Below, in pieces: positions 1 to 64,000 of a stretch of 64,000 bases of DNA. Each line of letters opens with the position of its first letter. The stretch's first letter is position 1. The notes beneath the pieces were generated by a model, which worked only from the letters and a program-made list of their open reading frames with translations, was not told the origin of the DNA and did no database searches. Both the position numbers and the translations under genes were made by a program. The stretch is from Candidatus Aminicenantota bacterium (GTDB taxonomy: Bacteria > Acidobacteriota > Aminicenantia > Aminicenantales > JAFGAV01), in NCBI GenBank assembly GCA_016933515.1, contig JAFGAV010000025.1:1-64000 (forward strand), in the 5' to 3' direction.

Positions 1-291
1 GTTCAGGGCGTTGGCCACCAGGTTCCCCAGGCGGAAGGCCTCCTCCTTGCCCTTGTTGGTCAGGGTGTCGGTGAAAACCGGCACGAAGGCCGACGCCAAA
101 GCCCCCTCGGCGAACAGGTCGCGAAGGAGGTTGGGGATGCGGAAGGCGGCCACGAAGGCGTCCACGGCGAACCCGGCGCCGAAGAGGTAGGCGAACGTTT
201 GCTCCCGGGCCAGGCCGAAAAGGCGCGAGACGAACGTTGCGCCGCTCACGACCGTCGTCGAGCGGGCGATGCTCTCCCTTTGGTCCGCCAT
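1..291 (-). CDS. murJ: Lipid II flippase MurJ, N-terminal part (cut by window edge)
   Basis: The reverse strand encodes 97 residues starting ATG at 291 and running off the window edge. The motif RIPNLLRDLFAEGA, with AFVPVF soon after, is the hallmark of the MurJ/MviN family, inner-membrane proteins of about 14 helices that move the peptidoglycan precursor lipid II across the membrane. The N-terminus (R-S-T near residue 10, SRLFG, then R-E) also fits the family. There is no Shine-Dalgarno sequence; an extended -10 box lies just upstream (301-309), so the mRNA may be nearly leaderless. The C-terminal part is outside the window, so completeness cannot be judged. Confidence 0.93.
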   Translation of the reverse strand, partial: MADQRESIARSTTVVSGATFVSRLFGLAREQTFAYLFGAGFAVDAFVAAFRIPNLLRDLFAEGALASAFVPVFTDTLTNKGKEEAFRLGNLVANALN

Positions 292-300
292 GTTGCTTTG

Positions 301-309
301 CTTATAGCA
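301..309 (-). promoter_or_regulatory. Extended -10 promoter for murJ
   Basis: On the minus strand TG-C-TATAAG (309 to 301) forms an extended -10 element, with no recognisable -35. The predicted transcription start is near 294, only three bases before the murJ ATG at 291. Confidence 0.5.
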
Positions 310-494
310 CAAAACGGGGCCGGGACTCCACCGGCCGCTCTCGCCTGTCCGGTCCGCTTAACGGCCTTCCCGGCCATCCTTGACGCCGCCCGAACCCGGA
401 CGGATCCCAAGCTCCGGGCGAAGAAGGAATTTCTCATACTGAATTTGCAGTGCTCCTTGCATTTCTTGTCGTTTATAGGCAATATAGATTGTCC

Positions 495-510
495 CATTGG
501 CTTGCCAATG
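495..510. repeat. Perfect 16-base inverted repeat upstream of trxA, possible operator
   Basis: CATTGGC-TT-GCCAATG is a perfect palindrome with 7-base arms and a 2-base centre, in the leader of the trxA-trxB pair. The tight spacer suits binding of a dimeric regulator better than an RNA hairpin, because a 2-base loop is sterically poor. Its function is inferred from position only. Confidence 0.4.
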
Positions 511-637
511 CAGGCTTTCGGCCGCAAGATCATTATTACTTGATTTGAATCATGTCCCTGATAGAGAATTTTTCAAAGAGGGATAGGGCGAGTTGATTTT
601 CAGAGGACTTGAGATTTCATTACAGAGGAGGACGAAC

Positions 638-988
638 ATGGAAGAAGGGAAGGCGATGAATGTGGGAGACGGTGATTTTGAACAGGAAGTATTGAAATCA
701 AACGTTCCCGTGATTGTGGATTTCTGGGCTCCTTGGTGCGGACCTTGCCGGATGGCCGGTCCGGTGCTTGAGAAAATCGCTCAAGAATACCAGGGAAGAT
801 TGAAAGTGTGCAAGTTGAATGTTGATGAAGGACGCCAAACAGCCTCCCAATTTGGGATCATGAGCATACCCACATTGAATCTTTATAAAGATGGCGAGGT
901 TGTGGACCAAATGATCGGAGTCACGCCAAGCTACGAATCGGATCTTAAGAAAATGATAGAACCGAAATTGGAAAAAAACGAAGAGTGA
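638..988 (+). CDS. trxA: Thioredoxin
   Basis: This 116-residue protein has the canonical WCGPC active site (residues 33-37), the central [11 protein letters not shown] strand with its cis-proline, and normal thioredoxin length. It reduces disulfides of client proteins in the cytoplasm. I chose ATG 638 because AGAGGAGG lies about 8 bases upstream; the frame opens earlier (593) without a ribosome site, and a second ATG lies at 656. It sits 7 bases before a thioredoxin reductase-like gene, so the two are an operon. Codons are AT-richer than in most of the window, as in the next three genes. Confidence 0.95.
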
Positions 989-995
989 TTTCCTA

Positions 996-1943
996 ATGAA
1001 TGACATCGCGGCCGATGTGATCATTGTGGGAGGCGGCCCGGGGGGCTTAACGGCCGCCATTTATACCTCCAGAAATCGACTGAACACTCTTCTCTTAGAG
1101 AAAGGCGTATGCGGAGGATTGCCCGCAACGACCGATGCGGTGGAAAATTATCCTGGTTTTCCGGACGGCATCAACGGGATGGAGTTGATCAATAAGTTTA
1201 AGAAACAGGCCGCAAGATTCGGCACGAACATTATTGAATTCAAGGAAGTAAAAAGAATCGAACCAGTCGGGGAGAGGATCGGCGTACAGACTGATGAAGA
1301 ACGGTACAATGCCGATGCGGTGATCGTGGCTTCGGGCAGCATCCCGAAAAAATTGAATATTCCCGGCGAAGAAAAGTACAGCGGCAGGGGTGTTTCTTAC
1401 TGTGCCACATGTGACGGGCCGCTCTATAGAGACAAGCACGTCGCTGTTATCGGCTGCGGGAATTCCGGGCTGCAAGAAGGCGAATCCCTTCTCAAGCATG
1501 TAAAGAGTATCGTTTTTATAGAGTTTTTGCCTTACATGACGGCTGAAAAAATCTTGCAAGAAAGATTGCAAAAAAACGAAAACACGCAGTTTTTATTGAA
1601 CCATGAACTCACTTCGATACAGGGCGACGCAGGAGTCCGGTCTGTTGCGGTCAGGAACCGTCAGACGGGCGAGGAAAAACAGATTGAGGTTTCGGGCGTC
1701 TTCATCTACGCGGGATTTTTGCCGAATTCAAAATTTTTGGAAGGCATTGTCGAATTGGATCGTTGGGGATACATCGCGACGAACGAAAAAATGGAAACGA
1801 CCGTGCCCGGCATCTATGCCGTAGGAGATGTGCGCTCAAAGAAGGTGCGTCAGATCAATGTCGCTTGTGGCGAAGGAACAATCGCGGCCATAGCGGCCGC
1901 TGAGTATATAAACGAACTGAGGTTTAAAGTAGGGAAGACGTAA
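996..1943 (+). CDS. trxB: Thioredoxin reductase-like flavoprotein
   Basis: This 315-residue two-dinucleotide-domain flavoprotein has the FAD motif GGGPGG (12-17), the redox pair CATC (136-139), and the C-terminal TTVPGIYAVGDV FAD segment. These define the low-molecular-weight thioredoxin reductase family, which passes electrons to thioredoxin. The second nucleotide motif is GCGNSG, and the HRRxxxR motif that binds the NADPH 2'-phosphate is absent; the region reads FIEFLPYMTAEKIL, similar to the AhpF type. NADH or another donor is therefore more likely than NADPH; this is inference. It is translated 7 bases after trxA with only a weak ribosome site, which suggests coupling. Confidence 0.88.
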   Translation: MNDIAADVIIVGGGPGGLTAAIYTSRNRLNTLLLEKGVCGGLPATTDAVENYPGFPDGINGMELINKFKKQAARFGTNIIEFKEVKRIEPVGERIGVQTDEERYNADAVIVASGSIPKKLNIPGEEKYSGRGVSYCATCDGPLYRDKHVAVIGCGNSGLQEGESLLKHVKSIVFIEFLPYMTAEKILQERLQKNENTQFLLNHELTSIQGDAGVRSVAVRNRQTGEEKQIEVSGVFIYAGFLPNSKFLEGIVELDRWGYIATNEKMETTVPGIYAVGDVRSKKVRQINVACGEGTIAAIAAAEYINELRFKVGKT

Positions 1944-2096
1944 TCTTTAGAGCTTTTCTCCAGGCACCGGACGGATTCAGGTTTTGTCCTGCGGGAAAAG
2001 GCCCGAATGTCCCCCCTCCCAACCACCCTTGGCGCCGACGGGAGCCCCAACTGCACCATAACGGCTATCTGGAGAAAATCTGACCCTTGAGAAAAG

Positions 2097-2138
2097 CGGA
2101 AGCATTCACGTTGGTGGAAACCGGAAGCATTCACGTTG
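2097..2138. repeat. Two 17-base direct repeats upstream of the frdBA-like promoter
   Basis: CGGAAGCATTCACGTTG occurs exactly at 2097-2113 and again at 2122-2138, a 25-base period. The second copy ends 24 bases before the candidate -35 box at 2162. Two identical half-sites just upstream of a promoter are the usual arrangement for an activator. No regulator gene is adjacent. Confidence 0.5.
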
Positions 2139-2161
2139 CCTTGACAGAGGGAAAAAACCGT

Positions 2162-2190
2162 TTGAAAAATTACCGTTCCCATGGTATATA
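2162..2190 (+). promoter_or_regulatory. Sigma70-like promoter for the fumarate reductase-like pair
   Basis: TTGAAA (2162-2167), a 17-base spacer, then TATATA (2185-2190); an overlapping TATAAG lies at 2187-2192. It precedes an approximately 100-base leader before the ATG at 2297. The 353-base gap between trxB and this gene contains no other gene that I can support. Confidence 0.6.
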
Positions 2191-2201
2191 AGACACTTTG
2201 T

Positions 2202-2230
2202 TTCCCGTCTTCGTTGCTTGAGGACGGGAA
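2202..2230 (+). other. Leader hairpin before frdB-like gene
   Basis: TTCCCGTC (2202-2209) pairs with GACGGGAA (2223-2230) around a 13-base loop, just after the predicted transcription start. It has no U-tract, so it is more likely an mRNA-stabilising or regulatory hairpin than a terminator. Confidence 0.35.
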
Positions 2231-2296
2231 GAAAAGCGAGGTTGTCTTTTTCATCGAGGAAATTATTATTAATCCAAACTGGAATCTGGAGGAAGC

Positions 2297-3052
2297 ATGA
2301 AAGAAAAAAAGAGCATCATGGATAGAATCGCGGAATCCAACAAGGCCGTCACCACGGGAGTTGATGAAAAAGACATCAAAAGCTGGGTGACCATTTATGT
2401 GATGGGCAAAGCTTATAAGGTTCCAGCAGGATTAACCATTATGCAGGCCATGGAGTTTGCCGGCTATCGATTTATCCGCTCTTGTGGGTGCCGGGCCGGG
2501 TTTTGCGGCGCCTGCGGCACCATATACCGAAAGATAGGAGATTATAAGCTTCATGCGGTGATGGCTTGTCAGACCAGAGTGGAAGACGGCATGTATCTGG
2601 TCCAAATTCCTTTCGCCCCTGCTTATAAGGCGACATATGACATTCAAAAAGAAAAGTATGAAGTCGGCACTCTTTTCAAATACTATCCGGAACTCGCTCG
2701 TTGTGTTTCCTGCAACACATGCACGAAATCATGCCCGCAGGGTCTTGAGGTGATGGATTATATCCAGGATGCGATCAAAGGCGATTTTGAAAAGGTGGCC
2801 CATGAGTCTTTTGACTGCATCCAGTGCGGCCTCTGTGCCGTGAGGTGCCCCGCGGAATTGGTGCATTATAATATCGCCCAGCTCGCCCGAAGGATGTTCG
2901 GATATCATGGAAATAAAGAACCGGAACTTCTAACAGCCAGACTGGAAGAAATAGAAAAAGGAAAATATAAAAAGGACTGGGAAAAGCTCCTCAAAGCATC
3001 CATAGAGGAGCTCAAAAAATTGTATGCGGAACGAGTCAGGGAAGCCGACTAG
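2297..3052 (+). CDS. Fumarate reductase/succinate dehydrogenase-type iron-sulfur protein
   Basis: This 251-residue protein has an N-terminal 2Fe-2S ferredoxin domain (C65-x4-C70-x2-C73 and C91) and two complete CxxCxxCxxxCP motifs (C136-146 and C174-184). Standard SdhB/FrdB carries one [4Fe-4S] and one [3Fe-4S] site; the second motif here looks like a full [4Fe-4S] site, as in TfrB or HdrC-like proteins. It should pass electrons between an unknown partner and the flavoprotein encoded 15 bases downstream. No cytochrome b or membrane anchor gene follows, and there is no HdrB-like CCG domain. A good ribosome site (GGAGG) precedes ATG 2297. The C-terminal 50 residues are charged and helical. Confidence 0.85.
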   Translation: MKEKKSIMDRIAESNKAVTTGVDEKDIKSWVTIYVMGKAYKVPAGLTIMQAMEFAGYRFIRSCGCRAGFCGACGTIYRKIGDYKLHAVMACQTRVEDGMYLVQIPFAPAYKATYDIQKEKYEVGTLFKYYPELARCVSCNTCTKSCPQGLEVMDYIQDAIKGDFEKVAHESFDCIQCGLCAVRCPAELVHYNIAQLARRMFGYHGNKEPELLTARLEEIEKGKYKKDWEKLLKASIEELKKLYAERVREAD

Positions 3053-3067
3053 CTGAGGAGGAGAATC

Positions 3068-4726
3068 ATGTCCGAAATGAAATATATCAAAGGTTATCCG
3101 GAATACATGCGCGATCTCATCGATGTCGTAAACAAAACCCGAATCAAAAGAAAAGATTATTCTCCTCCGGCGATGAGCGCGAAAGAACGGGAAGAGGTTC
3201 TTCAAGTCCATCCGGATTTTGCCCCCGGCGGAAAAAGGAAAATATCCATAGGCTTGAATAAGGGCGATCTGGCCGCCAATGAGGTGGTGGATCTTCTGGA
3301 AGCTTACCCGGTTATTGAAAAAGAAGAAATCGATCTTTCCAAAGTCCATTACAATCCTGATGTTCTGATTATCGGCGGCGGCCTGGCGGGAACTTCGGCG
3401 GCCATTTGGTGCAACAATCAGGGAATCCCCGCGGAAAAAATACTTCTTGTCAACAAATTGAGACACGGCGACGCCAATTCGATCATGGCCGAGGGCGGAA
3501 CTCAGGCCGCGGATCGCCCGAACGATTCCCCCCTCATCCATTATCTGGATGCCATGGGGGGCGGACATTTTTCGAACAAACCGGACGTCCTCAAAGCGCT
3601 GGTGGAGGATGCCCCTTATATCATGCACTGGCTGGTGGAGCTGGGAGCCATGATCGATAGAGAAGAAAACGGGGAGTTTGCCTCCAAGTGGGGAGGAGGG
3701 ACTTCAAGAAGAAGAATGCATGCCTGCCGGGACTATACCGGCCTCGAGGAATTCAGGGTCATTCGGGACGAATTCCGAAACAGAAAGATTCCCGCCTTGG
3801 AATTTTATCCTGCAGTCGAACTGCTGACCGATGCCGCCGGGAGAGTCGCGGGGGCGGTTCTCTGCAATCTTGAAACCAGCGAATATGAAATCGTGAAAGC
3901 GAAAACAACGGTTCTGGCCACGGGCGGATTCGGCCGGCTTCATATCAGAGGTTTCCCCACCACGAATCACTATGGGGCGACGGCCGACGGAATCGTGTTG
4001 GCCTACAGGGCCGGAGCCAAATTGAGAGACACGGATACCGTTCAATATCATCCCACGGGAGCCGCTTTCCCTCCCCAGATCATCGGCCTGCTTCTCACCG
4101 AAAAGCTCAGAAGCATGGGAGCGCAACCCGTGAATGTCGACGGTGAAGCCTTTGTCTTCCCGCTCGAGCCGAGGGATGTTGAGGCCGCCTCGTTTATTCG
4201 AGAGTGCTATGTCAGGGATAAAGGGATTCTCACCCCTACCGGCATGAGAGGGATCTGGCTGGACACTCCTTTGATCGAAGTCAAAAATGGAAAGGGAACC
4301 ATCGAGAGCGCTTTTCCCGGCATGAAAAGGATGTTCGAAAGATTCGATATCGATATGGCGACGGATCCGGTTCTGGTCTTTCCGACGCTTCATTATCAGA
4401 ACGGAGGAGTGGAAACAGACCCGGAAGGAAAGACCAATGTCGCCGGGCTTTTTGTCGCCGGTGAGATATCGGGCGGCGTCCATGGGAAAAACAGGCTCAT
4501 GGGGAATTCAACCCTGGATTGCATGGTTTTCGGACGGAGAGCCGGAATCTATGCCGCCGAAGATGCGAAAAAGGCCAAAACCCCGAAGAATTTGAGTTTG
4601 AAGCATATGGCAAAATATATAGACATGCTGAAAGCGGCTCGGATAAAGTCTGAAAGAAAAGCTCCAATGCTGCTTCCGGATTACCGAGGAAAAGCCGTTC
4701 TCGCAAGAATGATCGACGTTTTTTAA
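3068..4726 (+). CDS. Fumarate reductase/succinate dehydrogenase-type flavoprotein
   Basis: This 552-residue FAD protein is of the SdhA/FrdA family. It has an unusual N-terminal extension of about 95 residues, then GGGLAG (103-108), and keeps the substrate and catalytic landmarks QYHPTG, HYQNGG and KNRLMGNSTLD. In covalently flavinylated members a histidine precedes the AEGG segment; here the aligned residue is Asn137 (ANSIMAEGG), so FAD should be bound non-covalently. It probably interconverts fumarate and succinate (or a similar enoate) together with the upstream iron-sulfur protein. No membrane subunit is encoded nearby, so the complex may be soluble. AGGAGGAG lies 6 bases before ATG 3068. 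It is AT-richer than genes after 5 kb. Confidence 0.88.
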   Translation: MSEMKYIKGYPEYMRDLIDVVNKTRIKRKDYSPPAMSAKEREEVLQVHPDFAPGGKRKISIGLNKGDLAANEVVDLLEAYPVIEKEEIDLSKVHYNPDVLIIGGGLAGTSAAIWCNNQGIPAEKILLVNKLRHGDANSIMAEGGTQAADRPNDSPLIHYLDAMGGGHFSNKPDVLKALVEDAPYIMHWLVELGAMIDREENGEFASKWGGGTSRRRMHACRDYTGLEEFRVIRDEFRNRKIPALEFYPAVELLTDAAGRVAGAVLCNLETSEYEIVKAKTTVLATGGFGRLHIRGFPTTNHYGATADGIVLAYRAGAKLRDTDTVQYHPTGAAFPPQIIGLLLTEKLRSMGAQPVNVDGEAFVFPLEPRDVEAASFIRECYVRDKGILTPTGMRGIWLDTPLIEVKNGKGTIESAFPGMKRMFERFDIDMATDPVLVFPTLHYQNGGVETDPEGKTNVAGLFVAGEISGGVHGKNRLMGNSTLDCMVFGRRAGIYAAEDAKKAKTPKNLSLKHMAKYIDMLKAARIKSERKAPMLLPDYRGKAVLARMIDVF

Positions 4727-4733
4727 CCGGATC

Positions 4734-4958
4734 ATGGCCGAGGCGGAATCGCTGATGTCGGGCGGCGGATATGCCGTGGTTTCGGCGGAAGGGCTGGAGA
4801 TCGCAACGGCCTCTGACTGTTCGGCTTATGACGCCGAGTTCGTCGCCTTAGCCTGCGACCTGAGGGCGCCCCTCGGGACGCTCGACAAGGCCGGTCTTGA
4901 AGCCTTTCCGGAGACTGCCGTCACCCCGCCCCGCTTCCTGGCCGATCCGGCGCCCTGA
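4734..4958 (+). pseudogene. Remnant of a VapC-type PIN-domain toxin (C-terminal half)
   Basis: This 74-residue frame carries SAYDAEFVALA and then LGTLDK, which match the C-terminal half of PIN-domain ribonucleases, including the conserved Asp residues of the active site. Full VapC proteins are about 130 residues, so the N-terminal half with the first catalytic Asp is missing. No VapB antitoxin lies upstream; instead the frame begins 8 bases after the flavoprotein stop. It is GC-rich, unlike the preceding genes, and marks the point where composition changes back. I read it as a native toxin gene cut by the event that brought in the AT-rich segment. Confidence 0.55.
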
Positions 4959-5090
4959 CCTCTTCTTCAAGCCGGAAACGAGCTGAGCCGCCCGCGCTGC
5001 CCCTCGCCGCAGCGGGAGCGGCGTGTGTCGTCGCCTTCCTCTCGGAGTGGTTTTTGGCAAGTCTTTGTGGCGCTTTAGCGGTGGTTTTCA

Positions 5091-5096
5091 TATAAT
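5091..5096 (+). promoter_or_regulatory. -10 box for dgt
   Basis: A perfect TATAAT with no clear -35. The predicted transcription start (about 5103) coincides with an in-frame TTG and lies 15 bases before the ATG at 5118. Confidence 0.45.
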
Positions 5097-5117
5097 ACGC
5101 TGTTGGAAAAAGCGGCG

Positions 5118-6146
5118 ATGAACATCAGGGAGAAGATAGAGGAACAGGAGAGGACCATCCTCTCGCCCAGGGCCTGCCTGAGCCTGGCCTCGAAGGGAAG
5201 GGTGCGGCCGGAGAAACCTCACGACTTGCGCACGGCCTTCCAGCGCGACCGGGACCGCATCCTGCACTCGAAGTCCTTCCGCAGGCTGAAGCACAAAACC
5301 CAGGTCTTCCTGGCGCCCTTCGGAGACCACTTCCGGACGCGTCTGACGCACACGCTCGAAGTGTCCCAGATCGCCCGGACGCTGGCGCGGGCGCTGGCGC
5401 TCAACGAGGACCTGACCGAGGCCGCCGCCCTGGGGCACGACCTGGGCCACACGCCCTTCGGCCACGCGGGCGAGGAAACGCTCCGCAAACTCCTGCCCGG
5501 AGGATTCTATCATGCCGACCAGAGCCTGCGGGTCGTGGACAGGCTCGAATACGAAGGCAAGGGCCTGAACCTGACCCATGAGGTTCGGGACGGCATCTTC
5601 AAGCATTCCAAGGGCCGGGGCGAAATCCTCAGCTCCCGCAAGGCGGACATGCCCGAGACGCTCGAGGGGCAGCTGGTCCGCATCTCGGACGTCATCGCCT
5701 ACGTCAACCACGACATCGACGACGCTCTCCGGGCGGGCATCATCAAGGAGAGCGACATCCCTCCGCGCCTCATCAAGATGCTGGGTCGCTATCACGCCCA
5801 CAGGATCGACACGATGGTCGGGGACGTCGTGCAGACGAGCCTCAAGGTGGGGCTGGAGAAAATCGCGATGAGCCCGTCCGTCATGGACTCCACGGTCGCG
5901 CTGAGGGATTTCCTCTACGACAAAGTCTACAACAGCGAGTTCGCCCAAAGAGAGCACGCCAAGGCCAAAAAAATCCTCACCGACCTCTACCGCTTCGTCT
6001 TGGAGAGCCCTGCGGGCTATGTCAAGGACTACCCGGCCGGCGATTCCCTGGAAAAGAGAGCCGGGGATTTCATCGCCGGCATGACCGACCTGTATGCCTT
6101 GGCCCTTTATGAAAAGCTGTTCCTGATCAGACCGGGGACCCTGTAG
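5118..6146 (+). CDS. dgt: Deoxyguanosinetriphosphate triphosphohydrolase-like protein
   Basis: This 342-residue HD-superfamily protein has the dGTPase signature [13 protein letters not shown]78 in RLTHTLEV, the HD pair at 107-108 followed by [12 protein letters not shown], and a later Asp in [15 protein letters not shown]. The family hydrolyses dNTPs to the nucleoside and triphosphate, controlling nucleotide pools. ATG 5118 gives the usual family N-terminus (IREKIEEQE then LSP); an in-frame TTG at 5103 sits exactly at the predicted transcription start and is an alternative. The length is typical of the shorter class (deoxyguanosinetriphosphate triphosphohydrolase-like, not the 500-residue E. 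coli form). Substrate preference cannot be told from sequence. Confidence 0.9.
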
Positions 6147-6181
6147 CAAGGACGGAAAGGCGCTCAGCCGGCGAACAAGAG

Positions 6182-6952
6182 ATGAGAGAGGGAAGAGGCG
6201 CGCCGGTCGTCGATGTCGCGGACCTTGTCAAGGACTTTAAAAAGCTCCGGGCCGTGGACGGGGTGTCCTTCACCGTTTCGGAGGGCGAGATCGTCGGACT
6301 CCTCGGGCCGAACGGCGCGGGAAAGACGACGATCATCCACATGCTCCTCGGACTGACGACCCCGACTTCGGGCCGGGTTCGCGTCTTCGGCCTGGACTTC
6401 GGTCGACACCGGTCGCGCATCCTCCAGGAGGTCAATTTCTCCTCGACCTACACGGACATGCCCTATTCGCTCACCGTGCAGGAGAGCCTGCGTGTCTTCG
6501 CCCGGCTTTACGGCGTCCGCCGCCGCGAGGAAAAGATACGCGGCCTTCTCGAAACCTTCGGCTTGACCGACATCCGCCGCAAGCAGGTCCGCCACCTGTC
6601 CACGGGGCAGCGCACGCGGCTCAATTTGTCCAAAGCGCTGGTCAACGACCCGCGCGTCCTCTTCCTCGACGAGCCCACGGCTTCGCTCGATCCGGACATC
6701 GCCGACAAAACGCGCAAGCTCCTCAAGCGGGTCAAGGAGGAGCGGGGCATCTCCATCCTCTACACTTCGCACAACATGATAGAGATGGAGGAAGTCTCGG
6801 ACCGAGTCCTTTTTCTTCACCGGGGCCGGCTCCTGGCCGAGGGGACGCCCGCGGAGGTCGTGCGCTCGTTCCGGGCGGCGAGCCTGGAAGACGCCTTCCT
6901 CAAGGTGGCCCGCGGGAAGGACGCGGGCGGAAAAGGGACGGCGCTTCCATGA
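6182..6952 (+). CDS. ABC transporter ATP-binding protein
   Basis: This 256-residue ATPase carries Walker A GPNGAGKTT (42-50), signature LSTGQ (139-143) and Walker B VLFLDEP (159-165). It is the cytoplasmic motor of an ABC-2 type exporter whose permease gene overlaps its last 4 bases (ATGA). The resemblance is to the drug, lipid or polysaccharide export subfamily with a short C-terminus; the substrate is not apparent. The start at ATG 6182 leaves 35 bases after dgt, so the three genes may be co-transcribed. Confidence 0.92.
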   Translation: MREGRGAPVVDVADLVKDFKKLRAVDGVSFTVSEGEIVGLLGPNGAGKTTIIHMLLGLTTPTSGRVRVFGLDFGRHRSRILQEVNFSSTYTDMPYSLTVQESLRVFARLYGVRRREEKIRGLLETFGLTDIRRKQVRHLSTGQRTRLNLSKALVNDPRVLFLDEPTASLDPDIADKTRKLLKRVKEERGISILYTSHNMIEMEEVSDRVLFLHRGRLLAEGTPAEVVRSFRAASLEDAFLKVARGKDAGGKGTALP

Positions 6953-7740
6953 AATTCCACCGGATCTTCGCCGTGTTTCTCCGGTATTTCTACATCTACC
7001 GCCGAAGCGGCACGCGGATTTTGGAGACCGTCTACTGGCCGCTCCTCGACCTGGTCCTCTGGGGATTCGTGACGCTCTACCTTTCCCGCAGCGCGAAGGG
7101 GCTGCCCCAGTTCGTCGCCTTCCTTCTCGGCGCCCTTATCCTCTGGGACATCCTTTTCCGCTCCCAGCAGGGCATATCGGTCTCGTTCCTGGAAGACGTC
7201 TGGGCCCGGAATTTTCTCAACATTTTCGTCAGCCCCCTGACGACCTGGGAATACCTCCTGGCCCTCATGCTCTCGAGCCTGCTCAAAATTCTGATCGCCG
7301 GCGTGGTGCTGACGCTCATGGCCTGGCTTTTGTTTTCGTTCAACATCTTCCTCATCGGCATCTCGCTCCTGCCGTTCCTCATCCTCCTTGTCTTCCTGGG
7401 GTGGGCGATCGGCCTCATCACCACGGCCATCATCCTCCGCTTCGGCCAGCAGGCCGAGGTCCTGGCCTGGGGGATCGCCCTGCTCTTTCAGCCCGTATCA
7501 GCGGTGTTCTATCCCGTCTCCGTTCTGCCGCCCATTCTCCAGGCCGTGGCGCGCTTCATGCCCGCGGCCCACGTCTTCGAGGGAATGCGGTCCGTCATCT
7601 CCACGGGCGCGTTTCCGAAGCGCGAGCTCCTGGTCGCCCTCGCCCTCGACGTTGTTTACCTGGCCGCAGCCCTGGCGTTCTTCTTTTGGATGTTCCGCGT
7701 CGCGCGCAAAAAGGGACTCCTGGCGCGGGTCGGCGAGTGA
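6949..7740 (+). CDS. ABC-2 type transporter permease
   Basis: This 263-residue integral membrane protein has about six hydrophobic segments and the ABC-2 family layout: a basic amphipathic N-terminus, a first helix with WPLLDLVLWG, and a last loop with a FPKREL segment before the C-terminal helix. It overlaps the ATPase gene by 4 bases, so the two are translationally coupled and form one exporter. The segment PVSAVFYPVSVLP is typical of the family's conserved core. The exported substrate is unknown. Confidence 0.88.
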   Translation: MKFHRIFAVFLRYFYIYRRSGTRILETVYWPLLDLVLWGFVTLYLSRSAKGLPQFVAFLLGALILWDILFRSQQGISVSFLEDVWARNFLNIFVSPLTTWEYLLALMLSSLLKILIAGVVLTLMAWLLFSFNIFLIGISLLPFLILLVFLGWAIGLITTAIILRFGQQAEVLAWGIALLFQPVSAVFYPVSVLPPILQAVARFMPAAHVFEGMRSVISTGAFPKRELLVALALDVVYLAAALAFFFWMFRVARKKGLLARVGE

Positions 7741-7748
7741 GAGTCGGG

Positions 7749-7777
7749 TTGTGATAATCCGCCGCAGCGATTATAAT
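7749..7777 (+). promoter_or_regulatory. Sigma70-like promoter for tkt
   Basis: TTGTGA (7749-7754), 17-base spacer, perfect TATAAT (7772-7777). The predicted start near 7784 gives a leader of about 50 bases before ATG 7834. Confidence 0.65.
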
Positions 7778-7833
7778 GAGCCCTCTTTCATCTCCATGAT
7801 TATGCCGTCATCGCTCCGGGGAGGGAAACCGAC

Positions 7834-9657
7834 ATGAGCAAGGTCGAGACGCTCCAAAAAATCGCGACGAAGCTGAGAATCCACTCGCTGGCCATGACGA
7901 CGCGCGCCGGGTCCGGGCATCCGACGACCTGCCTGTCCATGGCCGAGATCGCCGCCTGCCTCTTTTTCAGTGAGATGAAATACAACGTCCGCGACCCGCA
8001 TGATCCTCTCAACGACGAGATCGTGCTGTCCAAGGGGCACGCGGCGCCCATCCTCTGGGCGGCCTACGCCGAGGCGGGCATAATCACGAAAAAGTCCCTT
8101 CTCGACCTGCGAAAATTCACGAGCGACCTCGAGGGCCATCCCACGCCCCGCTTCCCTTGGATTAAAGCGGCCACGGGATCGCTCGGCCAGGGGCTGGCCG
8201 TCGGCGCGGGCGTCGCGCTCGGACAGAGGCTGCGCAAAACGTCCGCCCGGACCTACGTCGTCATGGGCGACGGCGAGTGCGCCGAGGGCGCGGTCTGGGA
8301 AGCGGCCAACATTGCCTCCCTTCTCGGCCTCTCGAACCTCTGCGCCGTCGTCGATGTCAACCGGCTGGGCCAGTCCGACTTCACCATGCATCGCCACGAC
8401 CTGGCCGCCTACGGCCGCAAATTCAAGGCCTTCGGCTGGGAGGTCTTCACGGTCGACGGCCACGACATTCCCGCCCTGCTCGGCGCCCTCGACAAGGCGC
8501 GCAAGGCGTCCCGCCCCGCGGTCATTCTCGCCAAGACGATCAAAGGCAAGGACGTGTCTTTCGTCGAGGACCGGAACGGTTGGCACGGAAAACCCCTCAA
8601 GGAAGACGAACTCCGGGAGGCCCTGGCCGAGCTGGGCAAGATGCCGGCTGTGGACGCAAGGAAGCTTGTCAAAGCCCGAAAAGGAAAACGGCCGGCCGAA
8701 CCGAGTCGGATTTATGAGTTCGACAGAACGGACTACAAAGAGAAAACAGCCACCCGGCTGGCCTACGGAAAAGCCCTGGCCGGACTGGGCCGCGCCAATC
8801 CCGACGTCGTTGTCATCGACGGCGACGTCAAGAACTCGACGTATGCCGACAAGTTTTTCGAGGCGTTTCCGGAACGCTCGTTCCAGGCCTTTATCGCCGA
8901 GCAGTCCATGGCCGGAATGGCCATGGGCCTGGCGGCTAAAGGATTCATTCCTTTCACGGCCACATTCGCCGCTTTTTTGACCCGGGCCCACGACCAGGTT
9001 CGCATGGCCGCCTACTCCTTCGCCAATGTCAAGTTCTGCGGCTCTCACGTCGGCGTGAGCATCGGTGAGGACGGCCCGTCCCAGATGGGGCTTGAGGACC
9101 TGGCCATGTTCCGGCCCATCCCCGGCTGCGTCGTCCTCTATCCCAGCGACGCTTTTTCCGCCGAAGCCTGCGTCGAGGCGGCGGCCTGGCACCGGGGGAT
9201 GGTCTATATCCGCACCACGCGGCCGGCGACGCCGCTGCTCTACGAAAAGGGAGAGGCGTTTCCCGTCGGCGGGTCCAAGGTCCTGCGCTCGAGCGCCGGC
9301 GACAAGGCGGTCGTCGTGGCGGCCGGCATCACCGTTCACGAGGCCCTCAAGGCGGCCGACGAACTTAAGGAGGGCGGGATTTCCGTCAGGATCGTGGACG
9401 CCTACTCGGTCCAGCCCATCGACGCCCCGGGTCTGAAGCGGCACGCCGCCGAGTGCGGCGGGAATGTGATTGTGGTCGAAGACCACTTCCCGGCGGGCGG
9501 TCTGGGGGAGGCGGTCGCCGCCGCCCTGGCCGGCTGCGCCAAAATCGCTCATCTTTGCGTCCGCGAGCTTCCGCGCTCGGGAAAGCCCGCCGAACTTCTC
9601 GACGCCTGCGGAATCAGCGCCCGTCACATCCGCAAGGCCGTGGAGGATATGTCCTGA
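7834..9657 (+). CDS. tkt: Transketolase, short metazoan-type
   Basis: This 607-residue single-chain transketolase moves two-carbon units between sugar phosphates in the non-oxidative pentose phosphate pathway. Visible motifs are GSGHPTT (26-32), LSKGHAAP (65-72), the thiamine diphosphate motif GDGECAEG (145-152) and the pyrimidine-domain catalytic Glu356 in IAEQSMAG. Length and motifs (PTTC, DINRLGQSD-like DVNRLGQSD) resemble animal transketolases of about 620 residues more than the 660-residue E. coli form. GGGGAGGG lies about 10 bases before ATG 7834. It has its own promoter. The N- and C-terminal halves are not split into two genes as in many archaea and anaerobes. Confidence 0.93.
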   Translation: MSKVETLQKIATKLRIHSLAMTTRAGSGHPTTCLSMAEIAACLFFSEMKYNVRDPHDPLNDEIVLSKGHAAPILWAAYAEAGIITKKSLLDLRKFTSDLEGHPTPRFPWIKAATGSLGQGLAVGAGVALGQRLRKTSARTYVVMGDGECAEGAVWEAANIASLLGLSNLCAVVDVNRLGQSDFTMHRHDLAAYGRKFKAFGWEVFTVDGHDIPALLGALDKARKASRPAVILAKTIKGKDVSFVEDRNGWHGKPLKEDELREALAELGKMPAVDARKLVKARKGKRPAEPSRIYEFDRTDYKEKTATRLAYGKALAGLGRANPDVVVIDGDVKNSTYADKFFEAFPERSFQAFIAEQSMAGMAMGLAAKGFIPFTATFAAFLTRAHDQVRMAAYSFANVKFCGSHVGVSIGEDGPSQMGLEDLAMFRPIPGCVVLYPSDAFSAEACVEAAAWHRGMVYIRTTRPATPLLYEKGEAFPVGGSKVLRSSAGDKAVVVAAGITVHEALKAADELKEGGISVRIVDAYSVQPIDAPGLKRHAAECGGNVIVVEDHFPAGGLGEAVAAALAGCAKIAHLCVRELPRSGKPAELLDACGISARHIRKAVEDMS

Positions 9658-9848
9658 TCGTGTTTGCGGCTCGATCTCAAGCCCCCGGCGCTCGGGGGAG
9701 GGGGGAACGCAAATCCGCGAAACGGAATCGTCTTCCAAGAACCGACCCGGTCTCCCGAATCCAGGACGTTCAATCCTCGGCAAGCCGTTTTGGGGACTTC
9801 GTCCGCACTTCCCCGGGCGGCGAAGCGGGAACGAGCGAAAGGAGGGAG

Positions 9849-10664
9849 ATGAGAGGCCCGAATTCTTGGGGGGCGGTTTTCTTTGTTGTCATCGCGGCGG
9901 CGGCCGGCGTCTTTGTTGAGGCCGGCGCTCCCGTCCCGCCGGCGGGAACAGCCGAGGCGGCGCCTCCCGCCTCGGCCGTCGTCCTGTACGTCGTCGACGG
10001 CGATTCCTTCCACGCCCGCTTCCCGGACGGAAAGGCGGGCGGGGTGCGTCTCATCGGCGTCAACGCGCCCGAGATGACGGATGAGCGGGAGGATGTCCGC
10101 GCCTGGGCGTTTCTGGCCAAAAGGTTCGCCATTCATCAACTCGCCGGGAAAAAAATCAAGCTCGAATACGATTGGGAAACGAGGGACGCCTACGGCCGCC
10201 TTCTGGCCTACGTTCGCCTGCCCGGAGGGGAGCGAAAGCTTTTCAACAAACTCATCATCGGCCGCGGCTTCGCCTACGCGTTCCTCAAGTATCCTTTCCG
10301 TGAAGATTACCAGCGTGAGTTCCGCCGGGCCCAACAGGAAGCCGTAAGAGAGGGAAGAGGGTTGTGGAGAAAAGATGCCCCACCGGAGATCACTCCCGCC
10401 GAGGCCGGAAACCGCCTCGGAGATCTCGCCGCCGTCCGCTTCCGATGCGCCGAGGTCAAAGAGCTGAGGCGGTATTACGCCCTCATCGCCCGGGAAGGGG
10501 GATTTCAGGTCCTGGTTTCCAAGAGCTGCGGGCTCGATCTCAGCCCTGTGTCGTCCTGGGCCGGCAGACGGATGGTCGTTTCCGGCATCGTGGAGGGCGC
10601 CCCGGGCCGCATCAGCATTTATGTCTGTTTCCCGATCCAGATACAAACGGAGGGGGACGGTTAG
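9849..10664 (+). CDS. Exported thermonuclease-like (SNase) protein
   Basis: This 271-residue protein has a signal peptide (hydrophobic 9-23), then a staphylococcal nuclease fold: VVDGDSF (48-54), RLIGVNAPE (67-75) and DAYGRLLAYV. These carry the calcium-binding Asp and catalytic Arg/Glu positions of the family, which cuts DNA and RNA. A C-terminal region of about 90 residues (RFRCAEV to the end) looks like a second OB-type beta domain. I chose ATG 9849 because AAAGGAGGG lies directly upstream and the signal peptide follows; the open frame itself begins near 9453. It probably acts in the periplasm or outside the cell for nucleic acid scavenging. Confidence 0.85.
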   Translation: MRGPNSWGAVFFVVIAAAAGVFVEAGAPVPPAGTAEAAPPASAVVLYVVDGDSFHARFPDGKAGGVRLIGVNAPEMTDEREDVRAWAFLAKRFAIHQLAGKKIKLEYDWETRDAYGRLLAYVRLPGGERKLFNKLIIGRGFAYAFLKYPFREDYQREFRRAQQEAVREGRGLWRKDAPPEITPAEAGNRLGDLAAVRFRCAEVKELRRYYALIAREGGFQVLVSKSCGLDLSPVSSWAGRRMVVSGIVEGAPGRISIYVCFPIQIQTEGDG

Positions 10665-10898
10665 GAGCGCTCCGGCATTATTCAATTGACAAAATGACGA
10701 ATCTCCGTTAATTAAACGGAAAGGGGAAAACGGTGTTTTTCGCCGCCTGGGAAAAAACCGTTGCCGACGGCAGGGCGGTTCCGGCGCCGTAAGACCCGAT
10801 GAAAACGACGCGCCGTGTCTTCGCTTCCCCCCGGACGGCCGATCCGGGCGCCGGGGGAGAAAGTCGAGGGAATTTGTAATCAGTTCAAGGAGGTTGTC

Positions 10899-11756
10899 AT
10901 GCCGAAAGAAAAAGAAAAGGGCAAGGAAGGCAAATCGAAGTTCAACCCGCTGTTCGCCGTCGGTTGGGCCGAGAAGGCCATCGGATTTCTCAAACGCCTT
11001 TTCACGGAAAAGCTTCTGGCGAAAAGCCTGGCCGGCTCGAAGGCCCTGGGGAAATACGGACTGGCGGCGGCGGCCGTCCTCGGTCTGCTGCTGTCCCTGG
11101 TCATGGCCGTCAGGGCGAATTCCTTCATCGCCTTCCTGATCGGCGTGGGATGGGTCCTGGTCGTCATCGTGGCCATGTATGTCGCCGGGAGGTTCATCGA
11201 CGCCGGGGAGAAGCTCATCGAGTCCACGTCCTCGCAGCTGTCCTCCACGGCCTTCCTCGACTGCTTCGGTTTCCTGGCGGCCATCGTCGGAACGGTCGGG
11301 TTCGTCCTTCTGACCGTGCTGGCCGTCCAGAGAAAGAGCGAGTCGTATTTCTACGTCGGAGTCGCCCTCCTCGTCGCCAGCGTCTTTTTCGCCGCCGTGG
11401 CCTTCAATCCCAAGTCCGTCAACATCGCCATCATCAAGGAATCCTCGGCCGGCCACGAAGCCGTGGGGGTCATCGCCTTTTTTCTCAAGGGGGCGCTCAA
11501 GCTCATCCCGGTCGTCTTCGGCGTGGGCGTCGTCGTCTCGGCCGTCATCATGGTCATCAAGGGCATCGGCCTTTTCGGAGCCGACTGGAGAGTGGCGGCC
11601 GCGTGGAGCGGAGTTGTTCAATTCGGGACGATGGCCTTCCTCTTCGCCCTCGCTCCTTTTCTCGGCTTTCTGCTCTTTATCCTCAGCTACCTGGGCCTGG
11701 ACGTTATCCAGTCCATCCTGTCCGTTCCCGGCAAGCTCGACAAGCTGGCGAAATAG
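10899..11756 (+). CDS. Hypothetical polytopic membrane protein
   Basis: This 285-residue protein begins with a lysine-rich cytoplasmic tail (residues 1-15), then shows about six to seven hydrophobic segments (near 57-72, 76-97, 122-145, 155-172, 192-225, 240-265). I do not recognise a family or a catalytic motif. AAGGAGG sits 7 bases before ATG 10899, which decides the start over earlier in-frame codons. A TTGACA at 10686-10691 upstream may be part of its promoter, but the -10 is poor. The next gene starts 87 bases later. An accessory envelope role is possible but not supported. Confidence 0.7.
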   Translation: MPKEKEKGKEGKSKFNPLFAVGWAEKAIGFLKRLFTEKLLAKSLAGSKALGKYGLAAAAVLGLLLSLVMAVRANSFIAFLIGVGWVLVVIVAMYVAGRFIDAGEKLIESTSSQLSSTAFLDCFGFLAAIVGTVGFVLLTVLAVQRKSESYFYVGVALLVASVFFAAVAFNPKSVNIAIIKESSAGHEAVGVIAFFLKGALKLIPVVFGVGVVVSAVIMVIKGIGLFGADWRVAAAWSGVVQFGTMAFLFALAPFLGFLLFILSYLGLDVIQSILSVPGKLDKLAK

Positions 11757-11843
11757 CCGGAGAGGGGGGGGAGCTTCAAGGGGAGGCCGGCTCTCGAGCC
11801 GAAGCGGTCGTCGGGTAGCGCTCAAGGGAGAGAAAACGCCGAC

Positions 11844-13280
11844 ATGCGCGGAGGTTTTCATTACAGGCGGGTCGATAAAGCCCTGACGGACGGCCTTAAG
11901 GAGATTGTCGGCCGGGACAACGTCTTGATCGATCCCGACCGTCTCGACGCCTATTCGGGAGACGAATCGCCCCATCGGGAAATCGCCCGGAGGCCCGAGG
12001 CCGTGGTCCGTCCGGGAACGACGGAGGAGGTAGCGGCCGTTCTCCGGCTGGCCTCGGAAGAGCGCGTTCCGGTCGTGCCGCGCGGCGGGGGGACGGGACT
12101 GAGCGGCGGATGCGTTCCCCAATTGGGCGGACTCGTTCTTTCGCTCGAGAGAATGAACCGCGTCTTCGAAATCGACGCCGCGAACCAGACAGCCGAGGTC
12201 GAGGCCGGCCTGACCCTGGCCGGATTCAACGTCGCCGTGGAGGAGACGGGGTTTTCCTTCCCGCCCCATCCCGGAGACGAAGGGGCGATGATCGGCGGCC
12301 TGATCGCCACGAACGCCGGCGGATGCCGGGCCCTGAAATACGGCGGCATCCGGCAGCATGTCCGCGGCTTGGAAGTCGTTCTGGCATCGGGCGACGTCCT
12401 CCGTCTGGGCGGAAAGCTCGTCAAAAGTTCGACCGGCTACAATCTCCTGCACCTTTTTATCGGGTCCGAGGGGACGCTGGGCGTCATCACCCGGGCGACG
12501 ATCCAGCTTCTGCAGCCCCTGAGGCTGACGCGCACGCTCGTCATCCCTTTCGAGGACATCGCTCCGGCCATCGAGGCCGTGCCGCTCATCCTGCGTGAAA
12601 GCGGCCTCCCCATGGCCCTGGAATTCGTCGGCCGCGACGTCATCACGGCCACGGAAGCGCATCTGAGGAAAAACTGGCCCTGCGCTTCCGGGACGACCTA
12701 TCTGCTGGTCATTCTGGACGCGCCCACGGAGGACGAGCTCGAGCGTCTGTCGCTCTCGGCCGCCGAGATCTGCCTCGGATCCGGCGCCCTGGACGTTTAT
12801 GTCGCCGACACCGCGGCCAAGCAGGATCGGATCCTCGAGATCCGGAGCAAGATTTACGAAGCCATCAAGGCGGACACGGTCACCATTTTGGACATCTCCC
12901 TGCCGCGCTCCGAGATCGCCGCTCATGTCAAGTTCGTCCGGGATATCGCCCGGAGACACGGTTTGTGGCTGCCGACTTTCGGACATGCGGGTGACGGAAA
13001 CGTCCACACCCACATCATGAAGTCCCGTTTCAAGGACGGCCGGCCGCGCCCCATGGACGGTCCGGCCCCCGCCGGACTGTTCGACGAGATCAAGCGGGAG
13101 ATCTACCGCGACGGCAAGTCCCGCGGAGGGGTCATCAGCGGGGAGCACGGCATCGGCCTCGTGAAAAAGCCGCTTTTGGCGTTCAGCCTGGACGAACGGC
13201 AGGTGGAAATGATGCGCGGCATCAAGAAGGTGTTCGATCCCCGAGGCATTCTGAATCCGGGAAAAGTCTTTGATCCCTGA
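11844..13280 (+). CDS. FAD-linked oxidase, glycolate oxidase GlcD / D-lactate dehydrogenase type
   Basis: This 478-residue protein has the PCMH-type FAD-binding signature PRGGGTGLSGG (79-89) and the C-terminal metal/substrate motif GHAGDGNVHTH (380-390), which define the GlcD/DLD family. These enzymes oxidise D-2-hydroxy acids such as D-lactate or glycolate. It lacks an iron-sulfur domain, and no GlcE or GlcF partner is adjacent, so the electron acceptor is unknown; an electron-transfer flavoprotein is usual in anaerobes. GGGAGAG precedes ATG 11844. The exact substrate is not predictable from sequence. Confidence 0.88.
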   Translation: MRGGFHYRRVDKALTDGLKEIVGRDNVLIDPDRLDAYSGDESPHREIARRPEAVVRPGTTEEVAAVLRLASEERVPVVPRGGGTGLSGGCVPQLGGLVLSLERMNRVFEIDAANQTAEVEAGLTLAGFNVAVEETGFSFPPHPGDEGAMIGGLIATNAGGCRALKYGGIRQHVRGLEVVLASGDVLRLGGKLVKSSTGYNLLHLFIGSEGTLGVITRATIQLLQPLRLTRTLVIPFEDIAPAIEAVPLILRESGLPMALEFVGRDVITATEAHLRKNWPCASGTTYLLVILDAPTEDELERLSLSAAEICLGSGALDVYVADTAAKQDRILEIRSKIYEAIKADTVTILDISLPRSEIAAHVKFVRDIARRHGLWLPTFGHAGDGNVHTHIMKSRFKDGRPRPMDGPAPAGLFDEIKREIYRDGKSRGGVISGEHGIGLVKKPLLAFSLDERQVEMMRGIKKVFDPRGILNPGKVFDP

Positions 13281-13446
13281 ACGCCTCAGTCCCCACGTGG
13301 GCTTTCTGAGAAGGGAACCGGTCGCCGCAATTCCAAGCGGCATTGTGCCGCCCCACGCCGAAGGTCCCGCCCCCTGACGATTCAGGGGAGCAAGCGTCGA
13401 TTCCGGCAGTGAAAAAACCGCCGACCTGGAAAGCATTCCATTTGAT

Positions 13447-13473
13447 TTGACGGTTGTTCTAGGGGAAAATAAT
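13447..13473 (+). promoter_or_regulatory. Candidate promoter for the large propeller protein
   Basis: TTGACG (13447-13452) and AATAAT (13468-13473) with a 15-base spacer; TAATAG gives a 17-base alternative. It lies about 40 bases before ATG 13514. Confidence 0.4.
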
Positions 13474-13513
13474 AGCGGCGGAACGGCAAGCGCCGCATTT
13501 CGGGGAGGCTGTT

Positions 13514-16500
13514 ATGAGAAGAAAATCAAGGTCCGAGAGGAAGGGTTTCATCATCGCGCTCATTCTGCTCTCCATGGCCGCCGCCGGGGCGCAGGAGCGC
13601 CCTGCGGCGACGGCGGCCAAGGAGAAGCCGTTCTCCGAGGCCTTGTTTTCCAATCTCGAGTGGCGGAACATCGGCCCGGCCATCATGGTCGGCCGCGTCA
13701 CGGATATCGAAGGCGCTCCCGGAAAACCGGCCGTCGTTTATGTCGGGACCGCTTCGGGCGGAGTGTGGAAGACCGTGGACGGAGGCGTGACCTGGAAGCC
13801 GATTTTCGACGGCATCGGTCTCCCCAGCATCGGCGACATCGCCCTCGAGCCCGGCAATCCCGACGTCGTCTACGTCGGCACGGGCGAAGCCAATCCCCGG
13901 AACAGCGTTTCCGCGGGGGGCGGAGTCTTCAAGTCCACGGACGGCGGAGCCACCTGGGCGTCGCTCGGCCTTCAGGACACGCGCCACGTCTCGCGCATCG
14001 TCGTTGACCCCCGGCGCCCGAACGTCGTTTTCGTCGGCGCCCTCGGCCATGTCTTCGGCCCGAACAAGGAGCGCGGCGTGTTCCGGTCGGAGGACGGCGG
14101 ACGGACTTGGGAGAAAACCCTTTATACCGACGAACGCCACGGAGTGGCCGATCTTGAAATCGACCCCGCAAACCCGAACATACTCTACGCCTCCCTGTGG
14201 AGGTTCGAGCGAAAGCCCTGGACCTTCCTCAGCGGCTCCGAGAACGGGGGAGTGTATAAATCCGTGGACGGCGGACGGACGTGGAAAAAACTCGTCCGCG
14301 GCCTGCCGCGGCTCGCGGGGCGCATCGGCGTCAAAGTCGCGCCGTCCAATCCCGCCGTCGTCTATGTTATGACCGAGTCGCCGGAGGGAATCCTCTATCG
14401 TTCCGACGACCGGGGAGAAACGTTCCGCCTCGTGTCCAAGGAGCGCCGGCTCGTATCCCGCGGGTTCTACTACACGGACCTGCGGGTCGATCCCGTCGAG
14501 GAGAACCGGGTCTACGCCGTGTCGTCACAGCTTTTCGTGTCGATCGACGGGGGAAGCGGCTTCCGCCGCATTTCCCAGGCGACCCATGTGGACTTTCACG
14601 CCTTGTGGATCGATCCCGCCGATCCCTCGCGCCTTTGGCAGGGACAGGACGGCGGCATCGCCGTCTCTCGGGACAGGGGAGAGACCTGGCATTACGTCAA
14701 CAACCTGTGCGCAAGCCAGTTTTACCAGGTTTTCGCCGACAACCGGGAACCTTTCTATTATGTCGGCGGCGGGCTCCAGGACAACGGCGCATGGTACGGC
14801 CCGTCCCGCAACCGGGAGGCCTTCGGGATCCTGAACGACGACTGGCGGATGATCAGCTTCGGAGACGGATTCCACGGCGTCGTCCATCCGGAAAATCCCG
14901 ATCTCTTCCTGACCGAGTCGCAGGGCGGAAGCATCATGCGCACCGACATGAAGACCGGGGAGCAGCAGGCGGTGAGCCCTCAGGTGCGGCGCGGCGAGGG
15001 CGGGCCGGTCTCTGAGCTTCCCTACCGGTTCAACTGGAACGCGCCCCTGGTGGCGTCTCCCTTCGACGACCGGACGATCTATCTGGGCGCGAACGTCGTT
15101 TTCAAATCCACGGATTTCGGCCTGATGTGGAAGCCCATCAGCCCCGACCTGACGACCAACGACCGGGAGAAGCAGAAAATGCCCGGCGCGCCGGCCTGGC
15201 CGGAGAGCACAACGGCCGAATTCTACTGCACGATCATCAGTCTCCGGGAGTCGCCCTTCCAGAGAGGCCTGTTGTGGGCCGGCACGGACGACGGACAGCT
15301 CCATGTCACGACCGACGGAGGACGGGAGTGGCAGAATGTGGCCAAGAACGTTCCCGGGATTCCCGCCTTATCTCCCGTGTCGGCGGTCGAGCCCTCCTGG
15401 ACCGAGGCCGGAACGGCCTACTGCGCTTTCGACAGGCACATGCTCGATGACCTTCGGCCCTATGTGTTCAAGACGCGCGACATGGGGAAGACGTGGACGA
15501 ACATCACCGGCAACCTGCCCGAACGGGCCCATGTCTGGGCGCTCAAGGAGGATCTGGAGAATCCCTCCATTCTTTATGCCGGGACGGAGCTCGGCCTGTT
15601 CGTGTCTTTCACGGGCGGGTCGGACTGGATGAGGCTCCATGGCCGGAATCTGCCCGTCGCGCCCGTTCATGACATTCTCATTCATCTGCGGGACAACGAC
15701 CTGATTCTGGGAACGCACGGCCGGGGGATCTGGATTCTGGACGACATCACGCCCCTCCAGCAATCGGCCGCTTCGCGTCTTGACCGGCCGGTCGGCCTTT
15801 TCGACCTCCGGCCCGCCCTCCGCTTCAGTCAAAAAGCGACGCGCTACGGCATCGGCGACAGCCTCTTCCGGGGCCAAAATCCGCCCTACGGCGCCCTGAT
15901 CACTTATTTTCTCAAGGAAAAAGCGGACAAAAAGCTGAAGCTTGAGGTTTTGGACGGCGCGACGGGGAAAGTTGTCCGCATCCTGGATGAGATCCCGGCC
16001 GAGCCCGGCCTCAACCGGGCCGTGTGGGACCTGAGAGGGGAAGGGCCGCGGTCGAGGAGCGAAACTCCCCCGGAACCGAACGATTTTTCACGGGGACCGA
16101 GGGGCGCCCAAGTCCTGCCGGGTTCTTACCGCCTGCGGTTGAGCCTGGGGCCGATCACCGTTGAAAAACCGCTCAAAGTCAAACTCGACCCCACGGTCAA
16201 TGTGACCCGGGAAGATCTCCTGGCCCAGCAGAAAGCCTGTCTCAAAGTCCTGGAGATGCTTTCCGCGACCAACGACGCCTTAAGGATTCTTGACGGGCTC
16301 AAGGCGCAGATCGAGGAGCGCAAAGCCACCATGCGGAAGTTGGGAAAGAACGTCAAAGACAACACGGTCAATGCCGTCGACGTCCACACAAACATGATTC
16401 ACGATCTCGAGGATCGATTGGCCCAATCCCGGGGAGACGGCGTGCCTTCCTCCAGTCCCCGCCTGTTGAACAAGCTCTCCATGTTTTTCAATGCCCTCGA

Positions 16501-16699
16501 CGGGGTCAACGCCGCGCCGACCGTTTCGCAGTTGGCCTACCTTTATGAGCTGACCGTGGAATTCAAGGACTCCCTGGCCGCTGTGAACGCCTATCTTTCG
16601 GACAGGGCCGACAAGCTGAACTCAGCGCTCTCCGAGAGCCGGATTCCGGGCGTTCTCGTCCCCGAGCCGCTCAAGCTTCCCGACCTCGAAAAGCTGTGA
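13514..16699 (+). CDS. Large exported sortilin/VPS10-like beta-propeller protein
   Basis: This 1061-residue protein has a signal peptide ending near AAAGAQ (residue 26). At least eight Asp-box/BNR-like repeats follow (VWKTVDGGVTWK, VFKSTDGGATW, VFRSEDGGRTWEK, VYKSVDGGRTWKK and others) over residues 50-750, forming one or two seven- to ten-bladed propellers as in sortilin-type and exo-alpha-sialidase-like proteins. The last 270 residues form a beta domain and a helical C-terminal segment with coiled-coil character. No catalytic residues are certain; members are often mislabelled glycosyl hydrolase. It likely sits in the periplasm or at the surface. The GTG start of the next gene overlaps its stop. 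Confidence 0.82.
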   Translation: MRRKSRSERKGFIIALILLSMAAAGAQERPAATAAKEKPFSEALFSNLEWRNIGPAIMVGRVTDIEGAPGKPAVVYVGTASGGVWKTVDGGVTWKPIFDGIGLPSIGDIALEPGNPDVVYVGTGEANPRNSVSAGGGVFKSTDGGATWASLGLQDTRHVSRIVVDPRRPNVVFVGALGHVFGPNKERGVFRSEDGGRTWEKTLYTDERHGVADLEIDPANPNILYASLWRFERKPWTFLSGSENGGVYKSVDGGRTWKKLVRGLPRLAGRIGVKVAPSNPAVVYVMTESPEGILYRSDDRGETFRLVSKERRLVSRGFYYTDLRVDPVEENRVYAVSSQLFVSIDGGSGFRRISQATHVDFHALWIDPADPSRLWQGQDGGIAVSRDRGETWHYVNNLCASQFYQVFADNREPFYYVGGGLQDNGAWYGPSRNREAFGILNDDWRMISFGDGFHGVVHPENPDLFLTESQGGSIMRTDMKTGEQQAVSPQVRRGEGGPVSELPYRFNWNAPLVASPFDDRTIYLGANVVFKSTDFGLMWKPISPDLTTNDREKQKMPGAPAWPESTTAEFYCTIISLRESPFQRGLLWAGTDDGQLHVTTDGGREWQNVAKNVPGIPALSPVSAVEPSWTEAGTAYCAFDRHMLDDLRPYVFKTRDMGKTWTNITGNLPERAHVWALKEDLENPSILYAGTELGLFVSFTGGSDWMRLHGRNLPVAPVHDILIHLRDNDLILGTHGRGIWILDDITPLQQSAASRLDRPVGLFDLRPALRFSQKATRYGIGDSLFRGQNPPYGALITYFLKEKADKKLKLEVLDGATGKVVRILDEIPAEPGLNRAVWDLRGEGPRSRSETPPEPNDFSRGPRGAQVLPGSYRLRLSLGPITVEKPLKVKLDPTVNVTREDLLAQQKACLKVLEMLSATNDALRILDGLKAQIEERKATMRKLGKNVKDNTVNAVDVHTNMIHDLEDRLAQSRGDGVPSSSPRLLNKLSMFFNALDGVNAAPTVSQLAYLYELTVEFKDSLAAVNAYLSDRADKLNSALSESRIPGVLVPEPLKLPDLEKL

Positions 16700-17712
16700 A
16701 CGTCCTGGTCGTCGGCGGCACCCGTTTTCTGGGGTGGCACATCGTCCGCAGGTTGCTTGAAGACGGGCGCGAGGTGACGCTGTTCAACCGCGGCCTGACG
16801 CCCGACGATTTCGGCGGCGAAGTCCGAAGGTTGCGCGGCGACCGAAGGGACGGGTGCGCGTTCCGGGTCCTGGCCGGAAGCCGCGACTGGGACGCCGTCG
16901 TGGATCTCATCGCCTACGACGCCGGGGATTCCCGCTCGGCGGTCGATGTCTTCCGGGAGAGAGTCGGGCACTTCCTCCACATCAGCACGGGCGCGGTCTA
17001 CATCGTCACCCGAGATTATCCCTGCCCTCTCCGGGAGGAGGATTACGACCGGGAGCTCTCCCCCCGCCCGGCGGCCGATGACGGCCTCTGGCTTTACGGG
17101 ACGAAAAAAAGGGAGGCCGAGGACGTTCTCAACGCGGCGCATGCCGAGCACGGCTTTCCCGCGACCTCCCTGAGGCTTCCGATCGTCCTCGGCGAGAGGG
17201 ACTACACCCTGCGCGCCTACTCCTATTTTCTGCGGGTCGAAGACGGGAAGACCGTGATTCTTCCGGACGGAGGGCTGTGCCCCTCGACTTACGTCTATGC
17301 CGGCGACGTGGCCGCGGCGGTCTCGGCCAATCTCGGGAATGCGGCCTCCTTCGGCCGGGCTTACAACCTGGCCCAGGCGGAGATTGTGTCTCTCCGGGAG
17401 TTCGTCCGGAAGTCGGCGTCCGCCCTGGGCGCGAATCCGGAAATCGCGGACATTCCCAAGGACGTTCTGGACCGCACCGGTTGGGGGAGGGGTTTTTCTC
17501 CCTTCTCGGTCCGCAGGCCTTTTGTGCTTTCGATCGAGAGAGCGGCGCGCGAATGGGGATTCGTCCCTTCGCCGTTCGACGAATGGCTGAGGGCGACCGC
17601 GCTCTGGTTCCGGGACCGCTACCGCGGCCCTCTCCCCGAAAACTACCTCCGGCGGGAGGAGGAGGCGGAGATGGCCCGGAGATACGCCGACGCCGTCTCA
17701 CGGCTGTTTTGA
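16696..17712 (+). CDS. NAD-dependent epimerase/dehydratase family protein
   Basis: This 338-residue protein is an extended short-chain dehydrogenase, with the Rossmann motif GGTRFLG (7-13) at the N-terminus. The region ISTGAVY (catalytic Ser) and LYGTKKREAED (Tyr-x3-Lys) gives the usual triad. It resembles the CSP41/isoflavone reductase-like branch of uncharacterised epimerases. Translation starts at GTG 16696, overlapping the TGA of the preceding gene (GTGA), so coupling is expected; a biochemical link with the exported propeller protein is not obvious. The substrate may be a nucleotide sugar or other cyclic compound. Confidence 0.82.
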   Translation: MNVLVVGGTRFLGWHIVRRLLEDGREVTLFNRGLTPDDFGGEVRRLRGDRRDGCAFRVLAGSRDWDAVVDLIAYDAGDSRSAVDVFRERVGHFLHISTGAVYIVTRDYPCPLREEDYDRELSPRPAADDGLWLYGTKKREAEDVLNAAHAEHGFPATSLRLPIVLGERDYTLRAYSYFLRVEDGKTVILPDGGLCPSTYVYAGDVAAAVSANLGNAASFGRAYNLAQAEIVSLREFVRKSASALGANPEIADIPKDVLDRTGWGRGFSPFSVRRPFVLSIERAAREWGFVPSPFDEWLRATALWFRDRYRGPLPENYLRREEEAEMARRYADAVSRLF

Positions 17713-18022
17713 TCCATCAGCCGCCCTACTGATCGGATTTCTTCAAATGCCGGATAGGGAAGCGCTCAGGAGGGCCGAGACCGGGCAAGGATTTCAGGCA
17801 TCGGCGGCTCTATGACGAATTGTGTGGTGATTTCTCGTCCGAGGCCCAAGGCTCACGCTCAAGGACCACCCAAAACGTCATGGGGCCGGCATCGGCTTGA
17901 CATCTGACCCGGATTTCCATAAAATTCACCTCAAATTATGGGGAAAATCAGCTGGGCCGGATGTTGAAAGCGGGAAAAAGCAACGCCGACCCGATCTCAT
18001 AGATAAACGAAAAGGAGGAATC
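17713..18022. other. Intergenic region before the FadL-like gene
   Basis: This 310-base stretch has no supportable gene. It holds a strong promoter at 17897-17925 and an approximately 90-base leader ending in AAAGGAGGAA. Nothing else stands out. Confidence 0.6.
17897..17925 (+). promoter_or_regulatory. Strong sigma70-like promoter for the FadL-like porin
   Basis: Consensus TTGACA (17897-17902), 17-base spacer, TAAAAT (17920-17925), which is one mismatch from the full consensus. It is the best-matching promoter in the window and fits an abundant outer-membrane protein. Confidence 0.8.
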
Positions 18023-19300
18023 ATGAAGAGATTGTTGGCGATCGTAGGCATGTCTCTCCTTGTTCTCTCGGCATCCCAGGCCAGCATCCTGACCAACTCC
18101 AACCAGAGCGCCGAGTATCTTCGGATGCTGTCCCGGAACGCGTCGACGGAGATAGATGCCGTGTACTTCAACCCGGCGGGTCTGACGCAGCTTGCGGACG
18201 GCTTCCACCTGGCCGTAAACAACCAGTCGATTTTCCAGAAGAAAACGATCATCCTCGACCCCCTCTACCCCTTCCAGACCGGGGACGGCACCTACGTCGG
18301 CGATGTGAAGGCGCCTGTTTTCCCCAGCGCCTTTATCGCCTACAAGACGGGCAAGCTCGCCCTGTCGTTCGGGTTCGGCCCCAATGCGGGCGGCGGTTCG
18401 GCCGACTACGCCGACGGGCTTCCCTCGTTCGACGCGCTCTTTTCTCTGGTGACGATTCTCTACGATGTCTTTACCTGGCCGGTCAACGAGTATTCGGTCG
18501 ATATCAGCTTCAAGGGCACGTCCGTCTTTTTCGGCTACCAGGTGAACGCCTCCTACGCCGTCACCGATTGGCTCTCGGCGGCCGTCGGAGCGCGCCTCCT
18601 GACGTGCACCAACACCTATGAGGGCAGCGTCAGGAACTATTTATTGAACTTATGGATTTTCGGCTGGCAGCCGACGGGAGTGGAACTCGATGTCGAGGCC
18701 AAGGAAAAAGGCACGGCCTTTACGCCCATCCTCAGCCTGAATTTCAAGCCCATGGAGGCCATGAACGTCAGCCTGAGGTACGAGTTCCAAACCAAAGTGG
18801 AGCTGACGACCGAGACGACCGTGGACGATCTGGGGATGTTCCCCGACGGCTCAAAGGTCCGCAGCGACCTGCCGGCCATTCTGTCCGCGGGAGTGGGCTA
18901 CGCCATCATGCCCGGGCTCCGGGCCATGCTGTCCTTCAACTACTGGTTCGACAAGACCATGGACTGGGACGGGGATCCCGAGGACACCGCCAACGTTTTG
19001 AACCTCGACGGCAACTCCTGGGACCTTGGCGTAGGGATCGAATATGACCTGAGCGAGAGTTTCCTCATCAGCGCCGGATACCTGCACACCCAGATCAGCC
19101 CCGGGGACGCCTATCAGACCGATATGAGGCATGAACTCCCCGCCGATACGGTCGCCGCCGGCGGCCGGTTCAAGCTGTCCGAGAATTTCTATTTCAACTT
19201 CGGCGGCGCGTACAGCATCTATCAGGAGCAATCGGTCACGCCGCTGACGTTCCAGAGATCCAACTTCGGTTTCACCGTGGGCTTCGGCGCCCATCTCTAA
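18023..19300 (+). CDS. OmpP1/FadL/TodX-family outer-membrane transporter
   Basis: This 425-residue protein has a cleavable signal peptide (about 1-20, ending SASQA). The FadL N-terminal plug signature follows: SAEYLRMLSRNA, then VYFNPAGLTQL with the conserved NPAG. The rest is alternating amphipathic beta strands ending in an aromatic/hydrophobic terminal strand (GFTVGFGAHL), as expected for a 14-strand barrel. The family imports hydrophobic compounds such as long-chain fatty acids or aromatics across the outer membrane. ATG 18023 is set by AAAGGAGGAA upstream. It is flanked by a strong promoter and a rho-independent terminator, so it is monocistronic. Confidence 0.88.
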   Translation: MKRLLAIVGMSLLVLSASQASILTNSNQSAEYLRMLSRNASTEIDAVYFNPAGLTQLADGFHLAVNNQSIFQKKTIILDPLYPFQTGDGTYVGDVKAPVFPSAFIAYKTGKLALSFGFGPNAGGGSADYADGLPSFDALFSLVTILYDVFTWPVNEYSVDISFKGTSVFFGYQVNASYAVTDWLSAAVGARLLTCTNTYEGSVRNYLLNLWIFGWQPTGVELDVEAKEKGTAFTPILSLNFKPMEAMNVSLRYEFQTKVELTTETTVDDLGMFPDGSKVRSDLPAILSAGVGYAIMPGLRAMLSFNYWFDKTMDWDGDPEDTANVLNLDGNSWDLGVGIEYDLSESFLISAGYLHTQISPGDAYQTDMRHELPADTVAAGGRFKLSENFYFNFGGAYSIYQEQSVTPLTFQRSNFGFTVGFGAHL

Positions 19301-19324
19301 AGATCGGTTCGATCTGAACTCACG

Positions 19325-19371
19325 GACCGGGAGGCCGCCTCTTGAAAGACGGCCTCCCGGTCAAGTTTTTT
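19325..19371 (+). terminator. Rho-independent terminator after the FadL-like gene
   Basis: A 13-base perfect stem (19325-19337 with 19350-19362, GC-rich) with a 12-base loop, followed by AAGTTTTTTAT. Confidence 0.9.
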
Positions 19372-19539
19372 ATCATTCGCGCCTGCCGCCGTGGGGGGGG
19401 GAGGAACGATTTTCTCATAGGTTTCTTTGCCGGCAATTCCAAAATGATATTCCTCTTTCAGATTTTATGAATCGTGATCACTGTTAATGATGACAATGTG
19501 TCGGATCCGGGGATCCGGATTTCGATGAGGGGATGTTAA

Positions 19540-21006
19540 GTGAACATCCTTCTTACAGGCGCCACCGGATATGTCGGCGGCAGGCTCAAGGAGCGGCTGC
19601 TCGGAAGGTCCGATGTCCGGCTCCGCCTGCTCGTCCGAAACGCCCGCAAGCTTCGCGGCGCCCTTCCGTCCTCGGCCGGTGTCTTCGAGGGAGATACGTT
19701 CAGCCCGGCATCGCTCGCTCCGGCCCTGGAGGGCGTGGAAATCGCCTATTATCTTGTTCACTCCATGGGCGGGGGGGGGCATTTCGAGAAACGCGACCTC
19801 GAAAGCGCGGTGAACTTCCGGGACGCATGCATTGACGCCGGCGTGCGGAGGGTGATCTATCTCGGCGGCCTGGGCCGGAAGGAGGACGCCAGCCCCCATC
19901 TTAGAAGCCGGATCGAGACAGGCGAAACCCTGGCCGCCCGGCCCGACCGGCTCGAGCTGGTCTGGCTGCGGGCGGGCGTCATCATCGGCGCCGGAAGCTC
20001 AAGCTTCGAAGTCATGAGGCATCTCATAGAAAAATTGCCGGTCATGATCGCTCCCCGCTGGGTGCGGACGCTCACTCAGCCGATCGGCGTCGAGGATGTG
20101 CTGGACTATCTTGTCCTGGCCAAGGATGTTTCCTTGGCCGACGCAACGGTCGTGGCGGACATCGGCTCCGAAGCCATGAGTTTCCGGGAGATGATCCTGC
20201 GCGCCGCCCGAGCCATGGGGCTTCGGCGGATCCTCGTTCCCGTCCCGCTGCTCACCCCCCGGCTGTCTTCTTATTGGCTGGCTCTGATCACTCCCGTGCC
20301 CTATGCCGTCGCCTCGGCTTTGATCGAGGGGCTGAAGTCCGAGACCGTCGTCCAAAACGACAACGCGGCGAAGTTTTTCCCGCAGGTCAGGCCCGCCCCC
20401 TTCGAAGAAACCGTCCGCCGCGCCATGGAAAGCATCGCCCGCGGGCAGATCATCAGCCGGTGGTGCGACTCGAGCGGGGGAGAGTCCTGCGATGTGGACG
20501 GCCGGGAAGAGAGCCTTGAGGGGGCGGTCTATCGCGATGTGCGGCGTCGATCCTTTCGGGGGCTTCCCGCTGACGCCGTTTTCCGGGCTGTGAAATCCGT
20601 AGGCGGAAAGCAGGGCTGGTTCCGTTTCGACTGGCTGTGGAGGATCCGAGGAATCCTGGACAAGCTGGCCGGGGGCTATGGAACGAACCGGGGGCGCCGA
20701 GATGAGCGGGAACTTGCCGTGGGCGACAAGCTGGATTTCTGGAAAGTGGCCGACCTCCGCGAGGGCCGTCGGCTGCTTCTCGAAGCCCAGATGAGGCTTC
20801 CCGGCCGGGCCTGGCTGGAGCTCAGACTGGAAGGCGAAACGCTCGTCCAGACGGCGTTTTTCCTTCCCCGCGGCTGGCTCGGACGCCTGTACTGGTATGC
20901 GATATGGCCTCTGCATTCTTTGGTTTTTTCGGATCTGATCCGGGGAGTTGTCCGCCTGGCTCAAAGCCGTTTTGAAGATGCCGGCGGCCTGTCCGCAGAA
21001 TCCTAG
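19540..21006 (+). CDS. NAD(P)H-binding protein with C-terminal DUF2867 domain
   Basis: This 488-residue protein starts with the Rossmann motif GATGYVGG (7-14) and continues as an atypical short-chain dehydrogenase of the NmrA-like type (YYLVHSMGGGG, VIYLGGLG). The C-terminal 160 residues match the DUF2867 arrangement, ending in a hydrophobic WYAIWPLHSLVF segment. The two-domain layout is common in bacteria, but no reaction is established. Start is GTG 19540 after a GAGGGGATG stretch. A binding partner or ubiquinone-related role is only speculative. The downstream neighbour is convergent, with 91 bases between stops. Confidence 0.8.
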   Translation: MNILLTGATGYVGGRLKERLLGRSDVRLRLLVRNARKLRGALPSSAGVFEGDTFSPASLAPALEGVEIAYYLVHSMGGGGHFEKRDLESAVNFRDACIDAGVRRVIYLGGLGRKEDASPHLRSRIETGETLAARPDRLELVWLRAGVIIGAGSSSFEVMRHLIEKLPVMIAPRWVRTLTQPIGVEDVLDYLVLAKDVSLADATVVADIGSEAMSFREMILRAARAMGLRRILVPVPLLTPRLSSYWLALITPVPYAVASALIEGLKSETVVQNDNAAKFFPQVRPAPFEETVRRAMESIARGQIISRWCDSSGGESCDVDGREESLEGAVYRDVRRRSFRGLPADAVFRAVKSVGGKQGWFRFDWLWRIRGILDKLAGGYGTNRGRRDERELAVGDKLDFWKVADLREGRRLLLEAQMRLPGRAWLELRLEGETLVQTAFFLPRGWLGRLYWYAIWPLHSLVFSDLIRGVVRLAQSRFEDAGGLSAES

Positions 21007-21097
21007 AGCCCGAATCTTGGCCGTTCTCTAGATAGCAAAACAGATGCCTGGGCCCGACCCAGGGGCAACCCCAGGAGCAACCGACCCGATGGGGCGA

Positions 21098-23713
21098 TCA
21101 ACTTTTCGGCTGGGGGTAGAGCAGCGCGTTCAGGAGGAACTTGTACGTGCCGTGCGACTGGGCGCGGTGCTGACAGCGGATGCCGATGAGGATGATGTGT
21201 CCCCTCTTGTATTGCGTGTCCACCACAGCCGCCTTGCGGCTGATGACATCCTCTCCCAGGAGCCAGCCGCTCATGAGCATCTCGTCCTCGGGAAAGCGGG
21301 CCACGACACGTCGGTCCCATTCCACGGGAGGCACCCAGGTGTCCAGCGCCACGCTGTCGGCAAACACGGCCGCCGCCTCTTCGGGCATTCCATAGCCCAG
21401 AGGCGATGTGTTGTCCACCTCGATCTTGAGGATCGAGGTCGGACAGAAGAACTTGGTGCGATCCACGCGCTCCAGGGCGCTGCGGGCCGGGGCTCCGAGC
21501 TCGCGGGAGGCGAAGAGGCAGGCTTCGTTGAGAGCGACGACGATTCCGCCTTTTTCCACGAAGGTCTTGAGAGCGTCCACGCCGGCTTGCTCGATGCCCC
21601 CTTCATACTCGGGCGGCACGGCCATCTGGCGGTAGTAGCGGGCCCAAGGGGAGTCGGGACTGGGTTTGCCGGTCTTGATGATGTCGGCGCTTTCGTCGGC
21701 GAAGACGATCACGTCGAATGCGGCCTTCAGATCGATCCTTTTCTCCTTCGAGCCTTTGGCGGGCTTGAAGTCGGAGTTGTGAAGAGACCTGTAGGAGACG
21801 CCGAGATCGTCCAGTACGCATCGGGTCCAGCCTTCGTCCATGTTGGAGCGCCAGGACTGGTAAAGGCCCACCCTCGGGTTTTTGATCCGGGCGACCGGAA
21901 TGCCGCCGAGGTCATCGAGAGCGTAAGCCGTCAGGCCCCACTTTTCCAGGAGTCCGGGAAGGACCGTTAACGCCTGAGCCGAATTTCTGACGATGAAGCT
22001 CCCCGCCGGAGCTTTCAGAGATCCGGCGGTGAAAGCGCTTTCGGACCTGAAGATCTCGGCGCCCTCCTTGAGGAGGGCGAAAGCCGCGGCGAACGAGGTG
22101 TTCAGGCGGGCGTCCAGGACCCAATAGGGCGACTCCCCGGGGGATTCGACGGCCGGCGGGGGAACGACTTCCAGCTTTTCAAGGTCGGCCTCGAAGGGGC
22201 TCATGATCTCGTCGCAGGCGACTCCCATCTGAAGCGGGAGCGTCCAGGCGGCGTTGTCATAGGGAGGAACGGGCGGGCCGCCAGGATACTGGCGGATGTC
22301 CGGGTATTTCTGACGCTGGAGAAGCGCCCAGGCGTAGGGCTTGTAGGGCTGGGAGAGCAGGATGACATGGGAGCCGGCGGGGTAAAGCGTGCTCCCGACG
22401 GTGAAGTCTTTGCGGGTCCTGTGGATTTTTACGCCTCCGAACTGCAGAACCCGGAGCATCTTCAGCGCCGTCAGGCCGTCGTGTTGGCCGGCCGGAACGA
22501 CATAGGCATAGGGCTCCCCTTTGGCCCGGTCTTTGATCGACGCCCGGTTCATGCTGTAGAAATTGAAAAGCAGGTCGTTTTTCCGGAGAGAGGAGGTCTC
22601 GATCAGGCTCAGAGACAGAGTGAGTTCATAGTCCACGATGTCTCTCAGCCTCCACCACCCCCCGGGCCAGGGATCGAGGAAACTCATGCGCTTTTCGTAG
22701 TACTCATCGGACAGCTCGTTGGGCTCGATATAAATGGGGCTCGCGACCCGCACCGAGGCCATTTCGCTCAGCAGGCCGATGACGTTGTGCAGCCAGGAGG
22801 TGTCGTCGCAGGCGCCGATCCACCAGCCGGTGAAGCTGCGGCCGTGCTCCACGCCGGAGAAGCCGTTTTGCTGGAGATCGTAGCACATGCTGCTGCCCAT
22901 GAGATTGACGCCCCGCCACAAGAGAGGCTGGACGTTCGGCACGGGCGGATCCATGAAAGGAGGGAGGAACAGGCGGGCGCCCGTGGAGCCCATCTGGTGC
23001 TCGTCGATGTGAACCTGGGGCAGCCAGTCATGGTAGAGGACGGAGGTCACGGCCCGGGTTTCCGGGAGGTTGAACATGAACCAGTCGCGGTTGTTGTCGT
23101 GGCCGGCGTAATGGTGGTAGAGCCAGGGCATGGCCCCGCCCTCGTACTTGGTGCCGACATACTTGCGGTACCATTCGGTGATCATCTGGTGGCCGTCGGG
23201 ATTGGAGGTGGGAACGAGGAGGACGACGACGTCCTCCAGGACCTTGTCGGCGTCGAACGGCGTTTTGCCCGTCACCAGATTGTAGGCCAGCTCGAGGGAC
23301 ATCTGGGAGGCGGCGATTTCCGTGGCGTGAAGGCTGCAGGTGATGAGGACCAGGGCCTTGCCTTTCCGGGCCAGGGCGAGCGCTTCTTCATCCGAGAGTT
23401 CGGCGTCCCGGAGCTTCCGGGTGATGGACCGGAACTCGTCCAGACGGGCCATGTTGCTCTCGGAGCTGATGACGGCCATGATCATCGGCTTGCCGAGTGT
23501 GGATTTTCCGATGGTCAGCAGCTTGAGCCGCGGCGACTCGGCGTCGAGCTTTTCGAAATAGGCCTGGATCTGGTTGGCGTCGGCCAGCTTGCGGTCGGCG
23601 CCGACCTCGTGTCCGAGGAATGTTGCGGGAGCGGTCGGCTCCGAAGCGGACCAGGCTGAAACCGAGAGGAGAAAAACGAGAAGCAAACAGACGGGGGTTC
23701 TTCGAAGATTCAT
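21098..23713 (-). CDS. Exported zinc carboxypeptidase, peptidase M14 family
   Basis: This 871-residue protein has a signal peptide (hydrophobic 8-20) and an M14 catalytic domain. Zinc ligands are visible as H129-A-T-E132, with the third His in QVHIDEH (235 or 239); NPDG (171-174) and NNRD (207-210) provide the substrate-binding region. The C-terminal 450 residues include a glutamine amidotransferase-like portion (VFADESAD, LNEACLFAS) that is common in these large exported M14 proteins. It probably trims peptides in the periplasm. ATG 23713 follows a TGGAGGC ribosome site; a 14-residue upstream extension is unlikely to be translated. Confidence 0.88.
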   Translation of the reverse strand: MNLRRTPVCLLLVFLLSVSAWSASEPTAPATFLGHEVGADRKLADANQIQAYFEKLDAESPRLKLLTIGKSTLGKPMIMAVISSESNMARLDEFRSITRKLRDAELSDEEALALARKGKALVLITCSLHATEIAASQMSLELAYNLVTGKTPFDADKVLEDVVVLLVPTSNPDGHQMITEWYRKYVGTKYEGGAMPWLYHHYAGHDNNRDWFMFNLPETRAVTSVLYHDWLPQVHIDEHQMGSTGARLFLPPFMDPPVPNVQPLLWRGVNLMGSSMCYDLQQNGFSGVEHGRSFTGWWIGACDDTSWLHNVIGLLSEMASVRVASPIYIEPNELSDEYYEKRMSFLDPWPGGWWRLRDIVDYELTLSLSLIETSSLRKNDLLFNFYSMNRASIKDRAKGEPYAYVVPAGQHDGLTALKMLRVLQFGGVKIHRTRKDFTVGSTLYPAGSHVILLSQPYKPYAWALLQRQKYPDIRQYPGGPPVPPYDNAAWTLPLQMGVACDEIMSPFEADLEKLEVVPPPAVESPGESPYWVLDARLNTSFAAAFALLKEGAEIFRSESAFTAGSLKAPAGSFIVRNSAQALTVLPGLLEKWGLTAYALDDLGGIPVARIKNPRVGLYQSWRSNMDEGWTRCVLDDLGVSYRSLHNSDFKPAKGSKEKRIDLKAAFDVIVFADESADIIKTGKPSPDSPWARYYRQMAVPPEYEGGIEQAGVDALKTFVEKGGIVVALNEACLFASRELGAPARSALERVDRTKFFCPTSILKIEVDNTSPLGYGMPEEAAAVFADSVALDTWVPPVEWDRRVVARFPEDEMLMSGWLLGEDVISRKAAVVDTQYKRGHIILIGIRCQHRAQSHGTYKFLLNALLYPQPKS

Positions 23714-23745
23714 GCGTGCCTCCAGATGGACATCAATGATTCCTT

Positions 23746-23774
23746 TATTTATCATTCGAACACGTCATCGTCAA
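23746..23774 (-). promoter_or_regulatory. Candidate promoter for the M14 peptidase
   Basis: Minus strand TTGACG (23774-23769), 17-base spacer, TAAATA (23751-23746). The predicted start near 23739 gives a leader of about 26 bases. Confidence 0.5.
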
Positions 23775-23915
23775 GCGTCTCGGGAGCCGGGGAAAAAGCG
23801 CCCTGTTGCAGCCGAGCCTCATTGTTCTTTTCAGAGACGGCGGGCATGAAGGAGCCGACCGTCTTGGGCGGCCGGGACGGATCGCACGGCGGCCTGGAGG
23901 GGCGGGTTTCGGCGC

Positions 23916-24605
23916 TCAGTCGCGAGAGCCGCGGAGAATAATCATCCGCAGGAGCTGCATGACCGCCATGGCCGTGGAGGCGACGTAGGTCAGGGCCGCG
24001 GCCGAGAGCACCTTCCGCGCGCCCATGATTTCTTCCCCGTTCAGGTAGCCGCGCTCGCGCAGCAGGACCAGGGCCCGCTTGGAGGCGTTGAACTCCACGG
24101 GGAGCGTGACGACGGTGAAGGTCACGGCGCCGGCATAGAGGAGGATTCCCAGATCCATGAGGAGACTGGGTCCTTTCTGGCTGAAAAAAAAGCCGACGAG
24201 GAAAAGAGGGAAGGCGAGGAAGGAGCCGATATTGGCCAGGGGATAGATGACTCCGCGGAGGGCGAGGGGCGCGTAGCCCGTGTGATGCTGCAGGGCGTGC
24301 CCCGTTTCATGGGCGGCGATTCCCAAGGCCGCAAGAGAATGGGAGCCGTAGACGCCCTCCGAGAGGCGCAAAACCCGTTTGCGCGGGTCGTAGTGGTCGG
24401 ATAGCTGCCCCGGGACCTTCTCCACCGGCACGTCCCGGACGCCTGCGTCCGAGAGAAGGCGGGCCGCCACTTCGGCGCCCGTGATGCGGGTCGAAGCCGC
24501 CACGCGGCTGTAGCGTCCATAGGCGCCCCGGACCTTGGCCTGAGCATAAAGAGCCAAGATGAGCGGCGGTATCAAGAAAAACCAAGTGTAATCCCAGATA
24601 AACAC
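23916..24605 (-). CDS. YugP-like membrane zinc metallopeptidase
   Basis: This 229-residue protein has an N-terminal membrane segment (5-20), the zinc motif HETGH (99-103) followed by ALQH, and three or four further hydrophobic segments. This is the pattern of the PF04298 membrane protease family (B. subtilis YugP). Substrates are unknown; a role in membrane protein turnover is assumed. The start is GTG 24605 because TTTGGAGG stands 6 bases upstream; the longer open frame (to 24836) has no ribosome site and a non-family N-terminus. It is transcribed away from the barrel-protein gene at 24866. Confidence 0.85.
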   Translation of the reverse strand: MFIWDYTWFFLIPPLILALYAQAKVRGAYGRYSRVAASTRITGAEVAARLLSDAGVRDVPVEKVPGQLSDHYDPRKRVLRLSEGVYGSHSLAALGIAAHETGHALQHHTGYAPLALRGVIYPLANIGSFLAFPLFLVGFFFSQKGPSLLMDLGILLYAGAVTFTVVTLPVEFNASKRALVLLRERGYLNGEEIMGARKVLSAAALTYVASTAMAVMQLLRMIILRGSRD

Positions 24606-24829
24606 TGTTTCCTCCAAAATTTCAATATACGGCCCGGCGGAATTCCTGTCAAACAGCCGCCCCAAGAAAGCCGCATCTTTTTTTCTGTGATTCCGATGGT
24701 TTTGAGGAAGGGAGGCACGGCCGACTAAAGAGATGGAAGCCGCCCCCCGCAGCTCGGGCGAAGATTCGACGCCGAAAGAGCGAGTCGGACGGCGAGGAAA
24801 GCTTGGGCGGGCGGTCCGAGGGTGCCAAA

Positions 24830-24858
24830 TTGACAAACGCGGTCTTTCTCTCTAGGAT
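24830..24858 (+). promoter_or_regulatory. Sigma70-like promoter giving a near-leaderless transcript
   Basis: TTGACA (24830-24835), 17-base spacer, TAGGAT (24853-24858). The predicted transcription start at 24865 is one base before ATG 24866. The -10 box overlaps the alternative ATG at 24857, which argues against that start. Confidence 0.6.
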
Positions 24859-24865
24859 GGAGCCC

Positions 24866-26206
24866 ATGAGAAAAACAACGGCAGGCGTCGCCTGGGCCTT
24901 GGCCGCAGGATGGCTCTTCGGGTGTTCGTTCTCCGTCGCCGCTCAGGAACGGTCCGCCTACCGGGAAGCCGTCGAGCAGGCCGACCGCCTGTTCCAGGGC
25001 GGAAATTTCCGCAACGCCGCGGAACGGTATTTCTTCGCTTCCCAAGCGACCAAAGAACGGCTCGAGCTGGCCCGGGCTTATATCGGGCTGTCCATGTCGT
25101 ACCTGTACCTGAAGGATGAATCCGCCGCGGAGAAATGGGTTCGGAAGGTCCTGGAAGCCGCTCCCCGATTGAAAGTCGATGTGCCCGACTATCCCATCAG
25201 CTTCGTCCAATTCTTCGGCCGCGTCAGGGCCGATGTTTTCAAGGAATCTTCTTTGCCCGCGGCGGCGGAAGAGGAAATCGCGAAGACCGCTCCGAGCGCT
25301 CCCGACGTGGCAGCCGCTGAGAAATCCGAACCCTCCCCGGTCAAAACTTCTCCGCCGCCCGATTCGCCCCGGCCTTCGGAGCCCAAAGGGAAGGAGACGC
25401 GGCCGGACACGACGCCTGAGCCGGCCCAGGTCAAACCGCTTCCTCCGGCCGCCGCCCGTCCGCAGGTCCCGGCCGTCCCCAAGGTGTTTCGCCCCGGCGG
25501 GCGTTTTCAGGTCATGTTCCACGCCTCCAACTGGACGATTGACCCGGTCCTTAACATTGTCGAGCGTTTGGTTAGGGACAAAATCGGGGAGGAAATTCTC
25601 AACCAGGTCGACAACGAACTGCGGACCAAGTATTTCACCCTCGTCGCATCCGGTTCGGAACAGGCCCTGGACTTCGATTCGAGCGGTTCGAATTTCGGCC
25701 TGGAAATCCGCTATTTTTCCCGGGGCTGGGGAGGCACGTTCAGCCTGGGTTTGGCTTTCGATCGGACCACCATCCGGCTGGCCCTGGCGGGGCGGGTCAT
25801 GCAATCCTACACCAACGGCACTTCGGTTGAGGCCGAAGCCAACGGCGCGCTGACCACGGACCTGTCTTCCACCGTTCTCAGCTTCCGCTGGGACATCTCC
25901 CCGGCTTCCCGGCTGACGCCCTTTATCATCCTCGGGCTGGGGGTGACTCCGTTCCAGGGCCGGGTGAGCTATGAATACTCGGGAACCTACGACGCCGTGA
26001 TCTTTCAGGACACGATCTCCGGCGGAGAGGAAAAAACCTTCTCCGAGCTGGCCGAGGAGCAGGAATTCGACATGATCGACGTGTTCGTCGTTCTGCAGCT
26101 TGCGGTCGGATTCGATATTGAAGTGTTCAAGGGATTGACGGGCGTGGTCGAGGCCGGCCTCTGGGACGGATTTTACCTCCGGGGCGGGCTGGGATACCGT
26201 TTCTGA
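24866..26206 (+). CDS. Exported protein with TPR-like N-terminus and beta-barrel C-terminus
   Basis: This 446-residue protein has a signal peptide (about 1-27, cleavage after VAA; LFGC at 17-20 could be a weak lipobox). Residues 28-105 form a helical TPR-like repeat (EQADRLFQGGNFRNAAERYF, then ARAYIGLSMSYLYL). Residues 130-215 are a Pro/Ala/Glu-rich linker, and the last 220 residues show alternating beta strands ending in YLRGGLGYRF, typical of an outer-membrane barrel. Similar TPR-linker-barrel proteins occur in Aminicenantes-like genomes, but I know no assigned function. The start codon is chosen from the overlapping promoter. Confidence 0.65.
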   Translation: MRKTTAGVAWALAAGWLFGCSFSVAAQERSAYREAVEQADRLFQGGNFRNAAERYFFASQATKERLELARAYIGLSMSYLYLKDESAAEKWVRKVLEAAPRLKVDVPDYPISFVQFFGRVRADVFKESSLPAAAEEEIAKTAPSAPDVAAAEKSEPSPVKTSPPPDSPRPSEPKGKETRPDTTPEPAQVKPLPPAAARPQVPAVPKVFRPGGRFQVMFHASNWTIDPVLNIVERLVRDKIGEEILNQVDNELRTKYFTLVASGSEQALDFDSSGSNFGLEIRYFSRGWGGTFSLGLAFDRTTIRLALAGRVMQSYTNGTSVEAEANGALTTDLSSTVLSFRWDISPASRLTPFIILGLGVTPFQGRVSYEYSGTYDAVIFQDTISGGEEKTFSELAEEQEFDMIDVFVVLQLAVGFDIEVFKGLTGVVEAGLWDGFYLRGGLGYRF

Positions 26207-26292
26207 ACCGGTCTTCTTGTCATCGCGGCGGGCATCCCGGCTGCGGCTTGAGGCGCAATCTCCGACTCTAGGTTTTTTCGTCCGGGGCGGGG

Positions 26293-26298
26293 TATAAT
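26293..26298 (+). promoter_or_regulatory. -10 box of the SRP RNA gene
   Basis: A perfect TATAAT placed exactly 7 bases before the predicted RNA 5' end at 26305. No consensus -35 is visible. Confidence 0.6.
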
Positions 26299-26304
26299 AA
26301 AAAT

Positions 26305-26575
26305 GACCGTGCTAGACGGGGAGCCAGCGGTGCCCTGTAGCCCACAATCCGCTACAGTGGGGTCGAACTCCCTGCCGAGGCTGTTCTTTTTCCGGTTCGT
26401 ACCGGGACGGGAAGCGATGATGGTTAGGGCCCTGGGCGAGGAGCCGCCTGCCAAACCCGTCAGGACCGGAAGGGAGCAGCGGTAACAGGAAGGTTTCCTG
26501 GGTTTCAGGCCGCCTTGCCGGAGCCGAAGGTCCTGGCAACACGGGGAAAGCGCAGTCGGAGCAGGGTGCACGGTC
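26305..26575 (+). ncRNA. ffs: Signal recognition particle RNA, large form with Alu domain
   Basis: The apical S-domain loop GTCAGGACCGGAAGGGAGCA (about 26459-26478) is the Ffh-binding core of SRP RNA. The 5' part, with GGGGAGCCAGCGGTGCCCTG, ATCCGCT and CCGAGGCTGTTC, matches the Alu domain of the B. subtilis-type 270-nt RNA. The ends GACCGTGC (26305) and GCACGGTC (26568-26575) pair to close the molecule. It binds Ffh and brings translating ribosomes to the membrane. Length is about 271 nt. It is followed at once by seven T residues. Frames across it are not coding. Confidence 0.96.
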
Positions 26576-26619
26576 GTTTTTTTCCCCGCTTTTTTTGCGG
26601 GGGGGGCTGAGGAGCCCCC
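26568..26619 (+). terminator. Terminator region after SRP RNA
   Basis: The closing stem of the RNA followed by T7 (26577-26583) should terminate transcription. Two further hairpins follow: CCCCGC/GCGGGG (26584-26602, T7 loop) and GGGGGCT/AGCCCCC (26602-26619), the second lying just beyond the stop of the convergent aldolase gene. Confidence 0.7.
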
Positions 26620-26624
26620 GGTTT

Positions 26625-27521
26625 TCAGGGTCGAATAATCCCGATGGTTTTCAGAACGTTCCTGATTTCGCGTCGTCCTTCGTCGGTCGGGGGAAGCAGG
26701 GGGCGCCTCACCGGGCCGCCGCGGTAGCCCAGAAGGTCCAGGGCGAATTTCAAACCGGGGATGCCTTGCCGGGAAACGACGGCTTGGTGAAGGGATGCCA
26801 GGTCGCCTTGGACTTTGCGGGCTTCTTTGAAGCGGCCTTCCAGGAAAAGGGCGTGGAGGCGGCAGCACAGCTCGGGCGCGGCGTCGGCCGCAGCCAGGAT
26901 CGCTCCCCCGGCGCCCATGAGCAGCGCGGGCAGGACGAGACTGCCCGTGCCGAGAAGAAAGCTGAAATCCTCCCCGACAGAGGGTACCACCTCTCCCACA
27001 GCCGTCAGGTTGCCGCTCGAGTCCTTGATGCCGGCGATGTTGGGATGCCGGGACAGCTCGATAACCAGGGAGCTGTCCAGGGAAATGCCCGTGTTTTGCG
27101 GAATATTGTAGATCAGAATGGGCACGCGGGAGCCGTCGGCCACGGCCAGAAAATAGTCTTTCAGTGCTTCCCCCGTCATCCTGGATTTGTAGAAGGAGGG
27201 GGTGCGGACCAGGGCGGCCTCGATCCCCAGCGAAGCCAGCCGATTCGTGAGTTCCAGGGTCAGGCGCGCGGATTCGCGCGCCGTTCCGGCGATGACTTTC
27301 CGGCCGGGCGCCGCGGCCTCCACGGCCGCCGCGGCCAGGGATTCCGACTCCGCGTCCGAGAGGAAAACGCTCTCGCCGGTCGATCCCAGGACGACGTAGC
27401 CGGCGAGGGGGAACCGGTTGTAGAGATCGATGTTGTGACGAAGGCCCGTGAGGGAGACGTCGCCGTTGCCTTCAAAAGGCGTGGTCAGCGCGGCAAAAAC
27501 GCCGGCCCAGTGCGGGCTCAT
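26625..27521 (-). CDS. DapA/HOGA-family aldolase (4-hydroxy-2-oxoglutarate aldolase-like)
   Basis: This 298-residue class I aldolase of the dihydrodipicolinate synthase superfamily has GSTGE (46-50), the catalytic Tyr138 in IYNIP and the Schiff-base Lys166 in AGIKDSSG. The C-terminal GIPGLKFALDLLGYRGG resembles mammalian HOGA1 more than E. coli DapA, so cleavage of 4-hydroxy-2-oxoglutarate to pyruvate and glyoxylate is more likely than lysine synthesis. That assignment is inference. Its ATG overlaps the stop of the upstream zincin gene by 4 bases (ATGA). It is the last gene of a cobO-zincin-aldolase operon. Confidence 0.82.
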   Translation of the reverse strand: MSPHWAGVFAALTTPFEGNGDVSLTGLRHNIDLYNRFPLAGYVVLGSTGESVFLSDAESESLAAAAVEAAAPGRKVIAGTARESARLTLELTNRLASLGIEAALVRTPSFYKSRMTGEALKDYFLAVADGSRVPILIYNIPQNTGISLDSSLVIELSRHPNIAGIKDSSGNLTAVGEVVPSVGEDFSFLLGTGSLVLPALLMGAGGAILAAADAAPELCCRLHALFLEGRFKEARKVQGDLASLHQAVVSRQGIPGLKFALDLLGYRGGPVRRPLLPPTDEGRREIRNVLKTIGIIRP

Positions 27522-27901
27522 GCTTCCTCGTTTTCGATGTCCCGCAGGTCGTCCTCGCTCAGGCCGAAATAGTGTCCGACCTCGTGGAGAACGACCTCGC
27601 GCACCCGGCGTCGGATGTCCGACTCATTGCGGCTGAAGCGCTCGATGGATTTTTGATAGATGACGATGACGTCCGGAATCGCGCTGCCGAACGTCGCGCC
27701 TCTCTGCGGGTAGGGAAGTCCGTGATAGAGCCCCAGGAGCGTCCCCGATCGCAAGCTGCGCTCTTTCGGAGGAGAGTCTTCAACGATCACGACGATGTTT
27801 TGCAGGTGCTTCTTGAACCTTCGGGGGAGGCTCTGCAAAGCTTCTTCGACCAGGGTTTCGAATCGTCGCCTTTCCAACGCGCTTCTCTTTTCCCGCTTCA
27901 A
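27518..27901 (-). CDS. Zincin-like metallopeptidase (PF06262 type)
   Basis: This 127-residue soluble protein has the zinc motif HEVGH at 106-110, followed by YFGLSEDD. The size, the GLYHG and IPDVIVIYQ segments and the C-terminal position of HExxH match the small PF06262 family, whose substrate is unknown. The start is probably TTG 27901, which overlaps the cobO TGA (TTGA); no ribosome site is visible, so translation would depend on coupling. A longer frame extends upstream over cobO but has no independent support. The gene order suggests co-expression, not a shared pathway. Confidence 0.75.
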   Translation of the reverse strand: MKREKRSALERRRFETLVEEALQSLPRRFKKHLQNIVVIVEDSPPKERSLRSGTLLGLYHGLPYPQRGATFGSAIPDVIVIYQKSIERFSRNESDIRRRVREVVLHEVGHYFGLSEDDLRDIENEEA

Positions 27902-28446
27902 CGCTCGATGCCGTCTCGGGCCTGGACGCCGCGGTCGTAGTAATGTTTGACTCCGGCCATGTCGGTCACCAGATCGGCCCGATCCAAAACGGCTTGCGGA
28001 GCGTAGCGGCCGGTCAGGACGATCTCCACGGCTTCGGGCTTCCGGTCGAGAAAGTCCAGGACGTCCTTCTCCGAAAGGAGCCGGAAATACAAGGCGACGC
28101 ACACCTCGTCCAAGACGACGATGTTGTATTTTCCGGAAAGCATGGCTTCGCGGCATTTGTCCAGCCCGCGTCGCGCCCGCTCATAATCTTCCTTCTCCGG
28201 ATCCCGGCCGACATGAATGAAGCCTTTCCGGCCGAATTGCTCGATAGTGATGAGAGGCGAGAGGGGCTCCAGAGACCGCAGCTCTCCGTAATCCTGGCCC
28301 TTCAGGAATTGGCCGATATAGGTGCGCAGGCCGTGCCCCGCCGCCCGAAGCGCCAGCCCCAGGGCGGCCGTGGTTTTTCCCTTGCCCGTCCCGGTGTAGA
28401 CCTGGATGTATCCTCGGAAAGGCCGGTCGTCCCTTCGGTCGCTCAT
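27898..28446 (-). CDS. cobO: Corrinoid adenosyltransferase, CobO/BtuR type
   Basis: This 182-residue P-loop protein has GTGKGKTT (19-26), the family tract GQFLKGQDYGE, and VVLDEVCVALYF, the CobA/CobO/BtuR signature. It transfers the adenosyl group of ATP to reduced corrinoid to make adenosylcobalamin. No other cobalamin synthesis gene is nearby, which suggests salvage of corrinoids, though genes may lie elsewhere. The ATG is 12 bases after the predicted transcription start, so there is no room for a cobalamin riboswitch in its leader. Confidence 0.93.
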   Translation of the reverse strand: MSDRRDDRPFRGYIQVYTGTGKGKTTAALGLALRAAGHGLRTYIGQFLKGQDYGELRSLEPLSPLITIEQFGRKGFIHVGRDPEKEDYERARRGLDKCREAMLSGKYNIVVLDEVCVALYFRLLSEKDVLDFLDRKPEAVEIVLTGRYAPQAVLDRADLVTDMAGVKHYYDRGVQARDGIER

Positions 28447-28464
28447 CGTTTCCCGCTCATGAAC

Positions 28465-28493
28465 ACTATAAGAAAATGGCGGCCGGAGGTCAA
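28465..28493 (-). promoter_or_regulatory. Sigma70-like promoter for the cobO operon
   Basis: Minus strand TTGACC (28493-28488), 17-base spacer, TATAGT (28470-28465); predicted start near 28458. Confidence 0.7.
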
Positions 28494-28616
28494 TCGCGCG
28501 CTCCGAATCCCGAGGCCGCGGGCGCCGGAACGATCCGGCGATGACGCCGGATTCCGGAGTTTCCTTTTGGACTGGAAAGACATATAGTTGAGGAAGGCGG
28601 AAAAGGAGGTTTGCCG

Positions 28617-29891
28617 ATGCTCGACCTGAAGTGGATTCTGGACAACGCGCCGGAGGCGCGCCGCCGGTTGGCGCAACGGGGAGTCGAGCTGGATACCGAA
28701 GGGTTGTCGCGGATCAACGAGGAGCGCAAGGCGTTTCAGAAGCGGGCGGAAGACCTTCGGGCCGCGCGCAACAGGGCCTCGGAAGACGTGGCCCGGGCCA
28801 AGAAAGAGGGCCGGGACGCCGCGGAGGTGATCGCCGCGATGAAAAAGGTCGGGGATGACATTTCCGCCCTGGAGGAGAACATCCGCTCCCTGGAGGCGAA
28901 GCTGCGCGCGGATCTCTTGAGCATTCCCAACCTTCCCGCTGGCAGCGTGCCCGAGGGCCGCGCCGCGGAAGACAACGTTGAGGTGAGGCGTTTCGGCGAC
29001 CCGCCCCGCTTTTCCTTCCGGCCGGAGCCCCACTGGGAGATCGGCCGCCGGCTCGGCCTTCTCGATTTCGACCGCGCGGCCAAGATCGCCGGCGCCCGAT
29101 TCGCCGTGTCCCTGTCCGAGGGCGCGAGGCTCGAACGGGCGCTCATCAGTTTCATGCTCGACATTCACACCCGGGAGTCCGGCTACACGGAAGTCCTCCC
29201 CCCTTTCATCGCCAACGAGGACAGCCTGATCGGAACGGGAAACCTCCCCAAGTTCGCCGAGGATCTTTTCAAGATCGAAGGCTTCAAATGGTACCTCATC
29301 CCTACGGCCGAGGTTCCCCTGACGAACTTGTTCCGGGATGAGATCCTTGATGAGAGCTCCCTGCCGCGCCGCTTCGCCGCCTACACGCCCTGTTTCCGCA
29401 GCGAGGCCGGTTCCTACGGCAAGGACATTCGGGGCCTGATCCGGCAGCACCAGTTCAACAAGGTGGAGATCGTGGCTTTCTCGCTTCCCGAGAAATCCTT
29501 TGAGGAGCTGGAGAGGATGACGGTTTCGGCCGAGGAGGTGTTGCGGCGATTGGAGCTCCCCTATCGCGTGGTGGAGCTGTGCGCCGGCGACCTGGGTTTC
29601 GCCAGCGCCAAGACCTACGACCTGGAGGTCTGGATGCCCGAAAGGAACGGATACGTGGAGATCTCCTCGTGCTCCAACTGCACGGATTTCCAGGCGCGCC
29701 GGGCGAACATCCGCTTCCGGAGGGCTCCGAAGTCCAAGCCGGAACACGTCCACACCCTGAACGGCTCGGGAGTGGCCGTAGGCCGCACCGTGGCCGCGCT
29801 GCTCGAATGCGGCCAGCAGAAGAACGGCACCGTCCGCATTCCCGCCGCGCTGCGGCCCTACATGGACGGATTGGAGAAGATCGGATCCTAA
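28617..29891 (+). CDS. serS: Serine--tRNA ligase
   Basis: This 424-residue class II aminoacyl-tRNA synthetase has the N-terminal antiparallel coiled coil (about residues 30-105, rich in [25 protein letters not shown]) that grips the long variable arm of tRNA-Ser. The active-site motifs follow: PTAEVPLTN (motif with the serine-recognising TxE), [11 protein letters not shown] (motif 2) and [15 protein letters not shown] (motif 3). ATG 28617 is set by AGGAGG 7 bases upstream. Two tRNA-Ser genes follow directly, after a terminator. Confidence 0.97.
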
Positions 29892-29903
29892 GGGGGGAAC
29901 AGG

Positions 29904-29934
29904 AAGGCGTTGATTGCCGAAAACGCCTTTTTAT
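29904..29934 (+). terminator. Rho-independent terminator after serS
   Basis: AAGGCGTT (29904-29911) pairs with AACGCCTT (29922-29929), followed by a T-rich run. Confidence 0.7.
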
Positions 29935-29959
29935 ATTTTAATAGTATTAATCCCCCCAG

Positions 29960-29983
29960 CCCCCCTTAGGGAATTAAGGGGGG
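29960..29983 (+). other. Strong hairpin upstream of tRNA-Ser(UGA)
   Basis: CCCCCCTTA (29960-29968) and TAAGGGGGG (29975-29983) form a perfect 9-base stem with a 6-base loop. It has no T-tract. It may be a processing or pausing element, or an incidental product of the local repeat. Confidence 0.4.
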
Positions 29984-30010
29984 GAACAGGAAGGCGTTTT
30001 CGGAAAGGTC

Positions 30011-30100
30011 GGAGGGATGGCCGAGTGGTTGAAGGCGGCGGTCTTGAAAACCGCTTTCCGGGCGACCGGAACGGGGGTTCGAATCCCTCTCCCTCCGCCA
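30011..30100 (+). tRNA. tRNA-Ser (anticodon UGA)
   Basis: The acceptor stem GGAGGGA pairs with TCCCTCC, discriminator G, and an encoded CCA ends at 30100. The anticodon loop CTTGAAA gives anticodon TGA. A long variable arm, as needed for serine identity, is followed by GGTTCGAATCC in the T arm. It lies 119 bases after serS. Confidence 0.98.
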
Positions 30101-30185
30101 TAGCGCTCATTGGAAACGGCGCGACAGAGGCGGAATTCCCATCCCCCGGCAAACATGCTACAATGCCTCCCGCCGTTTCGGGCGC

Positions 30186-30279
<94 letters not shown>

Positions 30280-30350
30280 CATAATCCCTTATTTTCATTT
30301 CATCATCCCCCAGGGCGTTTTTTTCCTTCCGCCGTATCCGACGGCGGCGT

Positions 30351-30845
30351 TCAGATCGGGCCGAGAGGCCGATTGAGGTCGATGTCCCGGGGAAGGGGGA
30401 TGATCATCGCCTCGAAGGTGTCCGATCCGGGCGAGGTCTCATAGAGGAGGCGGAGCTTGACCCGGGATTTTTTCGTGGAATAAGACATATTCCGGATGCT
30501 CGACCAGGGGACATAGCGCATCCGGTAGACAATGCCTCGGTTGCCGATGACCGCGTTCCGCCGGGGAGCCAGAGACAATCCGAAGGCCAGGAGCAAAAGC
30601 CTGCGATATCCCTCCGGACTTTCGGGTTTGAGGGCGATGAGAGCCAGGCCCCAGGCGGCCACGGCCAGCAGCAGTCCCAGAACAAGGAGATTCTCGACGA
30701 AACCGAGATGAAATATCCCGGACCAGCAGGCGTGTGCCGTCCCTGCTTTGGCCTTGAGACGCCTGAACGCCGCCATGTTCGACGCGGCCAGCGCGAAAAC
30801 GGGGAGAAAGGCAAAGAGATAAGGAGCCGGTCCCGCGGCGTTCAT
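30351..30845 (-). CDS. Small membrane protein with C-terminal PH-like domain
   Basis: This 164-residue protein has hydrophobic segments near 9-24 and 50-72, a further hydrophobic stretch near 85-92, and a soluble C-terminus of about 70 residues. The latter (IGNRGIVYRMRYVPWSSIRNM, then VKLRLLYE) resembles the bacterial PH-like domains that follow membrane helices. I assign no function. Its ATG (30845) overlaps the stop of the upstream CPLC-protein gene by 4 bases, so it is the last gene of the small-peptide operon. The tRNA-Ser genes lie beyond its 3' end on the opposite strand. Confidence 0.65.
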   Translation of the reverse strand: MNAAGPAPYLFAFLPVFALAASNMAAFRRLKAKAGTAHACWSGIFHLGFVENLLVLGLLLAVAAWGLALIALKPESPEGYRRLLLLAFGLSLAPRRNAVIGNRGIVYRMRYVPWSSIRNMSYSTKKSRVKLRLLYETSPGSDTFEAMIIPLPRDIDLNRPLGPI

Positions 30846-31318
30846 GGCCTTTTTTCCGTCTGTTTGGAGCTCCGGGGCGGGATTTTTTCCACCGATCCCG
30901 AGACCGCATCGAGCACGAGACCGGGATTCGCCGTCCCGATTCCCGCCGCCAGGAAGAGACCGCTTGTGTCCACAAGGACGGGCGCGGGGCATCCTTTGGA
31001 CTTGAGGAACATCCGCAATCTTTTGGCCGCAGCTTCCGGAGGCGCGCCGTCGGCGTCGTCGCCGGGACGCGAAGAAACGACCACCCAAACATTTTCCCGG
31101 CCGTAGCGTGCGGCGAAGCGGCGGAAATCGGCGAGGAACCGTTCGCCGCACAAAGGGCAGAAATAAAGACTCGGGTCGGCCGCCAAGACCACAATCGCCT
31201 GCCGCCCGCAAGCCGGCGCGTCCAAAGAGAGGCTCGCCGACGGCCGGGCCGCGGAAAACAGAAAAGCCAAGGCCGAGAGAACGGCGATCGCGATCACCCG
31301 ACTAACGGCGCTCATCAT
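30842..31318 (-). CDS. Exported CPLC-motif redoxin-like protein
   Basis: This 158-residue protein has a signal peptide (about 1-29, ending SASL). After a beta strand (AIVVLAAD) it shows C54-P-L-C57 at the start of a helix (ERFLADFRRFAARYG), then VWVVVSS. That order is the beta-CxxC-alpha-beta core of thioredoxin-like folds. Further cysteines are C37 and C110 (KGCPAPVLVD, close to where the cis-Pro is expected). It is likely a periplasmic thiol protein or peroxiredoxin-like reductant; a metal-binding CxxC is possible. It overlaps the propeller gene by 17 bases and the next gene by 4. Confidence 0.6.
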   Translation of the reverse strand: MMSAVSRVIAIAVLSALAFLFSAARPSASLSLDAPACGRQAIVVLAADPSLYFCPLCGERFLADFRRFAARYGRENVWVVVSSRPGDDADGAPPEAAAKRLRMFLKSKGCPAPVLVDTSGLFLAAGIGTANPGLVLDAVSGSVEKIPPRSSKQTEKRP

Positions 31319-32345
31319 CGGACTCGGGTCCCATGATCCTGTATTTTTTGAGCGTCATGCCCTGGTCGGCCCGGGCATAGAGACAGCCCCGGCCGTCGAT
31401 CATGAGGCAGTGGCTGGGCTGGGGAAGGATCAGGGTGTCAAGCAAGCGGCCGTCGGAGTCGAGCACATAGACGTCGCGGCTCCGGTGTCGGGAATACCCT
31501 CCGCCCAGAACGAACAGGCGGCCCTGCCCGTCAACGGCAATGTCCTTAAACGTCGGCGTTTCCGGAACGGTATGAAAGAGGATCTTCTTCGTCCTGATCT
31601 CGGAGACTCCCAGAAGGCTTTTGGCCCACAGGAGGCGCCCCCGCGCATCGAGTTTGAGGAGGCGGTCCAGGTAGTTGAAGACCACGTAGAGCGAGCCGTC
31701 GGCGCCGAAACGGAAATCGATCGGAGACATGGCGGGAGGATCGTCCCTGCGGCGGCAGGAGAAAATGCGTTTCAGACGTCCCGATCGGTCAATAACCCGG
31801 ATCGTTCCCGCGTCCTCTTTCCTCAGCGAGACCGTGGAGTAGGCCAGGCGGCCGTCGGGAAACGCCTGAAGGTCGTCGGCCGGGCACGGCAGGGGGATCG
31901 AGGCTTTAAAATTCAGCCCGGCGTCGAACTCCTTGATCGAGGACCGGAAAGGGTCCGAGACCACGACGAAAACACTGCCGCCCGAAACATCCACGGGGTA
32001 GCGGCGCACCCCGAACGCTCCCTTGCCGCTCAGCATCCAGGCCGCGGTTTTCATCAAACATCCGTCCGGGCCGAATTTTTTGAGGGAGGCCTCCAGAGCG
32101 TCCGTAACGTACAGACACCCCGTCCCGTCGGCGGCGACGCCGACCCACATGGACAGGAGGTCGCTTTCCCGGCCGCCGACGGACAGCACCTCCTCGAGAC
32201 GGATTGTCTTTTTGGGCTCGGCCGCCGTCTTGGCCGCGAAAAGACCGAGAACACAAACCGCCGCCGCGGCGAAGAGGGCGGGGCGCATGCGCCCCGCCCT
32301 CAGAGCCGTTCGGATCTTGAAAGGGGTCGGTGAAGAAGCGCTCAT
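31302..32345 (-). CDS. Exported six-bladed beta-propeller (NHL/TolB-like) protein
   Basis: This 347-residue protein has an N-terminal hydrophobic segment (FAAAAVCVLGLFAA, ending TAAEP). Repeating blade motifs follow: GTGCLYVTDALEASLKKFGPDG, PVDVSGGSVFVV, DGSLYVVFNYLDRLLKLDARG, DGQGRLFVLGGG and GRGCLYARADQ. These fit the six-bladed NHL-like propellers common as exported proteins in Bacteroidetes and Acidobacteria-like lineages. No catalytic site is visible; a peptide- or ligand-binding role is likely. ATG 32345 follows AGAGGGA. It starts 14 bases after the second small-cysteine-protein gene, and its end overlaps the CPLC gene. Confidence 0.7.
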   Translation of the reverse strand: MSASSPTPFKIRTALRAGRMRPALFAAAAVCVLGLFAAKTAAEPKKTIRLEEVLSVGGRESDLLSMWVGVAADGTGCLYVTDALEASLKKFGPDGCLMKTAAWMLSGKGAFGVRRYPVDVSGGSVFVVVSDPFRSSIKEFDAGLNFKASIPLPCPADDLQAFPDGRLAYSTVSLRKEDAGTIRVIDRSGRLKRIFSCRRRDDPPAMSPIDFRFGADGSLYVVFNYLDRLLKLDARGRLLWAKSLLGVSEIRTKKILFHTVPETPTFKDIAVDGQGRLFVLGGGYSRHRSRDVYVLDSDGRLLDTLILPQPSHCLMIDGRGCLYARADQGMTLKKYRIMGPESDDERR

Positions 32346-32359
32346 GGGTCCCTCTGCGC

Positions 32360-32581
32360 TTACTGCATGTAGAGCAGGCAGAAGAGAAAGCCGATAAAGC
32401 AATAGTCGGCGTTTATGATTTTTTCCCACAAAGGCTGTTCTTTGAGGCACCGGTTGAGGGCTTCGCCGCAGTCCACTTCTTCGGCTTGCAGGCCGGAAAC
32501 GCCGCCCAGGATGAGCAAAACCGCCGCCAGAAGGAATGAACCGGCCGCGAGTTTGAGGGCCGGTGAGAATTTTTTCAGCAT
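32360..32581 (-). CDS. Exported four-cysteine mini-protein A
   Basis: This 73-residue protein has a signal peptide (hydrophobic 10-29, cleavage likely after GLQA at 33). The mature part of about 40 residues contains C38-x6-C45 (CGEALNRC) and C61-x6-C68 (CFIGFLFC). It aligns with mini-protein B encoded just upstream: both share CxxALxxCL, a Trp, and (Y/F)CFxG(F/Y)xFC. Translation begins at ATG 32581, with AAGGAG about 10 bases before. I know no family for it. Two intramolecular disulfides, or binding of a metal, are both possible. Confidence 0.65.
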   Translation of the reverse strand: MLKKFSPALKLAAGSFLLAAVLLILGGVSGLQAEEVDCGEALNRCLKEQPLWEKIINADYCFIGFLFCLLYMQ

Positions 32582-32610
32582 GCATTTTTCTCCTTTTTTT
32601 CGTTCTTTCG

Positions 32611-32856
32611 TCAGTCCAGAAGGAATTCCCTGCAGAAGGCGTAGCCTTCGAAACAAAAAGCGGCATAGGCCAGGCCCCAGAACGGGCCTCCCTCTCCGGT
32701 CAGCCCGGCGGCGTCCCCCAGGCAGCTGAGAAGGGCCGTCTCGCACGCGCCCGCCTCGGCGCTAGGAGCGAGGAAGGCCATCCCCAGCACGGCCAGCATC
32801 AAGGCCGCGGCCGCTTTCAGGACCATGTCTCTCCTTTTCGACCGAAACATTTTCAT
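32611..32856 (-). CDS. Exported four-cysteine mini-protein B
   Basis: This 81-residue protein has a basic N-terminus, hydrophobic core (13-30) and likely cleavage at AEA (33-35). The mature 46 residues carry C38-x6-C45 (CETALLSC) and C68-x6-C75 (CFEGYAFC), the same spacing as mini-protein A, with a Gly-rich insert between the pairs. A very good ribosome site (AAGGAGGTG) precedes ATG 32856, which suggests high expression. It is the first gene of the five-gene minus-strand operon. No family assignment is possible from memory. Confidence 0.68.
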   Translation of the reverse strand: MKMFRSKRRDMVLKAAAALMLAVLGMAFLAPSAEAGACETALLSCLGDAAGLTGEGGPFWGLAYAAFCFEGYAFCREFLLD

Positions 32857-33025
32857 GATGCACCTCCTTGAATTCGTTCGCCATGAAGGGGGACGAAGGC
32901 GTTTCCGGTATTTTCTCAGTCACGAGGCGGAATCGCTTGCGGATTGTTGCCCGTCTCCCCGAAGGGGACGTTTTGGCTCGGCTGTCACAACGGGCGAGCA
33001 GGAAATCCCGCCGGCCCCGAAAGTA

Positions 33026-33034
33026 TGGTAAAAT
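33026..33034 (+). promoter_or_regulatory. Extended -10 promoter for the alpha-2-macroglobulin gene
   Basis: TG-G-TAAAAT (TG at 33026-33027, hexamer 33029-33034) with no clear -35; the leader is about 18 bases and includes GGGAGG. Confidence 0.5.
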
Positions 33035-33058
33035 CAAATTTTGTGAGGGAGGCGGGAC

Positions 33059-36000
33059 ATGAAGATCTTCCGGATGGTCATCTTGGGTCTCGTGGCCGTG
33101 AGCGTGATCTCCATTCTAGGGGTAACGATGAAACAGAGCCGACAGGACAAAGAAACGCGGGCTCAGATCCAGGAGCTGTGGGAGAAGGCCGAACAGGCCC
33201 GGAAAGACGGATTGCCGCAGACCGCCGCGGGGCATTTCAAGGAGATCACGGGCCTGGCGCTCAAAATCGGGGAGAAGGGGATGGCGCTCACGGCTCTGAT
33301 CCAAAAATTGGCGATGGAGTCCGTGGTTGAAGGCAACCGGCCGGAAGAGCGCATTGTGCGCTTGAAAAAGGAGATGGCCCTTCTGCCGGCGGATCTCCTG
33401 CCCGTCATGAAGCTCGTTTTGGCCCGGTGGTACTGGCATTATTTCCAGCGCAACCGATGGCGTTTTCTGCAGCGTTCGGCGACCGAAGGCCTTGACGAAG
33501 AAGATTTCACCGCCTGGGATCTCCCTCGTCTTTTCCGGGAGATCGCCTCGCTGTATGACGATGTTCTCGAGGCGGACGCCTATCTCAAATCGAAACAGCT
33601 TTCCGAATTCGCCGACTTTTTCCAGCCTGGAAACCAGCCCCCGGCTCTCCGGCCGACGCTCTTCGATTTTGCCGCCTGGGAAGGCCTGGAGTTCTACACC
33701 TCCGCCGAGCAGGCGGCCGCCAAACCCGAAGACGCCTTCGAGATCCTGAGCGAGTCGGCGGCCCTGTCTCCCGCCGATACATTCCTGGCTTTCCGGCCGG
33801 AAACGACGGACGTCGATTCCCCGAAGCTCAAGGCGCTTTGCATTTTCCAGGCGCTCCTGGAATTTCATCGCTCCGACCTCCGTCCCGACGCGTTCCTTCA
33901 CGCCGATCTCGGTCGGCTCCGATGGGTCCGCAACGTTGCCGTCGGCGAAAACGTTTCCGAACTCTATCTGCTCCGGCTCAAGGAACTGGCGGAACGCCAT
34001 CCCGGATCGGAGATTTTCGGCGAAGCCTGCCACCTCCGGGCCAAGGAGCTTTTCGACCGGGACGAACGGGTTGCGGCCTTGGACATCGCCTCTCGCGGCG
34101 AGAAGGCCTATCCGCATTCCGTGGGCGGCCGAAATTGCCGTGTTCTCAAAGCCCGGATCCTGGCCAGGGAATTCGAGCTCCGAACCGAGTCGGTGATTCT
34201 CCCCGGGCGCGTCTCGCATCTCGTCGTGAGCTACCGGAACGTCACCCGCCTGAACATGCGCGTCGTCCGGCGTGATTTCGAGAAGCTTTTTGAGGGTGGT
34301 GGGGAGGGCCTTTCTTATTCCGGCCTTTCGGAAGACGCCTTGAAAATCCTTCTCGCCCGGGCCCCGACGGCGGAATGGACGGTCGAGCTTGCGCCGACCG
34401 AAGATTTTCGTACGCGCGAGGCCGTGATCGAGATCCCGGCGCTCGACCCCGGATATTACCAGCTGGTGGCCGGTCTCGACCCGAAGTTCTCTTTCGACGG
34501 CAACAAAATCGAAACCGCTTCTTTCTGGGCGAGCCGTTTGGGCCTCGTTCTCAACGCCCGCGACAGAGAAAGCGTTTCAGGCACCGTCGTGAACAGCGGC
34601 GGAGGTGAGCCCCGGCCCGGCGTCGAGGTGTCCCTTTGCGATTGGCAGTACAACCGGCGGGTCTACGAGGAGCGAAGCCAGGTCATAAGCGACGACGCCG
34701 GTCATTTCGAACTGATCAAGCCCGCCCGGTATGCCCAATTTCTCGTGGTCGTTCGGGACAAGGACGGAGACGCCGTCGCCTCCTCGAATATTCCCTACGG
34801 CGTCCGCCGAGAGCCCCAGGTCGGGGAGCGGACTGTTCTGTTCACCGACCGCGCCCTTTACCGTCCCGGCCAGACCATTCATTTCAAGGGCATTTGCCTG
34901 AGCCTGGACCAGGGCCAAAACATCTATCGGACGCTTCCCGGCCGGACGGTCACGGTCGGGCTCCGCGATGTGAACGGAGAAACCGTTTCCGATCTGGAGC
35001 TGAGGACCAACGACTACGGTTCTTTCAGCGGGATGTTCGTCGCGCCCGCCGACCGCCTGACGGGAGAGATGACGATCGTTTGCCGGGAGCCCGACGGTCA
35101 GGCTGTCGTGCGGGTCGAAGAATACAAGAGGCCCAAGTTTCAGGTCCAGGTCGACATCCCGGACAAGGAATTCCGGTTGGACGACGAGGTGGAGGCCGGC
35201 GGCGCGGCCGCGGCTTACACCGGCGCTCCGATCGACGATGCCCTGGTCCGCTTCCGCGTTGTCCGGGAGGTGAACGTTCCCTATTGGTGGTTCTACCGGC
35301 ACGGCGCCGGGACGTGGCGCAAAAGCCAGGAAATCGCCCACGGGACGGTCCGCACGGACGACGAAGGCAAATTTCTCATCCGGTTCCGGGCCCGGTCCGA
35401 TCCGTCCGTTCCGCGCGAATCACAGCCGGTTTTCGATTACATGGTGCGTGTGGATGTCACGGACGGCTCCGGCGAGACGCGAAGCGCCCAGGGCCGGGTA
35501 AGGATCGGGGCGGTCTCCCTGCAGGCGGGGATGGACATCGCGGAATGGCAGGAATCCGGCCGGCCGGTGGAGGTGAAAATTTCGACCGCCAACCTGAACG
35601 GCCGGCCCGCCGCCGCCGAGGGACGGGTAGAGATTTTCAGCCTCCGGGGGCCGGAGAAGCCCGTTCCCGCCGACCTCATCGGCGAGGTGGCCGTCCGCGA
35701 GCGCGAAGCCCTGGACGCCGGAGAGCCCGGATTCGCCGGGACGTCGGACTGGCGGAAATGGCCCGCCGCCACATTGGTCGACTGCAGGGATTTCCGGACA
35801 GCCGATGACGAAGACGCTTCGTCCTTTTTGAGCTTCGACCTTCCGCCGGGCGCTTATCAGGCCCGGCTCACGACCCGGGACCGGTACGGTTCGAAAGTGG
35901 AAGCTGTCGGATTCTTCATCGTCCTGGCGCCGTCGGAACGTCGCTTCGGCGTCCCCGTTCCCTTCCACGTCGTTTCCCGCTCCGACCGGGCGGAAGTCGG

Positions 36001-39000
36001 CCGGACCTACGAGCTGCTTTGGGCCACGGGATATGATCAAGGGCCTCTGCTCATCGAAGTCCTGCGGGACGGCCGCCGCCTGCAGAGATTCTGGACGGAC
36101 GGCGGACAGACTCAAGGGCGGCTGCGCGTTCCCGTGGATTCCTCGCTCAAGGGAGGATTCACGGTCGTCTGCACCCTGGTCAAGGAGAACCGTTTCTACC
36201 GGAGCGAGAACAGGGTGTCTGTCCCCTGGTCGGACAAAGCGTTGGACCTGCGATGGACGTCTTTTCGCTCCAAGCTTCTCCCCGGGCAGAAAGAGCGGTG
36301 GGCGCTCGAAATCCTGGGGCCGCAGGCCCTTCCCGCAGCGGCGGAGCTGGTGGCGGCGATGTACGACGCTTCGCTCGACCAGTTCTTTCCGCATGCTTTT
36401 TCCTCCCTGGCCGGCATCTTCGCCCGCGACCTGACCTTCGTTCACTCCCTGTACTCCAATCGAGCGCTTTCCTTTTCCTCTTACGGCCGGGGAGTGAACG
36501 ACATCCCTCCGGAGGTCCGGCCGACATATCCCGCGTTTCCGGAGGCGGTCGGCAGGGATCTGTTCGGTTTCGAGTACTACGATGCGGGATTCGCGGTGAA
36601 GGCCCCGGCCCCTCTTTCCGCCACAAGGGAAATGCTTGCCGAGGAAAAGATGGTGGCGGCTGAGGCGACGGAGGCGGAAGCCGAGGAGCCTGAACTCGCG
36701 ACCGAAGTCCCTCCCGCTCCGGATCTGACGCAGGTCCCGACCCGTCGCAACCTCGACGAAACGGCCTTTTTCTTCCCGCATCTCCTGACCGACAAGGAAG
36801 GAACGGTCTCCCTGGAATTCACCATGCCCGAGGCGCTGACCGAATGGCGCTTTCTCGGCCTGGCGCATACGCGGGATCTGGCCAGCGGCTCCCTGGAGGG
36901 GAGGACCGTCACTCAGAAAGATCTCATGGTCCAGCCTAATCCGCCGCGGTTTTTGCGCGAGGGGGACGCTCTGGAATTCACCGTCAAGGTCACGAACATG
37001 ACCGCCGAGGAAATCCGGGGAGGGGCGGCGCTCAATTTCAGCGACCCGGTTTCGGAAAAACCTCTCGACGCGGAGCTGGGCAACCTGGAGGCGCGGAAGG
37101 AATTCGCCGTTCCCCCGCAGCAGTCGCGCACTCTCGCCTGGGCGATCCGGGTTCCGGACGGCCTCCAGGTCGCGGCCTTTAAAGCCGTCGCCGCGACGGA
37201 CAGGCATTCGGACGGGGAGGAAGGCTGGCTTCCGGTTCTCAGCCGCAGGCTTTTCGTCCGGGAATCCCTTCCTCTCTGGATCAGCGGCCGCGGACGGAAA
37301 ACGTTCGTCTTCGACAAGCTGGCCCGCTCGGCCGAGTCCACGACGCTCGCCCACCACAGCCTGACCGTGCAGATGGCCTCCCATCCCGCCTGGTACGCCG
37401 TTCAGGCGCTGCCGTATCTCATGGAATTTCCCTACGAGTGCTCGGAGCAGGTTTTCAACCGTCTGTACGCCAACAGCCTGGCGCGGCACATCGCCCTCTC
37501 CGACCCGAAGATCCGCCGGGTGTTCGACCTCTGGAAAGGGACCGAGGCTCTGGACTCGAACCTGGAAAAGAACGAAGACTTGAAGGGCGTCCTTCTTCGC
37601 GAGACGCCCTGGGTGCTCGAGGCCCGGTCAGAGAGCGAGGCCCGTCGCCGCGTCGGGATGCTGTTCGACGCGAACCGGCTGGATTCGGAGATCAAATCCG
37701 CCTATGGAAAACTCGCCGACATGATGGAAGAAGGCTCCTGGCCCTGGTTCCCGGGAGGACGGTCGAACCGCTACATCAGCCTGTACATCATCACCGGTTT
37801 CGGCCGCCTGAGAAACATGGGAGTCGCATCGGCGCCCCTCGACCTGGCCCTCGCCGCCTTGGACGGCGTCGATGAGTGGATGGAGGAACGCTACCGGGAT
37901 CTCGTGCGGCGCAAGGCTCTGGAGGATGTCAATATCGACCCGACAACGGCGCTCTACCTCTACGGCCGCAGCTTCTTCCTGAAGGACAAACCCGTCCCCC
38001 CCAAAACTCGGGAGGCGGTCGCCTATTTTCTGGAACAGGCGAAAACGCATTGGCTGAAGCTCGGCTCCCGACAAAGCCAGGGACACCTTGCCCTGGGTCT
38101 GAAGCGCTTCGGTTTTCCCGAGGAGGCGGGAAAAATCATGAGGTCGATCAAAGAGCGCAGCCGGACGGACGAGGAAATGGGCCGTTCCTGGAGCGAGGGG
38201 GAGAGCGCCTGGTGGTGGTACGAGGCGCCCATTGAGACCCAGGCGCTGATGATCGAGGCGTTCGACGAGGTTATGAACGACGCCCCGGCGGTGGAGGAAT
38301 GCAAGGTCTGGCTGCTCAAACAGAAGCAGACGCAGGCCTGGAAGACGACCAAGGCCACGGCCGATGCCGTCTATGCCCTGCTTCTTCGCGGGGAAAGCCT
38401 CCTGTCCTCCGACGCCCTGGTCGAAATTCGTCTGGGCGGCCTGAAGGTCGAACCGGAAACCGTCGAGGCCGGAACGGGTTTCTACCAAAAGCGCTTCGCC
38501 GGTCCGGATGTTCGACCCGCCATGGCCGAAGTGACCCTGGACAAGACGGACCCGGGCATCGCCTGGGGCGGTCTGCATTGGCAGTATTTCGAGGACATCG
38601 GGGCGGTGACGCCCCACGTCCAGAATCCCCTCCGGCTCAAAAAGCAGGTTTTCGTCAGGCGCCTGACGAAGAAAGGCCCGGTCATCGAGCCCGTCCCGGG
38701 CGCGCTTGAGGTCGGGGACACGCTCGTCGTGCGCATCGAGCTTCGCTCCGATCGCGACCTGGAATACGTCCACATGAAGGACCACCGCGGGAGCGGGATC
38801 GAACCGGTCAATGTCCTGTCCCGCTACAAGCATCAGGACGGGTTGTGGTATTACGAATCCACCAAGGATGCGGCCACCCATTTCTTCATCGACGTTCTTC
38901 CCAAGGGGACGTACGTTTTCGAGTATTCCCAGAGGGTCGTTCACCGCGGCACGTACGAGAACGGCCTGGCCTTTGTCGAATGCATGTACGCGCCCGAGTT

Positions 39001-39040
39001 CAACAGCCATTCGGAAAGCGTTCTTCTTGAGGTGAAATGA
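33059..39040 (+). CDS. Bacterial alpha-2-macroglobulin family protein
   Basis: This 1993-residue protein begins with an uncleaved-looking membrane anchor (about 5-22, without a lipobox cysteine). About 450 residues of helical, TPR-like sequence follow, then macroglobulin (MG) domains (VLFTDRALYRPGQTIHFKG is the MG2 hallmark, near residue 600). The alpha-2-macroglobulin core holds PYECSEQ with the thioester Cys1461 and Gln1464. A helical thioester domain and a receptor-binding-like C-terminus follow. These proteins trap proteases in the periplasm. The thioester loop is CSEQ instead of the usual CLEQ or CGEQ, with the reacting residues kept. A penicillin-binding protein 1C partner gene, common next to such genes, is absent here. 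Confidence 0.9.
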   Translation: MKIFRMVILGLVAVSVISILGVTMKQSRQDKETRAQIQELWEKAEQARKDGLPQTAAGHFKEITGLALKIGEKGMALTALIQKLAMESVVEGNRPEERIVRLKKEMALLPADLLPVMKLVLARWYWHYFQRNRWRFLQRSATEGLDEEDFTAWDLPRLFREIASLYDDVLEADAYLKSKQLSEFADFFQPGNQPPALRPTLFDFAAWEGLEFYTSAEQAAAKPEDAFEILSESAALSPADTFLAFRPETTDVDSPKLKALCIFQALLEFHRSDLRPDAFLHADLGRLRWVRNVAVGENVSELYLLRLKELAERHPGSEIFGEACHLRAKELFDRDERVAALDIASRGEKAYPHSVGGRNCRVLKARILAREFELRTESVILPGRVSHLVVSYRNVTRLNMRVVRRDFEKLFEGGGEGLSYSGLSEDALKILLARAPTAEWTVELAPTEDFRTREAVIEIPALDPGYYQLVAGLDPKFSFDGNKIETASFWASRLGLVLNARDRESVSGTVVNSGGGEPRPGVEVSLCDWQYNRRVYEERSQVISDDAGHFELIKPARYAQFLVVVRDKDGDAVASSNIPYGVRREPQVGERTVLFTDRALYRPGQTIHFKGICLSLDQGQNIYRTLPGRTVTVGLRDVNGETVSDLELRTNDYGSFSGMFVAPADRLTGEMTIVCREPDGQAVVRVEEYKRPKFQVQVDIPDKEFRLDDEVEAGGAAAAYTGAPIDDALVRFRVVREVNVPYWWFYRHGAGTWRKSQEIAHGTVRTDDEGKFLIRFRARSDPSVPRESQPVFDYMVRVDVTDGSGETRSAQGRVRIGAVSLQAGMDIAEWQESGRPVEVKISTANLNGRPAAAEGRVEIFSLRGPEKPVPADLIGEVAVREREALDAGEPGFAGTSDWRKWPAATLVDCRDFRTADDEDASSFLSFDLPPGAYQARLTTRDRYGSKVEAVGFFIVLAPSERRFGVPVPFHVVSRSDRAEVGRTYELLWATGYDQGPLLIEVLRDGRRLQRFWTDGGQTQGRLRVPVDSSLKGGFTVVCTLVKENRFYRSENRVSVPWSDKALDLRWTSFRSKLLPGQKERWALEILGPQALPAAAELVAAMYDASLDQFFPHAFSSLAGIFARDLTFVHSLYSNRALSFSSYGRGVNDIPPEVRPTYPAFPEAVGRDLFGFEYYDAGFAVKAPAPLSATREMLAEEKMVAAEATEAEAEEPELATEVPPAPDLTQVPTRRNLDETAFFFPHLLTDKEGTVSLEFTMPEALTEWRFLGLAHTRDLASGSLEGRTVTQKDLMVQPNPPRFLREGDALEFTVKVTNMTAEEIRGGAALNFSDPVSEKPLDAELGNLEARKEFAVPPQQSRTLAWAIRVPDGLQVAAFKAVAATDRHSDGEEGWLPVLSRRLFVRESLPLWISGRGRKTFVFDKLARSAESTTLAHHSLTVQMASHPAWYAVQALPYLMEFPYECSEQVFNRLYANSLARHIALSDPKIRRVFDLWKGTEALDSNLEKNEDLKGVLLRETPWVLEARSESEARRRVGMLFDANRLDSEIKSAYGKLADMMEEGSWPWFPGGRSNRYISLYIITGFGRLRNMGVASAPLDLALAALDGVDEWMEERYRDLVRRKALEDVNIDPTTALYLYGRSFFLKDKPVPPKTREAVAYFLEQAKTHWLKLGSRQSQGHLALGLKRFGFPEEAGKIMRSIKERSRTDEEMGRSWSEGESAWWWYEAPIETQALMIEAFDEVMNDAPAVEECKVWLLKQKQTQAWKTTKATADAVYALLLRGESLLSSDALVEIRLGGLKVEPETVEAGTGFYQKRFAGPDVRPAMAEVTLDKTDPGIAWGGLHWQYFEDIGAVTPHVQNPLRLKKQVFVRRLTKKGPVIEPVPGALEVGDTLVVRIELRSDRDLEYVHMKDHRGSGIEPVNVLSRYKHQDGLWYYESTKDAATHFFIDVLPKGTYVFEYSQRVVHRGTYENGLAFVECMYAPEFNSHSESVLLEVK

Positions 39041-39104
39041 GAGACCGGCCGCGCCCAGAGGACGGGGCGCGCGGGAGCCGCTCCGCGGGCCTCCGCGACG
39101 GCGC

Positions 39105-39917
39105 TCACGGTTTGACGAGAAGATAACGGTGATAGAACCGCCGGCCGTTGACGAAGGACATGTAGAACTCCGTGTCCGACGTGCAGGCGAACCTCCGGAA
39201 ATAGCCCCTCAGAAAGAACGGGACCCGCTTTCGAATGAGGCGCTCTTTCTTCAGGCTGTCCCTGTTCAGGGAGCGCAGGACATCGGCGGTGATGTCTTCC
39301 TTTTCCTGGATCACGAATCCGGAACTTTCGATCGCTTCGATCCAGGAGCGCATTTTTTCGATGATCCGGAAATCGGCGTAGAAAAATTTTCCACCGGACT
39401 TCAAGACCCGGAAAACCTCGGAGAAGAAGGCTTTGATGTTGGGGTAGCAATGGGACGACTCGACGTTGACCACGGCGTCGAAGGACCCGTCGGGAAAGGG
39501 GATGTTTTCGGCGTCGCCGACGCGGAAGGAAAGAGCGCGGTCGGCGTTGGATTTGTTGTTGAGCGCGATAGCCCTGGCGGACAGGTCGATGCCCGTCAGG
39601 GAACGGGGAGACGCGTATTTCATCAGGCTTCTCGCTCCGCCGCCCCGCCCGCAGCCGACTTCCAAGACATCGAGCCCCGCCAGGGCGCGGCGGCCGATGG
39701 TGTGGTAATACATCTGCAGAGGGAAGCGGTCGTTCTCATCGCGGGGGTCGAGGGGGAGGATCTTCCCCGCAGTGTCTTTAGGGGCGTAACCCCAGTTCAT
39801 GAAATTCAGGTTGCCCGCCCGGCCGTCCACAAGGTGAGCGAAATTGTACCAAAAATTCCACGTCTTCTTGGCCCAGGCCGGGCTGCGGGTGAGCTTAATG
39901 AACAAGGAAAGGATCAC
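39105..39917 (-). CDS. SAM-dependent methyltransferase
   Basis: This 270-residue class I methyltransferase has motif I VLEVGCGRG (84-92), an acidic residue after strand 2 (LTGIDLS), and GDAENIPFPDGSFDAVVNVES, the methyltransferase-11 pattern. It resembles the phthiotriol- and sterol-type methyltransferases, so a lipid or polyketide substrate is possible, but not shown. GTG 39917 is the start, 16 bases after the predicted transcription start, with GGAG upstream. It is divergent from a glycosyltransferase gene and convergent with the macroglobulin gene; a 7-base GC stem at 39050-39071 lies between the latter two. Confidence 0.82.
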   Translation of the reverse strand: MILSLFIKLTRSPAWAKKTWNFWYNFAHLVDGRAGNLNFMNWGYAPKDTAGKILPLDPRDENDRFPLQMYYHTIGRRALAGLDVLEVGCGRGGGARSLMKYASPRSLTGIDLSARAIALNNKSNADRALSFRVGDAENIPFPDGSFDAVVNVESSHCYPNIKAFFSEVFRVLKSGGKFFYADFRIIEKMRSWIEAIESSGFVIQEKEDITADVLRSLNRDSLKKERLIRKRVPFFLRGYFRRFACTSDTEFYMSFVNGRRFYHRYLLVKP

Positions 39918-39939
39918 GTGTCGTCTCCATCAGGACTCC

Positions 39940-39968
39940 ATTATCCTGATTTTAGGCGACGGGGTCAA
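39940..39968 (-). promoter_or_regulatory. Sigma70-like promoter for the methyltransferase
   Basis: Minus strand TTGACC (39968-39963), 17-base spacer, GATAAT (39945-39940). Confidence 0.65.
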
Positions 39969-39982
39969 ATCCCCGGAATCGG

Positions 39983-41149
39983 ATGTCCATGATCGTCGTC
40001 TGGCTGGCGGTTTTTCTGGCCGCATCGGCCCTGGCGTGGCTGTCCTCTCTTGGCTACCTGTTTTTCCTGGAAGGGATTCGGCTGTTCCGGCGCCGGCCGG
40101 AGCGCGAGCCCGCGGTCTGGCCCGCCATCGCCGTTGTCGTCCCCACGCTTAACGAAGAGGAGAAGATTCCGGCCAAGCTCGAGGATCTGCGCCGATGCGA
40201 CTATCCGGCCGACAAAATACGCCTCGTGGTCGTTGACGGCGGCTCAAGCGACCGAACGGCGGAGATCGTCCTCAAAGAGGCCGGGAGCGGAGAGCGCCTG
40301 CAGCTCGTTCCTCTGCCCCATGCCCGCGGCAAAGCGGATCAGGTCCGTTCCGTCCTTGAGCGTCTCACGGAGGACATCGTGGTTTTCACCGACGCCGACA
40401 GCCGTCTCGATCCTTCCTGCGTCCGGGAGCTCGTCGCGGAAATCGCGGGCGGCAGGGCCGTTTCTTTGGCGGCGGCGGTGGTGACGCCCGATACTTCTCT
40501 CCTCGAGGAGCGGATTCATTGGATGTTCCTCAACCGCCTGTGGTGGCTGGAGGGGGAAGTCCTGTCCTGCTCCGGGCTCTCGGGGGTGTGCTACGCCCTG
40601 AAGCGGACTTCGTTTCTTACTCTGGACGCCGAAGCCCGGGCCGAAGACATCCGGCTCGGCGCCATGGCCGGAGCGAAGGGGATGAAGGCCGTTCTGGCGC
40701 GGAAAGCGCGGGCCGTGGAGCTCCGTGTCCCCGGCACGAAGGAGGAGTTTCTGGATTTTCGACGAAGACGCGGTTCCTGCTATCTGGCCGAGCTTCTCCG
40801 GACTTCGAAGGGAAAGATGCGCTCCAAAGCCTGGCGTCTGGCCAGGTCCGTCCGCATCTGGCAGATGGCCGGCCTTCCCTGGGCGCTGGCGGCCGCACTT
40901 CTTTCGGGAGCGGTCCTGCTGGCCACGCGATTCCGCACGTGCCCCCCGGCGGTGTTCGCCTGGTTTCCGCTGACCGCATATCTTTACGCCTTAGCCCTTT
41001 CGAAACGGGAAATCCCCCGTGCTTCTCCCTTCGGACTCGCGATCGCCCTGGTCAGGTACGCCGCGCTTCTTTTTGTCTCGCTTTTCCGCCTCAGAAAAAA
41101 TCCCGCCGGTCAGGGGCCCCGGGGAGGCGGATTTCTTCCGGCCTCCTAA
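39983..41149 (+). CDS. Membrane-bound glycosyltransferase family 2
   Basis: This 388-residue protein has an N-terminal helix (4-30), a GT2 catalytic domain with VVPTLNEEE, DGGSSD (85-90) and DAD (137-139), and the acceptor-side motif EDIRLG. Two or three C-terminal membrane helices (about 295-365) follow. The shape is that of processive or lipid-linked sugar transferases at the inner membrane. The specificity cannot be told. The start is ATG 39983 (a second ATG lies at 39989); no strong ribosome site is visible. Confidence 0.85.
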   Translation: MSMIVVWLAVFLAASALAWLSSLGYLFFLEGIRLFRRRPEREPAVWPAIAVVVPTLNEEEKIPAKLEDLRRCDYPADKIRLVVVDGGSSDRTAEIVLKEAGSGERLQLVPLPHARGKADQVRSVLERLTEDIVVFTDADSRLDPSCVRELVAEIAGGRAVSLAAAVVTPDTSLLEERIHWMFLNRLWWLEGEVLSCSGLSGVCYALKRTSFLTLDAEARAEDIRLGAMAGAKGMKAVLARKARAVELRVPGTKEEFLDFRRRRGSCYLAELLRTSKGKMRSKAWRLARSVRIWQMAGLPWALAAALLSGAVLLATRFRTCPPAVFAWFPLTAYLYALALSKREIPRASPFGLAIALVRYAALLFVSLFRLRKNPAGQGPRGGGFLPAS

Positions 41150-41177
41150 GCCTCGGGCCGCTCTTTCCCGTCCGCGT

Positions 41178-41206
41178 TTGAGCCGGCTGTCGCGTTCCGA
41201 TAAAAT
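41178..41206 (+). promoter_or_regulatory. Sigma70-like promoter for the C1 peptidase
   Basis: TTGAGC (41178-41183), 17-base spacer, TAAAAT (41201-41206); leader about 38 bases. Confidence 0.65.
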
Positions 41207-41250
41207 GCCTGTCGGCGGGGAACGATCCCTCCATGAAGGGAGGAGAACCT

Positions 41251-42450
41251 ATGAGATTCCGGCATTTCCGAGGTTTCTGGCTGTCGGCCCTAACGCTCTG
41301 CCTTGCGTTCGGGCCGTCCTGTCGCGACGGCGGTCCGGCATCCGGTGACGAATCGTTGATCGTTTCGAACGAGGGCCGCAACGGCCCGGGGCCACGGCTG
41401 GCCATGGATTTTTCTGGGATCGAGAAGCCGGCCGGACCGGCGGACTTTGCGGCCGCGTTCCACCTGCCGCCCGTCAGGCAGGGAGACACGGGGACGTGCT
41501 GGGCGTTCGCCGCGACGTCGCTTCTCGAATCGGAGCTGGCGCGGATGGGCCGATCGGCGGTCAAGCTTTCCGAAATGCACACCGCCTACTGGGAGTATGT
41601 GGAAAAGGCGCGCCGTTTCATAACGGAAAAGGGGAATTCGTTCCTGGGCCAGGGAAGCGAGCCGAACTCCGCCCTGGCGCGCATCAAGCAATACGGTCTC
41701 GTCCGGGCGGAAGACTATACCGGACTTCTCCCGGGAGCGACGGTCCACGACCACGGTCCTCTTTTCAGGGAATTTAAGAATTTTTTGGCCGCGGCGGAAG
41801 CCGAAGGGGACTGGGATGAGGAGCGTGTCCTCTCCGGAGTCCGGGGACTCCTCGACAGGCATATGGGAAGGCCGCCCGAGACGATCGTCGTCGAGGGGCG
41901 GACCCTCACCCCCCGGGAATATTTGGATGCGCTCGGTCTCCGGCCCGACGACTACGTTTCTTTCCTCAGCTTCCGGCATCTCCCGTTTTACAGCCGGGGT
42001 GAATTTCGGGTGCCGGACAACTGGTGGCGCAGCGCCGATTACCACAACCTCCCGCTTGAGGAATTCACCGCCGCGCTTCAAGGCGCCCTGAGCCGGGGAT
42101 TCACGGCCGCTCTGGCCGTTGATTTCTCGGAGCCCGGCTACAGCGGGGAAAACGACGCCGCCGTCGTTCCCGGTTTCGATATCCCCGGGGAATGGATCAG
42201 CCAGTCGAGCCGGGAGTTCCGTTTTTCGAACGGAACCTCGACGGACGATCACGCCGTCCACTGCGTGGGATTCAAGCGCGCGAAATCCGGGGATTGGTAT
42301 CTGATCAAGGATTCCTGGAAAAACGCCTATGAGGGGACACACAAGGGGTATTTCTTCTACCGCGGGGATTATCTCCGTCTCAAAGGCCTGATGTTCCTGG
42401 TTCATAAGGACGCGGTCGGAGATTTCCTGGCGAAATTCCCCCGGCGGTAA
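41251..42450 (+). CDS. Exported C1-family cysteine peptidase
   Basis: This 399-residue protein has an N-terminal signal (10-23, possibly lipoprotein at Cys24, though GPSC is a weak lipobox). The papain-like core has the oxyanion Gln77 and catalytic Cys83 in RQGDTGTCWAFA and the catalytic His334 in DDHAVH. The third active-site position, normally Asn in NSW, is Asp354 in KDSW. A large insert (about 100-300) between Cys and His resembles bleomycin hydrolase-type members. It likely degrades peptides outside the cytoplasm. GGGAGGAG sets ATG 41251 over the earlier ATG 41233. Confidence 0.85.
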   Translation: MRFRHFRGFWLSALTLCLAFGPSCRDGGPASGDESLIVSNEGRNGPGPRLAMDFSGIEKPAGPADFAAAFHLPPVRQGDTGTCWAFAATSLLESELARMGRSAVKLSEMHTAYWEYVEKARRFITEKGNSFLGQGSEPNSALARIKQYGLVRAEDYTGLLPGATVHDHGPLFREFKNFLAAAEAEGDWDEERVLSGVRGLLDRHMGRPPETIVVEGRTLTPREYLDALGLRPDDYVSFLSFRHLPFYSRGEFRVPDNWWRSADYHNLPLEEFTAALQGALSRGFTAALAVDFSEPGYSGENDAAVVPGFDIPGEWISQSSREFRFSNGTSTDDHAVHCVGFKRAKSGDWYLIKDSWKNAYEGTHKGYFFYRGDYLRLKGLMFLVHKDAVGDFLAKFPRR

Positions 42451-42578
42451 ATCGGAAGGGCATCGGGCGCCGGGCTTTCCTTCCCTCCAGGGGGAGAAGC
42501 GGATTCGGCTTCTGAGCGGATTCCGGGAAGAGAAGAATGGAGGGTGATGCCTGAAGCCGATCGGGAAGTCGTTGGCGG

Positions 42579-42607
42579 TTGACAATTCAGCGCCGGCCAA
42601 ATATATA
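42579..42607 (+). promoter_or_regulatory. Sigma70-like promoter for the S66 peptidase operon
   Basis: TTGACA (42579-42584), 17-base spacer, TATATA (42602-42607), with overlapping TATAAG. The leader of about 23 bases has no strong ribosome site. Confidence 0.7.
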
Positions 42608-42636
42608 AGAGTCTCAATTCGCATGGATGTCACCCC

Positions 42637-43593
42637 ATGTCCAATAAAGAGGACAGAACCGGAAAAAGCCTTTTTTTCATGGCGCCTTCCACGCAATTAG
42701 GCGAGGATGATCGCCCCCGCCTCCGGGATGCCGTCGGTTTAATCAGCGGGGCATTGGAAACGAACAGGGTCAATCTGAGTCCTTATCTTTTCACAAGCGA
42801 CAGGATCATCGGCCATGTGACCGCTCCGATCGGGGAGAGAGCCGGGGAATTCAAGGCGGCCGTCAGAGAAGGAGACGTCATTGTGTCCGTCGCCGGAGGG
42901 ACGGGCGCCGAAGACCTTGTCCCGATGCTCGACCGGACGGATTACCGCGTCATCAGGAAGAGAAAACCCTTATTCATCGGGTTTTCTGATTTCACCTTCC
43001 TTCTCAACGAGGTCTATTCCCGGTGCGGCGTTCCGGGAATCCTTTTTCCCTCCCTCCGCCTGAACGAGGGAAATATGGGGAGTCTTCTTTCCTTGATCAA
43101 GGGGGAGGAGATCGGCTACCGCGGCTCCGCCTGGCTGTCCGATCCTCCGGACGAAGCCGTGAGCGGGATTCCCATCGGCGGGAATCTCACCACGTTCGTC
43201 AACTTTCTGAATCGGGAAAAGCCGCCGCGTCTCTGTTGGCGGGAACTTGTCCTTTTTATCGAAGACATCGGCATCGATCTTGAGGATTTGCACCGCCTGG
43301 TGGCGGCGCTGAGACGCCACCGGGTTTTTCGAAGCATCAAGGGGCTGGTGATCGGGTCACTGGCCGAGGACTTGAGCGCTCCTCAGGGAAGAGAGTTTCA
43401 GGACAAGGCCGTGTCCTTCCTCCTGGCCTATCTGTCCGGCGTCCTGAAGAAACGTCGCGACCGTCAAGCGGCCCTGCCGATCATGCTCCTCCGGACCTTC
43501 GGCCACAACATCACCGCCGGCCTGCCGGCCGTTCCCATCGGCGGTCTCGTGACCCTGTCTCCGTCCCTGGAGATCGCCTTTCGGTTGAGGTGA
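42637..43593 (+). CDS. Muramoyltetrapeptide LD-carboxypeptidase-like, peptidase S66
   Basis: This 318-residue protein has the S66 nucleophile motif GFSD (Ser117), the N-terminal GGTG, a central Glu in LFIEDIG, and the C-terminal FGH. The family removes the terminal D-Ala of murein tetrapeptides in the cytoplasm during cell wall recycling, or self-immunity compounds in the MccF branch. The fold and length fit LdcA. It is followed 6 bases later by the N-formylglutamate amidohydrolase-like gene, so they are co-transcribed. ATG 42637 is chosen because the two nearby upstream ATGs are out of frame. Confidence 0.85.
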   Translation: MSNKEDRTGKSLFFMAPSTQLGEDDRPRLRDAVGLISGALETNRVNLSPYLFTSDRIIGHVTAPIGERAGEFKAAVREGDVIVSVAGGTGAEDLVPMLDRTDYRVIRKRKPLFIGFSDFTFLLNEVYSRCGVPGILFPSLRLNEGNMGSLLSLIKGEEIGYRGSAWLSDPPDEAVSGIPIGGNLTTFVNFLNREKPPRLCWRELVLFIEDIGIDLEDLHRLVAALRRHRVFRSIKGLVIGSLAEDLSAPQGREFQDKAVSFLLAYLSGVLKKRRDRQAALPIMLLRTFGHNITAGLPAVPIGGLVTLSPSLEIAFRLR

Positions 43594-43599
43594 CCCGCC

Positions 43600-44436
43600 A
43601 TGCCCGACACGGCCCCCCCGCTCATGAAAGAGCTGTTGGTCGTCATTCCCCACAGCGGAATCGTCATCCCGGCTGAGATTTCCCTGGACAGCCTCTCGGA
43701 TCAGTTTCCCGAGCTGGCGCGGAATGTGGACTGGTATACGAACTGGCTTTACGATTTCCGCGACCTCCTGGGGAACCGCCACCTGGTCTTTCCCTACTGC
43801 AGCTTGATCCTGGAAGCCAACCGTCGTCCGGACCGGGTGGACGACTGCGTCCCCCTGCGCGACGTTCACGGCCGTCCCGTATACCGGGTCGGGCGGGAGC
43901 CCGGCCGCGACCTCCGCCTCCGGCTGGTCGAAAAATACCTCCGCAGCTTTCACCGCTCGATTGAAGACCAAATCGCCTCCGGAGCGGAATGTCTCCTGGA
44001 CGGCCATTCCACGGTGTCGGCGCGCGGGATGAAGGACGATCAGATCGACATCATGAATTTCCAGCATTCCGCTCTGGACGACGGACCGATTCGGTTCTCC
44101 CCTCCGGCATACGCCGAAGCCTACGCCGATGAGCTCCGCAAGCGCTTGCCTGATGTCCGGATCACGGTCAACGCCTCGGATTATCACGACGTCTACGGTC
44201 ATGTCGCCGCCGCTCATTCCGTGAACGCCGCCGGCCGAAGGGGAACGAGGGTTCCGGCGATCATTCAGGAGACCAACGAGCGCCTCTACAAGAATCCCGA
44301 CCGGACGCCGAACGTGGAAGCCGTCAACCGGCTGAGGAAGGCCTTCGCCCTGGCGTTGGCCGCCGCTTGGAGACGGACGAGGCCGCAGCCGGAGGGCGTC
44401 GTGTCCGCTCCCGGTGGAAAACGCTCTTCGGGTTGA
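43600..44436 (+). CDS. N-formylglutamate amidohydrolase-family protein
   Basis: This 278-residue protein has PHSG (17-20), a downstream EANR segment, DGHST and QETNE, the zinc and substrate signature of the N-formylglutamate amidohydrolase family (HutG type). The family hydrolyses N-formylglutamate to glutamate and formate, or related N-acyl amino acids. No other histidine-degradation gene is adjacent. Close coupling to the LD-carboxypeptidase gene suggests amino acid or cell-wall scavenging; that is inference. The C-terminal 20 residues are basic and divergent. Confidence 0.85.
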   Translation: MPDTAPPLMKELLVVIPHSGIVIPAEISLDSLSDQFPELARNVDWYTNWLYDFRDLLGNRHLVFPYCSLILEANRRPDRVDDCVPLRDVHGRPVYRVGREPGRDLRLRLVEKYLRSFHRSIEDQIASGAECLLDGHSTVSARGMKDDQIDIMNFQHSALDDGPIRFSPPAYAEAYADELRKRLPDVRITVNASDYHDVYGHVAAAHSVNAAGRRGTRVPAIIQETNERLYKNPDRTPNVEAVNRLRKAFALALAAAWRRTRPQPEGVVSAPGGKRSSG

Positions 44437-44514
44437 GGGGTTCCGCTCCAAAACCGGGAGACTGGATTCCCACCGCGAATCAATGCGAAAATGGAAAGAG
44501 TGAGGAGAAACGCC

Positions 44515-45756
44515 ATGGCGAAGGAATGTCGGCGCCGGACGGCGATGCGGGTTTTTGCGGCCGGGGGAGTGATTCTGGCTTGGATGGCTGTTGGGGCGGG
44601 AACGGCCCTCGTGTCCTCTTCCTGCCGGGACAAGGAAATGCGGAGGCATGTGAAGTTGAACGATTTCGACGCTCTGGCCCTCAAGCCGCCCATGGGCTGG
44701 AATTCCTGGAACAGGTTCGGCTGCGCCGTGGATGAACAGCTGGTGCGGAGCATGGCCGAGGCCATGGTCCGAAGCGGCATGGCCGCCGCCGGCTACGAGT
44801 ACGTGGTCATCGACGACTGCTGGCAGACCGCCCGAGACGCCGAAGGCAACATCGTCGCCGACCCGGAACGCTTTCCCTCAGGCATCAAGGCCCTGGCCGA
44901 TTACGTGCATTCCCTGGGATTGAAGTTCGGGCTTTACTCCTGCGCAGGCGACAAGACCTGCGAGGGGCGTCCGGGGAGCAGGGGATTCGAAGAGCCGGAT
45001 GCCCGCCGATATGCCGCCTGGGGCGTGGACTATCTGAAGTACGACTGGTGCCATACCGAAGGCCTGCAGGCGGAGCCGGCTTACCGGAAGATGCGCGCCG
45101 CTCTCGAGGCCGCCGGCCGCCCCGTCGTTTTCAGCATCTGCGAATGGGGACGGAGCAAGCCTTGGCTGTGGGCCCGGGGCGTGGGGCATCTGTGGCGGAC
45201 GACAGGAGACATCAAGGACAACTGGGAGAGCGTCGTCAAGATCCTCGATCTCCAGGTCGGCCTCGAGGACTATGCCGGGCCGGGAGGCTGGAACGACCCC
45301 GATATGCTCGAGGTGGGAAACGGAGGCATGACCGCGGACGAATACCGGGCCCATTTCAGCCTGTGGTGTCTCCTGGCCGCCCCCCTCATGGCCGGAAACG
45401 ACCTGCGGACGATGTCGCGCGAGACAACGTTTATCCTGACCAACTCCGATGTCATCGCCGTCAACCAGGACGCATTGGGAGTGCAGGGACGGAGGATCCG
45501 GAAGGAGGGCGGCCTGGAGGTCTGGGCCAAGCCCCTGGCCGACGGCGCCTTGGCCGTAGCTCTTTTCAACCGCGGACAGGTCAAAGAGCGCATCTCCGTT
45601 TCCTGGCCCGAACTCGGGGTGGAAACTTCGACCTGCTTCGTGCGCGATCTGTGGAGAAAAAGGGATGTGGGGCGTTTTCTGAGCGGATTCGCCGCCGACG
45701 TCCCCTCTCATGCCGTCGTCCTCGTCAAGGTCAAGCCTTCGAACATCATCGACTGA
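44515..45756 (+). CDS. Alpha-galactosidase, glycoside hydrolase family 27
   Basis: This 413-residue enzyme starts with a signal or lipoprotein-like leader (hydrophobic 13-36, SSC at 35-37). The GH27 domain follows with PPMGWNSWN, VIDDCWQ, the nucleophile Asp177 in YLKYDWC, and the acid/base motif DPDMLEVG (261 onwards). A C-terminal beta-sandwich follows, as is usual. It releases alpha-linked galactose from oligosaccharides, likely in the periplasm or outside. GAGGAG lies 8 bases before ATG 44515. No transporter or other sugar gene is adjacent. Confidence 0.93.
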   Translation: MAKECRRRTAMRVFAAGGVILAWMAVGAGTALVSSSCRDKEMRRHVKLNDFDALALKPPMGWNSWNRFGCAVDEQLVRSMAEAMVRSGMAAAGYEYVVIDDCWQTARDAEGNIVADPERFPSGIKALADYVHSLGLKFGLYSCAGDKTCEGRPGSRGFEEPDARRYAAWGVDYLKYDWCHTEGLQAEPAYRKMRAALEAAGRPVVFSICEWGRSKPWLWARGVGHLWRTTGDIKDNWESVVKILDLQVGLEDYAGPGGWNDPDMLEVGNGGMTADEYRAHFSLWCLLAAPLMAGNDLRTMSRETTFILTNSDVIAVNQDALGVQGRRIRKEGGLEVWAKPLADGALAVALFNRGQVKERISVSWPELGVETSTCFVRDLWRKRDVGRFLSGFAADVPSHAVVLVKVKPSNIID

Positions 45757-45942
45757 GCGAGAAAAGAAACCCGTCGCCGTCGTCTCTATTATGAAGCGGT
45801 CGGCGGGCGCGCGCCTCTCTCGGGCGCGAGAGACCGATCAGAGGGTTCTTTCCCGGTCCGACGGGCCCGAGGACGTGTTTGGCCCGCCGGAGCCGCGATC
45901 GGCGTCTTCCGTCCCTTCGGCGCGATCGAACAGGGAGCATCC

Positions 45943-46137
45943 GTGAGATACAGGGTCCGATTGATCGACACCGGGAACGGCTACGCCGTCTGGGTCCCGG
46001 CGCTCCCCGGCTGCCGTTCTTTCGGCCGGACCGAGGGCGAAGCCCTGGAAAACATCAGGGGGGCGATCCTGTCATACCTGGAAGCGCTCGAGGAACAGAA
46101 CACCGCCTTTGATTCGCGTGAGATCGAGATTTTTTAA
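45943..46137 (+). CDS. HicB-like protein (orphan antitoxin-type fold)
   Basis: This 64-residue protein matches the HicB N-terminal fold: YRVRL strand, GYAVWVPALPGCRSFGRT, and EALENIRGAI helix. HicB proteins neutralise HicA mRNA interferases and repress their operon, but this one has no DNA-binding C-terminus and no HicA gene within 200 bases on either side. It may be a solitary HicB-like protein (UPF0150 type) with unknown function. Start is GTG 45943 after AGGGAGC. The 186 bases before it show nothing clear. Confidence 0.75.
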   Translation: MRYRVRLIDTGNGYAVWVPALPGCRSFGRTEGEALENIRGAILSYLEALEEQNTAFDSREIEIF

Positions 46138-46188
46138 AGGGAAACGCCCGGCCGGAAATTCTCTCCCCGAAGGAAGCCGGCGCGGCGT

Positions 46189-46497
46189 TCAGCCTGCCAG
46201 TTTGTTGAGTTCGGACTGGACGATGGCCGGCATAATGACGCCGATGAACCAGAACAGCAAAAACCACATAACGGTGTTGTTGTCTTTCTTGACGTAAAGA
46301 GAGAACGCTTCGGCGTATTTGTACAGCCAGTAAATGTTGGCGATGGGGACGATGATCAGCCAGGCGGTCGGGATCTGGGCGCCGAGGCTGTTCATCTCGG
46401 TCTTGGTCTTGACCATCCAAACGATGAAGTAAATGCCCAGCGTGACGATGCCCAGGAGATAGACGACGAGAACGTCTCTTTTGGTGATAGCGACCAT
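46189..46497 (-). CDS. DUF4234-like small membrane protein
   Basis: This 102-residue protein has three hydrophobic segments (about 9-27, 43-62, 75-95). The pattern [22 protein letters not shown] followed by [12 protein letters not shown] matches the DUF4234 family. Its role is unknown. AAAGGAGGA lies 5 bases before ATG 46497. It is convergent with the HicB-like gene, and a candidate promoter lies upstream. Confidence 0.78.
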
Positions 46498-46521
46498 GTG
46501 TTCCTCCTTTCGACACTGGGG

Positions 46522-46550
46522 TTATTAGCAGAATCTCTCGTTAATGTCAA
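46522..46550 (-). promoter_or_regulatory. Candidate promoter for the DUF4234-like gene
   Basis: Minus strand consensus TTGACA (46550-46545), 17-base spacer, TAATAA (46527-46522), a weak -10. Confidence 0.5.
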
Positions 46551-46589
46551 TGCGCCCGCCGCGGCCGCCCTTGAACCGACCTCCGGCGG

Positions 46590-46618
46590 TTGATGCCTTC
46601 GGGGAAAACTGCTAAAGT
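46590..46618 (+). promoter_or_regulatory. Candidate promoter for the YpfJ-like gene
   Basis: TTGATG (46590-46595), 17-base spacer, TAAAGT (46613-46618). Confidence 0.5.
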
Positions 46619-46678
46619 GGAAATCGTCCGCCGCGCAGAGCGGCCGGAGGAGGAACGGCTTTTCAAGGAGAAAAGATC

Positions 46679-47530
46679 ATGCTGTGGAAGGGGAGACGCC
46701 GGAGCGCGAACGTTGAGGACCGACGCGGCATCGGAGGGCGCGGCCTGGCCGTCGGAGGAGGCATCGGCGCCGTCATCGTCGCCGCGATTATCCTCTTGTT
46801 GGGAGGAAATCCGGATGATGTTCTTCAGAATGTCCCGGTGACGGGGATCGAATCGCCTCTCTCTTCGGGCACCCTTTCCGCCGAAGATCGGGAGATGGGC
46901 GACTTCGTTTCCGTTGTCCTGGCCGATACCGAGGATGTCTGGAACGCGCTCTTCCGCCAGGCGGGAAAGACATACCGGGAGCCGAGCCTGGTTCTGTTCA
47001 CCGACCAAACGGCCTCGACGTGCGGTTACGCCTCCGGCGCCTCAGGCCCTTTCTATTGCCCCGCCGACGAGAAAGTCTATATCGATCTCGGATTCTTCCG
47101 GCAGCTTCAGTCGCAGCTCGGCGCTTCGGGGGATTTCGCCATGGCCTATGTCATTGCCCACGAGGTCGGACATCACGTCCAGAACCTCCTGGGCATCATC
47201 GACCAGGTGAACTCCATGAAGCCGCAGCTCGGGGAGCGGGAGGCCAACCGTCTTTCAATCTGCATGGAACTTCAGGCGGATTTTCTTGCGGGGGTCTGGG
47301 CGCACCATGCCCAGCGCCTGAAAGGCATCCTCGAGGAAGGGGACGTCGAGGAGGCCGTGAACGCCGCGGCCGCCGTGGGCGATGACCGCATCCAGAGGAT
47401 GACCCGTGGAGCCGTCGTGCCTGACTCGTTCACCCACGGGACCTCCGAACAGCGCATGAACTGGTTCCTTAAGGGATATCGATCCGGCGATGTCGGCCAG
47501 GGGGACACATTCAACGCCGAAGTCTTGTAG
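46679..47530 (+). CDS. YpfJ-like neutral zinc metallopeptidase
   Basis: This 283-residue protein has a single N-terminal membrane anchor (25-42) after a basic R-rich stretch. The catalytic domain contains STCGYAS, GPFYCP, HEVGHHVQN (zinc motif HEVGH 161-165) and ELQADFLAGVWA, the signature of PF04228. The two cysteines (115 and 127) are a conserved pair in the family. The active domain should face the periplasm. Substrates are not known. AAGGAG sets ATG 46679. Confidence 0.9.
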   Translation: MLWKGRRRSANVEDRRGIGGRGLAVGGGIGAVIVAAIILLLGGNPDDVLQNVPVTGIESPLSSGTLSAEDREMGDFVSVVLADTEDVWNALFRQAGKTYREPSLVLFTDQTASTCGYASGASGPFYCPADEKVYIDLGFFRQLQSQLGASGDFAMAYVIAHEVGHHVQNLLGIIDQVNSMKPQLGEREANRLSICMELQADFLAGVWAHHAQRLKGILEEGDVEEAVNAAAAVGDDRIQRMTRGAVVPDSFTHGTSEQRMNWFLKGYRSGDVGQGDTFNAEVL

Positions 47531-47566
47531 GCCGATTCCGTCAGAAGGGCTCAATTTCCGGGTAGG

Positions 47567-47595
47567 TTGATTTCGGCCGTCATTTTCTGTAGAAT
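47567..47595 (+). promoter_or_regulatory. Sigma70-like promoter for the CrtI-like gene
   Basis: TTGATT (47567-47572), 17-base spacer, TAGAAT (47590-47595); leader about 38 bases. Confidence 0.65.
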
Positions 47596-47639
47596 ACGTT
47601 TCTCTCTATAGAGCAAAAGGGAAAAACAAAAAAGGTCTT

Positions 47640-49142
47640 TTGTTGACGGAACGGAGAATTATCGTCATCGGCGCCGGCCTGTCCGGTCTTTCGGCCGGCG
47701 TTTACGCCAGGCTGGGAGGATATCCCTGCCTGATCGTGGAGCAGTACAGCGGACCGGGAGGCGTCGCGTCCTGTTGGAAACGGGGCGAGTATCTCATCGA
47801 CGGCGGCATCCATTTCTTCATGGGCCATCGGCCGCAGGATGCCTCCTCCGTTCTCTTCCGGGAGCTGCTGGGCGGAGACATGGGCGATCGCGTCGCGGAG
47901 ATGCGGATTTACGGCCGTTACGTGGACGAGAACAAGGGCCGCCGCGTGGATGTGACCCGCGACCTGGACCGTCTGGCGCGGGATCTCAAGGGATATGCCG
48001 GCGAAGATCTCGATCTCATCAATCTGATCATCGAGGGCGCCCGCCGGCTCCGGCGTCTGGACTTGAGCCGCGTGGCGCTCTATCTTCCGCCTGAACTGTC
48101 GCCGCCCCTCGCAAGGCTGGGGGAGATGTGGGCGATGCGCCGCGCCTGGCGTTCGTTCTCCGGAGCATACGGCCGTTCGATGTCCGATTTCGCCCGCGCC
48201 TGCTTCGATCCCTGGTTGAGCCGGTTTCTGGCCAACCTGTTTCTTCCCGACGTGCCCGTATGGTTCGTCTGCTTTCTTCTGGCTCTCCTGGCCGACGGAG
48301 GTCTGGGCTATCTCAAGAACGGCAGCCTGGATTTCGTCCGGTCGATCGAAAAGCGATTCCTTGAGCTCGGAGGGGACGTGGCCTACAACGCGCCCGTAGA
48401 GAGCATCCTGGTCGAAAACGGCCGGGCGAGCGGCGTCCGGCTCGAGGACGGCCGCATTCTGCGATCGGGCGCCGTCATCTCCGCGGCCGACGGCCGGGAA
48501 ACGCTTTTCCGCCTGCTCGGGGGACGGTACCTCGACAAAGCCGCGGTCGAGCGGTACTCAAGCTGGAAGCTCGCTCCGGCCGGCCTGACGGTGTCTTTCG
48601 GCCTGAGGAGGGAATTGGCCGACGAAGTCCCCCTGACCACGATTTCATTGATGCACCCGATCTCCTTCAACGGCTCCAAAGTCCAGGATCTGTCGCTCAG
48701 GATTTTCAACTACAGCCCGGCCTTCGCGCCCAAGGGGCGGTGCGTTCTCCAGGCCTGGGCGGAAGCGGATTTCGATTCCTGGCAGCGGTTGAGGGACGGG
48801 GACCCCTCCGGTTATGAAAGCGAGAAAAAGCGCGCCGCCGAAGAGATTCTCAAGCGTCTGGAGAAGCACTATCCCGGAATCTCCGGCCAGGTCGAGCTCG
48901 CGGATGTGGTCACCCCGGCCACGGTCCGAAGGATCACGCGCAACCACCGCGGCGCGTCCATGGCTTGGATGCCCACGCCGCGCTTTTTCAAGACGCCGTT
49001 GCGCCGGACGCTCAAAGGCGTTTCGGATTTCGCCCTGGCCGGCCAGTGGGTGGCGGGCAGCGGAGTCGTCCCCTGTCTGCTCTCCGGAAAGCACGCCGTC
49101 GAGATCCTCCACCGTTCAGGCCTCAAGCCGTCCGGGGGATAA
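47640..49142 (+). CDS. Phytoene desaturase/retinol saturase-like FAD oxidoreductase
   Basis: This 500-residue protein has the FAD motif GAGLSG (11-16), the second Rossmann segment GGVAS.W with GGIHFF, and the C-terminal PGSGV-like segment (GQWVAGSGVVPCLLSGKHAVE), typical of the CrtI/COG1233 family. These enzymes desaturate or isomerise polyenes, or saturate retinol-like compounds. No carotenoid gene is nearby, so the substrate is open. Start is TTG 47640 or TTG 47643; AAAAAAGG lies about 8 bases before. It is followed 155 bases later by an MFS gene with its own promoter. Confidence 0.82.
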   Translation: MLTERRIIVIGAGLSGLSAGVYARLGGYPCLIVEQYSGPGGVASCWKRGEYLIDGGIHFFMGHRPQDASSVLFRELLGGDMGDRVAEMRIYGRYVDENKGRRVDVTRDLDRLARDLKGYAGEDLDLINLIIEGARRLRRLDLSRVALYLPPELSPPLARLGEMWAMRRAWRSFSGAYGRSMSDFARACFDPWLSRFLANLFLPDVPVWFVCFLLALLADGGLGYLKNGSLDFVRSIEKRFLELGGDVAYNAPVESILVENGRASGVRLEDGRILRSGAVISAADGRETLFRLLGGRYLDKAAVERYSSWKLAPAGLTVSFGLRRELADEVPLTTISLMHPISFNGSKVQDLSLRIFNYSPAFAPKGRCVLQAWAEADFDSWQRLRDGDPSGYESEKKRAAEEILKRLEKHYPGISGQVELADVVTPATVRRITRNHRGASMAWMPTPRFFKTPLRRTLKGVSDFALAGQWVAGSGVVPCLLSGKHAVEILHRSGLKPSGG

Positions 49143-49261
49143 TCCGTTTCCTTCACCCCGCACGGGCCTGCGCCGCGAGCGGGGATTTCAATCGTGTCAG
49201 GAACCGACCTCCGGCTGTCCTGCTCAGGAAGATCTCAGGGTCAGAATCGCCTCCTCCTCGT

Positions 49262-49290
49262 TTGCTTTGCCCCTGGGGCTGAGATATACT
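49262..49290 (+). promoter_or_regulatory. Promoter giving a near-leaderless MFS transcript
   Basis: TTGCTT (49262-49267), 17-base spacer, TATACT (49285-49290). The predicted start at 49297 is one base before ATG 49298, and no ribosome site exists. Confidence 0.6.
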
Positions 49291-49297
49291 CCGCCGG

Positions 49298-50710
49298 ATG
49301 AATTCGATTTCCGCGCCTCCGCCCGCCGCGGACCGGCGTCTCATTCTGCTCATCACCACGACCTCTTCCTTCCTGACGCCCTTTATGGGATCGGCGCTCA
49401 ACATCGCCTTGCCCAGCATCGGCGCCGAGTTCGGCCTGGATGCCGTGGCCCTGGGCTGGGTGGCGACCTCCTACATGCTGGCCGCGGCCGTGTTTCTTGT
49501 GCCCTTCGGCCGCCTGGCGGACATCGCCGGCCGGAAAAAGATTTTTATCTCCGGAGTCATCCTCTACACCGCGGCATCGCTTTTGTCCGCTCTGGCCGTT
49601 TCGGGGTCGATGCTGATCGCCGTGCGCGTCCTTCAGGGGTGGGGAGGATCGATGATTTTCGGCACGGCCACGGCCCTCCTGATTTCAGTCTACCCGCCGG
49701 GCCAGAGGGGAGCGGCTCTGGGCATCAACACCGCCGCCGTTTATACCGGTCTGTCGCTCGGTCCGGTTCTGGGAGGACTCCTGACCCAGAGCTTCGGCTG
49801 GCGGAGCATCTTCCTGCTCCATGCCGGACTGGGCGCCCTCCTGACCGCCCTCGTCCTCCTGCTGCTGAAGCAGGAATGGAGGGAAGCGCGAGGCGAGCCT
49901 TTCGACGCGGCCGGATCGCTTCTCTTCGGATTGGCGCTCGTATCCCTGATGTACGGATTTTCCCGGCTGCCGGACGCGCCGGGATTCGTTCTCATCGGCG
50001 CCGGCACGTGCCTGGCGGCGCTCTTTCTCCGGTATGAAACGAAAATCGCCCATCCTGTTTTGAACCTGTCCCTGTTTCTCAGAAACAGGATCTTCGCCTT
50101 TTCCAACCTGGCGGCCCTGATCAATTACAGCGCCACGGCGGCCTCCGGTTTTCTGCTGAGCCTCTACCTTCAGTACGTTAAGGGGCTGTCTCCCCGGCAG
50201 GCCGGTTTGGTGCTTGTCGCCCAGCCCGTGGTCATGGCCGTCGTGTCCCCGCTCACCGGACGGCTTTCGGACAGGATCGAGCCCCGCTGGCTGGCCTCGG
50301 CGGGCATGGCTCTCTCGGCCGGGGGGCTGTTCCTGCTCGCCTTCCTCCAAATCGGGTCGCCGCTCTCCGTCGTCACGGGTTGTCTCGTCCTTCTGGGCAT
50401 GGGTTTCGGACTTTTTTCTTCGCCGAACACCAATGCCGTCATGAGTTCCGTGGACAAGCGCTCGCTAGGCGTCGCTTCGGCCACGCTGGCGACGATGAGG
50501 CTCACCGGCCAGATGTTCAGCATGGGCATGTCGCTTCTCGTCATCGCCCTCTACCTGGGGCGAGTCCGCATAACCGCCGCGAACCACCCCGCCTTTATGG
50601 ACGGCTTGCGCAGCGCGTATTTCATTTTTGTCGCGTTCTGCGCGGCCGGTGTGTTCGCCTCACTGGCCAGAGGGCGCACGCCCGGCCGAAGGCGCCCTGA
50701 ATCGGGTTGA
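49298..50710 (+). CDS. MFS exporter, DHA2/EmrB-QacA type
   Basis: This 470-residue protein has about 14 hydrophobic segments and the motifs PFGRLADIAGRKKIF (motif A), LQGWGGSMIFG and GLSLGPVLGGLLTQSFGWRSIF (motif C, antiporter type, paraphrased here in parts). Together they identify the drug:proton antiporter DHA2 branch. It likely exports amphipathic drugs or a metabolite by proton exchange. There is no regulator gene adjacent. The ATG at 49298 appears to start at base two of the mRNA. Confidence 0.88.
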   Translation: MNSISAPPPAADRRLILLITTTSSFLTPFMGSALNIALPSIGAEFGLDAVALGWVATSYMLAAAVFLVPFGRLADIAGRKKIFISGVILYTAASLLSALAVSGSMLIAVRVLQGWGGSMIFGTATALLISVYPPGQRGAALGINTAAVYTGLSLGPVLGGLLTQSFGWRSIFLLHAGLGALLTALVLLLLKQEWREARGEPFDAAGSLLFGLALVSLMYGFSRLPDAPGFVLIGAGTCLAALFLRYETKIAHPVLNLSLFLRNRIFAFSNLAALINYSATAASGFLLSLYLQYVKGLSPRQAGLVLVAQPVVMAVVSPLTGRLSDRIEPRWLASAGMALSAGGLFLLAFLQIGSPLSVVTGCLVLLGMGFGLFSSPNTNAVMSSVDKRSLGVASATLATMRLTGQMFSMGMSLLVIALYLGRVRITAANHPAFMDGLRSAYFIFVAFCAAGVFASLARGRTPGRRRPESG

Positions 50711-50777
50711 GTCGTCTCTTCGGGCAGGCGGAACGCGCGTTCGAAGGGCGCCGGGATTTCACGGCTGAGGAGGAGGC

Positions 50778-51140
50778 ATGTTCATCAAGGATGTGAAGAA
50801 TGGCCGGGCATTCACCGCCGGAGACGGCTCCCATCTTAAGGAGATTTTCAATCCCGTCAAAGAAAAGCTGGCCTTTCGATACAGTCTCGCCTGGGCGGAG
50901 GTCCCGGCGCGCGGAGCCACGCGCCCCCACCGGCTGACCTCCTCGGAAGTTTACTTCATCCTGGAGGGGGAAGGCGAAATGCACATCGACGCCGAGAGGG
51001 AAGCGATCGGTCCCGGACGGGCGGTCTACATTCCGCCGGGGGCGCGCCAATGGGTTGAAAACACGGGCCGGGGGGAGCTTCGGTTCTTGTGCCTCGTCGA
51101 TCCGGCCTGGCGTCCCGAGGACGAGGAGATCCTCGCCTAA
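50778..51140 (+). CDS. Cupin-domain protein
   Basis: This 120-residue protein is a single-domain cupin with motif 1 PHRLTSSEVYFILEGEGEM and motif 2 GPGRAVYIPPGARQWVEN. The second metal-ligand His of motif 1 (HxH) is not obvious: only H932-like PHR remains, so metal binding is uncertain. No reaction can be assigned. GAGGAGG precedes ATG 50778. Its stop codon (TAA 51138-51140) overlaps the stop of the convergent DHH-like gene. Confidence 0.78.
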   Translation: MFIKDVKNGRAFTAGDGSHLKEIFNPVKEKLAFRYSLAWAEVPARGATRPHRLTSSEVYFILEGEGEMHIDAEREAIGPGRAVYIPPGARQWVENTGRGELRFLCLVDPAWRPEDEEILA

Positions 51141-52186
51141 GCGCGCCTCAATCCGCGATCCGGCCGGGCGCCGAATTCCAGGACGGCCTCAAGCACTTCC
51201 TCGTGCGAAAGGACGGTTCCCTCTCGCGGGGAGGCGACGATTCTCCGTTTGAAGAAAGCGCAGTCGCCTCCGTACCAGGGGGAGGAGGCGGCCATTCCCA
51301 GTCGGCTCCTCTTTTCCCCCTCCTGGAGGTCAAGCCGGACCGCCAATCCCTCGAGAGTGACGCCTTCCTCCGGATCCACTCCCAGAAGAAAGCGATCGCG
51401 GCCCGAACCGCTCATGACGAAAACGTATCCCTTGCGCAAGGAGGAGTGAACGATGTCCCGGCGCGCCCATTCTTTGAAGAGAAAACTCCGCGGTTTCGAT
51501 ACGGCCAGGCCGTCGAGCTCTTTCCGGTCTTTTTCCGAGGGATGTGGGAGCCACAGCCGGAGCGTCCGGCCCCGCTCCCTGTCTTCCAGGTACCGGAAAT
51601 AGTCGGACTCGATGCGCCTCATGGCCCTCTCGAAGCGGTCGATTCCGGCGAAGAGAGTCCGGTTCTCGACGATGTCCAAGCCGAGTTCCGCCTTGTCGTA
51701 GAGAAAACTCATCATTCTCAGGCCTTCGTCCATCCGGCGGCGGCTGGCCTCGTCCTCCTCTTCATGGATGACGCTCGACAGGGCGCGGAGGATGGCATAG
51801 GGGGTGGCCGCCAGGTCGATGCTCTTGGGAAACGAAGCCGAGTCGGCCATCCGGGCGTAGCCGGCCAGGCGCTCCATGGATCGGTCGACCGTTTTCGTCT
51901 CCAGGAGCTTGAGCGCCAAAAAAACGGAGGCCGAAGCGTCGAAGTCCGGCAGGCGATGGGTGACGACCGTCAGGGAGGCGGGCGCGGCTCCGTCCGCTTT
52001 GAGAAGGTGGTCGAGGACGAGGTCGGGGTGTTTGACGATCAGAGAAGCGGCGCACTCGGCTTCGGCTTTCGGATGGTGGTGGTCGATGACTCCCGGGACC
52101 ATGTTCATCCCCACATCGAGGACAAGGGTGTTTTCCCGGGGTTCGATCACCTCTCCGTAGTTGACGAATTCGTAGCGGACATTCAT
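51137..52186 (-). CDS. DHH-like phosphoesterase family protein
   Basis: This 349-residue protein has VIDHHHP (33-39) near the N-terminus, after GVIDHH-type metal ligands (VLDVGMN, 23-29). A THRLPDFDASASVFL segment that recalls the DHH catalytic region follows. A C-terminal beta-rich part (FVMSGSGRDRFLLG, GGDCAFFKRR) may be the DHHA1-like binding domain. It lacks the clear full set of DHH motifs I-IV, so the substrate (oligonucleotide, cyclic dinucleotide or other phosphoester) is unknown. It begins 1 base after mutY and is the last gene of the argS-led operon. Confidence 0.6.
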   Translation of the reverse strand: MNVRYEFVNYGEVIEPRENTLVLDVGMNMVPGVIDHHHPKAEAECAASLIVKHPDLVLDHLLKADGAAPASLTVVTHRLPDFDASASVFLALKLLETKTVDRSMERLAGYARMADSASFPKSIDLAATPYAILRALSSVIHEEEDEASRRRMDEGLRMMSFLYDKAELGLDIVENRTLFAGIDRFERAMRRIESDYFRYLEDRERGRTLRLWLPHPSEKDRKELDGLAVSKPRSFLFKEWARRDIVHSSLRKGYVFVMSGSGRDRFLLGVDPEEGVTLEGLAVRLDLQEGEKRSRLGMAASSPWYGGDCAFFKRRIVASPREGTVLSHEEVLEAVLEFGARPDRGLRRA

Positions 52187-52187
52187 C

Positions 52188-53279
52188 TTACCGCCCGTGC
52201 GCGCGAGGCCGGCTGCGGCCGTCGGACCCGATCAGTTTTTCGACGATTTTAGCGCTTCCCGCGGGAAAAGCATAGCTCCGGAGCGCGGCCGGCTTGACCC
52301 ACAGCCGACGAGGGGAGGGACGGAGCGCTCCGGCGGCACGGCAGAGAAACGCATGCAGGTCGACGCGGTATTTCGTGTAGGCATGCTTGACCCGAGCCAG
52401 GAACACCGGATCCCGGACCTCGACGCCCAGCTCTTCCCGGATCTCGCGGCGCAGGGCGGACTCGAGCGTTTCACCGGGCTCGACCTTGCCGCCCGGAAAT
52501 TCCCACAGTCCGGCCAAGAGCCCCTTGTCCGGCCGTTTTTGGATGAGAACTTTTCCGTTTCTTCGGATGACGGCCACGGCGGCCGTCACCCGAAGGGCCG
52601 GTTTCGTTTTTCTGGGCGGGATGGAGTCCTGCTCTCCGCGGCGACGGGCGCTGCAGTATGAGGCCACGGGGCACGACACGCAGCGCGGCGATGCCGGGCG
52701 GCAAACGAGGGCGCCGAGTTCCATTAAGGCCTGGTTGAACTGGCCGGCGTTCCTGCGGGGCAGGAGGGATGAGAGAGCCGAAGCGATTTTTCGGTCGGCT
52801 CGTCCGTCGAGCGGGCCGCGGAGCCGGAGGAGGCGCGCCATCACGCGCCGGACATTGGCTTCCAAGACCGGATAAGGCCTGTTCAGAGCCAGGCTGAGGA
52901 TCGCCGCCGCCGTGTAAGGTCCGATGCCCGGAAGCCGGACGAGCTCCTCAAAGCCGTCCGGGACGCGTCCGCCATTCCCGGCGACGAGGATGCGGGCCGC
53001 GGCTTTCAGGTTCCGGGCGCGTTCATAGTAACCCAGTCCCTGCCAGTCCTTGAGAACTCGGGAGAGCGGGGCCCGATCCAAGGCGGCCAGATCGGGGTAA
53101 GACTTGACCCAGCGCCGGTAATAAGGAATGACGGCCTCTACGGTGGTCTGCTGGAGCATGATCTCCGAGACCCAAATGCGGTACGGATCGCGCGTGAGGC
53201 GCCAAGGAAGCGGCCGCTTGTGACGCGCGTACCAGGTCCGAAGCCGCCTGACGAATCGAGCGGCTTCAGGTCGCGTCAC
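52188..53279 (-). CDS. mutY: A/G-specific adenine glycosylase MutY with Nudix C-terminal domain
   Basis: This 363-residue enzyme removes adenine opposite 8-oxoguanine. It has the HhH-GPD core LPGIGPYTAAA (116-126), catalytic Glu39 in VSEIMLQQT, and an iron-sulfur loop C193-x6-C200-x2-C203-x5-C209. The second catalytic position, usually Asp in LDGNVxR, is Glu140 in VLEANVRR. The C-terminal domain has a complete Nudix box (G264 to V286) preceded by WEFPGG, and the expected 8-oxoG-reading FSH-type motif reads YTK (301-303). GTG 53279 is the start. It lies 6 bases after the DUF4340 gene. Confidence 0.9.
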   Translation of the reverse strand: MTRPEAARFVRRLRTWYARHKRPLPWRLTRDPYRIWVSEIMLQQTTVEAVIPYYRRWVKSYPDLAALDRAPLSRVLKDWQGLGYYERARNLKAAARILVAGNGGRVPDGFEELVRLPGIGPYTAAAILSLALNRPYPVLEANVRRVMARLLRLRGPLDGRADRKIASALSSLLPRRNAGQFNQALMELGALVCRPASPRCVSCPVASYCSARRRGEQDSIPPRKTKPALRVTAAVAVIRRNGKVLIQKRPDKGLLAGLWEFPGGKVEPGETLESALRREIREELGVEVRDPVFLARVKHAYTKYRVDLHAFLCRAAGALRPSPRRLWVKPAALRSYAFPAGSAKIVEKLIGSDGRSRPRAHGR

Positions 53280-53285
53280 GGCCGT

Positions 53286-54662
53286 TCAGCCTTCGTTCTC
53301 GTCCGCGCTCCCGCCGTTTTCGGCTTTTTCCCAGTCTTCGGCCGATGCGGGGATGTCGTCCAAAAAGGACGAATCGACGCGGAGCAGATAGCCGAGCCTT
53401 GGGTTCTTGATCACCGCCTGTTTTTTCTCTTCGTTTACCGCTCCGACGAGAAGGATGACCTCGCGCGCTTTCCCCTCGAAATCCTTGACGCCGATGACGA
53501 TCTCGGCCCGGGGGTTGTCCAGGCCGTACGATGCGGCGAGGCCCGGCCGGTCGATGAATTCCGCGGCCTGCAGGCCGTCGACCCGCCGGAGGAACGATTC
53601 GACCTTGGATCCGTCCGCCTCGCCCCCCGAATCGAACCGCCAACGGCCTTCCTCGTCCTTGGACAGCGCGAGCTCCGTCTTTCCGGATTTGACCCTCAGC
53701 CGCTCGACCTCCCAGGCGTTGAAAACGTCCACGCCCTTTTCCCGCAGTTCCTGCGGCTTCCGGCCGAGATCCGTGAAGACAGAGGACTCGGCGGAAACGA
53801 TTTTTTCGGAGGAGGAAGTGGCGACGAAAGTCTTTTCGTCTTTCCGGGTCAGGGAAAACGTGATTTCCCGGCCCTCGGCGGGCAGGGAGAGCCCGACTTC
53901 AACATCAGGCTCGTCCAGGCCGCATGCCCTGAGATCGGCGTCCGTCTTGTGTTCCGATACGAATTCCTTGGCCCTCAAACCCGACAGGGAATTGATGACG
54001 CTTTCCAAACCGTATCGGTCGGCCAGGCTTTTGACGGGCGTTTCCAGAAACCACTCGCCGTCGCGCCGGGCCGCCTCCCAAGCGTTCTCCCGGGAACGGA
54101 GCGAGATGCGGTCGACCTTCGATGTGTCGAACCCGAAGATGTCCTTTTTGCGCAAATCGAACGGAGTCTTTTCGAGATGGACCTTGACCGAAGCGGGCAG
54201 GAGAAGGACCCTCTGTTCTCCGTCTTTCCGGGCGTAGAGCGTCCCGTCTACGGGATGTTCGTCGCCGACCCGGATGCGGATCGGTTCCTTCCGGCCCTTG
54301 ATCCACAACGCGACCTCCCGGCCGGCGATGCCGTAGGCGGACGGATCGGAGGGCGCTTCGTCCGCCACCCTCTCGGCTCTGAGCCGGGACAGGTCTTCGG
54401 CCAGGCGGTTGACTTCGAACTCGTCGGCCGGGGCTTGAAGGGGCGTCTCGAGAAGCCAATCCCCTTTCTCATCCTTGCGGAGGCCGATCGTTTCCGGGCC
54501 GCCGATGACGATCCGCTCCACGTCCTCGGCCTTGAGGTCCGTCACCCAGGGCCCCTGTGCGCCGGCCGATTCCTCGGCGGGTTTGCGGGGTAGGAGGAAA
54601 AGAACGACGAGGAGAAGAACGACGGCGATTCCCAGAAGGATGAGCGTGGATTTGAATTTCAC
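53286..54662 (-). CDS. DUF4340 protein of a Gld-type ABC system
   Basis: This 458-residue protein has an N-terminal anchor (7-24) and several repeats of about 90 residues with the pattern WLLETPLQAPADEFEVNRL, then Y.LDNPRAEIVIGV-like segments. These are the DUF4340 domains found beside GldG-like proteins. It faces the periplasm or extracytoplasmic space and is thought to assist the ABC complex; the mechanism is not known. Its start overlaps the GldG-like stop by 4 bases. Confidence 0.85.
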   Translation of the reverse strand: MKFKSTLILLGIAVVLLLVVLFLLPRKPAEESAGAQGPWVTDLKAEDVERIVIGGPETIGLRKDEKGDWLLETPLQAPADEFEVNRLAEDLSRLRAERVADEAPSDPSAYGIAGREVALWIKGRKEPIRIRVGDEHPVDGTLYARKDGEQRVLLLPASVKVHLEKTPFDLRKKDIFGFDTSKVDRISLRSRENAWEAARRDGEWFLETPVKSLADRYGLESVINSLSGLRAKEFVSEHKTDADLRACGLDEPDVEVGLSLPAEGREITFSLTRKDEKTFVATSSSEKIVSAESSVFTDLGRKPQELREKGVDVFNAWEVERLRVKSGKTELALSKDEEGRWRFDSGGEADGSKVESFLRRVDGLQAAEFIDRPGLAASYGLDNPRAEIVIGVKDFEGKAREVILLVGAVNEEKKQAVIKNPRLGYLLRVDSSFLDDIPASAEDWEKAENGGSADENEG

Positions 54663-56275
54663 CGCGACCTCCTTCGGATCCAGACGGCCAGCCCGGCGGC
54701 GAGGACGAACAAAGGCAGGAAGACCCGCGTGACGAGGGAGATCGTCCGCTTTCGGTCCGGAGTCAGTCTCAGGACGTGCTGGGAGGGAGCCTTGGGCTGG
54801 ATCGAGATCAAATCCGTTTCCTCGGACAGCCAGTTGACGGCGTTCAGGAAGAGGAGGCCGTTGGCCGGGTTGTTGTTGAAGTAATAGAAGCGGTTGGTGA
54901 TGAAATCGGAATCTCCGAAAACCACGAGGCGCCCCTCGCGGGTTTCCTCCTCTTCGGGCGCCCCTTCGGGAGGCCCGGCGTCCGGCTCCCGGCTCTCTTT
55001 GCCGCTTCGGCCTTTGACCGTGACCGCGACGCCCATGGGCACCGGCCCGGGCTCGTCCGTCTCCGGGTCGAAGACCGGCGGGCTTTGGTCTGGACTGCGC
55101 TCCGCCCAGGCTCCCGGCATGAGGGAGGAGGGTTCCTTGTTGGACCTGGCCAAGACCGCGGCGGTCAGGCCTTCGGGCGGCTCTTCGGCGGCGCCCACGG
55201 TGCGGGCGTTAGGGAAGAATGCGGCGTAGCGCAGCCCTTCGGTTACGGGATGACTCTCGAAAGAGGCGGTCAAAGGCCAGCGCTCGTCCCCGACGACGTA
55301 GGCCGCCAGCTCGTCGTAGATGAAGTCGTCGTCGACTTTGACGCCGAATTCGGCCAGGCGGCCGACGAGTCCCGGCATCCGGCCGGGGTCCAAAAGAAGA
55401 AGCGCCCGGCCTCCGCGGCGGATATAATCCCGGACGGCCGTCCACTCGTCGGCCGAGAAATCGACCTCCGGTCCGGCGACGACGAGAAGGGCGCAGTCCT
55501 CCGGGATCCGGCCGGGAAGGGCGTATTCCAGCGTCTGGACGCCGTAGGCGAGCTTTTCCAGATTGTCCCTGGCCCACGAGGCGCCCGTCTCTTCCCGATC
55601 GGAAAGGGATTTTTCACCGTGACCGGCGAGGAAATACACGACCTTCTCGCCGCTTCGGGTGACCTTGATGATGGCGTTGGTGATGTCCTCTTCCTTGATT
55701 GTCGTGATCCGGTCGGTCTTGCCGCCGCTCTCGAAGATCGAGGTGTTGAATCCGGTGATTTGATCGGCCTGGGCGCGGCGGGGATTTTTGTCCGGGTCGA
55801 TGAACTCGTAGACGAGACGCGGGCCGGCGTCGGCGTAGAGCTTCAGGATTTTTTCCATGCGGAAACGGGTGTCGCTTTTTTCGAGGAAATAGCAGCGGAC
55901 TTTGACGTCGGTTTTCAGGCTTTTCAGGAGCCGGACGGTCTGGGGCGAAAGGCTGTGGATCTTGTCCTCGGTGAAGTCGAAACGGGCGTGGAAGCGGCCG
56001 AGGACGATGTTCGCCAGGACGAGAATGACGAGGGCGAGGAGGATGACGAACACGAGGTTGGAGGAGTAAAGGAACGCCCTGCGGCGGACACCCCGCCGCA
56101 GCTCGTCGATATTGAGGCCGACGTACAATCCGAAGGCGACCAGACAGAGGGGAAGGAAAACGACATACAGGATCCAGCCGCGGACGGGTCCGAACGGCCG
56201 CAGGGACAGGAAGAGGAGGGCCAGGATGAGAAGCGCCAGGCCGATGAAATGGCCGTAGGACTTGAAGACGTTCAT
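54659..56275 (-). CDS. GldG-like ABC-associated protein
   Basis: This 538-residue protein has three N-terminal hydrophobic segments (about 8-25, 33-53, 71-92), a large soluble domain (FDFTEDKIHSLSPQT, then YFLEKSD, then VVYFLAGHGEKSL), and a C-terminal membrane helix (516-533). This is the PF09822/GldG layout. In gliding Bacteroidetes GldG works with GldA and GldF; most homologues elsewhere are not linked to motility. It overlaps the DUF4340 gene by 4 bases and lies 3 bases after the permease gene. Confidence 0.88.
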   Translation of the reverse strand: MNVFKSYGHFIGLALLILALLFLSLRPFGPVRGWILYVVFLPLCLVAFGLYVGLNIDELRRGVRRRAFLYSSNLVFVILLALVILVLANIVLGRFHARFDFTEDKIHSLSPQTVRLLKSLKTDVKVRCYFLEKSDTRFRMEKILKLYADAGPRLVYEFIDPDKNPRRAQADQITGFNTSIFESGGKTDRITTIKEEDITNAIIKVTRSGEKVVYFLAGHGEKSLSDREETGASWARDNLEKLAYGVQTLEYALPGRIPEDCALLVVAGPEVDFSADEWTAVRDYIRRGGRALLLLDPGRMPGLVGRLAEFGVKVDDDFIYDELAAYVVGDERWPLTASFESHPVTEGLRYAAFFPNARTVGAAEEPPEGLTAAVLARSNKEPSSLMPGAWAERSPDQSPPVFDPETDEPGPVPMGVAVTVKGRSGKESREPDAGPPEGAPEEEETREGRLVVFGDSDFITNRFYYFNNNPANGLLFLNAVNWLSEETDLISIQPKAPSQHVLRLTPDRKRTISLVTRVFLPLFVLAAGLAVWIRRRSR

Positions 56276-56278
56276 GCC

Positions 56279-57043
56279 TCACCTCCACCGCCGGGATTGG
56301 ATGACGGCCTGGGTCAGGAACAGGCCGAAGAACGTGAAACTCAGGAAGTAGGCCAGGTCGGCCGTGTCCACGTTCCCCTGGATCATGTTCTCGAAGCGGG
56401 GAGTGAAGGACACCGCGCCGATGACGGCTTTGACGACTCCCGTGGAAAAGTAGGTTTCGTAGTAGATGAAGTACAGAAGCAGCAGGGTGCCGATCGAGAG
56501 CACGGCGGCGACGACCTGATTTTCGGTCAGCGAGGAGAACAGCATCCCGACCGAGATGAAGGCCGCGCCCACGAGGAGGAGGCCCAGAAAACCGCTCAGG
56601 ACGGGAAGTCCTTCGGGATTGCCGAACAGGAAGGCGAAAAGGATGATGACGGCGGAAAACACGAGGATGACCATGTACAGGAAAAACGTGGCCAGGAACT
56701 TGCCGCCCACGATCTGGGTGATGGACAGGGGCGACGTCAGGAGCAGCTCCTCCGTGCCCGCCTTCTTTTCCTCGGAGAAAAGCCGCATGGTCAGGAGAGG
56801 CACGACGAAGATCAAAACAAGGAGGCTGAAGCTGAAAAAATAGAGGATCAGTTCCTGGTTGACGTTGGGCGGCTGGCCGTATCCGTAGCTCATCATCTGG
56901 CGGGTGTAGAGCTCGTAGATCTGGGCCCGGCCGTAGAAGAACGAGCCGCCGAGAAAAAGAAAAACGGCGACGACGATATAAGCGATGGGCGAAACGAAGA
57001 ACGCCGCGAGCTCGCGTTTGGCGATCGACCACAAGTTTCTCAT
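56279..57043 (-). CDS. ABC-2 permease, GldF-like
   Basis: This 254-residue protein has about six hydrophobic segments. It starts MRNLWSIAKRELAAFFVSP, the typical N-terminus of ABC-2 permeases paired with GldG, and has the conserved MRLFSEEKKAGTEELLLTSP turn. It overlaps the ATPase gene by 4 bases (ATGA at 57040-57043), which sets the start against the longer open frame. The exported substrate is not known. Confidence 0.88.
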   Translation of the reverse strand: MRNLWSIAKRELAAFFVSPIAYIVVAVFLFLGGSFFYGRAQIYELYTRQMMSYGYGQPPNVNQELILYFFSFSLLVLIFVVPLLTMRLFSEEKKAGTEELLLTSPLSITQIVGGKFLATFFLYMVILVFSAVIILFAFLFGNPEGLPVLSGFLGLLLVGAAFISVGMLFSSLTENQVVAAVLSIGTLLLLYFIYYETYFSTGVVKAVIGAVSFTPRFENMIQGNVDTADLAYFLSFTFFGLFLTQAVIQSRRWR

Positions 57044-57966
57044 TGGACGGACCCTCCCGAGACGACCTTGAGATAGAGGTCCTCGACGCTCGGCGCCGCC
57101 GACCTCATCTCGAGGAGGCCGCAGCCTTTGGCGGAAACGATCTTGAGAATCTCCTCCCGGGGGTCGAGACCTTTCTCCCATTCCAGGCGGAGCTCGTTCC
57201 CCTCGTGTTCGACCTTGTCCACGCCGTCGATCCGGCGGAGCGAGGCGTATGCTTCCCGCGCCCCGCGCCGCACCTTGAGAACGACGCCCTCTCTTCCCCC
57301 GAACGAGGAGGCCAGATCGGCGAGCGACAAAGAGGCGACGAGCCGGCCCTCGCTGATGATGGCCACCCCGTCGCAGGTCTGGCTGACTTCCTGGAGGATG
57401 TGGGTCGAGAGCATGATCGTCCGCTCCCCGCGCAGCGACTTGATGAGCTGCCGGATCTCGACGATCTGGGCCGGATCGAGGCCGATCGTCGGCTCGTCGA
57501 GGACGAGGACCTGGGGGTCGTGGATGAGCGCCTGGGCGAGACCCAGGCGCTGCTTGAATCCGCGGGAGATGTTGCGGATGAGCCGGCGGCGGACGGACTC
57601 CAGGCCGCAGGACTCGATCGCCCGGGCGACGGCCTCTTTGCGCCTCGGTCCCGGGACCTGCTTGATCTCGGCCACGAACCCGAGATAGCCGGACACGGTC
57701 ATCTCCGGGTAGAGGGGCACGGTTTCGGGCAGGTAACCGATGATCTTCTTGACCGTGTCGGGCCGCTCGAAGACGTCGAATCCGCCGACCCTGACCCGGC
57801 CTTCGCTGGCCGAGAGAAATCCGGTCAGGACGCGCATGGTCGTCGTCTTGCCCGAGCCGTTCGGCCCGAGCAGACCCCAGATCTTCCCCTTGTCCACGGT
57901 GAAGCTGAGGTCGCGGACGGCCGTGACATCGCCGTATTTTTTGGTCAGATGCTCCATGACGATCAT
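57040..57966 (-). CDS. ABC transporter ATPase, GldA-like
   Basis: This 308-residue ATPase has Walker A GPNGSGKTT, the signature ISRGFKQRLGLAQAL (deviating from LSGGQ, as is common in the GldA branch), and Walker B VLVLDEPT. The C-terminal 80 residues form a small extra domain. It powers the permease and GldG-like protein encoded downstream. The start, ATG 57966, is 21 bases after the argS stop, so it is likely in the argS transcript. Confidence 0.9.
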   Translation of the reverse strand: MIVMEHLTKKYGDVTAVRDLSFTVDKGKIWGLLGPNGSGKTTTMRVLTGFLSASEGRVRVGGFDVFERPDTVKKIIGYLPETVPLYPEMTVSGYLGFVAEIKQVPGPRRKEAVARAIESCGLESVRRRLIRNISRGFKQRLGLAQALIHDPQVLVLDEPTIGLDPAQIVEIRQLIKSLRGERTIMLSTHILQEVSQTCDGVAIISEGRLVASLSLADLASSFGGREGVVLKVRRGAREAYASLRRIDGVDKVEHEGNELRLEWEKGLDPREEILKIVSAKGCGLLEMRSAAPSVEDLYLKVVSGGSVQ

Positions 57967-57987
57967 CTCATGACTCTCCTTGCGTAT

Positions 57988-59928
57988 TCACATGCGCTCG
58001 GGCAGGGGGATGCCCAAGAGCGTCAGGGTCGTTGTCAGGGATTCCCGGACGATGTCGAGGATGAGCAGTCTCAGGGCCTTGAGCCGCTCGTCCTCCTCGG
58101 CCAGGACGGGGTATTTGTGGTAGAAGCTGTTGGATTTTTGGCCGAGGGTGAACGCGAACTTGGCCAGGTGAGACAGCTCGAGCGACTTCACCGACCGCCG
58201 CGTTTCCTCCTCGAGCTGCGAAGCCAGGACGGCCAATTCCCAGAAATCCTCCGCCTCTTCGCCGGGCAGGGCCTCAAGGGAAGGAACGGCCCGCCTCACC
58301 CCTTCCAGGATGTCTTCGGTCCGGCGGCCGGAGCGCTCCTCGAGCTTGCGGAAAATGCTGTTCACTCGCACCAGGCTGTACTGGAGGTAGGGGCCGGTTT
58401 CCCCCTCGAAGCTCAGCGCCTCCTCGAAGTCGAAAACAAGGAGCGAGTTCCTCGAGAACTTCAGCATGAAATACCGCAGCGCCCCGGCGGCGATCTGGCG
58501 GGCGATTCCGTCCTTGGCCTCTGCGGAAGATTCGGGATTCCGTTTCTCGATCTCGGCCCGGGCTTTCTCCTCGAGGCGATCGAGGAGATCGTCGGCCTTG
58601 ACTCCCAGGCCCTTGCGTCCCGAAACCTCGAGGAAGGTCTTGTCGGCGTCGTCCTCGGTGGGAGTGTAATCGAGCTCCTTCAGGCTCTTGGGAGAGAGGG
58701 CCACCATCTCATAGGAGAAATGAACGGATTTCTCGGCCTGCTCCCGATGCCCCAAGGCTTTGATCCCCTGGACGACGATCTTTTGAAGGTAGGCCTGCCG
58801 GGCGTCGATGACGTTGATCACTTTGGAGGCCCCGCCGAAAGTCGGAGCGCCGGGGGCGCCGTCTTCCGCGGTCGAGATCCAGGCCGTTCGTCCTTTCTCT
58901 TCAAGAAAGGGCTCGTAGCCGAAGTCTTCTCCCAGGAGCCCGAATTTCCACATCTGGTAGGCGATGTCCTTGCCGACGTAGGTCACCGTCCCGTCCGAGC
59001 GGACGATGATTTTTTCGCGTTCGGGATCGTCTTCGAGGCGCATGACCCAGCAGCCCGCGTTCGGGCCTTCGGCGGCCAGGCGGACCGCTCCCCGCTCGCG
59101 GAGGAGGCGGAAGGCTTTCTCCCAGAACCGCCGGCCGAGGATGCTGCTCTCGCAGGGCAGGACGTCGTAGCCGACGCCCAGCCGCGACATGGTGGCCAGA
59201 TGAGAGCGCAGGATGCGGCGGGAGATGTGGCGGGCCATCGCAGCCTCGGCTCCCTGGCCATGCTCGACGCGCTTGACGATTTCCGCCCTCCGCGGCAGGG
59301 CCTCGGGGTGAGCGGCCAGATAGGCGGACACCCGTGTGTAAAGGTCCCAGCAAAGATAATCGAATTTGTCCGGCAGGGCTTCGACTTCGGCTTGGGATTT
59401 CTTTTCCATCTCCATAAAACCGAAGACGACGTCGACGACCTGGACGCCCGTGTCGTCGATGTAATTCTGGACTTCGACCGTTTCCCCGAGGCTGCGGAGA
59501 CAGCGGACGAGGGTGTCTCCCAGACAGGCGTTGCGCAGATGCCCGATGTGGGCCGCCTTGTTGGGATTGATGTTGGTGTGCTCGACGACGATTTTTCGCT
59601 CTTCGGGGCCCAGGGCCGGACCGGTGCCGGCGCCGACGCGCGCGGCGACGAACAGGCTGCGGTCGAGGAAGAAGTTGATGTATCCGGGTCCGGCGATTTC
59701 CGCCCGCGCCACGCCTTCGAGATCCGCGAGGCGGCCGAGCATGTCCCGCGCCAGATCGCGGGGTGAGGATTTCATTTTCTTGGCCAGCTGGAAAGGGAGA
59801 GCGAGGGCTAGGTCGCCGAAGCGCGCCTGGGGCGTGGAGACGAGCTCGACGTCCGAGAGTTCGACCGGATAGGTCCCCCGGAGTCGGGAATGGATGTCTG
59901 TTCTCAGCCGTTCTTTAAGCCGGAGCAT
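57988..59928 (-). CDS. argS: Arginine--tRNA ligase
   Basis: This 646-residue class I synthetase has the ArgRS N-terminal Add-1 domain (1-110), the HIGH motif at 127-130 in NPNKAAHIGHLRN, and SGRKGLGVKADDLL, the ArgRS form that replaces KMSKS. The C-terminal DALR anticodon-binding domain is present (about 530-646). Length is at the upper end of the family. It heads a transcription unit with the Gld-type ABC genes, mutY and a DHH-like gene. A promoter lies at 60079-60107, giving a leader of about 144 bases. Confidence 0.96.
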   Translation of the reverse strand: MLRLKERLRTDIHSRLRGTYPVELSDVELVSTPQARFGDLALALPFQLAKKMKSSPRDLARDMLGRLADLEGVARAEIAGPGYINFFLDRSLFVAARVGAGTGPALGPEERKIVVEHTNINPNKAAHIGHLRNACLGDTLVRCLRSLGETVEVQNYIDDTGVQVVDVVFGFMEMEKKSQAEVEALPDKFDYLCWDLYTRVSAYLAAHPEALPRRAEIVKRVEHGQGAEAAMARHISRRILRSHLATMSRLGVGYDVLPCESSILGRRFWEKAFRLLRERGAVRLAAEGPNAGCWVMRLEDDPEREKIIVRSDGTVTYVGKDIAYQMWKFGLLGEDFGYEPFLEEKGRTAWISTAEDGAPGAPTFGGASKVINVIDARQAYLQKIVVQGIKALGHREQAEKSVHFSYEMVALSPKSLKELDYTPTEDDADKTFLEVSGRKGLGVKADDLLDRLEEKARAEIEKRNPESSAEAKDGIARQIAAGALRYFMLKFSRNSLLVFDFEEALSFEGETGPYLQYSLVRVNSIFRKLEERSGRRTEDILEGVRRAVPSLEALPGEEAEDFWELAVLASQLEEETRRSVKSLELSHLAKFAFTLGQKSNSFYHKYPVLAEEDERLKALRLLILDIVRESLTTTLTLLGIPLPERM

Positions 59929-60078
59929 TGCCCTTGGTGTTCCTCATCGCCGCGGGCGGCCTCACGTCCGGCGCTTCGGGATATGACGGCCTTAGCCGGC
60001 GCGCGAGCGACATGTTCCGCGCCCGGCCCGTCGCCCCGGCCGTGCGAACCCGCGAAAATCTCTTCTGGCCGAAGCCGA

Positions 60079-60107
60079 ATGATAAATCATCCGGATCGAA
60101 AATTCAA
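60079..60107 (-). promoter_or_regulatory. Sigma70-like promoter for the argS operon
   Basis: Minus strand TTGAAT (60107-60102), 17-base spacer, TATCAT (60084-60079); predicted start near 60072. No riboswitch or leader-peptide structure was recognised in the 144-base leader. Confidence 0.6.
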
Positions 60108-60155
60108 ATGGAATCCCCGCCGCCCGCTTCCCGCCGCGGGAAGCACTCATGGCCC

Positions 60156-60899
60156 TCAATGCTTGCGCGCCAGGCAGAAGACCGTGCTGCCGAAAGGCAG
60201 GTTGAGCGACCGCGTCAGCCGCGCCTCCAGCCTCATGAGTTTGATGAGAAAGGCATTGAGGCCGGGGGGGATGGGCTTCAGATTCGAGACGGGCGGTCCG
60301 GAAGCGGAAAATACGAATTTTTGGGTCAGCCTCACGGCCGCCACGGCGGGGAAAAGGAAAAAATTGTAATAGCCGCGCCTCTCGGGCTCAAGCCCGGCTT
60401 GGCGGCATATCCTGTCGAGCGTCCGCCTCACGTAGCGGCGTCCGATATGGCAGGCCCTGTCGTGCCGGCCGTGGAGGACAGGAAACGCCGAGTCGAGGAC
60501 GAGAAGCCGTCCTCCTTTTTTCAGGACGCGGGCCGCCTCCCGGAGGGCGGCGTTTTCCGACGGAACGCTTCTATGAGAAATGACGTCCAGGGCGGTCACG
60601 AGGTCGAAGGAGCCGTCGGAGAAGGGGAGGCGCTCGACGCCCGCCCGTACGAGCTGGCGCAGGCCGCGGCGGCGGCTGAAATCAAGAGCTTCGGAAAACA
60701 GATCGCAGCCGCAGGGCTCGCCGTAGCTGCCAAGAAAAACGAGGTTGATGCCCGTGCCGCAGCCGATGTCGAGGATGCGAAGACGGGGCTCTTCCCGCTC
60801 GAGCGGCCTGAGGATTTCGGCCATGATGAGCCGGCGGCCGATGAACCACCAGTAGGCGTCTTCGAGTTCGAAATGCTTCCGGTATTCGTCCTTTTCCAT
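60156..60899 (-). CDS. SAM-dependent methyltransferase of the sugar operon
   Basis: This 247-residue class I methyltransferase has motif I RILDIGCGTG (41-50) and ERLPFSDGSFDLVTALDV, followed by the GGRLLVLDSAF strand. The N-terminal EDAYWWFIGRR segment is common in methyltransferases of polysaccharide loci. The likely substrate is a sugar, lipid-linked glycan or quinone-like compound; none can be chosen. ATG 60899 overlaps the end region of the aminotransferase gene (stop 60902) by spacing of 2 bases. It is the last gene of the four-gene unit. Confidence 0.8.
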   Translation of the reverse strand: MEKDEYRKHFELEDAYWWFIGRRLIMAEILRPLEREEPRLRILDIGCGTGINLVFLGSYGEPCGCDLFSEALDFSRRRGLRQLVRAGVERLPFSDGSFDLVTALDVISHRSVPSENAALREAARVLKKGGRLLVLDSAFPVLHGRHDRACHIGRRYVRRTLDRICRQAGLEPERRGYYNFFLFPAVAAVRLTQKFVFSASGPPVSNLKPIPPGLNAFLIKLMRLEARLTRSLNLPFGSTVFCLARKH

Positions 60900-60901
60900 G
60901 C

Positions 60902-62089
60902 CTAAGGCCGGCTTTGCCGCACGGCTTTGACGGCTTGACAGACCCGGGCGATCTGTTCCTCGGTCAGCGCGAGGCCGGAGGGAAGGTAAAAGCCCTTCTT
61001 TGACAGCGCCACCGATACGGGGAGGGCGTCCTCTCCGGGCAGGAACTCTTTCTGAAAAACGGGCTGTTCGTGGACGGGGACGAAGAACGTCCGCGTGTCC
61101 ACGCCGTGATCCTTCAAACGCGCGGTGACGTCTTCGCGGGACAGCCCGAACGGCTCTTCGACCAGAACGGCGTACATCCAATACACGCTCCAGCCCCAGG
61201 GCTTCTCAAGAGGCAGGGTCAGGCCGTCGATTCCGGACAGCCCTGCGTGGTAAGCCTCGGCCATCTTCCGCTTGAGGGCGATGAACCGGTCGACCTCCTC
61301 GACCTGGGCCAGACCGATTGCGGCCTGGACATTGGTCATGCGGTAATTGTAGGCCAAGTCGGTGTGCAGAAAGCGCCGCTCGGGGGAGTGGGCCAGGTCC
61401 TTAAGCCGCCGGCAGCGCTCGGCGGTCTCGTCCGAGTCGGTGACGACCATGCCGCCCTCGCCGGTGGTGACGATCTTGTTGGCGTAGAAGCTGAAGCAGC
61501 CCACGTCTCCCATGGAGCCTGCGGGCAGGGGGCGGGGAGACCGGCCGGAGCGGTAAAGCGCGCCGTGCGCCTCGGCGGCGTCCTCCACGACAAAAAGGTT
61601 GTTTTCCCGAGCCAGGTCCAGAATTTCATCCATGCGGCAGGGATGCCCGTAGAGATGGACGGGCAGAACGGCCCGGACCGCTCCGCCCGTTCGCTTGTGG
61701 AAAAGCGTGTTGCTGGCGGAGTCGAACCGGCACCAGGTGCGGATGAAATCCCGGAGACGGTCCGGGTCGAGGTTGAAGGTTTCGGGGTCGACGTCGAGAA
61801 GGATCGGCCGCGCGCCCGTGTAGAGCACGGCGTAGGGCACGGCGATCATGGTCAGGTCGGGGATGATGACCTCGTCTCCCGGCCCGATGCCCAGCGCCGC
61901 CAAAGCCAGATGAAGGGCGGTCGTCCCCGAAGTCGTGGTCACGGCGTGTTTGACGCCGACGAAGGCGGCAAACGCCTCCTCGAAGCGCCGGATGTAGCTT
62001 CCGGCCGATGAGATCCAGCCCGTGTTCAGACAGTCGAGGACGTAGGCCTGCGTGTTGGCGCCCAGGAGAGGCTCGTTGACGGGGATCAT
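60902..62089 (-). CDS. DegT/DnrJ/EryC1/StrS-family PLP aminotransferase
   Basis: This 395-residue enzyme has TSGTTALHLAL (PLP phosphate binding), VEDAAEAHGA with the PLP ring Asp, and the Schiff-base Lys205 in FYANKIVTTGEGG. It is a nucleotide-sugar aminotransferase of the perosamine/QuiNAc type, converting a keto-sugar to an amino sugar. It lies 5 bases after the cupin gene and 2 bases before the methyltransferase gene. Dehydratase genes to supply a keto-sugar are not in the window. Confidence 0.92.
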   Translation of the reverse strand: MIPVNEPLLGANTQAYVLDCLNTGWISSAGSYIRRFEEAFAAFVGVKHAVTTTSGTTALHLALAALGIGPGDEVIIPDLTMIAVPYAVLYTGARPILLDVDPETFNLDPDRLRDFIRTWCRFDSASNTLFHKRTGGAVRAVLPVHLYGHPCRMDEILDLARENNLFVVEDAAEAHGALYRSGRSPRPLPAGSMGDVGCFSFYANKIVTTGEGGMVVTDSDETAERCRRLKDLAHSPERRFLHTDLAYNYRMTNVQAAIGLAQVEEVDRFIALKRKMAEAYHAGLSGIDGLTLPLEKPWGWSVYWMYAVLVEEPFGLSREDVTARLKDHGVDTRTFFVPVHEQPVFQKEFLPGEDALPVSVALSKKGFYLPSGLALTEEQIARVCQAVKAVRQSRP

Positions 62090-62094
62090 CCGGC

Positions 62095-62496
62095 TTAGAA
62101 ATACTCCTTGTCGTCGAAACCGGCGTAGGGGCCTTGCTTGACCTCGATGATTTTGGAGGGCTCGAGCACCACGATCCGGTGTCCGCCGCGGGCGAGAAGG
62201 ACGGAATCCCCGCTTTCGAGGAGGAAGGTCTCGAGGGGATTCCTCTCATCGTCGTAGAGCTCGACCTCAAGGCGGCCGGAGAGGACGACCAGCACTTCCT
62301 GGGTGTGAAAGATCTCCCGCTTGATGAGTTTGTGGCGGTGGCGTTCGATGATTTTTCCTTTGTCGTGCTGAAGCAGCCCGAGCTGCTGGGAGAATTCCCC
62401 CGGGGTCAGAAAACTCACTCCCGGCCGGTCGCATTCTTTTTTGAGAATGATGGCGTAGATCAGGCCGTCTTTGGTGATTTCTCGAACGCCTTCCAT
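62095..62496 (-). CDS. Cupin-fold sugar-locus protein (WxcM/FdtA-like)
   Basis: This 133-residue protein has a cupin core with HRHKLIKREIFHTQEVLVVLSG, LYDDERNP and DSVLLARGGHRIVVLEP, as in the C-terminal domain of WxcM/FdtA-type sugar isomerases and in SAM-independent sugar epimerases. It lies 3 bases after the glycosyltransferase gene and 5 bases before the aminotransferase, so a step in nucleotide-sugar modification (isomerisation or epimerisation) is plausible but not proven. Confidence 0.75.
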   Translation of the reverse strand: MEGVREITKDGLIYAIILKKECDRPGVSFLTPGEFSQQLGLLQHDKGKIIERHRHKLIKREIFHTQEVLVVLSGRLEVELYDDERNPLETFLLESGDSVLLARGGHRIVVLEPSKIIEVKQGPYAGFDDKEYF

Positions 62497-62499
62497 GGA

Positions 62500-63258
62500 T
62501 TATCGCGCCTTTGGAATTTTCGTCAGCCGGAGCCGCAGGGGCAGGATAAAATATTTCCAGCCTTTTTGCAAGAAGTTGAAGACATTGACGAATGTCTTGC
62601 CCCGGCCCGCCCTCCGGGCGCGGCAGAGGTAGGGGATTTCGCGCGTCGTGAATCCGAGTTTTTTCGCCCGGTAAACGAGGTCGATGAAATAGTCCCCGTA
62701 ATCGCCGCGCAGCGGGACGCTGTTCAGGACTTCGCGGCGCACGGCGATGAAGCCGCTCGTCCAGTCCGTGAATCCCGGCCCGAGGACGAACCTCAGGTAT
62801 CGGTTGAGGACCAGGCTGAACAAGTAAGCGGCCGGAGAATCGGGGCCGCCGCTCACGATCTCCACTCCGCCGCCGGGGAGGTAGCGGCTGCCGACGGCCA
62901 GGTCGGCCCCCTTTTCGATCTCCGCCAGAAGAGAAGGGATCATCTCGGGGGGCATGGACAGGTCGCTGTCCATCCAGACGCAAATCCGTCCGCGGATGAG
63001 TTTGATCCCGTCGCGAAGCGCGGAGGTCAATCCCCTGTCTTCCGTGCGCCGAAGGAGTTTGAGATTGTCGCTCTTGCCGGCCAGCCGCTCGACCAGGCGC
63101 CACGTGCCGTCCGGCGAGTCGTCGTCCACGACGACGACATCGGTTCCCGGAGGCGTGTTTTTGAACACGGAGCGGATGAGGGGAACGATGTTGTCTTTTT
63201 CGTTGAGCGTCGGCAAAATGACCGATACGGAGCCGGAGGGCGCGCGTCCGCGTTTCAT
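62500..63258 (-). CDS. Glycosyltransferase family 2, dolichol/undecaprenyl-phosphate sugar type
   Basis: This 252-residue enzyme has ILPTLNE, DDDSPDGT (45-52) and the metal-binding DSD (97-99), then GFTDWTSGFIAVRRE, the pattern of DPM1/ArnC-like polyprenyl-phosphate sugar transferases. Membrane segments at the C-terminus are weak. It probably loads a sugar onto undecaprenyl phosphate, for later transfer to a glycan. It is the first gene of the operon; ATG 63258 lies 8 bases after the -10 box, so the mRNA may be leaderless. Confidence 0.88.
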   Translation of the reverse strand: MKRGRAPSGSVSVILPTLNEKDNIVPLIRSVFKNTPPGTDVVVVDDDSPDGTWRLVERLAGKSDNLKLLRRTEDRGLTSALRDGIKLIRGRICVWMDSDLSMPPEMIPSLLAEIEKGADLAVGSRYLPGGGVEIVSGGPDSPAAYLFSLVLNRYLRFVLGPGFTDWTSGFIAVRREVLNSVPLRGDYGDYFIDLVYRAKKLGFTTREIPYLCRARRAGRGKTFVNVFNFLQKGWKYFILPLRLRLTKIPKAR

Positions 63259-63266
63259 GGCTGCTT

Positions 63267-63272
63267 ATCATA
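63267..63272 (-). promoter_or_regulatory. -10 box for the GT2-cupin-DegT-methyltransferase operon
   Basis: Minus strand TATGAT (63272-63267), without a good -35. The predicted start near 63260 is two bases before ATG 63258. Confidence 0.5.
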
Positions 63273-63328
63273 CACGTTTTGCCGCCTGAATGCCATCGGG
63301 CTCCTTTCTTCCGCCGCCGCGGCTCCGG

Positions 63329-63358
63329 TTGACAGGCGGGGGCCCGGTGTTCTATTTT
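63329..63358 (+). promoter_or_regulatory. Candidate promoter for the PAS-domain gene
   Basis: Consensus TTGACA (63329-63334), 18-base spacer, TATTTT (63353-63358). Confidence 0.5.
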
Positions 63359-63437
63359 GGGATTAAAGCCGGTGAAAACCTCGCCCCGAAAAGGATCCGT
63401 CAAAGGCAGAAAGCAAAAGGAATCGTCCCGGACGGCC

Positions 63438-64000
63438 ATGGACACCAGGCACTACGTCCGCCGGATCGCCGGCCTGCCCCGGCCTCCTCGAAGCGCCGTG
63501 CCGGGCGGAAGCGCGGAGCTCGAGAAAATCGAGCTTGCCTACCGGGCCTTGATCGAGGAGACGGGCGCGGGAGTTGCGGCCGTGGACGCCGGGGGCTCGC
63601 TCCTTTTCGTCAACCGGGGGCTGGGACGCATGCTCGGCTACGGCCGAGAAGAGATGATGGGCCGGCCGTTCGCGGATTTTCTTCATCCTGAAGACGTGGA
63701 CAGGATTGCCCGGCTGTTGTCCGACGCACGGAAAAATCCCCGCCAAAAGCTCCGGCTGGATTTCAGGGCTCTTCACAAGGACGGCCGGACGCTTTACTGC
63801 GACGCCCGGCCCACCGTCCTTCCCGGGCGAGGGAGGGAAGGAGCCTTTTACGCCATCATCAACGACATAACGGCATACCATGAAGCCGAGGAGAGGCGGC
63901 GAACGGCGCATGAGCGGCTGCAGGCGCTTCTTTCCTCGACTTCAGCCGTTTTTTTCACCTGCGAGCCCTCAGGAGGATTCGGCGCGATCTATGTCAGCGA
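63438..64000 (+). CDS. PAS-domain sensor protein, N-terminal part (cut by window edge)
   Basis: The frame stays open from ATG 63438 to the window end (188 residues). Residues 36-150 form a PAS domain: GSLLFVNRGLGRMLGYGREEM, then FLHPEDVDRI, then KDGRTLYCDARPTVL, ending YAIINDITAYHEAEE, a linker typical before a second PAS or a histidine kinase. An in-frame GTG at 63372, 7 bases after the predicted transcription start, would add 22 basic residues and is an alternative. The output domain (kinase, cyclase or other) is outside the window. Confidence 0.8.
   Translation, partial: MDTRHYVRRIAGLPRPPRSAVPGGSAELEKIELAYRALIEETGAGVAAVDAGGSLLFVNRGLGRMLGYGREEMMGRPFADFLHPEDVDRIARLLSDARKNPRQKLRLDFRALHKDGRTLYCDARPTVLPGRGREGAFYAIINDITAYHEAEERRRTAHERLQALLSSTSAVFFTCEPSGGFGAIYVS

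Follow-up and report, generated by a model that had tools for sequence, protein, structure and literature searches.

The gene pair described here, located in a 64,000-nucleotide stretch of DNA from a Candidatus Aminicenantota bacterium (hereafter, the window), probably encodes the module that acts on dicarboxylates in a soluble, cytoplasmic fumarate reductase of the Hdr- or NAD(P)H-linked type, and would be fed in trans by the Hdr set on contig C122 of the same genome. This reading draws on conserved residues, on the gene neighbourhoods of related pairs and on a second, apparently decayed native copy. The source genome is a MAG that is 89.8% complete, and the direct partner may be missing from it.

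The gene pair and its cofactor sites

Both open reading frames of the pair were confirmed where the initial annotation had placed them (Table 1). They are separated by 15 nt, and a purine-rich ribosome-binding site stands ahead of each. No cytochrome b gene was found in the neighbourhood of the pair, no CCG gene in the 64-kb window and no SdhE gene adjoining the pair. The cofactor content is deduced from sequence. The assignment as an anchorless, soluble fumarate reductase is supported.

Table 1. Features of the gene pair and the surrounding island (window coordinates)
Feature	Position	Strand	Remarks
Low-GC island with trxA, trxB and FeS-FAD pair (approximate limits)	560..4750	.	GC 44-56% vs 60-67% in flanks
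Thioredoxin TrxA (CGPC)	638..988	+	TIGR01068 above cut-off
Thioredoxin-reductase-like TrxB (CATC)	996..1943	+	TIGR01292, 350.5 bits vs cut-off 343
Fe-S subunit gene (FrdB-like)	2297..3052	+	251 aa; [2Fe-2S] and 2x[4Fe-4S] motifs
[2Fe-2S] motif C65, C70, C73, C91	2489..2569	+	invariant in 58 homologues
First [4Fe-4S] motif C136-x2-C139-x2-C142-x3-C146-P	2702..2734	+	invariant in 58 homologues
Second [4Fe-4S] motif C174-x2-C177-x2-C180-x3-C184-P	2816..2848	+	C177 in 57/58, other three in 58/58
Flavoprotein subunit gene (FrdA/TfrA-like)	3068..4726	+	552 aa; FAD_binding_2, PF00890 E=1.6e-60
N-terminal extension, residues 1-97	3068..3358	+	conserved in family
Asn137 codon	3476..3478	+	aligns with covalent-FAD His44 of E. 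coli FrdA

The Fe-S protein carries a Fer2_4 domain and a Fer4 dicluster, and in the family alignment 11 of the 12 cluster cysteines were kept in all 58 sequences and the twelfth, C177, in 57. At the C177 position E. coli FrdB has Val and E. coli SdhB has Ile, and the site is [3Fe-4S] there; judged by the alignment, C177 turns the [3Fe-4S] site of SdhB into a [4Fe-4S] motif. The two complete [4Fe-4S] motifs noted initially were thus borne out by the comparison of 58 sequences with FrdB and SdhB. A domain search detected no CCG domain in the Fe-S subunit, in agreement with the earlier remark that the pair has no HdrB-like domain. Fusion of this subunit to MvhD or CCG was considered and rejected, as the long Fe-S ORFs of loci L061 and L063 have non-homologous N-terminal parts; by eye, the ORF of L063 starts like a hydrogenase maturation protease, with no partner fusion. 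The AlphaFold2 model of the subunit (pTM 0.46) was too poor for use.

When 58 family members of the flavoprotein were aligned with E. coli FrdA, SdhA and NadB, the position of the FAD-linking His was occupied by Asn in all 58. This Asn and the catalytic residues were also kept in the distant Ilyobacter, Cupriavidus and Pseudoroseomonas homologues, confirming the Asn137 replacement that had been pointed out initially, and FAD is predicted to be bound non-covalently. The catalytic residues H328, T330, E345, R348, R369, H442 and R476 were invariant (58/58) and correspond to H232, T234, E245, R248, R287, H355 and R390 of FrdA, so that the active-site His/Arg/Glu/Thr set of the fumarate reductase/succinate dehydrogenase/aspartate oxidase superfamily is present in full. 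The Rossmann fold starts at residue ~98, giving an N-terminal extension of ~97 residues, close to the ~95 estimated before. The extension showed no separate fold match and no twin-arginine motif, and it may serve in docking a partner. In addition, the alignment revealed a feature absent from the initial annotation, namely that the family lacks the helical domain found at the C-terminus of FrdA/SdhA. The AlphaFold2 model of the flavoprotein (mean pLDDT 72, pTM 0.76) had E. coli FrdA (1kf6_A) as its best fold match in the PDB, and the best NCBIfam match was TfrA, with 284.5 bits against a curated cut-off of 718.

Gene neighbourhoods of related pairs

Close homologues (66-83% identity) were found in WOR-3/Stahlbacteria, Aminicenantes, Aerophobetes, Spirochaetes, Cloacimonadota, Fermentibacteria, TA06 and others. 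The Fe-S subunit was matched in 38 of 40 related genomes, most of the weak matches being unrelated ferredoxin-type proteins, and a family member at ~50% identity or more was present in 19 genomes, the window's own included. The survey covered 46 further loci for which 3 kb or more of sequence was available ahead of the flavoprotein gene; they were collected by similarity searches and cannot be treated as independent. At 33 of the 46, HdrABC/MvhD and/or a HydBG-type NAD(P)H module stood beside the pair, often with 2-oxoglutarate:ferredoxin oxidoreductase genes; such a module also accompanies the pair of Ilyobacter, and not that of the window. The remaining 13 were orphan pairs like the window's, without an Hdr/Hyd module nearby, and the window pair may therefore work with another donor.

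Annotations near the pair comprised HdrA, FlpD/MvhD, HdrC, HdrB/CCG, HydB/AsrA and HydG/AsrB, and further recurrent neighbours were an FrhB/FdhB-like protein, the NiFe hydrogenase MvhA, 2-oxoacid:ferredoxin oxidoreductase, succinyl-CoA synthetase and malic enzyme; fumarase adjoins the pair in L049 and L052. The gene order in the Aminicenantes relatives is hdrC-hdrB-korA-korB-korC-hdrA-mvhD-(frhB-hydB-hydG)-FeS-FAD, and in the nearest relatives (L024 of genome G037 and L074 of G031) HydB-HydG lies immediately upstream of the pair.

Cultured organisms also carry homologues. In Ilyobacter polytropus DSM 2926 (54% identity) the order is aspartase-hdrB-hdrC-hdrA-mvhD-frhB-hydB-hydG-FeS-FAD, followed by aspartate aminotransferase and a TRAP transporter. 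Cupriavidus metallidurans CH34 (42% identity) has FeS-FAD-NuoF followed by a sodium:dicarboxylate symporter, and a FeS-FAD-NuoF cassette is found in Pseudoroseomonas as well; in aerobic proteobacteria it is NuoF, and not Hdr, that accompanies the relatives. The gene context of the cultured relatives argues for fumarate as the substrate and for electron partners that are soluble and exchangeable. Across many bacterial phyla, the catalytic pair seems to have been joined, like a portable module, to different partners: HdrABC, HydBG/AsrAB-type, NuoF or MvhA.

An Sdh_cyt gene was not detected in five pair-bearing genomes of the order that are 91-94% complete (G006, G016, G025, G031 and G034), nor was a membrane anchor in the pair-bearing G037. 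The soluble donor proposed by the initial annotation is thus likely, at least five such genomes having no detectable Sdh_cyt gene. Its analogy with TfrAB held in spirit, since many homologous loci have a gene for an HdrB-like CCG protein next to the pair and the source genome has one on C122, but this gene is not fused to the Fe-S subunit.

A low-GC island and the native Hdr-Kor genes

The pair lies with trxA and trxB in the only low-GC stretch of the 64-kb window, and the GC3 of the four genes was 0.50-0.58, compared with 0.83-0.87 in the neighbouring genes. The contig itself is not foreign, because the genes flanking the island are 87% identical to those of a same-genus genome. This genome (G001) is syntenic with window positions 5067-7909 and not upstream of 5067, where the comparison covers only ~360 bp before a contig end, which limits its use as an empty site. 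The best TrxB match in 39 related genomes had 48% identity.

The family flavoprotein is present once in the source genome, in the window, and two further members of the superfamily match it at 33% and 32% identity. The former is a canonical SdhA with the covalent-FAD His, encoded with SdhB and SdhC (PF01127) on contig C26. A second homologue, on contig C71, aligns over the NadB/SdhA range. PF01127 was found in the source genome only beside the canonical SdhAB, and it is missing from several pair-bearing genomes, so a hidden membrane anchor for the pair was rejected. The initial statement that there is no cytochrome b gene therefore holds for the neighbourhood of the pair but not for the genome, which has SdhC on C26 within a separate canonical SdhCAB. 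A membrane anchor encoded at another site in every pair-bearing genome would have spoken against a soluble enzyme; this is not the case, as the C26 anchor belongs to this separate complex II and several pair-bearing genomes have no detectable anchor.

Contig C122 carries hdrC-hdrB-korA-korB-korC-hdrA-mvhD and a second Fe-S gene, without a flavoprotein gene. Its HdrA is 76% identical to that of L024, and its HdrB 53%. In the C122 Fe-S gene, C180 is replaced by Arg, the normal end is gone and everything downstream is lost, whereas in G001, of the same genus, the counterpart is intact and the flavoprotein gene comes after it; at the DNA level the two are homologous (89-90%) only as far as a point inside the Fe-S gene. 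At clade-invariant positions the C122 gene showed 14 deviations, some of which fall in the non-homologous tail, against 2 in G001. The dN/dS ratio of the gene (0.148) was not above that of HdrA (0.21) or MvhD (0.18), and relaxed selection by this measure was rejected. The decay is indicated instead by the lost Cys, the lost C-terminus, the deleted FAD gene and the 14 versus 2 deviations. The Cys loss could be an assembly error, while the FAD deletion lies inside a contig.

In the tree, the window copy and the G001 copy fall in separate clades, that of the window copy spanning phyla, and support is 100/100 on both sides. Together with its composition, the island pair looks like a horizontally acquired, xenologous replacement. 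In the simplest account, the foreign FeS-FAD pair and trxAB would have arrived as an island and the native flavoprotein gene would have been lost afterwards, leaving the native Hdr-Kor core on C122 to be served in trans by the island pair.

Proposed electron path and alternative explanations

Fumarate would be reduced at the non-covalently bound FAD of the FrdA-like subunit, the residues of which are assigned by alignment, and the Fe-S subunit would pass electrons to this FAD along one [2Fe-2S] and two [4Fe-4S] clusters, whose motifs are seen. The source of electrons would be a separately encoded soluble redox module, neither quinol nor thioredoxin, which in most relatives is presumably HdrABC-MvhD, a HydBG/AsrAB-type NAD(P)H arm being added in some of them. 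In the source genome the likely partner is HdrCB-Kor-HdrA-MvhD on C122, which has lost its own flavoprotein gene, a function that the acquired window pair may replace in trans. Because Hdr module and pair lie on different contigs here, we infer their interaction from the relatives, and trees and synteny do not prove it. We found no biochemical data on the family in the literature searched.

Non-covalent FAD probably favours the fumarate-reducing direction, because 8-methylmenaquinol:fumarate reductase (MFR), an enzyme with no covalently bound FAD, works on fumarate as a reductase but fails to oxidise succinate (PMC2680327). Flavin-based bifurcation at HdrA, coupling to ferredoxin or to 2-oxoglutarate synthase, is plausible. 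The specific form in which an HdrA-centred cytoplasmic complex bifurcates to fumarate through the FeS-FAD pair and to Kor-bound ferredoxin, with the foreign pair docked here on a native Hdr-Kor core, is put forward tentatively, as possible but somewhat doubtful. The ferredoxin supply for 2-oxoglutarate synthase in rTCA bacteria is described as unresolved (PMC10052474), and a soluble fumarate reductase whose genes keep company with those of HdrA and Kor suggests fumarate as a high-potential sink paying for ferredoxin. If bifurcation is true, two nearby steps of the reductive TCA cycle would be energetically coupled. The idea can be tested in culture, since Ilyobacter polytropus and Cupriavidus metallidurans carry relatives of the pair.

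TrxAB adjoins the pair on the same low-GC island, and the initial annotation had raised the idea that thioredoxin feeds it, giving thiol-driven fumarate reduction. However, this adjacency is unique to the window: trxA/trxB were near the pair in none of the 46 other loci. Between trxB and the Fe-S gene there is also a gap of 353 bp, in which promoter-like hits occur. To take electrons from thiol/disulfide donors at around -270 mV, the enzyme would have to possess an Fe-S disulfide site, of which CCG is one example, and a domain search found no cysteine-rich thiol-oxidising domain in either subunit. Thioredoxin is probably not the power source, because the relatives adjoin electron-splitting heterodisulfide-reductase or NADH modules; most simply, trxAB travelled on the same island as the pair. 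Thioredoxin coupling, rejected on synteny and island composition, is extremely improbable. A simple NAD(P)H diaphorase, HydBG- or NuoF-like and encoded elsewhere, could instead make the pair a plain NADH:fumarate reductase without Hdr. The FeS-FAD-NuoF cassettes of Cupriavidus and Pseudoroseomonas and the HydB-HydG genes directly ahead of the pair in its nearest relatives are consistent with such an enzyme, but the source genome has only two HydG-like matches (39% and 32% identical), the better of which adjoins HydB- and MvhA-like genes and looks like a hydrogenase. Moreover, the last gene of the intact native Hdr operon here encodes a broken version of this Fe-S subunit, and we consider a diaphorase without Hdr unlikely.

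The direction and the substrate may also be questioned. Run oxidatively in a syntrophic organism, the system would confurcate electrons from succinate and from ferredoxin derived from 2-oxoglutarate to NAD+ or H2, a mode that would suit the Kor, malic enzyme, succinyl-CoA synthetase and MvhA hydrogenase genes adjoining the pair in relatives, mostly uncultured anaerobes. This direction is quite improbable given the invariant Asn in place of the FAD-linking His, as enzymes without covalent FAD have lost or lack succinate oxidation (PMC2680327), and given the canonical SdhCAB of the genome, which is suited to that reaction. It is very improbable that the flavoprotein acts on another substrate of the superfamily, such as L-aspartate or another unsaturated acid. 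Its scores are intermediate between TfrA, NadB and SdhA and clear none of the curated cut-offs (245 bits for nadB TIGR00551, cut-off 453), but the position of NadB Glu121 is Gly, as in most of the family, and the second homologue on C71 aligns over the NadB/SdhA range. The neighbours, which include aspartase, fumarase, malic enzyme, Kor, SucCD and a dicarboxylate symporter, also point away from it, and aspartate oxidase identity was rejected, the Glu121 position and the scores being a poor fit.

Comparison with known systems

The Hdr-Kor-fumarate reductase is a kind already known as a proposal, because an Hdr link has been proposed for the putative thiol:fumarate reductase of korABCD-tfrAB-flxABCD-hdrABC rTCA clusters in tubeworm symbionts and Thioflavicoccus (PMC6315080), for the fumarate reductase of Cloacimonadota TFR-OGOR-Mvh-Hdr clusters (PMC8542988) and for the succinate operon of Pseudoclostridium thermosuccinogenes, which, as related in PMC7282089 (citing Koendjbiharie and van Kranenburg, preprint 2019), contains fumarase, an HdrABC-type complex and a soluble fumarate reductase, with bifurcation proposed. 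Beyond these proposals, the present case contributes a modular range of partners, model organisms in culture and what looks like a xenologous replacement acting in trans. The relatives of the window pair share with the tubeworm and Cloacimonadota clusters a soluble FrdA/FrdB-like pair with 2-oxoglutarate:ferredoxin oxidoreductase and HdrABC. Compared by description, they differ from these clusters in also using HydBG/AsrAB-type, NuoF and MvhA partners and in spanning many phyla, and the window pair differs in being detached, horizontally acquired and apparently the replacement of a decayed native copy. As far as the operon is described there, P. thermosuccinogenes has a FlxABCD NADH module, whereas the relatives of the pair have HydBG/AsrAB-type or NuoF modules.

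Classical complex II (SQR/QFR) has His-linked FAD where the window flavoprotein has Asn137, and [2Fe-2S], [4Fe-4S] and [3Fe-4S] clusters where the window Fe-S subunit has a fourth Cys (C177) at the third site; its anchor is encoded in the same operon, and none is near the window pair. TfrAB of Methanothermobacter is soluble, like the pair, and TfrA gave the best NCBIfam match, but its CCG domain is part of the TfrB chain, whereas HdrB is a separate gene in relatives of the pair. No protein exceeded the TfrB cut-off in the 40 related genomes, and TfrB was likewise rejected for the source genome, where none was over the cut-off.

MFR and E-type SdhABE resemble the window family, as predicted from its sequences, in non-covalent FAD, a Cys pattern that implies a second [4Fe-4S] site and an HdrB-like partner (PMC2680327). 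They differ in having a Tat signal and SdhE, both absent from the window pair, which scored 180 bits against a cut-off of 1100. The FrdABCDE of Hydrogenobacter is reportedly, in work from 2008 attributed to Miura, a soluble multi-subunit fumarate reductase with scattered genes. The subunits of the NADH-dependent FrdABCDE of Hydrogenobacter and Aquifex are listed in PMC10052474, and this enzyme is set apart, by description, by a subunit set that differs from HdrABC-MvhD.

Features of the island and of other contigs of the genome

In the TrxB-like protein encoded on the low-GC island, CATC and GCGNSG are both present, and by eye VFIEFLPYM is found where classical TrxB has the NADPH motif HRRxxxR; the protein may take its electrons from a different donor, for example NADH or ferredoxin. 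Approximately 160 bp 5′ of the Fe-S gene, a 21-nt direct repeat (AAAGCGGAAGCATTCACGTTG) is present as two tandem copies that are 95% identical to each other; it is a possible regulatory site or recombination scar. The reading frame 3′ of the flavoprotein gene, approximately 80 aa long, resembles by eye the C-terminal portion of a toxin with a PIN domain (VapC) and may be a relic at the edge of the island.

Elsewhere in the same genome, a gene identified by eye as encoding a cytochrome b6/bc1-type protein directly follows the canonical SdhCAB on its 3′ side, which suggests that the organism has a respiratory chain. On another contig, the native Fe-S gene is in decay, with C180R and its flavoprotein partner deleted, and the breakpoint carries an opposite-strand gene that appears M28-peptidase-like by eye.

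Locations of the features described
Feature	Sequence	Position
TrxB-like protein	window	996-1943
Tandem repeats	window	2093-2138
VapC-like frame	window	4713-4958
Cytochrome b6/bc1-type gene	L109 (contig C26)	5775-7064
Decaying Fe-S gene and breakpoint	L105 (contig C122)	about 1800-3040

Orphan pairs in the WOR-3/Stahlbacteria subgroup

At five loci of this subgroup (L029, L031, L050, L068 and L070), opposite-strand genes follow the FeS-FAD pair, which has no Hdr/Hyd module nearby. Their products are a conserved protein with a glutamate-synthase domain, a small protein resembling ferredoxin and a NuoF-GltD-like fusion approximately 1026 aa long, a candidate alternative electron partner.
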